Notes under the pieces: generated by a model
The model's database searches: none
What the model was told of the DNA's origin: nothing
Seen by the model: only the letters and a program-made list of their open reading frames with translations
Assembly (NCBI GenBank): GCA_003602475.1
Contig: QQSC01000045.1
Span: 1-50,784, forward strand
Length of the DNA: 50,784 nt
Direction of reading: 5' to 3'
Source of the DNA: Candidatus Poseidoniales archaeon
Lineage (GTDB): Archaea > Thermoplasmatota > Poseidoniia > Poseidoniales > Poseidoniaceae
Made by a program: the position numbers and the translations under genes
Part shown: piece after piece, positions 1-50,784 of the stretch
Position numbering within the stretch: position 1 is the first letter of the stretch
Layout: each line of letters opens with the position of its first letter

Positions 1-2
1 AC

Positions 3-1940
3 GACAGCATTATCGATGCTGCCGATGCTTGCCCCAAAGGAGAAGTGGGATGGAATTCAACACTGGAATCAGATTTTGACGGCGATGGTTGCATGGATTC
101 CACAGAAGACGACGATGATGACAACGATTTGGTCAACGATTTCAACAACACTGGAGGGGTTCTTGATCGATGTCCGACCACACCAACCAACGCAACTGAC
201 GTGGATGAACGAGGGTGCGCTGCCGTTGAAAGAGACAGCGATGAAGACGGGATTAACGACTTGCTGGATTTCTGCGAAGGGACACCATCGGGTTTGACGG
301 TCAACGAGGCAGGATGTGCTGACTTGGATGGAGACGGTGTGTTCGCTAACATTGACCAATGCTCGAATTCTCCCGCCCGTTGGACCGTGGATGAATTGGG
401 TTGTGCCGTTGTGCAACAACCCATTCTGTGGACCGACGCAACAGGATTGAATGGGCCCATGGAAACCGTTCCAACGTTCAGCGTTCCTACCTTGAACGGC
501 ACTTACAATCTGAAAACACGGTGGTCAGGCGATGATGTCTACTTTTTCATGTTCAAGTACACGGATTCCAGCGGCAACAGCAACAGCGCCACATGGGGAC
601 AAAACCCGGGGAGATTTATCCGAAATTTGCCGTCGAACACCCAGTTGTTTTACGGCTCCTTTGACAGTTCCTACCACAACGATGTGACCCAACAACGCAA
701 CGCCGTTTTGTCTGGTTTGTCCAGCAGTGAAGAGGCATACTGGGACGACCGAATTCATTACATTGACATGGATGCAAGCAACATTGGTGGAGGATTGGGT
801 AACATGATTGGTACATTCAACAATCCCACGTTCATGGGCATCGACCGATTCCAACTGGCACGGGAAACTGGTTCCTTGTACGCTTGGACTTCACAATCAA
901 ACGACCCATTCCATCTTTCTCATGAACCAAACCAGTGGGTGACAGAATTTCCAACCAAAGTACGTGCGTTGGACCCGGGGGTGCATGCGGTTGATCTGAT
1001 GGACTTCCAACGCCACAACGGTGGATGGGGTGGAGGATACAACTCACAGAGCAATGCAACGTTCGACTTACCGAACAACTTGAGTTCCTATGACACGTTG
1101 GAAGTGTATCACGAACATGCATGCTTTGACCGGAAAAACCGGTATCAAAATTCTGACGGAACGTACGGCGGGTGTCACGAGTGGGATTACCTTGCACATC
1201 TCTACATTTGTGATGCATTCAATGCTTCTTCATGCAGCACCGAGTTCATGCGTTGGATCACAACGTATGGAAGAGAAGGCATGTGGCTCACCGATATATC
1301 CCCCTATATGTTCATGCTCGGTGATGGAGAGCAGAGATTTTTCAAGTACAGTGGGGCGAACAAAGGCGACCTTACTGTCACATTTTTGTTCAGCAATTGG
1401 GGTACGGGAGAGCAAGGCATGGATGCAACCTACGCCTTTAGCGGTGGACAATTTGACGGTACGTACAACAACGAGTCAAGGCATGTTCGACAACTGGACT
1501 TCACGGTTCCGCAATGGGCTACAAAAGTAGAAATCGTGGCCACGATTACTGGACACGGGTTTAATCAGGATACTGCAAATTGCGCTGAATTCTGTGATCA
1601 CGAGCACCATTACACACTTGGTGGAAACCAAGCGATGGAATCGCACCCCCTTGTTAACGACAACGAAGGCTGTGAAAAGGAAGTAAGCAACGGCGTTGTG
1701 GCCAATCAGTTTGGTTCATGGCCGTTTGGACGTGCTGGATGGTGTGCTGGTCAAGATGTTGAGCAATGGAGATACGACATCACGGATTGGGTCGACCAGG
1801 GGCTGAACAACACCAACCAACTGGTCTATCGTGGGTACTTCAACGGTCAGGAATACGTTCCATCGGACGGAATAGGCAACGGTGGACGCAACATTCGTGC
1901 TGCGATTTGGGTTGTATATTACGGCGCTACTGATGCTTAG
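3..1940 (+). CDS. PNGase F-like peptide:N-glycosidase with N-terminal TSP3/Ca-binding repeats (5' truncated by window edge)
   Basis: Frame is open from nt 3 (DSIIDAADACPKGEVGW...) through the listed ORF. DxDxDG-type repeats at the N-terminus. C-terminal GHGFNQDTANCAEFCDHEHHYTLGG...GSWPFGRAGWCAGQDVEQWRYDITDW and GGCHEWDYLAHLYICD resemble PNGase F N- and C-domain signatures. Confidence 0.8.
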   Translation, partial: DSIIDAADACPKGEVGWNSTLESDFDGDGCMDSTEDDDDDNDLVNDFNNTGGVLDRCPTTPTNATDVDERGCAAVERDSDEDGINDLLDFCEGTPSGLTVNEAGCADLDGDGVFANIDQCSNSPARWTVDELGCAVVQQPILWTDATGLNGPMETVPTFSVPTLNGTYNLKTRWSGDDVYFFMFKYTDSSGNSNSATWGQNPGRFIRNLPSNTQLFYGSFDSSYHNDVTQQRNAVLSGLSSSEEAYWDDRIHYIDMDASNIGGGLGNMIGTFNNPTFMGIDRFQLARETGSLYAWTSQSNDPFHLSHEPNQWVTEFPTKVRALDPGVHAVDLMDFQRHNGGWGGGYNSQSNATFDLPNNLSSYDTLEVYHEHACFDRKNRYQNSDGTYGGCHEWDYLAHLYICDAFNASSCSTEFMRWITTYGREGMWLTDISPYMFMLGDGEQRFFKYSGANKGDLTVTFLFSNWGTGEQGMDATYAFSGGQFDGTYNNESRHVRQLDFTVPQWATKVEIVATITGHGFNQDTANCAEFCDHEHHYTLGGNQAMESHPLVNDNEGCEKEVSNGVVANQFGSWPFGRAGWCAGQDVEQWRYDITDWVDQGLNNTNQLVYRGYFNGQEYVPSDGIGNGGRNIRAAIWVVYYGATDA

Positions 1941-3124
1941 ACTGCGGGCGGTGGTGCCACATGTTCGGTACGGGCAGCAACCATGACCGGGGTTTCCAAA
2001 GGGGCATAATCGCTGTTGCGCCGCTGCGGTAGGAATCCTCCGCGGACGATGGAATCTTGCAGTTCCTTTTCGGTGGCTTCTACTTTTTTGGTTCCAGATG
2101 CGGACACAACATTCTCTTCCATCATCGTAGATCCTGCATCGTCAGCTCCTCCCAAGAGGGCCATTTGAGCGACCCCCATGCCCATGGTTGGCCATGATGC
2201 TTGGATGTGTTCGACGTTGTCTAGGAACAACCTTGCAACGGCCACGTGCCTGAGGTATTCTGACGCCCCTGCCCCAAGATCGACTTTGTTTTGACCACGG
2301 TTCCTTTTTCCAAATGTGTTGTGTTCGAGTTGAACTGGCCAAGCAATGAACGATGTGAAGCCGTTTCCGTGAGCCTCAAGGCTTTGCTCTTGCAGACGCC
2401 GAATGGCGTTCATATGCTCGACTCGTTGCTCGTTTGTTTCACCAAAACCAATCACATTGGTGGCACTTGTGGTCAGTCCCAATGATTGGGCTTCGCTCAT
2501 CACACGAAGCCAGTTCAGTGGGCTGCCTTTTTTTGGAGAAACATCTTTTCGAACATCATCCACCAACATTTCAGCCCCACCCCCAGGCAAACCATGCATG
2601 CCTGCCGATTTGAGATCGGTAAGAACTTGTAAGGTTGACATGTCACACACTTCGGCAATCCCTTCAATTTCAATGGGGCTAAAACAGTCAAGGTCGATGC
2701 TTGGGTGGTGTTCTCGTAGGAAACCAATCAGATCAAGGTACCATTGAAACGGCAAAGAGGGATTGACGCCTCCTTGCATGAGGATTCGAACACCTCCAAT
2801 GGATTCCAATTCACCTACCCTCTCAGATATTTGCTGAAATGTTTGTGTGTATTCCTCATCGTGACCTGGTGGGCGGTAAAACGAGCAGAATTGACAATTG
2901 ATGGTGCAGGTGTTGGTGTAGTTGATGTTTCTGTCAACGAGGTAGGTCACTCGACCGTCAGGATGCATGGCCATACGCCGTTGATGTGCGGCGTTCATTA
3001 GAGCGTGAAGTGGAGCGGTGTGGTACAGTTCTGTAGCCTCTTCAGGCGTTAGACGAACCTCGTTTTTGTGGTCACGAGTCCAGTGCGCTTGACGCTCAAG
3101 AATATCGGACCACATGTTGGACAC
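1937..3124 (-). CDS. mqnC: Radical SAM protein, MqnC-like (cyclic dehypoxanthinyl futalosine synthase) or CofH/MqnE relative
   Basis: DRNINYTNTCTINCQFCSFYRPPG (CxxxCxxC), GGVRILMQGGVNPSLPFQWYLDLI, and CFSPIEIEGIAEV typical of the MqnC/MqnE/CofH group. Confidence 0.65.
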   Translation of the reverse strand: MSNMWSDILERQAHWTRDHKNEVRLTPEEATELYHTAPLHALMNAAHQRRMAMHPDGRVTYLVDRNINYTNTCTINCQFCSFYRPPGHDEEYTQTFQQISERVGELESIGGVRILMQGGVNPSLPFQWYLDLIGFLREHHPSIDLDCFSPIEIEGIAEVCDMSTLQVLTDLKSAGMHGLPGGGAEMLVDDVRKDVSPKKGSPLNWLRVMSEAQSLGLTTSATNVIGFGETNEQRVEHMNAIRRLQEQSLEAHGNGFTSFIAWPVQLEHNTFGKRNRGQNKVDLGAGASEYLRHVAVARLFLDNVEHIQASWPTMGMGVAQMALLGGADDAGSTMMEENVVSASGTKKVEATEKELQDSIVRGGFLPQRRNSDYAPLETPVMVAARTEHVAPPPAV

Positions 3125-3127
3125 ACC

Positions 3128-4546
3128 TCACTTCCAATCTTGTCCTACGATGGCCTCTATATCATCAATTGTCTTTGGGCAATCTTGGGTCAAGACGACC
3201 GGGCCTGAATCGGTGACGAGGACATCGTCTTCAATTCGAATTCCTATGTTTGCATAGCGTTCAGGGCAATCCACATCAGGTCGCCATGCCCCGAAATACA
3301 ATCCGGGTTCAACAGTGAGGCACATACCTGCTTCAAGGAGGCGCGGCTGGCCGTTGGGCTTGTACACACCGACATCGTGGACATCAAGGCCAATCCAATG
3401 GCTGGTGTTGTGCATGTACCACTTACGAAGTTCACCGGTTTCAACATCCAAGGCTTCTTCAATCGTCTGATCAATGACACCCAAGTTGATCAAACCCTCT
3501 GCCAAAACCCGACGCGCTGCATCATGGGGAGCGGTGTACTGTTCACCTACGCGACATACGGCAATAGCGGCTTCCTGTGCAGCCAAGACGATCTCGTACA
3601 GTTCACGTTGAGGTACAGAGAATGTACCTCCAATGGGCCATGACCTTGTGATGTCGCTCGCATACCCTCTGTACTCGGAACCTGCATCGATGAGCACCAC
3701 ATCCTCAATGTTGCATTCATCGTTGTTGACCGTGTAATGAAGAATAGTCGCATTTTCTCCACTCCCAACAATGGATGGGTACGACCAGCCTTCACCGCCG
3801 GCATAGGAGAAAAAACCTTCAATAACGGACTGCAATTGATTTTCTCGGACACCTTCGTGGCTGTGTCGCATGGCAAGTTCATGAGCAATGCTGGCAACCT
3901 TTCCTGAAAACAACATGTGCTCAACTTCAGAGGCTGATTTGCGCAGTCGCAGTTCTGCCAAAAGAGGGGACGGGTCTTGCATGGTTACCGGGCCTGTACC
4001 GAAGTGTTGGCGCTTGCGGTCGCGACGCTCGATCGATTCAAGCACCAGTGCATCGAGTGCAGCATCGACACTGCTTCGATGAAACACACGCTTCGCATCG
4101 CTCAACCATTCGCTCAATCTGTCGTTTCTTTCATCGGTGGGATATGCTTCGTCAACTGCATAATGTTCCAAAGCTCCTTCTGTACCTTCTCGTCTTCCTT
4201 CCCATATTTCTTTCAGTGTATCTTTCGGTTGAACAAACAAGGCTGAACGCCAGTCGTTTCCGTCATGACGAAGCACGAAGGTTGCTTCGGGGTCCGTCCA
4301 TCCAGTGAGGTACATCAAATCACTTGACGTTCTGAAACGATAATGGACATCGTTGGACCGAACCGCTTCGTGTGGCGCCACGACAATCAGGATGTCGGAA
4401 GTCCGGAATTGTTGGGTTAGGCGACCTTGTCGTTCGGAGAATTCCTCGACACGTATTGGTTCAGGTGCGGGAGGAAGACGCTTGAGAGCCTCGGCAAACA
4501 TGATGGTTGGTAGAAGCCCCGGTTTTTCAATCGTTGGTTGACTCAA
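3128..4546 (-). CDS. pepP: Xaa-Pro aminopeptidase (M24B, AMP_N domain)
   Basis: N-terminal FRTSSDLMYLTGWTDPEATFVL. M24 motifs VVLIDAGSEYRGYASDITRSWPIGG, HNTSHWIGLDVHDVG, LTVEPGLYF, IGIRIEDDVLVT. Confidence 0.85.
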   Translation of the reverse strand: MSQPTIEKPGLLPTIMFAEALKRLPPAPEPIRVEEFSERQGRLTQQFRTSDILIVVAPHEAVRSNDVHYRFRTSSDLMYLTGWTDPEATFVLRHDGNDWRSALFVQPKDTLKEIWEGRREGTEGALEHYAVDEAYPTDERNDRLSEWLSDAKRVFHRSSVDAALDALVLESIERRDRKRQHFGTGPVTMQDPSPLLAELRLRKSASEVEHMLFSGKVASIAHELAMRHSHEGVRENQLQSVIEGFFSYAGGEGWSYPSIVGSGENATILHYTVNNDECNIEDVVLIDAGSEYRGYASDITRSWPIGGTFSVPQRELYEIVLAAQEAAIAVCRVGEQYTAPHDAARRVLAEGLINLGVIDQTIEEALDVETGELRKWYMHNTSHWIGLDVHDVGVYKPNGQPRLLEAGMCLTVEPGLYFGAWRPDVDCPERYANIGIRIEDDVLVTDSGPVVLTQDCPKTIDDIEAIVGQDWK

Positions 4547-6072
4547 CCCTCGTCATCGGGTTGGTTTGGATTTCTCTTGGACCATTTTGGCAAATCATCA
4601 AATTCAGAATCTCGATGGATCATGGTGAAAAATCCAATCATGAGCACGCCAAGCAAACCGACGCCAAACCAAAGATAACCGTCGGTTGAAGAGATTGCGT
4701 CTTCGGGGGGACTCAGAATTTCAATCTTAACAGAGACCCTATCAGTGGATCCATCGTCATCAAAGACGATCAGTTCAACATCATGGACACCAACACCATC
4801 CAACAATGATGCATTCAGTTGCTGAGCACCTCGTACAGATGTGGTGTTGTCAATGACCCAAAGGTAGTCCACGGGTTCGTTGTCGTCACGCTCAAAGGCT
4901 TGAATTGACCAGTTCAGTTCAGGCCCCACCACAACAGTTTGTCCTTCGCCAAGTTCGAAGCCGTCAACGGACAAAACGGCATGGGGCCGTATGTTTTCAA
5001 CTTCAAATTCATGAATCGCAGTTGTGGTATAACCGGCGCGGTCCTGAACGATGACCTGAAGATCATAGTGGCCTGAAACCGATAAATTTAGGACGGCATG
5101 GTGTTGGTCGATGAGTTCGGAAGAATACAATGTCCTGATCGTATCGTTGTTGTGCATCAGCGACCATGTTGCGGTGGTCCGAGCCCCGTCGTAGCCATCA
5201 TCGACATTGGCGAGAACGTGAATCAAGGAGCGTTCATAGACGCTGTTGGGAGCAGCAAGAGCCAGCGAAGGTTCGGTAGTATCAAGAATCACCAGATGCA
5301 TCATCGTGTTGGAATGGCGTAAGACTTGGTCAACCACCCTCATTTGAAGCAACCAGACACCGTCAGCATATCCCGCAGCAGAGAGGTCAACGGAGATCTG
5401 AACTGAGGTGGCCTGTACGGTAGCCACTACAGCAATTGGAACGGCCTCTTCACGGCAAACCTGTCCTGGAGCTTCGCAGATTTCAGCCATTACTTGAGCA
5501 GAGTTCCAACTGTTTAACGACATGACAGCGTGGTAGCTGAGGCTGACCAAGCCGTTGCTAACGGGCGCATTGTTGGTTGGTGAGAGTGAATGCAATTCGC
5601 CGGGCACATCGGAGAATAAAACCGGACGATGTTGTGATGCATCCCCGATGTAAACCGTAAGACGGAACACTTCATCAGACCCTGGTCCCGATTCTGGAGT
5701 CAAGCCAATGTAGCAAACACACGAAAGCTCGGACGTATCGATGCTTAACGTCCATTCAAATCGTTCGTCGCTGACAGGTGTTACACTGGTGAGATGTGGA
5801 CCGTTTAACAGCACAACGGGGGTGGTTGAACCAAGGTCAACGACCACCCAGGAGGTATCTCGTAGGGGGAAGTTGGAACTCCCGTTTAGCTCAAGTGTCG
5901 ATGGAACCAACAGTCCGTGGTCGTCTGAAAACACAATTTCCGGAGTTGATTCAGGCGTATGACCTCGATGGTGACCAGCAGCGGTTGCAGGGAACACCAA
6001 TCCAAACAGGAGAATAAGCACAACGGCTGAAATCCTCCGAGATGGTTGGTCACGCATAAGATTCAACCACAA
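4543..6072 (-). CDS. Secreted/membrane-anchored protein with PKD/Ig-like domain and C-terminal TM helix
   Basis: N-terminal hydrophobic segment (RISAVVLILLFGLVFPATAAG), PKD-like NWSIQAFERDDNEPVDYLWVIDN, C-terminal LWFGVGLLGVLMIGFFTMI. 4-nt ATGA overlap with the next gene. Start may be the internal Met near 6057. Confidence 0.65.
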   Translation of the reverse strand: MWLNLMRDQPSRRISAVVLILLFGLVFPATAAGHHRGHTPESTPEIVFSDDHGLLVPSTLELNGSSNFPLRDTSWVVVDLGSTTPVVLLNGPHLTSVTPVSDERFEWTLSIDTSELSCVCYIGLTPESGPGSDEVFRLTVYIGDASQHRPVLFSDVPGELHSLSPTNNAPVSNGLVSLSYHAVMSLNSWNSAQVMAEICEAPGQVCREEAVPIAVVATVQATSVQISVDLSAAGYADGVWLLQMRVVDQVLRHSNTMMHLVILDTTEPSLALAAPNSVYERSLIHVLANVDDGYDGARTTATWSLMHNNDTIRTLYSSELIDQHHAVLNLSVSGHYDLQVIVQDRAGYTTTAIHEFEVENIRPHAVLSVDGFELGEGQTVVVGPELNWSIQAFERDDNEPVDYLWVIDNTTSVRGAQQLNASLLDGVGVHDVELIVFDDDGSTDRVSVKIEILSPPEDAISSTDGYLWFGVGLLGVLMIGFFTMIHRDSEFDDLPKWSKRNPNQPDDEG

Positions 6073-9000
6073 TCAGTCACTGAACGGGTCACACAATTCG
6101 CCTTGTCCAGGGTAAGAAACAGGGTTTCGAGGATTGGTGTCCCACTTGTATTCACAATAGTTCACGTGACCGTCGTCGTCCGTATCCGCCATGCGGTCGG
6201 CCCCGTCGAATGGATCAAACTTGAAGTGGAATTCCCATCCTGTGGCCATGCCGTCGTTGTCATGGTCTTGATAGTACACTTCCGGCCCGTCGTTCCAGTC
6301 GTCGCCGTCGGTGTCGTTGGTGATGGGGTTGGTCATGTTTTGCAACTCCTCAAAGTTGGTGTAATTTTCAAGATTTTCATAAAACCGTTGACCATCTGGT
6401 GTATTAGGGTCAATGTTGCATTCAGAGTTGGTCGTATCGTTGTATCCAGGGCAGTATCGCTTGATTAATCCGCTGCGATTTAGACCATCTCGATCGGGGT
6501 CCTCTGAGCCATCATCAATACCGTCCAAATCACTGTCGGGCATGGAGGGGTCCATGACACCACGGGCGCCGTATGCACCTACGGTGGCGTTATCGGCCAA
6601 ACCGATTTCAAAGGCCAGTTGTGAGTAGTACACCTCCCAGCCATCAGGGAGCAAGTCGTCATCGGTGTCGTCATCAACAGGATTGGTGTTCCATCGGTCT
6701 GGGGCTTCAAGTCCGTTTGCCAACGTATCGTTGTCAATGTCAAATGTATCGTCCTTCAACGATTCGAGTGACGGGTCAAGGGCCCAGCGGCCATTGCATC
6801 CATTGCAAAGGTCGTTGCCCGGCATCTGGAATCCAGTAAGGTTCATTTCACTGACCTCAAACTTGGGTGCAAGGGCGAATCCACCCAACCAGTTTTGCCA
6901 TTCGTAACCACCTGGTTGCATGGTGCATGAGCCTCCTTGAGATGCTTCACACCCAGGTCGAATCCATGTTGATGTAGCGACCCATAGGCTGTGGGACTTG
7001 GTGTTGTCTTCAGCAGATTTGACCTGCATCTCCCACCCATCCAGCATGCCATCGGAATCGGTGTCATTGAGCAAGGGATTGGTCGCTCTCTGGAACGGAC
7101 GTGGGACAAACAGAACTTCGTGACCGTCAATGAGGCCATCAGCATCGGTATCGGAATTGTTGGCATGGGTGAGGAAGTTGTCTTCACCGGCAATGACCTC
7201 CTCGCCGTCCTCGAGACCGTCGTTATCGGTGTCGAACATGCAAGGGCTGGTGGAGTACGTCTCGCCTTCCCACGTAAAACTGGCACCGGCTTCTTGGAGG
7301 TCGCTCAAACCGTCAGAGTCCGTATCGGGGTTGGAGGCATTGGATCCGCCAGTGCTGCACACCGATGAGAACTCTTCGAAGTCAGAAAGACCGTCAGAAT
7401 CGGTGTCGTATAGACCGGGGTCTGAGGTCACCCATGTGGTTTGAACACCGCGATTGACGACCAGGATTTCCCAGCCCATGACCTCAATTCCATCCAAAAG
7501 GCCGTCACCATCGGTATCCGGGTTGAGGGGGTTGGTGCTGCGTCCATCGAGGACGCCATCTTGATCTCTGTCGTTGGCTTGGTATTCCATTACGTTCGTA
7601 AATCTCTCCTCAACCTCAACGATGGTGATCCATTCGAACAGGCGAGAGTCAACAGTTTGTCCAACCGTGACGTCAATGTTGTAAACATACCCAGCAACGG
7701 GTGCCAAAAGTGGGATGATTTGTTGGTTGCCGCCACCGAGTGTAACACGCGCACGAGCCACCGTTTGATTGGCTTCCACCTGTTGGTCCAGGACAACGTC
7801 GATGCCGTGCACAACGGCAGTTGTTTCCAAATCGCCAAACATGACAGCACCGTCACCATCAAGGTCCCAACCGTCCCGGTCGGGGTCAAGGTCTCTGTTG
7901 GATGCTGAGCGTGGGTGGAGGCCATTGCTGGCTTCCCATTGGTCTGGCATTCCATCCATGTCGGTATCTTCCAGCCAAGGCGAGGTGAAATTGCCTTCAC
8001 CGAACACTTGAGCCACCTGATATTCCTCAAGATTGTTCAAGCCATCTTCGTCCCAGTCGCCGTACCCATCGGAGGCGTTTGAGGGGTTGAGGGTCCATGC
8101 GGAGTTGGCAGGGTTTCCGGCGGTGGAGTAACAATACTCGAATCCATCTGGCATCCCATCGCCGTCGGTATCCCAATCGGATGGACCGTTACGGAGACCG
8201 TCGTTGTCCATGTCCATCATAAACCAAGAGCGGTCTTGCGTAGCAAAAGGACCAGCCTGCGTCACGGGGTCGAGGAGATCGATGTTGCATTCCTCTCCCA
8301 TGCCAACAAACAATCCAATGCTTCCATTGGCGACCTCAACAATGTCATCGATAAGGTCCATGTCCGAGTCTCTAGCGTCAGGATTGGTTCCAAAGGCTTC
8401 TTCTTCGAAATTTGCCAACCCGTCATCATCCGAATCCAACACGCTGTCGCATGAATATCGGCCGTTGAGGGCAAGGTCGTCCCATTCAGGCATCCCACCC
8501 TCGCCATTGAAACGCGATTCAAGGGCGGCTTCCATGGCTTGGTCAAGCAACACACAGTCCCAGTTTCCATCAAGTGGATTGAACATGGTCACTTCACCGC
8601 CCGGGGTGAGAACTTGTGTGGTGTAGAGGGATTCCCAACGGTCGTTCAATCCGTCGTTGTCGGTGTCGGAACGTTGTGGGTCGGTGCCCAGTTCTTGTTC
8701 AGCCTGATTTGTGAGGCCGTCGTTGTCTGGGTCGCCGGTGGGGCCTTGGTTGGGGTCTGGCCAAGAATCGGTTTCATTTTCGACATTAGCATCTTGGGGT
8801 TCATCGTTTGAAGACGGATCAACAACACCATCTTCGGATTCTCCGTTGTCGAGAGGATTGAGGCCGTGTTGGACTTCCCAACCGTCACTCATCCCATCGT
8901 TGTCGGTATCGGCATCGTTGATGTCCGTACCGTACTGAGTCTCCTCGAGACGGTCCGACAGACCGTCTCCATCGGTATCGGTAGCAGGATCTGTGACATC

Positions 9001-9153
9001 AGAGGTGCCTAGCAAATCTTCCTCAACAGCACTGTCGAAGTTTCCGATGTTTTCACTGGTTTGAAAGACGCCCGAAACGCCGACGAACATGGACCCGAAC
9101 ATCAGGGTGGAGATGATGGCTACGTATGCCATTTGATTGTGACTAAGACTCAT
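6073..9153 (-). CDS. Large thrombospondin type 3 / Ca-binding repeat surface protein
   Basis: About 20 copies of D[TS]DxDGLxDgxE-type repeats after an N-terminal hydrophobic segment (AYVAIISTLMFGSMFVGVSG). Start set at MSLSHNQ (9153); the listed ORF starts at 9171. Confidence 0.8.
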   Translation of the reverse strand: MSLSHNQMAYVAIISTLMFGSMFVGVSGVFQTSENIGNFDSAVEEDLLGTSDVTDPATDTDGDGLSDRLEETQYGTDINDADTDNDGMSDGWEVQHGLNPLDNGESEDGVVDPSSNDEPQDANVENETDSWPDPNQGPTGDPDNDGLTNQAEQELGTDPQRSDTDNDGLNDRWESLYTTQVLTPGGEVTMFNPLDGNWDCVLLDQAMEAALESRFNGEGGMPEWDDLALNGRYSCDSVLDSDDDGLANFEEEAFGTNPDARDSDMDLIDDIVEVANGSIGLFVGMGEECNIDLLDPVTQAGPFATQDRSWFMMDMDNDGLRNGPSDWDTDGDGMPDGFEYCYSTAGNPANSAWTLNPSNASDGYGDWDEDGLNNLEEYQVAQVFGEGNFTSPWLEDTDMDGMPDQWEASNGLHPRSASNRDLDPDRDGWDLDGDGAVMFGDLETTAVVHGIDVVLDQQVEANQTVARARVTLGGGNQQIIPLLAPVAGYVYNIDVTVGQTVDSRLFEWITIVEVEERFTNVMEYQANDRDQDGVLDGRSTNPLNPDTDGDGLLDGIEVMGWEILVVNRGVQTTWVTSDPGLYDTDSDGLSDFEEFSSVCSTGGSNASNPDTDSDGLSDLQEAGASFTWEGETYSTSPCMFDTDNDGLEDGEEVIAGEDNFLTHANNSDTDADGLIDGHEVLFVPRPFQRATNPLLNDTDSDGMLDGWEMQVKSAEDNTKSHSLWVATSTWIRPGCEASQGGSCTMQPGGYEWQNWLGGFALAPKFEVSEMNLTGFQMPGNDLCNGCNGRWALDPSLESLKDDTFDIDNDTLANGLEAPDRWNTNPVDDDTDDDLLPDGWEVYYSQLAFEIGLADNATVGAYGARGVMDPSMPDSDLDGIDDGSEDPDRDGLNRSGLIKRYCPGYNDTTNSECNIDPNTPDGQRFYENLENYTNFEELQNMTNPITNDTDGDDWNDGPEVYYQDHDNDGMATGWEFHFKFDPFDGADRMADTDDDGHVNYCEYKWDTNPRNPVSYPGQGELCDPFSD

Positions 9154-9252
9154 GATGCATACCCCGCACATCTGTGCAATTTCTGCGTGGCGTTGTTTCG
9201 GTTATGAACCTTGACCTAAAATGCGTGAGAACAGGGACGTGGGGGCTCGTTT

Positions 9253-10269
9253 TCAGGCGGTTGTAAATGATACTTTTTCGGACTGTATTTTCAGTTCCCA
9301 ATGGCCATCACAACGTGAAACCAACCCCTCCAATCGGCCACCAGAACCCATGCGGATGAGTGCATAGGTCCAACCGACAACCAACGGAGTGTGTTCACCC
9401 GTCACCCTCAATGTAATGTTGTTGCAATCATGGAACCGTTCAACCTCAACCCCACCAAAACCAAGACGGTGAAGGTGAGCCCGAAGAACGCCCTGCAGTT
9501 CGATGACGGAATCAAAGAACACCAGTCGATGAGAGGCCATTACAGCATCAAATGCGGCGCCTGCTATGATGGAAAACAGGGTGGATTCTTCGGGAGCAAC
9601 GCCTTGAACGACCAGTCCTGGAGGCCCGCTAGCTGTTTGGCCTTCAACACTGAGCAGCGCACCAAAGAGGTATGTCAATACAGATGTTGGCAACAGAAAA
9701 TGTCGATGTTCGTTGACAAAGAAACCTACATTACGTGGTGAAAATTCAACGTCCAATGAACCCTCTAAATCATTGCGAAACCCGTCACACGACCACATCC
9801 TTGTTTGGGGCTGGCCAACGGAGGCCATGGATTCTAATTTTGGTTGGAACGACAACGATATGGCTCCCTCGTTGTGTTGTTGCCACGTCATGTTGAACCG
9901 GATGGTTTGGAGGTGCTCCCTGTGCGCCAATGCACTCCCTGAATCAACAAGTGAATGAGCTGGTTGATGCAACATCTCGGTGTTGTGGTCAAACCTCCCC
10001 CAACCCATCACCGTGCGACGGTTCGCAAGCTCCTTGATCATCGAATTTTTACGACGATACCAACGATGTGAAAGATTGGGACGTTGTTGCAGAAGATGCT
10101 CCTCGGCATCGCACACCGCATAGAGCAATTTTCTCCCAACTGGGGTTACAAACCGTTCTTCCATGGCATACCACCATCGCTCAAAGTCAGGAACTGGCCA
10201 CAAGTGGACGGATTCTCCCTTTTGAGTAGCCAAGGCGCCCAAACCGATTTCTGTTACTGGGGGATGCAT
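9253..10269 (-). CDS. Hypothetical protein, co-oriented 9 nt downstream of glyA
   Basis: Intact 338-aa ORF with tight operon-like spacing. No family recognised. Confidence 0.55.
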   Translation of the reverse strand: MHPPVTEIGLGALATQKGESVHLWPVPDFERWWYAMEERFVTPVGRKLLYAVCDAEEHLLQQRPNLSHRWYRRKNSMIKELANRRTVMGWGRFDHNTEMLHQPAHSLVDSGSALAHREHLQTIRFNMTWQQHNEGAISLSFQPKLESMASVGQPQTRMWSCDGFRNDLEGSLDVEFSPRNVGFFVNEHRHFLLPTSVLTYLFGALLSVEGQTASGPPGLVVQGVAPEESTLFSIIAGAAFDAVMASHRLVFFDSVIELQGVLRAHLHRLGFGGVEVERFHDCNNITLRVTGEHTPLVVGWTYALIRMGSGGRLEGLVSRCDGHWELKIQSEKVSFTTA

Positions 10270-10277
10270 GTCAATCT

Positions 10278-11591
10278 TCAGACGGTTTTTGGATAGGCAT
10301 CGTTGTTGCCAGCATCAAAACAATACTGCACGGTCTGGAAACAATCCTTGAGATGTTGAACATCCTTCTTCACAGAGCGAGGGTCTTCGTGATGAATCAG
10401 CACCCGAGCGTACAGCTTAGCCACCTCATGCATCTCATTTACACCCATACCAACTCGAGTGATCTCCTGAACACCCAACCGCAACCCTGAGGGTTTCAAC
10501 GCCTTTGTATCACCGGGAAGCATGTTCATGTTGGTGATGATGCCTGCCTTCTCAAGCAAAAGAGCAGCTGTTGCTCCGGCACCTGAGTCAAGTTGTCCGT
10601 GACGCGTCAGCACTTGATGGGATGCAGTGTAGCCACGACCTTCCGCAAGAACATCAAATCCTTCCGCTGCCATGGCACCTGCGAAAGCTTGAGCGTTGCG
10701 AACAATGTCCCGAGCATACGAATGGCCGTGGGCCTTGAATTCAGCCAGTGCGACAACCTTTCCAGCAACATGGTGAAGGTGATAGGAGGAGCATACCCCT
10801 GGAAACACCGCATTGTTGAGCTTTCGATGCACGGCCGGGTCTTCAGACGATCCAATGACGAATCCGCCCTGTGGACCAGGGAATGTTTTGTGGCTTGAGC
10901 CCGTCATGACATCGGCACCTTCTCGCAACGGATCTTGAAAAACTCCGCCTGCAATGAGTCCCAATACATGAGCCCCGTCGTACATCACAGTGGCTCCGAC
11001 TTCATGCGCAGCATCTGCCAGTTCCTTGAGAGGTGTGGGAAACAGGAATACCGATTGCCCAAACAAGGCCAATTTTGGTTCAACCTCACGAATAAGATTC
11101 AATGAACCATCGATGTCGGGTTCCATGAGTTCTTCGTTCCAAGGATAGGTGGTCAACTTGAGATCACGGACCCCTACAGCACCCATCCGAGCATGGGAGA
11201 TGTGACCTCCATCGGCTGTTGATACTGCCGTGATGTTGTCTCCGGGTTTGGCGAAAGCCTTCAACACGCCGATGTTGCTTACGGTCCCGGAAATGGACTG
11301 TAAATTGACAAAAGGAGCATCAAACACCTCTTTTGCAAGTTCGATTCCAATGGACTCCACGGTATCAAAATCTTCGCAACCTTGGTAGTATCGGCGTCCG
11401 GGCAATCCTTCTGCATACCGTCCATGAAGGTCGCTGTTGACGGCTTGGCGAACCATCGGCGAAATGATGTTTTCACTTGCGATCATTCCAAGACCGTGCC
11501 GGTAAAGAGATGTGCTTGAGTGAACAGCTTCCATGACCTGTTCGGCCAACACCGTTGAGGTTGACGTGTTGGGACGTTCGTTAGGGACCAT
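10278..11591 (-). CDS. glyA: Serine hydroxymethyltransferase
   Basis: MIASENIISPMVRQAVNSDLHGRYAEGLPGRRYYQGCEDFDTVE and DVMTGSSHKTFPGPQGG (PLP-Lys region). Confidence 0.93.
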   Translation of the reverse strand: MVPNERPNTSTSTVLAEQVMEAVHSSTSLYRHGLGMIASENIISPMVRQAVNSDLHGRYAEGLPGRRYYQGCEDFDTVESIGIELAKEVFDAPFVNLQSISGTVSNIGVLKAFAKPGDNITAVSTADGGHISHARMGAVGVRDLKLTTYPWNEELMEPDIDGSLNLIREVEPKLALFGQSVFLFPTPLKELADAAHEVGATVMYDGAHVLGLIAGGVFQDPLREGADVMTGSSHKTFPGPQGGFVIGSSEDPAVHRKLNNAVFPGVCSSYHLHHVAGKVVALAEFKAHGHSYARDIVRNAQAFAGAMAAEGFDVLAEGRGYTASHQVLTRHGQLDSGAGATAALLLEKAGIITNMNMLPGDTKALKPSGLRLGVQEITRVGMGVNEMHEVAKLYARVLIHHEDPRSVKKDVQHLKDCFQTVQYCFDAGNNDAYPKTV

Positions 11592-11635
11592 GGAACGACC
11601 AAGGTGCTGGAGGTAGATGAACCTAACACCGGGCT

Positions 11636-14600
11636 TCAGCGGCCGGCACTCCCTGGTCGACCAGCTCCACCTGGTCTCCCTTGACCTTTTTCGCTTCGAA
11701 TGGTGTTGCGCGGAATAAATTTGTTGACCGATTGAAGGCCCTCTCCTCTTGCTGCTGCATCAATTTGGCGGGTGTCTTTTTTGTTGAGGTAGTTGTTCCT
11801 TCCGCGGTAAGCACCCGGGCCAATGTGCCGTTCAAGGGCAGGTCCGGATTCTCCATGTTCTTTGGGACGCTTGAGCCACCAAGCTTTCCCAAGGCGCTCT
11901 GTTCGGAGTTTCTTCCCCTTTCGAATAGAGGAGGACCGGCGCTGTAGACGCTGACGAACGATTTTATCTGGTTCTTTTTCCAAACGTTCGGTCATCCATG
12001 CGGGCAAGCCGACGTCCAAAACAACACCGTTGACCGTGACTAAAATACCAGAGAGCAAAAGGTGAGTCCCCATGGGCAGGGTTTTGACATCCGGCTTTGC
12101 CTTGAATCTGCGCAACCGTTTGGCGTACTTGATCATCCCGCGCTGGTCCCGGTGACGAATCAGTTGCTCTTGTTGATGGCTCAATCGTATGTAACTGCCG
12201 TGGAAGAAGAGCAAGACGACGGTGAGCATGGCCCCCTGATTGGCTCCAATTTCTTGGTACACAAGAATGCCCAAGACAAACCACATCGGGATCAGGACAA
12301 GGTACGTGAACACAAAGGAAAGGACGCTCTTTGAGTACCGTGGAGGCATGGTGTTGATGGCTGCTTGGTGAGCCATAACGAGGATATTCGCATTGACGGC
12401 TTCATCCAACCCTCCTTTTTGAGTCAACGCTGCAACGGCGTTAACGGGAATTTCATCCATGATACTGCTTTTCATGTTGGGACCGTCGAGGACCAACGCA
12501 ACTTCTGGGTGTTCTTTGCCCTTGGTGCCGTACCCCATGATGGCACTCAAGGCCAACACTCTTGGGTCCTTCCCATCGCTTTTGAGGAGTTCATCGAGAA
12601 CACTCCGGGCATCATGCCACAGACCCTTGTCGATCAAGCACAACGCAACCGCGATTCGAGGCCGAGTACCGGTTGGATCTTTTTTCACCAGTTCAAGGGC
12701 CATGTCCAGTCCATCGTCATAACGTCGTTGCGCGCGCAGAAGAGCTATTTTTGAAAGGGTGCCCACCTGAGTTAATTTATCGTTGTGAGCATGCATGACG
12801 CTCGGGTCTGGATCCCATGATTGGAGGATTTTTTGCAAGGTTTGGAGGTGATCGATGGCTGAATTGTTTTCCCAATCCCACAAGTCATCCTCGGATACGC
12901 GTCCGTGCCATGGGTCCAACCATTCACAAATGAAGGACAATATTTCGGGCTCGTCATAACCTTCCGGTTGTTGAAGGCCGTGAAGGGCTTCTCTCGCTGC
13001 ATCAAGGCGGCGCATGGCCACGAAACCGGTGGCGACAATCATTCGCGCTTCGTCGTTGTCTCCACCCGTCTGGGCCAAAAGTTTCCGGGCTTCTTCAACA
13101 GCTTGGGGCCACATTCCACGAAGGGCTTTTTCCCACATGGATGCCCGGGCTTTTTCCTGTCGGATAAGTGCCTGATCCCCTTTGAATTCATGTTCCTGTA
13201 TTCGTATGAGCATGTCGATGTCTTCGATGATGGCTGCGTTCTCGACCATCATTTGAAGGCGGTCGCCTCCTTCCAACTTCACCGCACCCTCACGTCGTTC
13301 ATCTGGGTTCAAGTCAAAGGACAGGGCCACCAACGAACCGAATTTGCTGATGGAAAGAAGCCATGTAAACAGAAACACGACCTGTCCAGCCCCGATGAAG
13401 AGCCACACCGTTAAGAGGCGCATTTCTTCATTGAATCCGTTGGTTTCAAGGAATGCGGTAAACGGCATCAAATCTCCAAATTCCTTGTAGCACACAAGAA
13501 TGAGGAGCAAGACAGTGTATCCTGAGAATCCTGCAAAAGCAAACGTCAACTGCCTGGCTTGTGCAGACTTCTCCGTCCTGATCTCTCTGGGAGAATCGAG
13601 TGTGACGCCAAAGATACCTCCGAACGTTTGACCTCCCAGAATGAGGTTGCGAGTCAGTTCAAAGATGAACGCCAAGCCGACAATCGCAATGTTCAATGAG
13701 AGGTAAAAAGAGAGGAATATTGGCAGAGATTTGATAAATTCCCAGTGGAACAAAAGTTCTGAAATGGCATCAATGTTGATGTAAATTGAATAGCCAACGA
13801 TGCCTCCAAAATTGAGTATCTCTTCAGCGTTCGATGGGTCACTCAGCATCACGTGAACAACCGTGAGAATACCGTTTAGGGCGACGATTGGCATGGTTAA
13901 CAGAAACAAGACGAGCAAAAACGAAAACAACCGTCCAACAAAACGAGCCCGCTCAGGATCGATGGGGTTTGGCCGGCCCCGAGAGGTCCTCCACTTGTTG
14001 ATCAGCAACATGTTCCATGAAGCACCGAGAATTCGACCATAGGCCAAAATGGTGGGGGCCATGAACGTCAACATGGCATACGCCAACCAACCGGGAGTGA
14101 GCGCTCCATCGTTGAGGTTGATGCCGTAGAAAAGCACCAATCCCGTGATGGCAATCAGAAGCCCCAAGGTGATAAAACGGCGCAGAGAACTCAACAGTGA
14201 GGCTTTTCCTTTCTTGGAAGAGCCCTTGCCAACAAGTTGCCCGTTGAGAGTCTCCCAGGGCGAGATAAACACTGGAACAATTACACAAATTGCAATGATA
14301 TAGATGTTCAAGAGGGCGTAATCGTCGGCGTCAAACAACAATTCAGTGATGAGCATCAAGATGCCTGTCAGCCCCATCATGTACAGGAAAACACCGTACC
14401 TTACGGACCCGGTTTTCATCAACTTCCGAGTGTCTCGGTTCGTTTTAGTGATGCGATGAACTTCGTAGAGATTGTCATCAATCTCAAACGCTACTTGAAG
14501 ATTTTTCAGCTGTTGCGGTATAAACCATCTACGGACACAATAAGCAACCACGAGGGAGATGAACAAGGGGGCAAGCAACGTTGTGGAAATTTCAGTGTTT

Positions 14601-14680
14601 GAGGTGACTCCTGTTGCAGAGGCGGTCGGAAGCAGCGAGAACAAAGCAACGCACGAGATGACCAAAATCCCGTATCGCAT
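11636..14680 (-). CDS. Large multi-pass membrane protein with TPR-like central region and basic/Gly-rich C-terminal tail
   Basis: Many hydrophobic helices. TPR-like ALRGMWPQAVEEARKLLAQ...AQRRYDDGLDMALELVKKDP...WHDARSVLDELLKSDGKDP. Tail GQGRPGGAGRPGSAGR. Confidence 0.65.
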   Translation of the reverse strand: MRYGILVISCVALFSLLPTASATGVTSNTEISTTLLAPLFISLVVAYCVRRWFIPQQLKNLQVAFEIDDNLYEVHRITKTNRDTRKLMKTGSVRYGVFLYMMGLTGILMLITELLFDADDYALLNIYIIAICVIVPVFISPWETLNGQLVGKGSSKKGKASLLSSLRRFITLGLLIAITGLVLFYGINLNDGALTPGWLAYAMLTFMAPTILAYGRILGASWNMLLINKWRTSRGRPNPIDPERARFVGRLFSFLLVLFLLTMPIVALNGILTVVHVMLSDPSNAEEILNFGGIVGYSIYINIDAISELLFHWEFIKSLPIFLSFYLSLNIAIVGLAFIFELTRNLILGGQTFGGIFGVTLDSPREIRTEKSAQARQLTFAFAGFSGYTVLLLILVCYKEFGDLMPFTAFLETNGFNEEMRLLTVWLFIGAGQVVFLFTWLLSISKFGSLVALSFDLNPDERREGAVKLEGGDRLQMMVENAAIIEDIDMLIRIQEHEFKGDQALIRQEKARASMWEKALRGMWPQAVEEARKLLAQTGGDNDEARMIVATGFVAMRRLDAAREALHGLQQPEGYDEPEILSFICEWLDPWHGRVSEDDLWDWENNSAIDHLQTLQKILQSWDPDPSVMHAHNDKLTQVGTLSKIALLRAQRRYDDGLDMALELVKKDPTGTRPRIAVALCLIDKGLWHDARSVLDELLKSDGKDPRVLALSAIMGYGTKGKEHPEVALVLDGPNMKSSIMDEIPVNAVAALTQKGGLDEAVNANILVMAHQAAINTMPPRYSKSVLSFVFTYLVLIPMWFVLGILVYQEIGANQGAMLTVVLLFFHGSYIRLSHQQEQLIRHRDQRGMIKYAKRLRRFKAKPDVKTLPMGTHLLLSGILVTVNGVVLDVGLPAWMTERLEKEPDKIVRQRLQRRSSSIRKGKKLRTERLGKAWWLKRPKEHGESGPALERHIGPGAYRGRNNYLNKKDTRQIDAAARGEGLQSVNKFIPRNTIRSEKGQGRPGGAGRPGSAGR

Positions 14681-14719
14681 GGCTTATGGAGTGAAATTAA
14701 CCGTAAGAAGCCTTCGTTT

Positions 14720-15943
14720 CTATGCAGCGGTTCTGTGACGAGAGAGGAAGCGTTCAATTCGGTCGAAGGCGTCTTTCAATACCCCCATGTCCGCCAGAAA
14801 GACAATTCGAACGTGCCCTGAACCAAATTCAGGAGAAAAGCCGCTACCGTGAACAAGAAGGACATGTTCTTCGTGAAGCAAAGACAACACGAAGGATTTG
14901 TCATCGTCTGCCCAACGGTCATCTGTTAGACGGGCAAACATGTAGAAGGCCCCGCCCGGGGCCTGAAGTTCAATACCCTCAATTTGTTGTATTCTGTTGA
15001 TGCAGTAATCCCTCTGTTGTTGAACCTTTTCAGCGTAAGAAACCATCCACTTGCGGTCCCCGGTTAATCCCGCCAGATACCCATGTTGAGCCGGTGTTGA
15101 CGGGCACAATCTTGAGCGCAACAATCGCTCTAAGGCGTCCTTCACAAGTGGCAATCGGTTTGTTGGATCATGCAGTGCCATGTAGCCCAATCGCCAACCT
15201 GGAGCATAGTATACTTTTGATACACCGTTGAGGGTCACCACTGGAACGGTGTTTGAACAGGCAGCTGCTGAAACATGGGTGCCTGTATAGTCCAGGCCAT
15301 CGTAAATTTCATCCGCTACAAGCAAGCAATTGGGATACTGTTCGAGCAAGGAAATCATTCGCTCAATTCCTTCCCTGCCCATAACCGAACCACAGGGGTT
15401 GTTGGGGTTGATCAAGACCAACATCCGCACATCCTTGTCCATTTTCGCCTCAATATCATCGAAATCAATTTGCCAACCACGGTCACCATCCAAACGGTAT
15501 TCAACGGTTGATGCACCGTACATCTGTGGGTAGGCCATGTAAGGTGGGTAATGAGGACCTGGTGCCAAAATCTTTGCGCCGTCCTCAAGTACCGCAGCAA
15601 ACAGAATTTGCAATGCCTCGGTGACCCCGTGACAAACATACACATCGTCCTTTTTCGCAGCCCAACCTTTCCCTCGTTCATCAGCGGCAATCGCTTCACG
15701 TAGAGCCGGTAATCCGTAGGACGGAGAATATCCATTGTTGCCATCCTGCAAAGCTTTACTGTACGCATCCACCATGTGTTGAGGTGTGGGTAAACCAGGG
15801 TATGCGATGGGATCTCCAATGTTCAGTTTGATGATTTCATGGCCTTGTTCTTCCAAGGCCGTTGCAGGAACGACAACGTCCCTGATGGCGTATTCAATGC
15901 TGGCTGCTCTGGAAGATGCTGGCATGGGATTCATGTTCACCAC
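14720..15943 (-). CDS. Class I/II PLP aminotransferase (alanine/aspartate aminotransferase-like)
   Basis: KLNIGDPIAYPGLPTPQHMVDAY, LVLINPNNPCGSVMGREG, LLVADEIYDGLDYTG, NGVSKVYYAPGWRLGY. Confidence 0.85.
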   Translation of the reverse strand: MVNMNPMPASSRAASIEYAIRDVVVPATALEEQGHEIIKLNIGDPIAYPGLPTPQHMVDAYSKALQDGNNGYSPSYGLPALREAIAADERGKGWAAKKDDVYVCHGVTEALQILFAAVLEDGAKILAPGPHYPPYMAYPQMYGASTVEYRLDGDRGWQIDFDDIEAKMDKDVRMLVLINPNNPCGSVMGREGIERMISLLEQYPNCLLVADEIYDGLDYTGTHVSAAACSNTVPVVTLNGVSKVYYAPGWRLGYMALHDPTNRLPLVKDALERLLRSRLCPSTPAQHGYLAGLTGDRKWMVSYAEKVQQQRDYCINRIQQIEGIELQAPGGAFYMFARLTDDRWADDDKSFVLSLLHEEHVLLVHGSGFSPEFGSGHVRIVFLADMGVLKDAFDRIERFLSRHRTAA

Positions 15944-15944
15944 C

Positions 15945-16424
15945 TCAACTCACGACAACATCGTCCGTTGTCAATCCCACCATGGCCAAAACAGCTTCGA
16001 AATGGCGAGCCTCAACAGGTTGAACGGACAACCGTTGGCCCTTACGGAGCAAGAGCATTTCATCAAGCGCCGGGTTGGTGCGCAAGTCAGGGAGTGAAAT
16101 CATTGGCAGGGCCATCACGGGTTCAATATCGACCATAAACCAACGAGGGGACTCTGGTGTGGATTTAGGGTCGTAATAATTGCTGTTCGTGTCCCAAGAA
16201 GTGTGATCGGGATAGCCTTCCTTGAGGACCTTGGCGATACCTCCAATGTGCGGCGGCTTGGTGTTGGAGTGGTAAAAGAGAATCAAGTCCCCTGGTTTCA
16301 TATCGTCCCGCATCATGTTTCGGGCCTGATAGTTTCGGACACCGTCCCAGTGAGTGCTTCCATCCTCAACCAGTCGGTCATAGGGATAGACGTCCAATTC
16401 GGACTTCATCAACCAGTGGTTCAT
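15945..16424 (-). CDS. EVE domain protein
   Basis: MKSELDVYPYDRLVEDGSTHWDGVRNYQARNMMRDDMKPGDLILFYHSNTKPPHIGGIAKVLKEGYPDHT matches EVE-fold signatures. Start set at internal Met (16424). Confidence 0.85.
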   Translation of the reverse strand: MNHWLMKSELDVYPYDRLVEDGSTHWDGVRNYQARNMMRDDMKPGDLILFYHSNTKPPHIGGIAKVLKEGYPDHTSWDTNSNYYDPKSTPESPRWFMVDIEPVMALPMISLPDLRTNPALDEMLLLRKGQRLSVQPVEARHFEAVLAMVGLTTDDVVVS

Positions 16425-16462
16425 CAACACCACGACAGCGAGGGGGACTATTGAATGCTCGC

Positions 16463-19400
16463 TCACCAAGCGTCTGCAACGTCCTCAAGCATGGCATCCA
16501 TGACTTCGATGGACTCGTTTTTGTATTGCACCAATCCCAGATTCCGAGCCATGCTGTTCGCATTGCCAACCGCTCCAATCCCCATCTTTTCGAGCGTGAC
16601 AAAAATGGCAGGGAGAAGGATCAGGGCACTTGCAGCAGCCACCCAAAGCAAAATCAAAATCACCGTGATGAACGGCTTAATCTCCGGAATTGGAATGTCG
16701 TAGGCGGTGTACATCCCCAATGATGTCACGGTGGCGGCTTCAAACAGCGACATCCCTGTCCCAACTGCAGCGGAGCGAATGGCAGGTATACCGCCGCCAA
16801 GTTCCTTGATTCGATTGGCAATGTGAATGGAAAAGTCAACCCCTACACCGACCAATATGGAGCCGATCATGACCGTCACAAGGGACAACGGCACATCCAT
16901 TCTCCACATCACCAACCATTGCAAAGCCACTGTTGCGATGACTGGAGAGGTTGTCCATATGGAGTAGCGAACATTGCTGAAGACAATGGCCAGAACAATC
17001 ATGGTGAAAATGAGGGCAAAACCAAGAGAAGTCCATTGTGAACCAACAATGAGCTTGTTGACTTCAATAGCGGTGGCCGCAACACCCGTCAAATCCTCAG
17101 CCGTTTCTCCGTAAGGCCCTTGGAACGTGGCCACCCGCTCGTTGACCAAATCCACGCTCTTTGATGTGTCGGCGACGGGAATAAACGGCATATCGATGTA
17201 AATCAGTGTGCGGTCGAAGTCCTCGTTGACGAAAATTTCACGTGTCTCTTTGGTCAGTGAAGCGTAAAAAACATCCAAAAGGAAGATTTGACTTTGCTGT
17301 GAGCCTGGCAATCCAAATTCATCTGGTCGGGTTAGCAAATCCCAAAACGAACCGTCGACGGATTGACTGCGATTGAGGAGAACTTCTGTCGTTGCTTTCA
17401 CGTCCTCGCATGCATCGGAACCAGCACAAGGAATCTGTTGCATCAACTCGTTGATTTGCTCACCCGATGCTGTCACTTGAATGCCAGAAGCTTTCATTAA
17501 GAACACAATTGATACAGCGGTGGTGTTTTCTATTTCGTTCAATGAACCCTCAAGATTGTCGATTTTTGTCAGCATCGCTGCCGGGTCGTCGTTTGAGCCG
17601 TCACCGTCGTTCACATTGCCGCTCACGTTTGCGTTGACCAACACCATGCCCACCTGACCGGCTTCAAACTCGTTGCTGTATTGTTTCATTTTGATGACAG
17701 GTGACTCGGTTTCAGGCGCCATGCCCAAGAGGTCGATGTTTTCCTGAACGTTGGCCCGACCGATGGTGCCCGAAAGAAGAACAAGCAAAACAAACGTGAC
17801 GATGATGGCTTTGTTGCGCTTGATTGGCAAATCGACCAACACATCGAAGGCCTTCAGAGGTGGATGTTTGGGCTTTTTGAGGTCCAACAGCAACGTCAAG
17901 TTGGGAACCATGAACATGGTGAGAATGTAAACGATCACGATGCCGAGTGACAACGCAATACCGACCGTTTGAATCGGAGCCATCGGCGTGAGCACCAACG
18001 AAATGAAACCGATCACCGTGGTCACCGCCGATAAAAACACGGCTCGACCGGTGCTGTTGAGTGAAGCCCTCATTTTCTCATCCTTTGTCCCCGATTCCTC
18101 GGCATACCTGTTGGTGATGTGGAGGCCATAAGAAACTCCCAACGCGAGCAAAATCGGCCCGACAATAATGACTGTCATCGTCACTTCGTAATTTGTCGCC
18201 CCGATGATGCCGAGTGTCCAGAAGACCGAGCAAAGCGTTGGCAAACCTGCAATGATGACCACCTTAATTCCCTGAACGGGTCGTATACCGGTCAAACCTG
18301 CCTGCATCAAATCCGAGTGAAAGACGAACAAGCCAATGGCCACCAGAACAATGGCCTTGGGGAAGATGTCCCAAAAGAGTTTGAATGAAAATTCTGTGAC
18401 CGCATTGGTGATGGGAACCGGACCTGTCAAGGTCATGGTTAATCCCAAGTCGTCCCAATCACACACCCGATTGTCTACGGGTGCCCCGTTATCATCGAAC
18501 TCACAGGCCCGGTTTGACTGGGATATTTCGTCAAGAATTTGTTGTGTGTCGGCGATGATGTCCTTAGCAGGTCGATTTTCAGTCACGGCAATGGCCATGA
18601 TGGCTCGATCGAGCAGTCCGTCCGGTCCGCCACCTTCCCCTCCACTGATGTCTCGAGCCAGTTTGTTGAGGCCAGAAGTTGGAGAGCCGTCGTCTTCGTA
18701 CATTTCACTGACAACCAGATCGATGGTGTTCTGACTGGGAATTTCGTAGGAACCTCCGAGTTCCTCGTCGGTCAAGGCGAATCCGTTGTTGACTTCTTCC
18801 GCAGCTGATCGTGTCAAACAATCGTCCTCAGGATCGTCCGATACGCAACCGAGTTCCCCCAGTTCTGTGACGATTGCTTCCCGAATCCGAGGTGCGCTTG
18901 AATTCACTTCCTTGAGGACCGTTGAAAGCGAAAGAATGTAGATCACGTCATCCGAATCATCCGACAAATAGGGATTTAACCGATTTTCCACATAGCTAAT
19001 TTCTTGCAAAATGCGCTGTTGCGTTATGTTTTGTTGCTCTGATTCAATGTAGACGACCATAACATTGGTCGACCAATCTTCTTCTACCTTGCCGATCAGC
19101 TCGGCGACACGACTCCCATCTGGGAGGTAAACTTCCATGTCACCGTTTACGTTCAATGCAGGATTGTTCGGGTCATCGTCAAACGACGTGTCATCAAGAA
19201 ATCCTGACTGGGTCACAAAGTAAACCGTGAGCAGAACAAACACGAGGACCGTCGGCAAAGGAAACTTCGTGATGGCACCGGTGGCCCCCGATTTTTGCCA
19301 TTCCCTCTTGAGTCGGTTTGGGGCCTGAAGAACAGCATCAATGCTCCGCTTTGAATCGACCGCCCTGAGCTGACCCACCACCTGGGCTCGCTTGTTTTTG

Positions 19401-19486
19401 GTGGCGCTACCAAGGGACTTGAGTCGCTCCTTGTACCCATCAACACCCTTCTTTGGGGATTTGGAGGGGTCGTCAACTGGCGGCAT
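16463..19486 (-). CDS. RND/MMPL superfamily transporter-like protein (duplicated SSD-like membrane halves)
   Basis: Two membrane blocks with LALGVSYGLHITNRYAEE and ILVGVGVDFSIHIANRIKELGG motifs and large extracellular loops. Confidence 0.8.
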   Translation of the reverse strand: MPPVDDPSKSPKKGVDGYKERLKSLGSATKNKRAQVVGQLRAVDSKRSIDAVLQAPNRLKREWQKSGATGAITKFPLPTVLVFVLLTVYFVTQSGFLDDTSFDDDPNNPALNVNGDMEVYLPDGSRVAELIGKVEEDWSTNVMVVYIESEQQNITQQRILQEISYVENRLNPYLSDDSDDVIYILSLSTVLKEVNSSAPRIREAIVTELGELGCVSDDPEDDCLTRSAAEEVNNGFALTDEELGGSYEIPSQNTIDLVVSEMYEDDGSPTSGLNKLARDISGGEGGGPDGLLDRAIMAIAVTENRPAKDIIADTQQILDEISQSNRACEFDDNGAPVDNRVCDWDDLGLTMTLTGPVPITNAVTEFSFKLFWDIFPKAIVLVAIGLFVFHSDLMQAGLTGIRPVQGIKVVIIAGLPTLCSVFWTLGIIGATNYEVTMTVIIVGPILLALGVSYGLHITNRYAEESGTKDEKMRASLNSTGRAVFLSAVTTVIGFISLVLTPMAPIQTVGIALSLGIVIVYILTMFMVPNLTLLLDLKKPKHPPLKAFDVLVDLPIKRNKAIIVTFVLLVLLSGTIGRANVQENIDLLGMAPETESPVIKMKQYSNEFEAGQVGMVLVNANVSGNVNDGDGSNDDPAAMLTKIDNLEGSLNEIENTTAVSIVFLMKASGIQVTASGEQINELMQQIPCAGSDACEDVKATTEVLLNRSQSVDGSFWDLLTRPDEFGLPGSQQSQIFLLDVFYASLTKETREIFVNEDFDRTLIYIDMPFIPVADTSKSVDLVNERVATFQGPYGETAEDLTGVAATAIEVNKLIVGSQWTSLGFALIFTMIVLAIVFSNVRYSIWTTSPVIATVALQWLVMWRMDVPLSLVTVMIGSILVGVGVDFSIHIANRIKELGGGIPAIRSAAVGTGMSLFEAATVTSLGMYTAYDIPIPEIKPFITVILILLWVAAASALILLPAIFVTLEKMGIGAVGNANSMARNLGLVQYKNESIEVMDAMLEDVADAW

Positions 19487-19650
19487 GGGTTGACCTCAGT
19501 GTTTCCGAGGTGAACGGTCTTGAAAGGCTTGCCCACGATTGGACCAACAGCGTGGGCGGTCCCAGCCGGTGCGGGCGACGGGTTGAAAGGCCCCATCCCT
19601 TCGCAAAACATGGACCACCTCAGTAACCGGGGTTGGGCCAGGTGAGGCCA

Positions 19651-22143
19651 ATGCCAGCCCCAAAACTACCAGAAAAGCGTTGGTCAATTGACCTTGAGAA
19701 GTCCATTCAAGAAGCACATTATGCCGATGAGGAAGCGTACAACAAACGCTACGGTTTCCAACCGAACACCACAAAAGAAGTGTTCGTCATCGACACCCCA
19801 CCGCCTTACCCCTCAGGAACATGGCACATTGGGGCCGTCGCTCAATATTCGATGATCGACGTCATCGCCCGCAGTCAGCGGTTGTTGGGCAAAGAGGTGT
19901 TCTTTCCATGGGGCGTTGACCGAAACGGCATCAACATCGAATTCACCGTTGAGAAAAACACCAAGCGGAAAATGAAAACATACGACAGAGAGGAATTCTT
20001 GACATTGTGCAAAGAAACCATCGAACACTTCACTCAGGCCATGAGGGTGACCGCCAAGCGCGTGGGCCTGTCGTGTGACTTCGAAAAAGAGTACCTCACC
20101 GACGCTCCAGACTATCGATCCGTAACCCAGTCCATTTTCGTTGAATTGTTCAAGCGTGGAGACATCGTTGAAGATCTTCGGCCCAACATTTACGATCCAA
20201 TTGAGGGCACCACGATTGCCGATGCTGAAGTTGAACGGATGAGCAGGAGGACGAAACTGGTTGATGTTCGATGGACCTGCGCTGACGGTACTGAACTGGT
20301 GATCTCAACCACACGTCCCGAACTCATCTGTGCATGCGGTGTTGTGGTGGTCCACCCTGATGACAGCCGGTATGAGCACCTCGTCGGTCAAACCATTGAA
20401 TTGCCGTTGCCAGCGGATGGGCGAACACAACAGGTTGAGGTCAGAACCCACCCCTCCGTGAAGTCTGAATTCGGAACCGGTGTGCTGATGGTTTGTTCGT
20501 TTGGAGACCAAAACGACGTAGCCGTGTTCCGAGAACTTGGTTTAACACCCTTTGCAGCCATCGGTCTTGACGGTTGCATGACCGATGTGGCAGGACCACT
20601 CAAGGGGCTTTCAGTCCGGGATGCTCGTGCGAAAGCCATTGAGTTGCTTGAAGAAAACGGACGATTGGTGCAAGCCATTGAGCGGGAACAAGATGTTCCC
20701 GTATCCGAACGTGGAAAAAACCCCGTCGAAATTATTCTTCTCAAGGAATGGTATGTCAAACAAACACACATTCAGGATCGCATGAGGGAGCACATCGAGA
20801 ACATCACGTTCCACCCTCCGCGAAACCGTCAGTTCTTGTTGGACTGGATGGACAACATCACCATTGATTGGCCAATTAGTCGGCGACGTTGGTACCATAC
20901 TGAGATTCCCATTTGGTACAACGACGACCAGACCCGTGTGGTCGTGCCTCCTGCTGGATCGTATGTCCAACCTTGGAAACAATCCCCGCCAGATGGAAGT
21001 AGGGTGCTCAACCGAACCACCCGGGAAGACCTTGGGGATTACGAGGAGTTGAAACACACGCTTGGAACCTTGACTGGAGAAGAAAAGGTGTTTGACACGT
21101 GGATGGACTCATCAAACTCGAACCTCTTTGTCAGCGGATACCTCAACGACGAGGAAACCTTTGCGAAGGCCTTCCCAACCGCATTGAGACCCCAAGGGAA
21201 GGAAATTGTTCGCACCTGGCTGTACTACACGCTTCTCAAATCAACGTTGCTTCTTGACCAACCGGGATTCAGCCACGTTTGGATTGACGGCTTGGGCATG
21301 GACCCGTGGGGTCGAAAAATGTCCAAATCCCTTGGCAACGGCATTGATGCCGATTCGGTTCTAGAATGCGGTGCAGGTGGACGAACCGGCTCATGGAGTG
21401 TAAAAGGCCCCGACGGGAGTGTTAAGTTGCGAGCCAATAAAATCGGTAGTGAGTGTTTCCGATTGTGGAAGGCGTGCGAAGCTCAAGTTGGGGATGACTT
21501 CCACATCAATCCTGAAGAGATTGAGAAGAAATATTTCGGAGTCCTGACAAAACTCTTCAACGTTGCTCGATTTGCTTCACAGTTTGAGGTTCCCGAAGAC
21601 CTTAACATCGTTCCTGAGGGATTGGCTGTTGAGGACGAATGGATCTTGTCTGAGTTCTCAAACATGATGCACGAGGTTAAAACCGCATGGACCAACGTTG
21701 ACATCTACACGGCCACGCAATCGTTGAAAACGTTCGGCACCGGTGTCTTGCCCAGTCACTATCTTGAGATGGTTAAATCCAGGCTCTACGATGACGATGA
21801 ACATGCTGCATGGACGCTGCACCGGATCGTCCGTGATCTGATGACCGCACTGAGTCCTGTTTGCCCCTTTTTCACCCACCACATCACAACCACGGTGTAC
21901 GGGTCCTCAGCCGTTGATGCTGATGCATTCCCAGCAACACCATTGGAATCTCTGAATCATGGTGAAGAACGTGGAGATGCGCTGCGAAACCAGAGTCATG
22001 AACTGCAGGAGTTCAACAGTCAAACATGGGCGTTGAAGAAAGAACGAGGTATCTCTCTAAACCAACCGGTTGACGGTATCGTTGTCCCAACCTCGCTCGT
22101 GGAATTCACATCCATCCTCACTCGGATGCATCAACTCCAGTGA
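19651..22143 (+). CDS. valS: Valine--tRNA ligase (class I aaRS)
   Basis: PPPYPSGTWHIGAVAQYSMIDVIAR, PWGVDRNGINIEFTVEKN, KMSKSLGNGID. ATG at 19651 preceded by GGTGAGG; the listed ORF starts at TTG 19633. Confidence 0.85.
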   Translation: MPAPKLPEKRWSIDLEKSIQEAHYADEEAYNKRYGFQPNTTKEVFVIDTPPPYPSGTWHIGAVAQYSMIDVIARSQRLLGKEVFFPWGVDRNGINIEFTVEKNTKRKMKTYDREEFLTLCKETIEHFTQAMRVTAKRVGLSCDFEKEYLTDAPDYRSVTQSIFVELFKRGDIVEDLRPNIYDPIEGTTIADAEVERMSRRTKLVDVRWTCADGTELVISTTRPELICACGVVVVHPDDSRYEHLVGQTIELPLPADGRTQQVEVRTHPSVKSEFGTGVLMVCSFGDQNDVAVFRELGLTPFAAIGLDGCMTDVAGPLKGLSVRDARAKAIELLEENGRLVQAIEREQDVPVSERGKNPVEIILLKEWYVKQTHIQDRMREHIENITFHPPRNRQFLLDWMDNITIDWPISRRRWYHTEIPIWYNDDQTRVVVPPAGSYVQPWKQSPPDGSRVLNRTTREDLGDYEELKHTLGTLTGEEKVFDTWMDSSNSNLFVSGYLNDEETFAKAFPTALRPQGKEIVRTWLYYTLLKSTLLLDQPGFSHVWIDGLGMDPWGRKMSKSLGNGIDADSVLECGAGGRTGSWSVKGPDGSVKLRANKIGSECFRLWKACEAQVGDDFHINPEEIEKKYFGVLTKLFNVARFASQFEVPEDLNIVPEGLAVEDEWILSEFSNMMHEVKTAWTNVDIYTATQSLKTFGTGVLPSHYLEMVKSRLYDDDEHAAWTLHRIVRDLMTALSPVCPFFTHHITTTVYGSSAVDADAFPATPLESLNHGEERGDALRNQSHELQEFNSQTWALKKERGISLNQPVDGIVVPTSLVEFTSILTRMHQLQ

Positions 22144-23281
22144 CCTCGTCGCCAAACAAGGTGGCTTGGCGCGAGTCGTGCATCTCCAAGTGGCCGAGAC
22201 GAAAACCAATCAACCGAATCGCAGAATCTGCGTCAACCGATTGAGCAAACAACCGCTGGGCAAGCCTCCAAAACACATCACTGTCGTCCATGGCAACCGG
22301 GATGCTTCTTCCGGTGGTGTGTGTTTCAAACCCGGTGTACCTGATTTTCACCTCACCAAGTCGACCTGAGAGGCCCATGCCACGGGCTTTTTCCATGACG
22401 GTGTCAACCAGGCGCTGCAGTTGGTCGAGGACCACTTCATGGTTGGTTTGGTCAGAGGCAAATGTCCGTTCTTTTCCAACTGATTTTCGGCTTCTCAGTT
22501 GACTGATCTCGGTGCTGCTCTCGCCTTCAACCACGCTGATGAACCATTTGGAAAACCGACTTCCTGCTAAACGCTCCAGGCCCAATTCACCAAGGCCGTG
22601 CACCTCATCAGCGGTTTGGTATCCCCACTCAGCCAACTGAGTAGCTCTTTTTGGCCCGATCCCAGGAATCTCTCGGAGAGAACGACCGTCAAAAAACGAT
22701 GTGACTTCATCCGGCATCACACGATGCACACCAAAGGGCTTCTCTTCTTCACTGGCCATCTTTGCCACGATTCTTGTCGGCCCAATGCCAAATGAAGCCG
22801 ACAGATGCAGCTGGTCCATGATGCGTTGCTGCAATCTTTTCGCCAGTGCCAAAGCTGCATCCCAATCGCCCTCTACCGTTTCAGTGATGTCCAAATACGC
22901 CTCATCAATGCTCGCAATTTCGAACCTTTTTGCATGAGGCCGAAGGATATCCATCACCTTACGACTGGCGCGACTGTACAATCCACGGGTTCCCGAGATG
23001 TATCGAGCGGGACCAAACGGGGCTGCTGGACAGCGCCTCCACGCTTCAGAGATGGGCATTGCTGAGTGAACACCGTAGGTTCTGGCTGCATAGTTGCAAG
23101 TGGAAACGATGCCACGGCCGCGTCCTTGTTGAGGGTCCGAACCAATCACGAGCGGTACATCCGGATCCAGATCGTGATGCAATGTCTCAACCGCGGCGAA
23201 AAAGGCGTCCAAATCGCAGTGCATCAACACACGCCCTTCGTCCATACCCGACGAAGCCGCTGCATCAACCATGATGAACAA
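22118..23281 (-). CDS. dinB: Y-family DNA polymerase IV (DinB)
   Basis: LMHCDLDAFFAAVE, YAARTYGVHSAMPISEA, ASIDEAYLDIT, ASFGIGPTRIVAKMASEEEKPFGV. Both acidic catalytic motifs intact. C-terminal QATLFGD is a possible clamp-binding motif. Start could be internal (23272 or 23245). Confidence 0.93.
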   Translation of the reverse strand: MFIMVDAAASSGMDEGRVLMHCDLDAFFAAVETLHHDLDPDVPLVIGSDPQQGRGRGIVSTCNYAARTYGVHSAMPISEAWRRCPAAPFGPARYISGTRGLYSRASRKVMDILRPHAKRFEIASIDEAYLDITETVEGDWDAALALAKRLQQRIMDQLHLSASFGIGPTRIVAKMASEEEKPFGVHRVMPDEVTSFFDGRSLREIPGIGPKRATQLAEWGYQTADEVHGLGELGLERLAGSRFSKWFISVVEGESSTEISQLRSRKSVGKERTFASDQTNHEVVLDQLQRLVDTVMEKARGMGLSGRLGEVKIRYTGFETHTTGRSIPVAMDDSDVFWRLAQRLFAQSVDADSAIRLIGFRLGHLEMHDSRQATLFGDEVTGVDASE

Positions 23282-23360
23282 TGTTGGTCAACGGCGTTTG
23301 AACATGATGGTTCACTTCAACAGCGGGGTGTGCGTAAACACTGAAGAGGGCAGTGGACCG

Positions 23361-24155
23361 ATGTACATGATTCACATGCCGTCATCGCCCAAACCCCACT
23401 TGCATCCCGTTCTGCGAAACGTCCTGCCCGTGCTGAACCCGTCCGACATTGCGCCACAACAAGGTCAAATCTACCACGTCAAAGGCCCCGGTCATCACGG
23501 GAAAGCAATGCGCAGTGTGGTGGAGCATTGGGTGACCAACGCATTGGCACAAGGCGAAGCAGTGCACTGGATTGACGGTGCATGCCGCATTGATCCCGGT
23601 CGTTTTATTCCATTGCTCAAACAGCGACGGACATCGGTTGAAGCCGCCCTCTCCCGTTTGTACTTGAGCCGGGGGTTCACCTTGCATCAACTCGACCACC
23701 AGTTGGACCGTCTGCCCAGAGAATTGGCCATCACACGAACACCGTTGCTTGTCGTTGACGGCTTGCTGACAATGCATGAGGACGATGCCATCCGACGTCG
23801 GGAGTCGCGTGTCTTGTTGAAACGGCACCTCGCATTGTTGCAACGCACGGCTCATGAACGGCACGTAGCGGTCGTCGTCATCACCGCTGCACATCACCAC
23901 GACCGACTGCAACAACAACGCATCGACCTCGTGCAACGGTCGGCCAACAATCACTTGACGGGAATCCAGCAAAAGCAGGGTCGAGCGAAGCATCTTCGCC
24001 TTCTGCACCCGAGGAGTGGACGCGCGGGGATGTGGGGCATTCCCCACTCCAGACAAACGGCGTTTCGAACATTAACTCGAGACCGTTCTTCAGCGGAGCA
24101 GGTGTCTTATCCGGTGTTGACAAACGCTGAGGAAAAATCCGTCAAACGTCGCTGA
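23361..24155 (+). CDS. RecA/RadA-like ATPase-fold protein with altered Walker A
   Basis: GQIYHVKGPGHHGKAM (GxxxxGKA, no Ser/Thr), WIDGACRIDPGRFIPLLKQR..VEAALSRLYLSRGFTLHQLDHQLDRL, PLLVVDGLL (Walker B-like), VAVVVITAAHHH. Start set at ATG 23361; the listed ORF begins at 23271. Confidence 0.65.
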   Translation: MYMIHMPSSPKPHLHPVLRNVLPVLNPSDIAPQQGQIYHVKGPGHHGKAMRSVVEHWVTNALAQGEAVHWIDGACRIDPGRFIPLLKQRRTSVEAALSRLYLSRGFTLHQLDHQLDRLPRELAITRTPLLVVDGLLTMHEDDAIRRRESRVLLKRHLALLQRTAHERHVAVVVITAAHHHDRLQQQRIDLVQRSANNHLTGIQQKQGRAKHLRLLHPRSGRAGMWGIPHSRQTAFRTLTRDRSSAEQVSYPVLTNAEEKSVKRR

Positions 24156-26548
24156 AGACCGGTCGTTCTCAGCGATGATTCCGTCCAGCCGAACGGAGCG
24201 AGAATGGCCCAAATCGCTCGTTCTGCAGCCACAGCATAGTGAACCTTGCACGGTTGTGCGTTGTCGAGCGGCAACTCTTCTTGCAACCGCACGCGCTCGT
24301 GGTGCAAGGATGCATTCTGGTCCACGACAACAAACCTCACCTTCCCCCCTGCCGGCACTCGATGCCCAGTTCGACGGGCACGCAACAACGCAGCATAGGT
24401 CAAACTCTTGGAACGGTACATCTCAATCTCTTTCGTCACGCGTCTGGCAATCAACGTCGCCTCGAGTGAAACGGTGCCCAAATGCAACCGGTGAACTTCC
24501 TTTCTGTACATGCGCAGAACCTCAAACTGCGCGTCCGTTGAAGGGATTCCATGCTCAAGAGGCGACGCTGAAAGGATGTCCAAACCACGTTTTTGGAGTT
24601 GTGCCACCCACAATGAAGTTGAATGTTGTCGCATCTCAATCCCACGAACTTTGTAATGTTCACCGGTGAACCCCCAGTATTTTGTCAGCGACCCCCCACC
24701 GTGGAGTCGGCTCGGAAGAAACGCAATGAAAGGGTAGTCGTGCTCAAACTCAAGAGGGATTCCAATTCGCTCGGTGACCTTGGCGGCCAACGAAGCGACA
24801 TCCGCCTTTCGAACGCTGGGACTTCTGCCTCGTTGATCTTGGATCCAAACGCAATCCACAATGGCATGCAACACGTCCCAGCCGTCATCGTTGGCCATCT
24901 CAATGGTCGTGAGCAAAATGTCCCGTGCCCACGCACAGATGGCCTCGTGCGCTTCGATGCGACCAAAACGAGCGTTGCGATAACCGGTGTATCCAAAGCA
25001 TGTGACAAGAAGCCATTTCAGGGCGTTTTGACGCTGGTCAAAGGCATCACCGGAGGACCGACGTTGAGCCTTGAGCTCACGTCGACGTTCGATGAGTGGA
25101 GCCACAACCCTACCCAAAAACCCCTGATGGCGGGCGCAAGTATGCATTTGAAGTCCGGGGACCGCCAACGCTTTGCGATGTGGCAACGGAAACAAGCCAT
25201 GTCCAAAGCGTTCCTCCACTTTCCGATGATGAAATTCTTGACGTGCTCGGTCGGGGTGAAGTGGAACGAAAATTGGCGGTAAATCCGTTGTTGCCGGTTG
25301 ACAACACGAGCAGTTTAACGTCTCGGGCGAAATGTTGCGCGTGGCGATAATACTCGGGAACAAACTGGCGAAGTCAAGTTCTGTCACCGACGCATGAACG
25401 CCTGGTTGGCTGTCAAGGTACAGGCCACCACGGTCTGCATGGAGCAATTCCCAAGCGGATTTGGTGTCCTCTGAACGGTTTTTTTTCCACGGCACGAGAA
25501 CACCATCGTCCATTGCTAATCTCATTTGGATGGCACTGATGACCGAACCTGGAGAAAGACGCGAAATGACCTGAGCGGATTGAAACGAGTGCTGAGCCAG
25601 TTCGAGCAAACCCGCCAAACCGCCTTCGCGAACGATGAAACTGTTGGCCTTGTCAATGTGAAGACGCCCTTCAAAGAAAAACGCCCCGTGCTTGTGCAGG
25701 GTCTGGCCGTACGAATGAACGGTTCGTTCCGAGGTGGAACGGGACAACGCTTGTTGGCCTCGACCGAAACGAAACGCTGCACCTGCGTGTTCGGACCAAT
25801 GAACCAAGGATGGGAAAAAACGTTGGTCACCTCCAACCGTGACGATCACGTCTGGATCGATACGATTCAGCGCATCCTGCACGGCTTCGAGAAAGGTCAT
25901 GAGTGAATCATGAGCGTCGCGCTGGATGCGTTCTGTTTGGGAAAACATCGACGGGCGAAGACCAAGAGAGGTCACGGTTGCGATGTGCACCGATGTCAAA
26001 TCGTCGTGGATTGAAGCAAAGCCCGAAGCCGACCGATATTCACATCGGAATTCAACGACATGAAACGGAGGGAATTCTGTTGTGATTGGAGCCGGGTGAA
26101 CCGGACGCAGCATGACGCCGTCCCACAGTACTCGCGAAAACGGTGCACAGCCAATGTCCGTCAGAAAACGTTGCGTCAGATGCGCATCCACTGAGTGCAA
26201 TGTAAATCGGTGATAATCTCCGCGTGATTCAATGTGCTCGGCCAAGGGTCGCAAGTGTCCATAACCTCCCAACACCACCACCAAGACCCGTTGCACATCG
26301 TTCTGTTCAAGATGCAAACGGGCTTGCGACATTTGCGTACTGACGATGGTAAAGCGACGAACCAGTTCCGGTTGCGTCAGCCAGCGTTCAAGGGCTTGAA
26401 GATGCGCAACGCTACCTGCCACATGCAACTTCACACTCCAGGGCATCGTACAGGCATGAGCTTGCCCCGAATCGTCCACAACCCATGCCGTCATGCACGA
26501 ACGGTCACCATGTTCGTGAGCGTCAAGCAACCAACCTTCAATCGCCAT
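24107..26548 (-). CDS. Family B DNA polymerase homologue with degenerate active site (PolB2-like)
   Basis: Motif A VTELDFASLFPSIIATRNISPET; motif B QNALKWLLVTCFGYTGYRNARFGRIEAHEAI; motif C position reads AIVDCVWIQ instead of YGDTDS. LLELAQHSFQSAQVISRLSPGSVISAIQMRLA matches the ExoIII-palm linker of PolB. Start at ATG 26548 (MAIEGWLL). Confidence 0.85.
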   Translation of the reverse strand: MAIEGWLLDAHEHGDRSCMTAWVVDDSGQAHACTMPWSVKLHVAGSVAHLQALERWLTQPELVRRFTIVSTQMSQARLHLEQNDVQRVLVVVLGGYGHLRPLAEHIESRGDYHRFTLHSVDAHLTQRFLTDIGCAPFSRVLWDGVMLRPVHPAPITTEFPPFHVVEFRCEYRSASGFASIHDDLTSVHIATVTSLGLRPSMFSQTERIQRDAHDSLMTFLEAVQDALNRIDPDVIVTVGGDQRFFPSLVHWSEHAGAAFRFGRGQQALSRSTSERTVHSYGQTLHKHGAFFFEGRLHIDKANSFIVREGGLAGLLELAQHSFQSAQVISRLSPGSVISAIQMRLAMDDGVLVPWKKNRSEDTKSAWELLHADRGGLYLDSQPGVHASVTELDFASLFPSIIATRNISPETLNCSCCQPATTDLPPIFVPLHPDRARQEFHHRKVEERFGHGLFPLPHRKALAVPGLQMHTCARHQGFLGRVVAPLIERRRELKAQRRSSGDAFDQRQNALKWLLVTCFGYTGYRNARFGRIEAHEAICAWARDILLTTIEMANDDGWDVLHAIVDCVWIQDQRGRSPSVRKADVASLAAKVTERIGIPLEFEHDYPFIAFLPSRLHGGGSLTKYWGFTGEHYKVRGIEMRQHSTSLWVAQLQKRGLDILSASPLEHGIPSTDAQFEVLRMYRKEVHRLHLGTVSLEATLIARRVTKEIEMYRSKSLTYAALLRARRTGHRVPAGGKVRFVVVDQNASLHHERVRLQEELPLDNAQPCKVHYAVAAERAIWAILAPFGWTESSLRTTGLQRRLTDFSSAFVNTG

Positions 26549-26807
26549 GTGCCATCCCTTCCAGTTCTGAGATACGCCGTTCCAAGGCGTCAACTTGGGA
26601 CATCAGACCAACGAGCATGCTCAGCATGAACGGAGGCCAAACATCATGACCGGGGAGCATGCCCCCAGCGGTGCGTCGTTGTCGAACCGAATCCATCAGC
26701 GCATCAAAATGAGGCTGTTCCTGCTTGGGCAAGGCGCGCCGAAACGGCTCAAGAGCCTGAAGTTCGACCTCTGCTCGTGTACGCCATGTTGGAACGCTTC
26801 GACCCAT
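26538..26807 (-). CDS. Small (89 aa) protein with C-terminal coiled coil, translationally coupled to PolB2-like gene
   Basis: ORF MGRSVPTWRTRAEVELQALEPFRRALPKQEQPHFDALMDSVRQRRTAGG..MSQVDALERRISELEGMAHGD. Its 3' end overlaps the PolB2 ATG within ATGGCACATGGCGATTGA. Confidence 0.7.
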   Translation of the reverse strand: MGRSVPTWRTRAEVELQALEPFRRALPKQEQPHFDALMDSVRQRRTAGGMLPGHDVWPPFMLSMLVGLMSQVDALERRISELEGMAHGD

Positions 26808-26869
26808 ATCCGGTGAAGTTCAGGGACAGACGGGAAGCCTTCGTGTCACCCCAAAACTGAAACTGAATC

Positions 26870-27853
26870 TCAAGCCACCGGGTCGTTGACCACAAAGTCA
26901 CAGGCCTCTCCAGCAAGGACCGCATGAACGTTAGCGGCAATGTCCATGCCCACGCGTGCTTGCGCTTCAACCGTAGCAGCACCAATGTGGGGCGTGCCGT
27001 GGAAACCCTCCATCTGGAGAAGAGGATGATCGGGGTGAACCGGTTCGTTCTCAAACACGTCGAGGGCGACCGAGGTCAACACACCCGATGCAAGGGATTG
27101 GGAAACAGCATCTTCGTCGACGATACCTCCCCGGGCACAATTGACGATGTGACGGCCACAAGGATTCCCGTCCGCCCCGATGTGGGGCATCGATGAAATT
27201 CGTTCGGCGTTGACCAGATGCCGCGTTTCGTCGGTGAGGTTGCAGTGAATGGAAACGTGGGTGCATTGTCGAAACAGATCGTCAACACTCGTATGCAACA
27301 CCGTGCCTTGTGATTTGGCTACTTTCGGTGGGAGGTAAGGGTCGTAAGCATGAATGTCCATACCCAAACTCCGAGCCACCGATGCCACGGATTGAGCAAT
27401 GCGACCGTAACCGATCAGCCCCAATCGCTTTCCAGACAATTCCGTACCCTTGAGTGCCTTTTTCGCCCATTGGCCTTGACGAAGCGTACGGTCTGCTCGA
27501 GCAACATACCGCACGCAAGAAAGAAGATGCGCAATGGTCAATTCCACCACGGATTGCGTGCTGGCTCTGGGGGCGTTGACCACTGCGATTCCCATGGACC
27601 CTGCATGGGCGATGTTGATGTTGTCCACACCCACGCCGGCTCGTCCAATCACCATGAGGCGCCCTCTGGACGCCTCGAGCACCTCAACAGGCAATTTTGT
27701 GGCACTACGGACAATGATGGCGTCAAATTCTTGCAGAGCACCCGACATCAGTTCATCAACCGAAAGCGATGCCACGGCGACTTCATGGCCTTGCTGTTCA
27801 AGCCAACTCACCGCCGTGTCGTCCATGCCATCCGTCACTGCAATCTTGGCCAT
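26870..27853 (-). CDS. serA: D-3-phosphoglycerate dehydrogenase / 2-hydroxyacid dehydrogenase
   Basis: MAKIAVTDGMDDTAVSWLEQQGHEV, RAGVGVDNINIAHAGSMGIAVVNAPRASTQSVVELTIAHLL, LGLIGYGRIAQSVASVARSLGM, VNCARGGIVDEDA. Start set at ATG 27853. Confidence 0.9.
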   Translation of the reverse strand: MAKIAVTDGMDDTAVSWLEQQGHEVAVASLSVDELMSGALQEFDAIIVRSATKLPVEVLEASRGRLMVIGRAGVGVDNINIAHAGSMGIAVVNAPRASTQSVVELTIAHLLSCVRYVARADRTLRQGQWAKKALKGTELSGKRLGLIGYGRIAQSVASVARSLGMDIHAYDPYLPPKVAKSQGTVLHTSVDDLFRQCTHVSIHCNLTDETRHLVNAERISSMPHIGADGNPCGRHIVNCARGGIVDEDAVSQSLASGVLTSVALDVFENEPVHPDHPLLQMEGFHGTPHIGAATVEAQARVGMDIAANVHAVLAGEACDFVVNDPVA

Positions 27854-27920
27854 AACTCGTGGTTCGGCAGAGGGTGTTAGAAGATTCGCATGAAACACCG
27901 AGCGACCGTTGCGTTGAACA

Positions 27921-27933
27921 ACTCGGACCGAGT
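27921..27933. promoter_or_regulatory. 13-nt palindrome in divergent intergenic region (candidate operator)
   Basis: ACTCGG-A-CCGAGT between the divergent serA (start 27853) and membrane protein (start 27951). Confidence 0.35.
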
Positions 27934-27950
27934 GGACGGATTGAACCAAC

Positions 27951-29111
27951 ATGGCTGCGACAAACTTCGATGAGTTGCTTTGGGGAGCCGGGCTGCTCGC
28001 CCTGCCACTCATCATGGCGTTGCCACTGAGGTTGGCTTGGCAGATTTGGGTAGGGGTTGGCCACGAAGCTGCCGAGTACAGGACGGTCGTAAGACAAATC
28101 GTGGATTCTGGCAACCAAGTGACATCCTTCCGTCAAACCCTTGACGACATTGCTCGTAACCTCCGCCTTACCCCATCAAAACAACGTCTCATTGAGGCAG
28201 AGTTGCTTCACCCACTCACCATCTCGCACTTCATTTTGCTCCCCTCGTTGCTGATCTTGCCCCTCTCTGCAGTCATGGCGTTGCCCATCGTGTTGCTTGG
28301 TTTCCCGATGCTGTTGTTCATGGAATACATCATTATCCGACGAAAAATCTTGGTTTGGTCGCTGAGAAGCGTGGAGCGTGTCATGCACTGGCAGGTCATC
28401 CACATTCCAAAACCTCACCGGGGTAAAGACGAAAGAAAACGTTCTTTAACGGAATTTGCCCAACACATTGAGCATTTCAATTATGTTCCGCAAGCGGCGT
28501 TTCTCGGTTTGTTTGCATGGTTGATCGTCCATTGGGTCTTGAGCCTTGATTCATGGACCGTTGAACTGATTTATTCCTCGCTGTTGTACATGGTCCTGCT
28601 GTCCGTGTTGTCCGTTCTCAACACGGCTTTTGAGTCGGATTTGGTCTTCGTTGACCCCGCAAAGGGACGGTTGGTTCCTGTCAATCAATGGCTGGAGGGT
28701 GTGCTGAATCCCATCGTTGGCATCGGTCTTGTCTTCTTGCTGGGCCGAAACCTGCTGGAAGAAGCAAGGGCAGTTGACGGGAATCCAGTCTTGTTTGCAA
28801 CCTTTGTTCTCATGCTCTTGTACGGGTCTGCCGTGGTCGGCATCTCGTTCCGGTGGGGCTATTCCACATGGCGCGGGGGAGCCGTTCGAGGTACATTTGA
28901 GATCCAGGCGATTGAAGAACTCAATCCACTTTCTTACGACCTCACCAGGTCAAAGGGCCGCATTGATTTCAACGTCAGAATGGCGATGGATGAACGCTTG
29001 ATGACGTTTGACAAGGTGAATCCACATCAATTAACGTTCGATGACCTGCAAAGCCTGCCTTCAGCTGGCAAGAGAAAGCGTGCTCCAAAGAATCCGTTGG
29101 ACGATTCTTGA
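27951..29111 (+). CDS. Multi-pass membrane protein of unknown function
   Basis: 386-aa ORF with several hydrophobic segments (ILLPSLLILPLSAVMALPIVLLGFPMLLFMEYI; AFLGLFAWLIVHWVL). Resembles the membrane half of archaeal type II secretion/T4P TadC-like proteins only loosely. Confidence 0.6.
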   Translation: MAATNFDELLWGAGLLALPLIMALPLRLAWQIWVGVGHEAAEYRTVVRQIVDSGNQVTSFRQTLDDIARNLRLTPSKQRLIEAELLHPLTISHFILLPSLLILPLSAVMALPIVLLGFPMLLFMEYIIIRRKILVWSLRSVERVMHWQVIHIPKPHRGKDERKRSLTEFAQHIEHFNYVPQAAFLGLFAWLIVHWVLSLDSWTVELIYSSLLYMVLLSVLSVLNTAFESDLVFVDPAKGRLVPVNQWLEGVLNPIVGIGLVFLLGRNLLEEARAVDGNPVLFATFVLMLLYGSAVVGISFRWGYSTWRGGAVRGTFEIQAIEELNPLSYDLTRSKGRIDFNVRMAMDERLMTFDKVNPHQLTFDDLQSLPSAGKRKRAPKNPLDDS

Positions 29112-29822
29112 TCAGTCCAACCACGGTATTCGGTCGGGAAGTTCTCCGAAGATGTTGGCCGGAACCGCTGTTTTTATTTTTGATACCGCACCAAGTTGTT
29201 CACTTACTTTTGACTGCCATTCGGCGAATTCCTCGAAAGAGGACATTTGCAACACAGGGTTGTTGGCTCGATTCCATTCAAGGGATTGCATCACGGTTCC
29301 GGGAGGATCGTGACCTGAGCAGACCACCGTATGTTCGTCAAACCGTTCGAGGACCCTTAGAGCGTCCCAATGAACCATGACGCGTCCGCTCGGCAAGTCG
29401 TCTCGCCCAACACCACCGTCTCCGTTGAACAGAAAATCTCCTGTCATCATGTGCCCTGGTATGTGAACAATCATTGAGTCGTTGGTGTGACCTGGAGCGA
29501 AGTGAAACTGTATTGGAACGGAACCAAGCATGATCTTTTCTTCATCGTCAACAAGCATGGTGACACCCAAACTTGCTGTTTCATGGGACATGACGTATTC
29601 GCAATCCAAACGGTCTCGAAGTGTGAAACAGGCCGTGATGTGGTCCGCATGGGTGTGGGTGGCAATAGCGTACACCAGCGTCAACCCTCGTTCTTCGATC
29701 ACTTCGAGGTATCGGTCCAAGAAATCGTAGACAGGGTCCACGAGTGCAGCTTTGCGAGATGCTTCATCGACGAGAAGGTACGTCATCGCCCATCCACTTT
29801 CATTGAGTTGCTCAACATGCAT
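29112..29822 (-). CDS. Metallo-beta-lactamase fold hydrolase, ETHE1/persulfide dioxygenase-like
   Basis: YAIATHTHADHITACFTLRDR, FHFAPGHTNDSMIVHIPGHMMTGDFLFNGDGGVGRDDLPSG, VVCSGHDPPG. Confidence 0.85.
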   Translation of the reverse strand: MHVEQLNESGWAMTYLLVDEASRKAALVDPVYDFLDRYLEVIEERGLTLVYAIATHTHADHITACFTLRDRLDCEYVMSHETASLGVTMLVDDEEKIMLGSVPIQFHFAPGHTNDSMIVHIPGHMMTGDFLFNGDGGVGRDDLPSGRVMVHWDALRVLERFDEHTVVCSGHDPPGTVMQSLEWNRANNPVLQMSSFEEFAEWQSKVSEQLGAVSKIKTAVPANIFGELPDRIPWLD

Positions 29823-29871
29823 GGTTGGGGGGCAGTCGGGGCATGACTTGAACGTTCACACCTGCGGATTG

Positions 29872-29879
29872 ATGATATA
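29872..29879 (+). promoter_or_regulatory. TATA-like element for rmuC (possibly leaderless)
   Basis: TGATATAC ~26 nt upstream of ATG 29901. Confidence 0.35.
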
Positions 29880-29900
29880 CCCTTGACGAGATGTTGAAGC

Positions 29901-31109
29901 ATGGTCACCGTGATGGCGTATGGCCTGTTGGCGCTCGGCCTCGGTTTGGGTGGTGTGTTGGGATGGCTGGCCAGCAGGCAAACGCTGCAGGGCCAACTTT
30001 TGGTCGCCAATGAGAGGTTAAGGGCGTCAGAACAGCAATCAACGGTTCATGAACAACGTGTCCGAGCGGAAGTGGAACACATTGCCCGTAAGGTCTCTGA
30101 GGAAAGTACAACTCGATTGATGAACCACGCACAAGAACGCTGGAAATCTGAACAACAAGAAGCAGTGCACGCCCTTGATGTTCGCAAAAACGAAGTGGAA
30201 CATCTGATCAAACCGCTTCGCGACGAAATGGCCAAGATGATGTCCCTTAATCATGAAATGGAGAAAGAACGAACCGGAGCGTACGAAGGCATTAAGCGGC
30301 ATCTAAAGGAGTTGGGAGACAAAACAGAATCCCTGTCAACGCGGACCGTAGCGCTTTCGTCTGCGCTGACGAGTTCCTCACAGGCAAGAGGAAATTGGGG
30401 AGAAGTCAAATTGCGCCGCTTGTTCGAAATGGCAGGCCTCAGCGAACACGTGGATTTTGATGAACAAGTGACTCTTGACAACGGGAGTCGACCCGACTTT
30501 GTGGTCAGATTGCCCCAAAATGGCGTGCTTCCCATTGATTCAAAAGCCGCAGGTGCCCATTACCTGCAAGCCACTGAATTGGAACCGGGCCCCGAACAAG
30601 ATGAACGGCTGCGTCGCCATGCAAAAGCGACAAGGGAACGGATCATGGAATTGAGCGCAAAAGGGTACCAAAACGCCATTGAAGGTGAATTCGACCATGT
30701 CATCATGTTTATTCCAAGTGAAGCCATGGCTGCTTCTGCGTTCTCTTTTGACCCGGATTTGATGGAGTATGCACTGAGCAGAGCGGTGCTGATTGCAACT
30801 CCTGTGACGATGCTCGGACTCTTACGAACCGTGGCGCTGTACTGGCAACAACACGCGTTAGCGGAAGGTGCAAAGGAAATCTACGAAGTGTCAAGGGAAT
30901 TGTACAAGCGCACCACCGTTATGGTGAACCACTTCAACAAGGTCGGTGGCCACCTATCCGCTGCATCAAAGGCCTACAACGATACAAAAAATTCCTATGA
31001 ATCAAGGGTATTACCACAAGGTCGACGTTTGGACGAACTCAAAGTTGCTGAAACACTTCAAGCCGTCTTGCCAGAACCAAAGGACATTGACCACGTTCCA
31101 AGAGAATGA
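29901..31109 (+). CDS. rmuC: RmuC-like DNA recombination protein
   Basis: N-terminal TM followed by coiled coil. RGNWGEVKLRRLFEMAGLSEHVDFDEQVTLDNGSRPDFVVRLPQNGVLPIDSKA, VIMFIPSEAMAASAF, ATPVTMLGLLRTVALYWQQ. Confidence 0.92.
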   Translation: MVTVMAYGLLALGLGLGGVLGWLASRQTLQGQLLVANERLRASEQQSTVHEQRVRAEVEHIARKVSEESTTRLMNHAQERWKSEQQEAVHALDVRKNEVEHLIKPLRDEMAKMMSLNHEMEKERTGAYEGIKRHLKELGDKTESLSTRTVALSSALTSSSQARGNWGEVKLRRLFEMAGLSEHVDFDEQVTLDNGSRPDFVVRLPQNGVLPIDSKAAGAHYLQATELEPGPEQDERLRRHAKATRERIMELSAKGYQNAIEGEFDHVIMFIPSEAMAASAFSFDPDLMEYALSRAVLIATPVTMLGLLRTVALYWQQHALAEGAKEIYEVSRELYKRTTVMVNHFNKVGGHLSAASKAYNDTKNSYESRVLPQGRRLDELKVAETLQAVLPEPKDIDHVPRE

Positions 31110-31155
31110 CGAGACCAGTACGAGGATTCATCAAACACGTTGCATTGGCAACACC

Positions 31156-31884
31156 ATGCACCCACCCGCCACGTTCGTTTATCTCGAACACGATGGCAAG
31201 GTGTTGTTGGTTGACCAGAAGGGAAACGGGCCCAAAACACCCGTACCGGGCCGAAAATCCGGTCGAGTCCGACTTCGCCTCCCCACCACCAAAGAAGTTC
31301 AATTCATGGGGTTTGGCTACCGCTCCAAAGGCACCATCAAGATCGAATGGGACGATGCAACACATTTGATTGAACGCGGTTACCCGAAAATAGATTGGCC
31401 CGAAGGATGGGCTTGGAAAGACAATTGCATCGCTGACAACGGTGTAGATCCAGTCGTGAGAGAATGCATCTACCGCTCAATGCATCGCTTGGTGTCAAAA
31501 GTTATTGTTCACAACGGAAAAGGAGAGGTGTTGATGGCCAAAGCGGAGCGAGGTCACTTTACCGGCCATTGGACGCTTCCGGGCGGATACATGGACCACA
31601 ATGAACATCCTTCGGTCGGTTGCGTTCGTGAAGCGTTGGAGGAATTGGGTGTGAACGTTGAGTTGTCGTCCGAAGCCCCGGTCATCACCCAACGGGTCTT
31701 CAACGACGACGGAATTTCATTTGTTTCCTTCACCTACGATGCTTCATGGAACGGAGATGTCGAATCTCTTGAGTTGTTGGAGGGAGAAATCTCAGAGGCC
31801 AGATGGTTTTCGGCACCAGAAGCCCTCAAAGAGTCGGTGTCACAATTTGACCAAGAAGCCCTTAGAGCGTTCGTCAATCGTTGA
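31156..31884 (+). CDS. NUDIX hydrolase with ~110-aa N-terminal extension
   Basis: Nudix box GGYMDHNEHPSVGCVREALEELGV (Gx5Ex7REx2EExG). Start set at ATG 31156; the listed ORF extends upstream into rmuC. Confidence 0.85.
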   Translation: MHPPATFVYLEHDGKVLLVDQKGNGPKTPVPGRKSGRVRLRLPTTKEVQFMGFGYRSKGTIKIEWDDATHLIERGYPKIDWPEGWAWKDNCIADNGVDPVVRECIYRSMHRLVSKVIVHNGKGEVLMAKAERGHFTGHWTLPGGYMDHNEHPSVGCVREALEELGVNVELSSEAPVITQRVFNDDGISFVSFTYDASWNGDVESLELLEGEISEARWFSAPEALKESVSQFDQEALRAFVNR

Positions 31885-34720
31885 GAAGCATCGTTTTTGC
31901 CGCCCCAAGTGCAGACGGCAGGCCATCAGGATTTGAGCCGCCTCCTTGGGCCATGGTTGGTCGTCCACCGCCTCCACCATTGATGTGACCGGAAATGTGG
32001 CGTAGAATATCGACGGCGTTGTAACGCTCTTGGGCAGCGGTCCCCTCGGTGAGGGCCACCATCAGCTTGCCACCACCAACACGGGAACCCAACACAGCGA
32101 CGGTTGGTTGTGATTGGTCAAGGGTCAATTCCTTCAACATCTTGGTCAGCGCTTTCAAATCTCCGTCGACTTCCATCACCACGATTCTCACGCCATCAAC
32201 GACGTTGATGTTGTCACCACCGCCTGAGGTTCGTGCCTTGACCAATTCCCTCTCAAGCAGTTCAATTTGCTTGCGCTGTTCACCCCATTCACGGAAGAAA
32301 CGCTCGGCTGTTCGGGGCAAATCTGAGCCGTGCACGCCAAACACTTCAGCTGTGGTTCGAACGAGTTCATCTTGTTGCCGTCCATGCTCGAGTGCAGCGT
32401 TTCCTGCCACAATGTGGAGACGCTCAACACCGTCTTGAACGGCTGTTGAGCGCACGAGTCGAATCGTACCGATCTGACCGGGATGGTCATGATGGGTACC
32501 GCCGCATGCTTGCGTGTCGTGATCACCAATCTTGAGGACACGAATTGAATCGCCCTTGGGGGCCCCACCTTGATACAAATCAAAGCCAAATTCCAAATCG
32601 GCGTCTTTACGGTTGAGTTCAATTTTTTCCGTGGTGCCAACAGAAGTCAAGACTTGGTTGGCCACATGTTCGATGTCGTCAAGTTGTTCTCGCGTAAGCC
32701 GCTCATAGTGGGTGATGTCCAGTCGGCCGCTTGCAGCGCTGAGGTGAGAACCTGCCTGGAACACATGTGGGCCCAGCAACTGACGTGCAGCTCCTCCAAT
32801 GATGTGGACTGCTGTGTGATGGTCCATCAGTTGTTTTCGCCTGACAGCGTCCACTTCACCGGTGACAACCGCCCCCACCTCAAGAGGTTCATCGACCGTG
32901 TGGAAAATCACATCTCCCTGTTTTTGGGTGTCTGATACCGTGAGCACCTTCTTTCCGAATCGAATCCAACCGTGATCGGCTTCTTGCCCACCGCCTTCCG
33001 GATAGAAGCACGTGGCATCAAGGGCGATTGAATAAGAGGACGACTTATCGCCTTCAATGGTTGGGAAACTCGCCACAACCGTTGCCTCAAAGGTCGTCTG
33101 CTGTACGTTTGCGTAGTAAAGTGCCCCGGTTGGTTGGAGGTCGTTCGTTGGATGTCCAGAAGAGGAGGCGTCAGCGGTTTGAGCGGAGGCCTTGGCCAAC
33201 CGGGCGTGTCGTTCTGCCATTTCTGCCATAAATCCTGTGCGCAAGGTTGCGTTAATCCAACCCTGCTCACGCGCCAACACAATGACCGTATCGGGTGCCA
33301 GCCCGTGAGAATCATTCAGTGTAAAGAGGACATCATCGGGCAATTCAACTTCGTTTTTGTCCACGTTCCTGAGCTGGGTTCCGATCACGTTCACGCCCTT
33401 TCGAAGCATCTCAGCATAGCGTTCTTCCTCCAAATTGAGGATGGTGAGCAACCCATCTCGATGTTGCTTGTTGAGGTGGCCATCAAGATTGATGTCCAAA
33501 TGATGGGAGGCGAGCACTTCCAGTGAAACATTGAGACCGAGATCATCTCGCATCCGGAGCACACGACGCGCCAACATACGGGCGAGATAACCAGCTTTGG
33601 TGTTGGAAGGGACCAAACCGTCGCCAAGCATGTTGCACAGTGCGTGGAGATGGTCGGGTATGGCGTAGATGCGGGCCAGCGGGTCGGTGATTCCTCGGAA
33701 TTGTTCTGCTGTGACTGAAACACCGCGTTCCTTCAATTTGGTGAGGAAAAGTGACACCAGTTCGTCCCCATCCACACCCGCTTCAATGTTCAAAATACCG
33801 TTCAGGCGGCTCATCTCACTCAACATATTGGGAACGTCGACATCGGGCCACTGAGCCATCGAAGCGTCAAATCCAGCCAGCGTTTTCAGCCATTCTACCG
33901 ATTCGGGATAAATCGCTTCATAAATTGTAGGTGTACCCGCAGCAGCCCAGCAAAACCGTTCCAAACCGTAACCGGTGTCAATGATCTGCAAGGGCATGGT
34001 GCGGTACATGTCTCCTTTGAGTTCCACCGTACCTTCAGGGTGCTCTTCCATGTCCATGAACACCAGTGTGGCCAACTCAAGACCTCCAACGATGACCTCC
34101 ACCGCTGCGCCAGCGTTGCCCCCACCGCACCATGGGTTTTCGACATAGGTGATCTCGTTGGCATCAATGCCAAGAGATTCAGTCAGCAAATTGTGGCATT
34201 GAGCAACGCAGGATTCCATCCAGTAAATTTCAATTCCATCATCGGGCCGATTGAACACGTGGTGAGCCATCATCTCAAAGGTGGTCAGGTGACGGCCTGA
34301 ACGGCCTACTGCATCAACATCCGTCAATCGAATGCACGGTTGAGAAATCGTCAGGGGGTTGGCGGGAGGGTCCACAAGTCCTGATGTCACATGGGGCTGG
34401 AAATCCGCAATCGATGCAATGGTGAGGTGAATGTCGTCTCGCCAACGTGCAAGAACTGGATAGGGAGCCACACGATGGTGGCCTGTCGATTCAAAGAACG
34501 AGAGAAACACTTCCCGCATGGCGTCCTTGAGAGCCTTTCCCCGTTGCGAAAAACCATCGATGAGGGGTGAACCAATGAAGGTGTATTCGTCTTCCGTTGA
34601 GTCACCGCATGTGGTCCGTTCATCGTCAACCGTCCAAAACCAGAGGTCGGTGACTCGGCACTGCTTTCGCTGGTAGCCTGCCGTTCGAAACACATCAAGG
34701 TCAATTGCGGGAAGAGCCAT
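31874..34720 (-). CDS. alaS: Alanine--tRNA ligase (archaeal type)
   Basis: QPCIRLTDVDAVGRSGRHLTTFEMMAHHVF, archaeal CRVTDLWFWTVDDERTTCGDS N-terminus, DHHTAVHIIGGAARQLLG, CGGTHHDHPGQIG. Confidence 0.93.
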   Translation of the reverse strand: MALPAIDLDVFRTAGYQRKQCRVTDLWFWTVDDERTTCGDSTEDEYTFIGSPLIDGFSQRGKALKDAMREVFLSFFESTGHHRVAPYPVLARWRDDIHLTIASIADFQPHVTSGLVDPPANPLTISQPCIRLTDVDAVGRSGRHLTTFEMMAHHVFNRPDDGIEIYWMESCVAQCHNLLTESLGIDANEITYVENPWCGGGNAGAAVEVIVGGLELATLVFMDMEEHPEGTVELKGDMYRTMPLQIIDTGYGLERFCWAAAGTPTIYEAIYPESVEWLKTLAGFDASMAQWPDVDVPNMLSEMSRLNGILNIEAGVDGDELVSLFLTKLKERGVSVTAEQFRGITDPLARIYAIPDHLHALCNMLGDGLVPSNTKAGYLARMLARRVLRMRDDLGLNVSLEVLASHHLDINLDGHLNKQHRDGLLTILNLEEERYAEMLRKGVNVIGTQLRNVDKNEVELPDDVLFTLNDSHGLAPDTVIVLAREQGWINATLRTGFMAEMAERHARLAKASAQTADASSSGHPTNDLQPTGALYYANVQQTTFEATVVASFPTIEGDKSSSYSIALDATCFYPEGGGQEADHGWIRFGKKVLTVSDTQKQGDVIFHTVDEPLEVGAVVTGEVDAVRRKQLMDHHTAVHIIGGAARQLLGPHVFQAGSHLSAASGRLDITHYERLTREQLDDIEHVANQVLTSVGTTEKIELNRKDADLEFGFDLYQGGAPKGDSIRVLKIGDHDTQACGGTHHDHPGQIGTIRLVRSTAVQDGVERLHIVAGNAALEHGRQQDELVRTTAEVFGVHGSDLPRTAERFFREWGEQRKQIELLERELVKARTSGGGDNINVVDGVRIVVMEVDGDLKALTKMLKELTLDQSQPTVAVLGSRVGGGKLMVALTEGTAAQERYNAVDILRHISGHINGGGGGRPTMAQGGGSNPDGLPSALGAAKTMLLND

Positions 34721-34835
34721 GTACGTCGCCTCAAGGAACGATTTCTCCAATCCCCACCCATGTTTGAAGCCTGCCCTTGATTGAGATGCCTCCGTGAGGA
34801 TAAAGGCTCATATTCCAAGGACGAAAGGGCACAAC

Positions 34836-36311
34836 ATGGATGCGTCTTGGCGTCAACATCTCGTCGATGAAGGCGACGGTTTGCTGCGGATCAAAGCGCA
34901 CGGCCACATGCGAACCGATGCGATGATGGTCGCCAACCGGGAACATCTAGAACAACACGCCGATGACAGAGGGCCCGAACAACTCGTTAACACAGCCGCA
35001 ATGCCGGGAATTGTAGGTGAAGCATGGGCAATGGCCGATTGGCACTACGGGTACGGCTTTCCCATTGGCGGTGTTGTCGCAACCGATGTCGAATCAGGAG
35101 ACCAAGGCGGGGCCATTTCACCAGGTGGCGTGGGCTTTGACATCAACTGCGGTGTTCGATGTCTGGTGTTGGATGCAACCCTCGACGATGTCCCAAATCT
35201 CAAGCGTCTCGCTGGACGATTAAGCGGGCGAATACCGGCCGGCGGTTCAGGAAAAGGTGGCCTGGGGCTGAAACCCAACGATCTAAACGATATCCTGATG
35301 CGAGGTGCTGCCGCTGCAGCAGATTTGGGCTACGGGCAACACGATGACATCCCTCACCTCGAATCCCAAGGATGCTTGCATACGGAGGAAGCGAACGTGT
35401 CGCCTCGCGCACTGGAGCGCGGCATGAAGGCGCTGGGCACGCTTGGAAGTGGGAATCATTTTCTTGAATTGCAGACCGTTGACGGTATTGCTGACGACGC
35501 TACTGCTCGATCATGGGGCCTCAGTGAAGGCCAACTCGTTGTGATGATTCATTCCGGTAGTCGAGGACTCGGCCACCAGGTCTGTACCGATCACGTAAGG
35601 GCGCTCGAGGCCAGTTATCGCCAACAAAACGACATGTGGGTCAACGAAGCGTACGGATTTGCTTTGCCAGACCGCCAATTGGCCTCCGCCCCGTTCCATT
35701 CCGTTGCCGGCCAAGGGTACTTTGATGCCATGAATGCGGCTGCAAATTATGCGTTTGCAAATCGAGCAGCTTTGGCCCACCGACTGAGGGAGGTCTTGAG
35801 GTTGGAGTTGGGTGTGGACGGAGAAGCACGAACGCTTTACGATGTCGCTCACAACATTGCAAAGGTTGAGGAGCACACCGTTCACGGTCAATCGTGCACG
35901 TGTTGTGTTCATCGAAAAGGTGCAACCCGAGCCTTCCCCGGCAATCATCTGGACGTTGCTTCGCGATACTTGCACACAGGGCAACCGGTTGTTGTCCCAG
36001 GTGACATGGGAACCGGTTCATGGTTGATGGCCGCTCCAGTCTCTGGCATGAACCAAGCCTTCGGTTCATCGTGCCACGGTGCGGGAAGGGCCTTGTCGCG
36101 AACCAAAGCCAAAAAAACCGTTGATGGCAAGGCGTTGAAGCTCAAATTGGAAGCCAAAGGCATTCGCATCCATGCATCAACACCAAACGTCCTTGCCGAA
36201 GAAGCACCTGCTGCCTACAAAAATGTGGACGAGGTCATCAACGTGACGAGTTCAGCCGGCTTGACGCGGCCCGTCACCCGATTGTCACCTGTTGCGGTCA
36301 TCAAGGGATGA
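34836..36311 (+). CDS. rtcB: RtcB-type RNA-splicing ligase
   Basis: GGVGFDINCGVRCLVLDA, LGTLGSGNHFLELQTVDG, VMIHSGSRGLGHQVCTDH, GDMGTGSWLMAAP, SSCHGAGRALSRTKA. Confidence 0.95.
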   Translation: MDASWRQHLVDEGDGLLRIKAHGHMRTDAMMVANREHLEQHADDRGPEQLVNTAAMPGIVGEAWAMADWHYGYGFPIGGVVATDVESGDQGGAISPGGVGFDINCGVRCLVLDATLDDVPNLKRLAGRLSGRIPAGGSGKGGLGLKPNDLNDILMRGAAAAADLGYGQHDDIPHLESQGCLHTEEANVSPRALERGMKALGTLGSGNHFLELQTVDGIADDATARSWGLSEGQLVVMIHSGSRGLGHQVCTDHVRALEASYRQQNDMWVNEAYGFALPDRQLASAPFHSVAGQGYFDAMNAAANYAFANRAALAHRLREVLRLELGVDGEARTLYDVAHNIAKVEEHTVHGQSCTCCVHRKGATRAFPGNHLDVASRYLHTGQPVVVPGDMGTGSWLMAAPVSGMNQAFGSSCHGAGRALSRTKAKKTVDGKALKLKLEAKGIRIHASTPNVLAEEAPAAYKNVDEVINVTSSAGLTRPVTRLSPVAVIKG

Positions 36312-36500
36312 TCACATGCAGACTTGGGTCAATGCACCGTTCGGCAAGGGAGCCGAACCGGAGTGAACACCGTCTGGCTCCTCAACGATCACGCTGAGGA
36401 GGGTGTTCACCAATTCTGTAAGTTCATCAACCTGTTCTTGTAATTGCATGACCCTACGTGTCATGTTTTGCTTCGTTTCTTGCTCTCGCTGCATGTGCAT
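36312..36500 (-). CDS. Small coiled-coil protein (62 aa)
   Basis: Heptad-like MTRRVMQLQEQVDELTELVNTLLSVI. Stop codon abuts the rtcB stop (TGATCA). TATA-like box and hairpin upstream. Confidence 0.5.
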   Translation of the reverse strand: MHMQREQETKQNMTRRVMQLQEQVDELTELVNTLLSVIVEEPDGVHSGSAPLPNGALTQVCM

Positions 36501-36506
36501 CCCATC

Positions 36507-36524
36507 TGAGAAGTTGCCTTCTCA
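36507..36524 (-). other. Leader hairpin with GCAA (GNRA) tetraloop
   Basis: Minus strand TGAGAAG-GCAA-CTTCTCA, 7-bp perfect stem, a few nt upstream of ATG 36500. Confidence 0.6.
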
Positions 36525-36547
36525 CATCGAATGAAAAAAAATCGCTT

Positions 36548-36553
36548 CTTATA
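36548..36553 (-). promoter_or_regulatory. TATA-like box upstream of 62-aa ORF
   Basis: Minus strand ...GTATAAGAAG.... Its centre lies ~26 nt upstream of the hairpin start. Confidence 0.4.
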
Positions 36554-36611
36554 CATTGAGGTGGAAAACGGGGACAGACAACGATTCCCCTCCCGGATGG
36601 CGTTGCAGAAG

Positions 36612-36686
36612 TGGAGCCACCGGCGAGATTTGAACTCGCGACCTCCTCATTACCAATGAGGTGCTATACCCCTAAGCCACGGTGGC
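36612..36686 (-). tRNA. tRNA-Thr (GGT), CCA encoded
   Basis: Acceptor GCCACCG/CGGTGGC, anticodon stem-loop CCTCA-TTGGTAA-TGAGG, T arm GCGAG-TTCAAAT-CTCGC, then T-CCA. Confidence 0.95.
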
Positions 36687-36712
36687 AGTGGACACGGCCA
36701 CCGGCCAAGCGG

Positions 36713-36718
36713 ATATAA
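36713..36718 (-). promoter_or_regulatory. TATA-like box for tRNA-Thr
   Basis: Minus strand GATTATATCC, centred ~30 nt upstream of the tRNA 5' end. Confidence 0.5.
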
Positions 36719-36740
36719 TCGCTTCGCGGCCCGAGTCAAC

Positions 36741-38255
36741 TCAAGCCGGCAGATAGAGGCGCCAGGAACCTGTTTGGATGCCGGGAACCGAGAGCGGGAC
36801 CTCCACCTGTTCTGCCAATCGCCATTGAGTTTCATTCATTCTGTAGTCGGTGTTTGGGCCGATGAGAATGGCTGCGTGTGTCGAATTCATCAGCCATGAC
36901 GGTTCCAGTGAACTTGGCGACGACCAAGCGCCGAAAACAGAGGTCGTCCCTTCGGCGTTTAGCGATGATCGCATTGCGTAGAGATGGTGCATTGCCAAGG
37001 AGGGTTCTTCAACGAACAAAAACGACTCACCGTCGCTCATATGGTCGGACAGGGCCTCTCCAGCATCGACTGACCAGAGTTGATGACCAACCATGCTCGA
37101 CGCAACCACGAACGGAAGAACAAGGCTCAAGGCTAACCACTGTCGACCTGAAGGCACCATCGTGGATGACGGAGAATCGCTTTGACAGAAACGAACCATC
37201 ACCACCAACAAAGGGAGGACCACTGTGACGTACCGCCCGTTGTTACCGAGCAACACGATGGTAGATGCCAAGCTTGCACCCCAGAGCTGGGCTTCAAACG
37301 TCCACAACACCGCTGTGTACACCCCGATAGCACCAAGCAGCACACCCGAACAGGAGGCGAAATACAGGGGCCAATGGTCGGTTTTGCCTCCCCCCATTTT
37401 ACCAAAGACAACCAGCCATAGAAGGCTTCCAATCAAAAGGTAAAGACCTGGCCCTATCACTGCAGCGGCGAGAAGGGCCATGACGAACCTGATTGGATGT
37501 TGTGCGATGATTGAAAACGAACCCGAACCAATCAACCCTCCTGCGAGGGAGACAAGGGCTACAGAAAGGAGGTAAAAAATCACCAACGCCGATCTCGGAG
37601 AAAGGTGGCGGCCCCTGACGATGCCACCCGATATCGCCCACCACCGGTCCCAAGCACTGGAAGCCAGCATGACAAGAACAAAAGTGAACAACGCCACATT
37701 CACCCCCAATCCTTTCCAAAGGATAACTAGGCCAAGTGAAGCACCCAAACTGGCATGAACGATGCGAGGTGCAGGCGCTCGTTCTATCCCAAGCGCCCAA
37801 ACCCACCAAACACCACCTGTGACCAACAGAGCGAGTGCGGCTTCATCGTACCCGCGTCCGGTTGAAAAAAGAAAGACGGGAGACCACAATACCGGCAACG
37901 CCCATTCCGGGTTGAACGAGCTGCGTTCGTTTGACCCAGCAAATCTGAAGCTCATTGCACCGGCCAGCAGCACGACAGAAACAAACGACGCCGCTTTGAG
38001 GGTCACTGTTGATGATGTCCATGGGGCTACCCAACCATCGTAAGCCACCGTTGAGGCGTTGACTGAGTGCCCTTGTGCGTGCCGAAGTCCTCCCCACGGG
38101 AGAACCGAAGCACCGTCATCGCCGACCTCAAGATTGGTGCGAACATGAGCGTCCAATCCCGAATCACTTACAAGTAACGTCAAGCCTTGAAGCCCAACAC
38201 CTACCACCATGAGCATCCAAAGCCATCGAACTCGGGATTCGGCCTCTCTTTGCAC
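36741..38255 (-). CDS. Multi-pass membrane protein, possibly GT-C glycosyltransferase-like
   Basis: 504-aa ORF, roughly ten hydrophobic segments with extracytoplasmic loops. Topology resembles GT-C-type proteins but no catalytic motif is assignable. Confidence 0.6.
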   Translation of the reverse strand: MQREAESRVRWLWMLMVVGVGLQGLTLLVSDSGLDAHVRTNLEVGDDGASVLPWGGLRHAQGHSVNASTVAYDGWVAPWTSSTVTLKAASFVSVVLLAGAMSFRFAGSNERSSFNPEWALPVLWSPVFLFSTGRGYDEAALALLVTGGVWWVWALGIERAPAPRIVHASLGASLGLVILWKGLGVNVALFTFVLVMLASSAWDRWWAISGGIVRGRHLSPRSALVIFYLLSVALVSLAGGLIGSGSFSIIAQHPIRFVMALLAAAVIGPGLYLLIGSLLWLVVFGKMGGGKTDHWPLYFASCSGVLLGAIGVYTAVLWTFEAQLWGASLASTIVLLGNNGRYVTVVLPLLVVMVRFCQSDSPSSTMVPSGRQWLALSLVLPFVVASSMVGHQLWSVDAGEALSDHMSDGESFLFVEEPSLAMHHLYAMRSSLNAEGTTSVFGAWSSPSSLEPSWLMNSTHAAILIGPNTDYRMNETQWRLAEQVEVPLSVPGIQTGSWRLYLPA

Positions 38256-38363
38256 ACGCGCTGCTCAACAAGGCTTGATTCAACCTTTTCCCTCGAATGA
38301 AATGCCCTGCCACCGTTCAAGAGGGACGAATCATCGTAGGATGGTCACCGCCTCAACCCTCGG

Positions 38364-40268
38364 TCACGAGGTCCCCAACAGCGGATGGTTTTGAGTGGTT
38401 CCAGCACCATCGCCTATTGAAAAGCGCACGATGTCAAATTCACCAGACAGTGCGTGAGGATGCACCATCATGAGATCATGGGATGTTAAACTATCTGAGC
38501 CGTCCGAATCAATCAAGACCACAGGATAAAATGTGTTTGATTCCAAGATTTCTGCGACTGAAACGGTCGTTATCGATAGATTAAATGATTGCACTAACCT
38601 ATTGCTTGGTTCATCAATCGAAGAATTGATAAATTCGACATGATAGGTGGAGAAATTGCCAGACATCAGTAGGGATTCAAGTTGCCAAACCGGCAAGATT
38701 TCGAAGTACACAGGCTGATCTGCATCATCAAAGCTAGACCAAACATGTTCTCCTTCCAAGGAAGTGCAAGCCTCCCATCCGACGAAAGTTGTACTCCTGT
38801 TGAGGACGTTGTAGCATACACCCTCGAGGCTGTCCACTTCTGCACCACCAATGGTGATGGCATCACCCAAGTTCCGACCATTGCAACCGCTGCAGGTCCA
38901 GTTAAGATTCATCTCCCATTGAACGTCGGCATCACCCCCAGGCCCCCAGTGACCCGAGTTGTTTAGGACCTCTGACTCTGTGACACCGAAACCCGACCAA
39001 GTGCGGTTGTGATCATCGGTATCGCAATCATCGAGTCCCACCAAGGACGTGGTCAAGTTCTGAAGATCATAACAAATCCCCTGAGTCTCGCTCACCTCAA
39101 ACCCTCCGATGGAATCAGCATCGCCCAAATCCAAACCGTTACAGTTTGTGCAGGTCCACTCCAAGTTTACTTCCCACACCTCCTCAGCGTCGCCATCAAC
39201 ACCATAATGACCGTGATTTACAAATGCGGGCGCCATGGAAAATTCAAACGGAAGCGGCCAATGGTCGGCTGAGGATATTCTCATGGAATCGAGTTCGTCC
39301 ATGTAGGCCGATACTTCTTCAGCATCGTAGATTTTGACAATGATTTCTTCGGAGGTGTTCACCAACTCAACCGACCGAGTCACCATCGTTGAGTCCATCA
39401 CCAAGGTCACCGTGGAGGCGACACCCTCAACGGTTAGGTTCGTCGATAATCGAAACATTTCGTTCAAGTTTCTAGCATTTGTGGACATGGTGAAATTTGA
39501 GGACGAGAAGTTCAATTCCTCAAAGGGCTGAACCACCGACGACGTTTCGAGGTGAAGCCAAGTCAGCCCAGTTTGGCGAACATAACAACCCTCTTTTATT
39601 CCTGATTGGTTTAGTTCACCCCCCCATCCAATCCCGTAAGTCTGGGCTTGAAGTTGACATTGTGAGGCATCGGTTACATTCACGAGCAGTAATCGATCGA
39701 ACGGATTAATCACTGCCAGGTCATCACCCATGGTTTCCAAAGCAGACCCAGCAAATAACGAAGATGAGGTTTGCGAAAGCGTTGACGCACTGCTCATTCG
39801 AAACGCTGAGCCATTCACAGTTGCATGAATATTTGTGCCATCCTCCGAGGGTGAGAGATGGTACGATTCGTTCCATGTTGACTCGAGACTGTTGCCTACA
39901 CTCAGAGAGGTGTAGATCTGATCGGGCATGGCGAACAGCCTCCATGTGTATGCCATCATGAATTCAGAAGATGAATCGTCCAACGGGGTAAATGAGACCG
40001 TCCTCCCAACAGTATCATTGGCGTCGGGGAGTGTGTTGAGGCTGTTCATGAACGTTCCGAAGCTCTCCACCACCGTTCCTTTGTAGGCGCACACCCCGCT
40101 GGTTGTAGCCTCGGGATTGTGGTTGATGGCGCTAGGATCGTCGCAGCCCATGATCGTCTCAATCATATCCGGTGCGAGGTTTTCCGCATCATCAAGGCAA
40201 CCAGCAAGCATCAACAAACTTAGCAACACTGCCATAATGGGTTTGTTCATGGAGAATTTGTGGGCCAT
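38364..40268 (-). CDS. Secreted lipoprotein-like surface protein with internal tandem duplication
   Basis: Signal peptide and lipobox-like PIMAVLLSLLMLAGCLDD. Two ~85-aa homologous units (see repeat features). Confidence 0.75.
   Translation of the reverse strand: MAHKFSMNKPIMAVLLSLLMLAGCLDDAENLAPDMIETIMGCDDPSAINHNPEATTSGVCAYKGTVVESFGTFMNSLNTLPDANDTVGRTVSFTPLDDSSSEFMMAYTWRLFAMPDQIYTSLSVGNSLESTWNESYHLSPSEDGTNIHATVNGSAFRMSSASTLSQTSSSLFAGSALETMGDDLAVINPFDRLLLVNVTDASQCQLQAQTYGIGWGGELNQSGIKEGCYVRQTGLTWLHLETSSVVQPFEELNFSSSNFTMSTNARNLNEMFRLSTNLTVEGVASTVTLVMDSTMVTRSVELVNTSEEIIVKIYDAEEVSAYMDELDSMRISSADHWPLPFEFSMAPAFVNHGHYGVDGDAEEVWEVNLEWTCTNCNGLDLGDADSIGGFEVSETQGICYDLQNLTTSLVGLDDCDTDDHNRTWSGFGVTESEVLNNSGHWGPGGDADVQWEMNLNWTCSGCNGRNLGDAITIGGAEVDSLEGVCYNVLNRSTTFVGWEACTSLEGEHVWSSFDDADQPVYFEILPVWQLESLLMSGNFSTYHVEFINSSIDEPSNRLVQSFNLSITTVSVAEILESNTFYPVVLIDSDGSDSLTSHDLMMVHPHALSGEFDIVRFSIGDGAGTTQNHPLLGTS
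38708..38963 (-). repeat. Internal protein repeat unit 2 of lipoprotein
   Basis: NNSGHWGPGGDADVQWEMNLNWTCSGCNGRNLGDAITIGGAEVDSLEGVCYNVLNRSTTFVGWEAC. Confidence 0.8.
38967..39224 (-). repeat. Internal protein repeat unit 1 of lipoprotein
   Basis: FVNHGHYGVDGDAEEVWEVNLEWTCTNCNGLDLGDADSIGGFEVSETQGICYDLQNLTTSLVGLDDC aligns residue by residue with unit 2. Confidence 0.8.
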
Positions 40269-40313
40269 GAGGGCTTTAAATTATTCGCAAACAATCATGA
40301 TAGCCTTTAGATT

Positions 40314-40399
40314 TGGCGCCGAGAGAGAGATTTGAACTCCCGAGGGACAGGCCCACGCGATTTCCAGTCGCGCGCACTACCAGGCTATGCGATCTCGGC
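40314..40399 (-). tRNA. tRNA-Ser (GGA), long variable arm, CCA encoded
   Basis: Acceptor GCCGAGA/TCTCGGC, anticodon stem-loop CGCGA-CTGGAAA-TCGCG, extended variable arm, T arm GGGAG-TTCAAAT-CTCTC, then G-CCA. Confidence 0.93.
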
Positions 40400-40505
40400 T
40401 CAAACCACCCGAGAAGCGCCCCTCGTTTAATCATCACCCTCCCAAAAGCCCGGTTGGAGAACGCGGAAACGAAAGAACTCAAAGGTTCAACACAAACGGA
40501 AGGAC

Positions 40506-41630
40506 ATGGTGGAAGGGGAGGTGACAACTGCCGGGTTGGAACACACGGCATTGCCGTTCCGAATGGCCAACATAGAACCTGCCCTCACGATTCCAACAAC
40601 CTGGCCTTTTTCGGTTGGCATTCAGCGAATGGTCACCGAATTCACCTTCCAGTACCGCCTCCTTCGTTCCGAATGGGACAAACGGCACTACATGTTGATG
40701 CTGTTCGGTGCAGTAGCGTTCCTTTTGGGCTCGTTATCGCCTGAAATATCAAGCGGCGGAGATGCAACCTTGGCGGGCATGGAGGGCATCACTTCGATCA
40801 GCGGGTTCCAGTTTTTCCAAATTTTAATCTCCATTCTTTTGTGGTCTTGGTTTTTGTACCAAGCCGTCATCATGTTCCCCATCATGCGGGTTCACACCGT
40901 ATCGTTGCTCATCATGTGGAACATTTTCATGGCCTCTCAGGTCTTCTATCATCAAAACAACCCAACATTCCCACTTAGCATCAATCCTGCTGACATGATG
41001 AGTGGAACGCTGTTGGTCATGGTCGCAGGGTTTTTCCTCTACTTTTTTTGGAAAGCCGTTGTTGAAACTCGGGACCTTCATGTTGAGGTACACCATTTGC
41101 ATGAAGATGTAAGGGTGATGGAAGCTGAAATGGCAGAGCATTCCCTTATGGCGTGGTCGTGGACATTCATCGGATGGCTGGCCCTTGTCATCACGTCCAC
41201 TTGGGCGGGAGTCCATCACGTGAGCACCTATGGCGAACAACCTCTGTTGTTGCTCATCCTTCACGTATCGGCCGGTCTGGCGTCGATACCCACACTATTG
41301 ATTGTCCTTTGGTTTCCACAAAGGATGTTGGGGGGTAAGGCGCGCATTCGAACCAAGGCTGCTCTACAGGCTGAACAGGATTTGAGCTTGCAAACCGGTC
41401 AACATACAACCGAATCGGGCTGCCCTGAATGCGCAAAACCTGTGCCGCTAACTCGAAGCGAAGACGGAACCCTCCACCACCCATGCATGGCAGAGGGATG
41501 CTCCGCCAGTGTTGCGGTTGGAACCGCATGTTCAATCTGCAGCAAAACCATGCCAACACGAATTTCATGTCCGTCTTGCGGCGTCAATGCTCCAGCCATG
41601 GACTACATGCCCGACCAGGAGGCTTGGTAA
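40506..41630 (+). CDS. Membrane protein with C-terminal zinc-ribbon cluster
   Basis: Several TM helices, then CPEC...C...GC...CSIC...CPSCG. Start uncertain (40563 or 40629 also possible). Confidence 0.65.
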   Translation: MVEGEVTTAGLEHTALPFRMANIEPALTIPTTWPFSVGIQRMVTEFTFQYRLLRSEWDKRHYMLMLFGAVAFLLGSLSPEISSGGDATLAGMEGITSISGFQFFQILISILLWSWFLYQAVIMFPIMRVHTVSLLIMWNIFMASQVFYHQNNPTFPLSINPADMMSGTLLVMVAGFFLYFFWKAVVETRDLHVEVHHLHEDVRVMEAEMAEHSLMAWSWTFIGWLALVITSTWAGVHHVSTYGEQPLLLLILHVSAGLASIPTLLIVLWFPQRMLGGKARIRTKAALQAEQDLSLQTGQHTTESGCPECAKPVPLTRSEDGTLHHPCMAEGCSASVAVGTACSICSKTMPTRISCPSCGVNAPAMDYMPDQEAW

Positions 41631-41633
41631 CCA

Positions 41634-42848
41634 ATGATGCGAAGCCTGCGCGATGACTTTCCAACCTTACGCGGAGAGAATCCACCGGCCTACCTTGACA
41701 GCGCGTGTGTTACACTCAAGCCACAACCGGTCATTGACGCCATCATGGATTACTACACGAAGTATCCCAGTTGTGGGGGTAGATCGGTTCACCGGTACGG
41801 CACACATGTCTCAAAAGCCCTATCTGTTGCCCGAAACTCCATCAAAAACTTCATCTGCGCAGAACACGCTAATGAGGTTGTGTTCACGCGAAACACCACT
41901 CACGCCATCAACCAAATCGCTCACGGTATGTCGTGGTCCGAGGGCGATGTTGTCCTTACGACCGACCGGGAGCACAATTCCAACCTCGTACCGTGGCTTC
42001 AATTGGAGCAGGAACATGGTATCGACCACAGGGTGGTTGAAAGCAACGAAGACAATTCATTCAACATGGAGACATTTGAAGAGGCTTGTGCCGATGCAAA
42101 CGGTCGCCTCAAAATGGTGGCCATGGGTCACGTGGGCAACCTCGATGGTGTTACCTTGCCCATCAAAGACATTGCCAAAGTGGCCCACGATCACGGGGCA
42201 CTCGTGGCCGTTGACGGTGCTCAATCCACCCCACACATGAAGGTCGATGTTCAAGAACTGGGTATCGATTTTCTATCGTTCTCAATCCACAAAATGTGTG
42301 GTCCATCCGGGATGGGTGGCCTTTGGGGGAGGTACGACCTCCTGGATTCACTGCGCACCATACAATCGGGAGGACAAACGGTGTCGGCATCAAGCTACAC
42401 GAAGGCAACTTGGGCACCACCACCACACCGATTTGAAGGTGGTCTCGGGCATTTTTCAGGCATGATTGGCGCAGGTGCAGCCATTGATTATCTCTCAGCG
42501 TTGGACATGGACGCCGTACAGGCCCACGAACAGAAGTTGAACGCCATCATGACCAAGGGAGTCAAACACCTCGATGGCGTTGACATCATTGGACCGCAAA
42601 ACCCCACCAAGCGAAGCGGTATTTGCTCCCTGTTGATGAAATCTGTCCCAGCACATGAAGCAGCATTGCTTCTTGACGAGGCGGCTGGCGTGATGGTGCG
42701 GAGTGGTCACCATTGTGTCCACTCTTGGTTCGAAAACAAGGGCTTTTCAGAGGGGTCTCTAAGGGCATCAGCATATTTCTACAACACAGAGGAGGAAGCA
42801 AAACTGTTTGCCGACACACTTGAAGAAATCGTGAACACCTTGGGATGA
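41634..42848 (+). CDS. Cysteine desulfurase (class V aminotransferase, SufS/Csd-like)
   Basis: PAYLDSACVTLKPQPVIDA, FTRNTTHAINQIAHG, DFLSFSIHKMCGPSGMGGLWGR (PLP Lys), VRSGHHCVHSWF (Cys loop). Confidence 0.88.
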   Translation: MMRSLRDDFPTLRGENPPAYLDSACVTLKPQPVIDAIMDYYTKYPSCGGRSVHRYGTHVSKALSVARNSIKNFICAEHANEVVFTRNTTHAINQIAHGMSWSEGDVVLTTDREHNSNLVPWLQLEQEHGIDHRVVESNEDNSFNMETFEEACADANGRLKMVAMGHVGNLDGVTLPIKDIAKVAHDHGALVAVDGAQSTPHMKVDVQELGIDFLSFSIHKMCGPSGMGGLWGRYDLLDSLRTIQSGGQTVSASSYTKATWAPPPHRFEGGLGHFSGMIGAGAAIDYLSALDMDAVQAHEQKLNAIMTKGVKHLDGVDIIGPQNPTKRSGICSLLMKSVPAHEAALLLDEAAGVMVRSGHHCVHSWFENKGFSEGSLRASAYFYNTEEEAKLFADTLEEIVNTLG

Positions 42849-44029
42849 GGCTGACCATGAATCCTGAATCTCCCAGCAACCTGCAACATTTGACAGGTGA
42901 GCCATCATATTCGACCTTGGGGGCAAATAGCCTGCCTGAAGGTGAAGCTGAAATGCGGTTTGTCAAACGCTTGGTAACCGTTTGTTTGGGAACAACAATG
43001 ATTCTCGCTGCGGGCTATCTCGTAGCCGTTTTTTTGACCGATGGAGCCATCTTGTTGCGCCCCAGTGCCCTTGCATTGGAACGTCAAGAGCTCTACACGG
43101 ACATGGTCCACCACCCCGGTGATGCTCTGGATGGAACCGGAGTGACCGTCTGCATTGTTGATTCGGGCATCGACATGAGCCACGAAGATTTGGACGGCCT
43201 GACGTTGGCAGGTTGGAAGGATTTTGTAAACCAGAGAGGCGAACCGTACGACGACGAAGGGCATGGCACAGCCATGGCTGGAATTCTGGTTGCAGACGGA
43301 TGGATCGAAGGAATGGCCACCGGTGTGGATTTGTTGGTAGCCAAAGCACTCGGTAGCGACGGAAGCGGTGACGACAGCCTTGTTGCAGAAGCCGTGGACT
43401 GGTGCGTTGCTCAAGGTGCTGACATCATCTCACTCTCCCTTGGCGGTGCACCGGGGATTCTCCCGTTCAACACCGGCACAGGACGCGATTCAGGTGAAGC
43501 GTCTGCAGATGCCATCGAAGAAGGCGTTCTGGTCGTGGCAGCAGCTGGAAACGATGGAACCGATGAGGACGACCGCGATGTTGCACACCCCTCTTCCGAG
43601 CGAGATGTCATTTCGGTCGGAGGCGTCACACCAACCCGGGAATCCTGGTCGGGTTCATCAAAGGGAGAAAACGACGGTAGCATCCTCCCATTGCCGGTGA
43701 TTCTTCCCCGAAGCGACCCGAACAAAAAACCCGAAATTGTTGCTCCGGGACAAGGCGTACCGGTCCTCACAACCGACGGCGCTTGGGGATTGGCAGATGG
43801 CACGAGTGCATCCACCGTTTACGTCACCGGCGCACTGGCATTGCTTCTTGAACAACGTCCAGATTTGCAGGCTGATTCGGATTCGAGCAGCCAAGACACG
43901 GTGGCCGCTATCAAAACATGGCTCATGGAAAGCGTGGTACCACAAGAAGGACAAAACGGTCATGATGACCGTTACGGCTACGGGTTGTTGCACATGGAAG
44001 CGCTCATTGAGCGGGCGGAAGCGGATTAA
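42845..44029 (+). CDS. Membrane-anchored subtilisin-like (S8) serine protease
   Basis: Catalytic triad regions VTVCIVDSGIDMSHEDL, GHGTAMAGILVADG, GTSASTVYVTGALALLL. N-terminal TM LVTVCLGTTMILAAGYLVAVFL. ATGA overlap with the upstream gene. Confidence 0.92.
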   Translation: MRLTMNPESPSNLQHLTGEPSYSTLGANSLPEGEAEMRFVKRLVTVCLGTTMILAAGYLVAVFLTDGAILLRPSALALERQELYTDMVHHPGDALDGTGVTVCIVDSGIDMSHEDLDGLTLAGWKDFVNQRGEPYDDEGHGTAMAGILVADGWIEGMATGVDLLVAKALGSDGSGDDSLVAEAVDWCVAQGADIISLSLGGAPGILPFNTGTGRDSGEASADAIEEGVLVVAAAGNDGTDEDDRDVAHPSSERDVISVGGVTPTRESWSGSSKGENDGSILPLPVILPRSDPNKKPEIVAPGQGVPVLTTDGAWGLADGTSASTVYVTGALALLLEQRPDLQADSDSSSQDTVAAIKTWLMESVVPQEGQNGHDDRYGYGLLHMEALIERAEAD

Positions 44030-44759
44030 TCCGAGGCATCCAAGCCACCACGGTGCCTCCGAAGACGGGCATGAACGCCACGTGATGTGAGGTTTGAGTT
44101 GATTTGATCAATTCAATCCAATCGTTGAAGCCGTTGACCACCTTCATGCCTTCCACATCGTCATCTTCGACCTCCCCGGTGGGGTGATGCGGTTCGGTGG
44201 TGAACAAAACGCCATTGGAGGCCAGCATGGGCAAAAATGTGGCTACATGGGAAGCTCTTTCGTGATGAGGACCATCCACGACAATCGCTTCGTAATCCTC
44301 CTCGAACGGTGTGTTTGATGACTCGGAACCGGTTGCGGACGCCAGCATCCATGCACGATGTTCAGCAGCCAGTTGATTTGGCTCCCCCACAACGATGGAG
44401 GCCCAGCCCTCGGCGTCGTAACGGGTTCGCAAGCGATGGAGAATAACGGCGAATTTGTTCCCTTGCTCCACCATCGTGAACGCCTTAACAGGGCGATCAA
44501 AGCGTTCCATGGCATCGAACAGCCAAGCGGAACGATGACCGATGGATGCACCCACTTCAAGCACTCGTTGCGGTTGAATTCTGCCAATGCCGTCGCGCAC
44601 CCTCCTCAACACCGACAATGTCCACCCTTCGAGACCCATGTGCGTGAGTTGTTCCCCAATGTTTGCAGCGATCTGAGGTTCCTCTCGAGGTTGGCTCGAA
44701 TCCTTAGAGAGCAAGTGCGCCAACACATCGGCGCGATCAACGTCACCTTCAGAGTCCAT
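44004..44759 (-). CDS. Class I SAM-dependent O-methyltransferase-like protein
   Basis: RVLEVGASIGHRSAWLFDAM (motif I), VKAFTMVEQGNKFAVILHRL, YEAIVVDGPHHERASHVATFLPMLASNGVLFT. Start set at ATG 44759. Confidence 0.75.
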   Translation of the reverse strand: MDSEGDVDRADVLAHLLSKDSSQPREEPQIAANIGEQLTHMGLEGWTLSVLRRVRDGIGRIQPQRVLEVGASIGHRSAWLFDAMERFDRPVKAFTMVEQGNKFAVILHRLRTRYDAEGWASIVVGEPNQLAAEHRAWMLASATGSESSNTPFEEDYEAIVVDGPHHERASHVATFLPMLASNGVLFTTEPHHPTGEVEDDDVEGMKVVNGFNDWIELIKSTQTSHHVAFMPVFGGTVVAWMPRINPLPPAQ

Positions 44760-44856
44760 GCTGGCTGACTTCACCCGAATCTCTTGAATCCTCGCTCCGT
44801 GAACAACGATGGGTTCAAACCTTGGAGGCGGAGCCCCCAACACGGGAGGTGCGCCA

Positions 44857-45675
44857 ATGGACGACAACTTCGATGACCCTGAAACCAATGAAGAAGTGAT
44901 GGGTGAAGAACTTGAGAACATGGATCTTGAAGAAGAGGTGATGGACAACGCCACCCACTGTCCAAGCTGTGATGACATCACCGGCCATGTCATCCTGAAG
45001 GAAAAGAAGGTGGGGAACGGCGCCGACATCATGGTTCGGTGCGAGGATTGCAGCAACGTCCAAACCGTCCAATTCCGACCACCGGCACCCATGACCATTC
45101 CCTTCATCCTAAGCGATGGACCTGACTCGGAGCGTGTGGTTCTGATGGTCGATGCTGATGAGGAATTTTATGTCAACGACGTGTTTGAGGAACAGGAAAA
45201 ACTCTGGACCATCAATCAAATTGAAACAAAGGCTGGACCAATGACGACCTCAAGTTATGCTGACAACATTGCCAGCATCAACGCCGTCCGAACCGACATG
45301 GTTCGGGTGAAAATGACGCTCACTCGTGGAGAGGAATCCTTCGCTGATGTCCTGGTCGTGCCGCAAGACACCACCTTCACAGCGAGTCATTTAATGGAAC
45401 ATGACGATGAAACGTGGCGAATTCGTGCCATCCACACGGGAGCAGGTCGAACGCTGAGGGGGACCGTTCGTGCACCGGACATCAAAAGAATGTACCTTCA
45501 TGAGCCACCCAATCCAGAACACTTTGCCCCTCGAACACCAAGGGAGCGACGACAAGCGTGGAAGGAAGGGAAATTGGGACACAACCCAAACCCTATTCGC
45601 CCCAAAGAGCACGTCAAAAGTGGCGTGAAACCCAATACGTCTTCCAAGAGGAAGAAAAAGAAACCAAGAAAGTGA
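44857..45675 (+). CDS. HVO_0476-family zinc finger protein
   Basis: THCPSCDDITGHVILKEKK...IMVRCEDCSNVQTVQ followed by tandem beta-rich segments. Start ATG 44857. Confidence 0.75.
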   Translation: MDDNFDDPETNEEVMGEELENMDLEEEVMDNATHCPSCDDITGHVILKEKKVGNGADIMVRCEDCSNVQTVQFRPPAPMTIPFILSDGPDSERVVLMVDADEEFYVNDVFEEQEKLWTINQIETKAGPMTTSSYADNIASINAVRTDMVRVKMTLTRGEESFADVLVVPQDTTFTASHLMEHDDETWRIRAIHTGAGRTLRGTVRAPDIKRMYLHEPPNPEHFAPRTPRERRQAWKEGKLGHNPNPIRPKEHVKSGVKPNTSSKRKKKKPRK

Positions 45676-46653
45676 TCACGGGCGGTTTGTCCAAGGCATC
45701 AGGAAGGCTTTGGCAACTTGTGTCCCAATGGTTGGGTTTTCCTGCAACCGTCGAATGCTGTACTCGTACCACTTCTCACCGTATGGAATGTAGACACGGG
45801 TGCGATGACCCTCGGCCAGCAACGACCTGCGCATTGGCCCCCGAACACCGAGCAACATTTGGAATTCATAACCGGGACCTTTGTGATGGCGAGCAGGCCC
45901 AGCATTGTTCCTCGGGTCTTGTCTTCCTGGACCCATTCCGTGGGCTTCAAGAGCCGCTTTTGCATGCTTGATGACAGGCACATCGTGTGTGGCGATCCCC
46001 ACGTATGCACCGGCTGCCAGCATCCGATCTATGCAGGCATTTGTCCCGTCAATGATGTCCTGTCGCCCGGCGAAGGCAATGTCTTCAGGTTCCAGATAAA
46101 TCCCTTTGCAGATGCGGTAATCGGCGTTTGGGCCCAACTCGGTTTCGAGCTGATCAATGTCCGACAGTGTCCTGTGCAACCTTCCTTGAAGCACAGTCCC
46201 TACGTTGAGCAACCCTTCCGCATGCAAGGATTTGACAGCGTTGATGGTGTCGGTTGTGACACGGTGATCTTCCATATCCAAACGAACAAACATGTCGTGT
46301 TTGTTGGCCGCTTTGACCAATTGACGAATGTTCTCCATGCCCTTCTCCGCATCGATGAGCAAACCAAACGCCGTGGGCTTGATGCTCAAGTTGGCGTCGA
46401 ATTGATGCTCGTTGATGGCTTGCAAGACCCTCATGTATTCTTCAAAGAAATACGTGGCCTCTTCCATGCTCGATATTTCCTCCCCCAAGACGTCAATCGT
46501 GAAGCATGAGCCCTCTTTTGAGAGCCGCTTCATGATGCTTATTGCATCGTCCAAATGGGGGCCAGCGACATAACGACGGCTGACCCACCGGACGAACCAG
46601 CGTGGCATTCGGACGGTCATGGCGACCACGGTTTTAGAGAACCAACCCACCAT
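45676..46653 (-). CDS. Proline dehydrogenase
   Basis: ANLSIKPTAFGL, MFVRLDMEDHRVTTDTI, NVGTVLQGRLHRTLSDI, YRICKGIYLEPEDIAF, YVGIATHDVPVI, YEFQMLLGVRGPMRRSLLAEGHRTRVYIPYGEKWYEYSIRRLQENP. Confidence 0.9.
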   Translation of the reverse strand: MVGWFSKTVVAMTVRMPRWFVRWVSRRYVAGPHLDDAISIMKRLSKEGSCFTIDVLGEEISSMEEATYFFEEYMRVLQAINEHQFDANLSIKPTAFGLLIDAEKGMENIRQLVKAANKHDMFVRLDMEDHRVTTDTINAVKSLHAEGLLNVGTVLQGRLHRTLSDIDQLETELGPNADYRICKGIYLEPEDIAFAGRQDIIDGTNACIDRMLAAGAYVGIATHDVPVIKHAKAALEAHGMGPGRQDPRNNAGPARHHKGPGYEFQMLLGVRGPMRRSLLAEGHRTRVYIPYGEKWYEYSIRRLQENPTIGTQVAKAFLMPWTNRP

Positions 46654-46695
46654 GCTTAAACCAAAATGCAGGCAACTTTTGACCCTTTGTGTCGC

Positions 46696-47652
46696 TCAGG
46701 ATGTTCTACTCAACATTGCGTCGATGTCCTTCGTGGTCAGAAGGGGTACATTCCTGGTTGAAAGATGGTCTCGAACGGCTTGTCGTTGCCACCCTCTGAA
46801 GGATTTTTTATCCATGGAAGCGACCAAATGGCCCCCCGGGAATGCCAATTTTGTAGAACGAATGGCTTCGTCAATAGCGATGGACCAGTTGCCTGAAGGA
46901 AGGTCATCATTTTTTTCAAACGGAAGGGCATAGGAAGCCAGCATGTGCCCCAACCACACGCCTTCTTTGGCGGCCAATTGATTTGCTCGAGGCGCGTAAT
47001 GGCCACCACCAAGTGTGATGACGACCAACTGCCCAGAATGAACGTCTTCATCCCAAGTCATCGAATGGCTGGCATCGAACAGTCCATCGTTGATGATGGA
47101 AGCAAGCAGCTTCGCCGCCTCAACATGACCCCATGTGGCTTGGGTGCTGCCCACCTCAATGAACATGGCAGGGGATTGGAGAACGGGGCCATGGTGTGTT
47201 ACTTCGAGGGAAAGGTCAAACTCGTCAACGGCGTCAACGAGTGGAGCCCGTTCGAGAAGCATCTTCCACCAGCGGCCGAGTCGGGGATTTGGAGGCGGTG
47301 TTTGACCACCAACACCTCCGAATTGACCGAGTTCACCATCGGAAAGATGAGGCACACCGATGGGGTGCAACGTCAACGATGCTTGCCCGCTGGCTGCTGC
47401 ATGTCGCGATGGGAATATCACCTCAGAAACGGTCTCTTCGGTGGCCTTCGTCCATCGTTGATCAACGTGATCCTCGAACAACAATCCATCGGGAAGAAAC
47501 CACATTCGCACATGACGAAAAGCGAAGCACGCATGACCTTCCACCGGTTCTGCAACCGACCACGGATTCATTTCAAGCAGTGCTTCGCCTTGATTTGTGC
47601 TGGCAATATCGTTCTTGTTGACAACGATCAACACCACAGAATCGGAGTTCAC
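46696..47652 (-). CDS. dtdA: D-aminoacyl-tRNA deacylase (DtdA/GEK1 family)
   Basis: FDLSLEVTHHGPVLQSPAMFIEVGSTQATWGHVEAAKLLA, LVVITLGGGHYAPRANQLA. Likely GTG start near 47652; the upstream part of the listed ORF is probably untranslated. Confidence 0.85.
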   Translation of the reverse strand: MNSDSVVLIVVNKNDIASTNQGEALLEMNPWSVAEPVEGHACFAFRHVRMWFLPDGLLFEDHVDQRWTKATEETVSEVIFPSRHAAASGQASLTLHPIGVPHLSDGELGQFGGVGGQTPPPNPRLGRWWKMLLERAPLVDAVDEFDLSLEVTHHGPVLQSPAMFIEVGSTQATWGHVEAAKLLASIINDGLFDASHSMTWDEDVHSGQLVVITLGGGHYAPRANQLAAKEGVWLGHMLASYALPFEKNDDLPSGNWSIAIDEAIRSTKLAFPGGHLVASMDKKSFRGWQRQAVRDHLSTRNVPLLTTKDIDAMLSRTS

Positions 47653-47770
47653 AACATGACCTTGTATTGCCCCTCTATTTGAGGATGATTTCGTGTTTCG
47701 CAGGTCAAAAAAAACCCGGTCAGGACCACAAGATTTCACGGGCTTAAAATCGGGCCACAGCGCAATACCG

Positions 47771-47780
47771 TTATATAAGG
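47771..47780 (+). promoter_or_regulatory. TATA box for downstream surface-protein gene
   Basis: TTATATAAGG ~27 nt upstream of a predicted TSS at about 47802, followed by SD-like GAGGAGG at 47807-47813, 7 nt before ATG 47821. Confidence 0.6.
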
Positions 47781-47820
47781 ACAAAATGTGGTTATTAACA
47801 TGGTCCGAGGAGGCGACGCC

Positions 47821-50784
47821 ATGCACGGGAAAATAGCCCGTGCCTTGGCCATCGCCCTCGTTTTCCTCCTCTCCAGCCAAGCGCCGATGTTTGTTGAATT
47901 CCTGACCAATATGCCCGCTGAATTGGAGCCGGAAATTCCAGTCTCACAAACCGACACCTTGGCCACAATGACTCGTGGGAACTGCGTCGATGACAACGGA
48001 GATTGTGATTTCGACAACATCGCCAACGCCGCAGAAGACATCAATGGCGACGGAGATTGGACCAACGACGACACCGATGGAGATGGAACGAACGACTACC
48101 AAGACTCGGACGACGACGGTGATGGCTGGCCCACATGGTTTGAGTGTCCCGACGGCAGAAACACCACCAACAACTTCTGCGTGGGCGTAGGCCAAACCTA
48201 CGATTACCTGCACTCAGCGCTTTACAATTGCGACCAACCCACCCTCCAAATCGCCGCCAGTGGAAACAAAATGGACGTTTATGCCTATTTTTGGACCAAC
48301 GACACGATGGTGTTGATTGGAGATGATGTCAACGCCTATTCATCTGGAGTCGCTCGTTCAGCGGTTGATGGAAAACTTTGGTGGGTGGACAGCAGTCGCC
48401 AAAACAACGACAATCATCAGAAAGTCTACTCATGGAACATGCTCAATGGCTTAACCGAAGAAGGTGACACCGATTCAACCACCACGTTTTCACGAGCGGC
48501 ATTCAATGAAGACGCTGAGTTGTGGGCCGAACAGGGGGACAACACCTACCAAATCAACACAAATTCCGGCAGTCAAAGCAGCGCAACTTCTGTGGGCGAA
48601 ACCGGCAGCGGAGGCGACATGATGGCGCACCCAGACAACGGGACATGGTACTTTGTCAATTCCGGAAACGGAAGACTCTACACCACCACTCCATCGTTCG
48701 GCAGCCGATCCGTTGAAGACACATTGGACAACATGTATTCCAACGATTTGTCCTACGTGGGCGCCACGATCTTATCCAACAGCACCCTTCTCGCCAACCA
48801 CGGGACATCGCTCTACATGTTTGATGGAGATTGGGAAAACGGAAGCGGAAGCTACACACTCCTCAACTCCGGCACAGGAACATCGGGCGACATGGCGACG
48901 TGCACCACACCGTACACCGACACCGACAGCGATGGTTTGGAGGATTTTTTGGAGGAGAACGTGTACAACTCCAATCCCAACAGCAACGACACGGACAACG
49001 ACGGCTTGGAAGATTACTCGGAAATCCTCAACGGGACCAACATCACCAATCCCGACTCCGATGGAGACGGGTTGTTTGACGGGCACGAAGTTTCGATTGG
49101 CTCTGACCCAAACGTCGTTGAGGATTCGGATGGAGACGGCACGGCGGATTGGTGGGACACCGACGAGGACAACGACGGAATTCCGGGAACATTGGAGTGC
49201 AACCCCACGAATCCTGACGCCTACAACCTGGTGAACGGAGGGTTCGAGTTGCCAGAACTTACTGGCACAGACAGTACATCGCAACTCGCACAAGCGAATG
49301 TACCTGGGTGGCTGACCACCGACTCACAGGGAGATGTTGAAATCTGGGAAGGCTATGGCGTGACAAACCACGGACCTGGCGCAGCACAAGGTGGTGACCA
49401 GTACGCTGAAATCAACGCCCATGGACTTGCATCTCTCTTCCAAGACATGGATTCAACGGGTGGAGACATCATGGTTTGGTCGTATTATCACGCCCGGCGA
49501 GAGGCCACAGAGGACAAGATGGAATTGAGAATTGGCGACGCTGATGCAACCGGAACGAACACGGAAAAAATCAATGGCTACGACATCATTGACTACTCCA
49601 ACGTCACGAACAGCATCTGGAACGCCAACACCGGCTCCTACCTCGTTCCAGACGGACAAACATCCACTCGATTTGCATTCAAGGCCGCCAGCGGTACAGG
49701 CTCTGGAAATTTGGTGGACAGCATCCTGTTCCGACCGGTGTGCACCCTTGACTCCGACGGAGATGGACTCAACAACAATGTTGACAACGATTCTGATGGT
49801 GATGGCATTGAAGATGCCAACGAATCAACCGCAGATTGGGACGGGGACGGAATCCCGGGGTTCCTGGACACCGATTCGGACAATGACGGGATACCCGATG
49901 GTTCCGACCCGGACTCGGAATACGGTGGACCAAACGTCGCTGCTGAAGGTTTGGAATTCGACGGAACCGATGACTTTGTGGTGTTTCCTGACGACGAAAG
50001 TTTGGAACCTTCGGGCGACTTCACGGTTGAACTGTGGGCATATTCAGAGGATTGGAGTGCCGACAGCGATTATTTCCTGTTTGACCTCGGAGGTGGAAAC
50101 ACCAACGGGTACCGCATGTATTATGTCGCGAGTCAGAACAAGATCAAGGTGAAAATTGACAACAGATACCTTGAGGTCAACGGCAACGTGCTCACCGACG
50201 GAACATGGCATCACTTTTCCTTGAATTACGACCAACAGCGACTGAGGTTTATGATTGACGGCATCGAACGCAACAGCGTAACGCGGACAGAATCCACAGA
50301 CTACGACAACGGAGATCGATTGTTCATCGGTTGCGAAAGCACCGGCACTGCTTGCAGTGGGAGTTACTTCAACGGCATCGTTGATGAATTCAAACTATGG
50401 AATTACAGCAGAAACCTCGCCCATACAAAGCTGAGCATGCACTTCCCATCGTACGATGATGAAGGTGGCTTGCTCGCTTACCTCAATTTCGACGATGTTG
50501 CCGATACCACGGTGCCCGACATGACGGTCAACGGTAACGACGCCACGGTCAGCGGGGCCATCAACCGCACCTCGCAAGCGCCCCTTTCAGGACGAGACGG
50601 TGCCTCGAGGGCTCTCTCGTTTGACGGTACCAACGACCACGTGAATTTTGGAACATCTCCAGCCATTGGCACTTCAGATTTTACCATCGAAGCTTGGGTG
50701 AGAACCGACATGACCACGGACGGTGTCATCGCACAATCCCGACAAAACGGAACGAGCAACGGTCAATGGACGTTTCAAATCGGA
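47821..50784 (+). CDS. Giant secreted protein with TSP3/Ca-binding repeats and tandem LamG-like domains (3' truncated; absent from ORF track)
   Basis: Reading in frame from ATG 47821 (or 47800) there is no stop to the window end. Signal peptide [21 protein letters not shown]. Repeats [26 protein letters not shown]. LamG-like [46 protein letters not shown], and a second copy starting [30 protein letters not shown]. Confidence 0.9.

Follow-up and report, generated by a model that had tools for sequence, protein, structure and literature searches.

The closest described relative of the system treated here is the archaeal PolB2 mutasome, which consists of PolB2, its partner PPB2 and iRadA (PMC11791011), and whose genes lie in the same orientation in most cases. 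PolB2 carries an HxxxD signature as motif C, and Sulfolobus Dpo2, which bears that signature, polymerises robustly and extends mismatches efficiently (PMC8764526). According to structural work summarised in the same paper, the second Asp of motif C contacts metal and the first is directed away. In Sulfolobales, ANTTTC is a DNA-damage response element bound by Orc1-2 (PMC9738581). Our literature search found no published biochemistry of any Poseidoniales PolB2 and no description of a Poseidoniales DNA-damage response. The window, meaning the whole 50,784-nucleotide stretch that was analysed, is one entire contig of a 1.95-Mb assembly from Poseidoniales (Marine Group II). It encodes at one locus three genes with the hallmark features of the mutasome of PMC11791011, and judged from these genes the locus is a PolB2 mutasome of the known kind; what appears new is its layout and regulation. 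We consider it very probable that the long ORF discussed below is PolB2, the polymerase subunit of this mutasome and an active lesion-bypass extender, with the iRadA and PPB2 units probably coordinated through an element that both have upstream. PolB2 and its partner, the inactivated RadA, would then be tied together by a concrete regulatory link in a group of ocean archaea that is major but uncultivated.

The PolB2 CDS occupies 24107–26548 on the minus strand and encodes 813 aa, assigned from ORF reading, profile matches and a predicted model as a B-family translesion polymerase without proofreading. The start at 26548 is the first ATG, and a TTG start at 26593 would lengthen the ORF. The profile DNA_pol_B matches at E = 1.6e-21. 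The best NCBIfam, NF004418, scores 401.8 bits, below its cut-off of 692. The AlphaFold model is a confident B-family fold (pLDDT 88.8, pTM 0.88), and the closest solved folds are archaeal B-family polymerases with TM of about 0.6–0.77. A separate canonical PolB with FDLET and YSDTDS is encoded elsewhere in the same genome. The window protein shares with Sulfolobus Dpo2 and archaeal PolB2 (PMC8764526, PMC7390963) the HxxxD motif C, the motif A Asp, the lost exonuclease motifs and the B-family fold. It is longer than Dpo2, which is reported as the smallest PolB2, and differs from it by a Phe for Tyr in SLYPS. It is also 34–37% identical to the haloarchaeal plasmid PolB2 of Natrinema versiforme pNVE500, where two "hypothetical" genes precede PolB2 on the same strand and SRAP and Cdc6 genes are nearby.

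An earlier sequence-only reading of this DNA had recognised the intact ORF and motif A (LDFASLFPSI), both of which we find. It also took the enzyme to have lost its standard chemistry, on the ground that the second Asp of motif C is Val in the string IVDCVWI. The string does occur in the ORF, but the reading set DCV on DTD and is displaced by two residues. When the protein is aligned by profile to solved archaeal polymerases, LHAIVDCVW falls opposite the canonical LYADTDGFF, so that motif C is HAIVD (aa 561–565; 24854–24868, minus strand), the PolB2 HxxxD, with D565 as the retained second Asp and I563 in place of the first. The substitutions are thus Tyr to His, first Asp to Ile and Thr to Val, whereas the second Asp, the one that binds metal, is kept, at a position shifted from where it had been sought. 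Conservation was read from 52 PolB2 relatives, ranging from Poseidoniales through Methanomassiliicoccales and other archaea. H561, I563, D565, W568, D392 of motif A and K511 of motif B are invariant among them, while position 567, which had been called the lost Asp, is V, L, I or M. Since H561 and D565 are invariant and 567 varies in this way, only the LYADTDGFF/LHAIVDCVW register fits. Motif A reads ELDFASLFPSI (aa 390–400; 25349–25381, minus strand), with its catalytic D392 invariant in 52/52. Motif B is non-canonical, KWLLVTCFGY against K..LANSFYGY, which speaks to some extent against the assignment as an active PolB2.

These residues bear on whether the protein might be a B-family polymerase that has lost catalysis and is retained for a structural part in a replisome or repair complex, which was the original published guess for the PolB2 family in 2008 (PMC2527604). 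Consistent with that idea, motif C has its Tyr and first Asp replaced in all sampled relatives, and every exonuclease residue is lost. Yet the 52 sequences show no change at either metal-binding Asp, in motif A or at the motif B Lys, and the orthologous Sulfolobus HxxxD enzymes, purified, are robust polymerases that match the replicase in activity and extend mispaired ends (PMC8764526). We therefore regard a dead polymerase as improbable, and the suggestion of a scaffold role made from the sequence is not supported. The suggestion of an unorthodox active site survives in part, in that the YxDTD Tyr and first Asp are gone throughout, but the metal-binding Asps are in place. By carry-over from Sulfolobus across a large evolutionary distance, the window PolB2 is predicted to be active as a DNA polymerase. 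Most likely it helps to copy past DNA damage and is not an inert scaffold, and the dead-polymerase reading is corrected to a family of translesion extenders with its metal-binding residues present.

The degradation of the exonuclease was, in contrast, read correctly. The ExoI region is FHVVEFRCEY (aa 162–171; 26036–26065, minus strand), with its catalytic residues not conserved, and the ExoII region is VTVGGDQRFFPSL (aa 236–248; 25805–25843, minus strand), where alignment and conservation show the N and FD lost. The profile alignment pairs DPDVLITYNGDNFAFAYL, taken from the entry for an exonuclease mutant of an archaeal PolB, with "dpdvivtvggdqrffpsl" of the window, and the catalytic positions of both ExoI and ExoII vary freely among the 52 relatives. 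The proofreading site of the window PolB2 is lost, as it is in other members of the PolB2 family.

Motifs this unlike those of textbook polymerases could also be taken as the mark of a decaying pseudogene. Over 39 pairs of Poseidoniales polB2 the median dN/dS is 0.08 (Nei-Gojobori, pairs with 0.05 < dS < 1.5, some being one sequence under two locus ids), indicating strong purifying selection and bearing out the earlier statement that the gene is maintained. The value comes from pairs other than those of the window polB2, since dS is saturated for the latter even with the nearest relative. Two outlier pairs at 0.3–0.4 are highly divergent and near saturation. In-frame stops are absent from every PolB2 match in 25 genomes, and the partners and motifs are conserved. 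With intact orthologues and a dN/dS far from 1, pseudogene decay is ruled out for practical purposes.

Upstream of PolB2 on the same strand is PPB2 (26538–26807, minus strand), 89 aa, which shares 11 nt with the beginning of PolB2. Its N-terminal arm reads MGRSVPTWR, and an MGRS or MGRT arm is carried by PPB2 across Poseidoniales loci. The third gene, iRadA, is an inactivated RadA paralogue at 23361–24155 on the plus strand; its ORF opens at 23271 and conserved starts lie near 23361/23367. Rad51/RadB profiles match it weakly. Aligned with the true RadA encoded elsewhere in its own genome, it is without the N-terminal HhH domain, has GPGHHGKAM as P-loop where true RadA has GEFGSGKTQ, and has DGACRID where RadA has DTEDTF, so that the catalytic Glu is lost. 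We considered whether iRadA could be an active ATPase, as several relatives, whose iRadA genes were located by profile search, keep GxxxxGKS. This was rejected, since the catalytic Glu is missing and the loop sequence is not stable (GKAM, GASM, GDRM). The full Walker A GxxxxGKS stands beside a lost catalytic Glu in the iRadA of four loci (L036, L041, L043, L053), and these proteins might bind nucleotide without hydrolysing it.

Two further stretches of PolB2 may relate to its partners. A conserved TxxSYG stretch with the D299 loop (HIDK), at 25637–25726 on the minus strand, corresponds in position to the published iRadA/PPB2-binding loop (PMC11791011), and a like role is inferred by analogy. 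The D(K/R) motif of that loop is present as HIDK, the Asp being found in 51/52 relatives and the K/R not being conserved. At the C-terminus, LQRRLTDF (aa 798–805; 24134–24157, minus strand) resembles a PCNA-clamp-binding motif. QxxLL[DES]F is found there in most same-genus relatives and is degenerate across the wider set. Going by Sulfolobus, PolB2 would insert poorly opposite lesions and extend mispaired ends well after bypass, iRadA and a PPB2 trimer would hold it in a complex, and its attachment to PCNA may go through the C-terminal motif. The inserter could be DinB, whose gene is adjacent. This gene, a DinB/Dpo4-like Y-family polymerase by profile matches (22118–23281, minus strand), is divergent from iRadA, and no second Y-family gene was found in the assembly; a divergent dinB adjoins iRadA in the window and 18 same-genus relatives.

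The single orientation that is usual, though not universal, for the mutasome genes is not what the window has, for iRadA lies on the other strand and runs towards PolB2. This convergence was found in 24/24 relatives with a fetched neighbourhood. Among 80 named loci it holds wherever iRadA was detected in Poseidoniales, whereas iRadA, PPB2 and PolB2 are on a single strand in every non-Poseidoniales locus with one. We found no published description of the convergent layout with a shared element, although the supplementary data of PMC11791011, which lay outside the search, may list such arrangements. The coding ends of iRadA and PolB2 overlap tail to tail by 49 bp (24107–24155), and they overlap in 58/65 scorable Poseidoniales loci. 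As a special feature this overlap was downgraded, since 15/33 convergent pairs in the window genome overlap by a rough gene call over about 240 kb, with 49 bp still at the long end; the orientation is therefore the distinctive part of the layout. That same count is among the points favouring a layout and element without regulatory meaning, namely an ancestral inversion in compact genomes and a generic promoter element. In two Poseidoniaceae loci (L071, L088) about 2.3 kb separates the ends of PolB2 and iRadA, and the convergence is kept.

Between dinB and iRadA lies an intergenic element (23293–23331, plus strand; core TTCACTTCAACAGCGGGGT at 23311–23329) that is conserved in 19/19 genomes, and a matching element, TTCAGTTTCAGTTTTGGGGT, is found by pattern upstream of PPB2-PolB2 (26848–26867, minus strand). 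Both units have TTCA[CG]TT(T)CA-n-GGG(G)T upstream, a form that hardly occurs in the rest of these genomes, although for the window's own genome the pattern was derived from the two sites it finds, and its uniqueness alone proves little. Over 23 same-genus genomes, TTCASTTN{0,1}CAN{5,8}GGGTC has 30 matches against 5 for the reversed control; 22 of the 30 precede PPB2 or iRadA, 2 precede a single family of ~189 aa, and 6 fall inside long ORFs. The pattern CACTTTCACTTTC has 21 matches against a control of 2, of which PPB2 accounts for 15, the ~189-aa family for 3 and a small protein for 2. In a position-weight scan trained on the relatives' PPB2 sites, the window's diverged sites fall below threshold, and the top match, upstream of the own-genome propeller gene described below, scores 14.2 against 14.1 for the best shuffle. 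As this match is no better than shuffle, the case for the element is built on the pattern counts and on conservation between genomes.

The Sulfolobales ANTTTC also occurs upstream of PPB2 in 48/64 Poseidoniales loci against 7.3 in shuffles, related loci not being independent. Of the two elements, that of Poseidonia is the longer and includes a GGGTC block. Neither Orc1/Cdc6 gene of the window genome has ANTTTC in its upstream 200 bp, so that a regulator shared with Sulfolobales is only a lead. That absence leaves a Sulfolobus-type regulator unsupported by autoregulation and, together with the frequent overlap of convergent genes, lends something to the inversion and generic promoter. Against them are the genome-wide rarity of the element patterns and their concentration at PPB2 and iRadA relative to the controls, and on balance we think an arrangement without regulatory meaning rather unlikely. 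The counts suggest instead that the element-bearing genes form a small co-regulated set, possibly one responsive to damage, with the iRadA and PPB2-polB2 units probably synchronised by their common upstream element and not as a single operon.

A candidate extra member of the set is a propeller-like gene of about 188–189 aa (L212, at C46:26243–26806 in the window's own genome; orthologues L211, L213–L219). Its only Pfam lead is a single weak beta-propeller match, and a recognisable element lies upstream of it in 8/8 genomes whose upstream was read, the window's own included. We put forward, tentatively and as somewhat less than an even chance, that Poseidoniales have a dedicated lesion-bypass regulon, in which TTCA[CG]TT(T)CA-n-GGG(G)T would co-control the facing PPB2-PolB2 and iRadA units and also drive the propeller-like protein, possibly a new mutasome accessory, and in which the element may be a damage-response element related to ANTTTC.

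Some smaller observations concern the sites themselves. At the propeller-like gene, the element begins where a small, conserved gene lying upstream reaches its stop codon. In the intergenic element, the half that faces dinB (23293–23310, GTTTGAACATGA; reverse complement TCATGTTCAAAC) resembles the iRadA-facing half-site TTCACTTCAAC, and from this likeness dinB may share control with iRadA. In two genomes, CACTTTCACTTTC at 1501–1513 of L200 and L209 precedes a protein of ~58–74 aa (ALCWT.FAPL.R.KR). A second PPB2 upstream region in G016, on the short contig C36 (L186), has a 21-bp site identical to that of G008 and is possibly contamination or a strain duplicate in that assembly.
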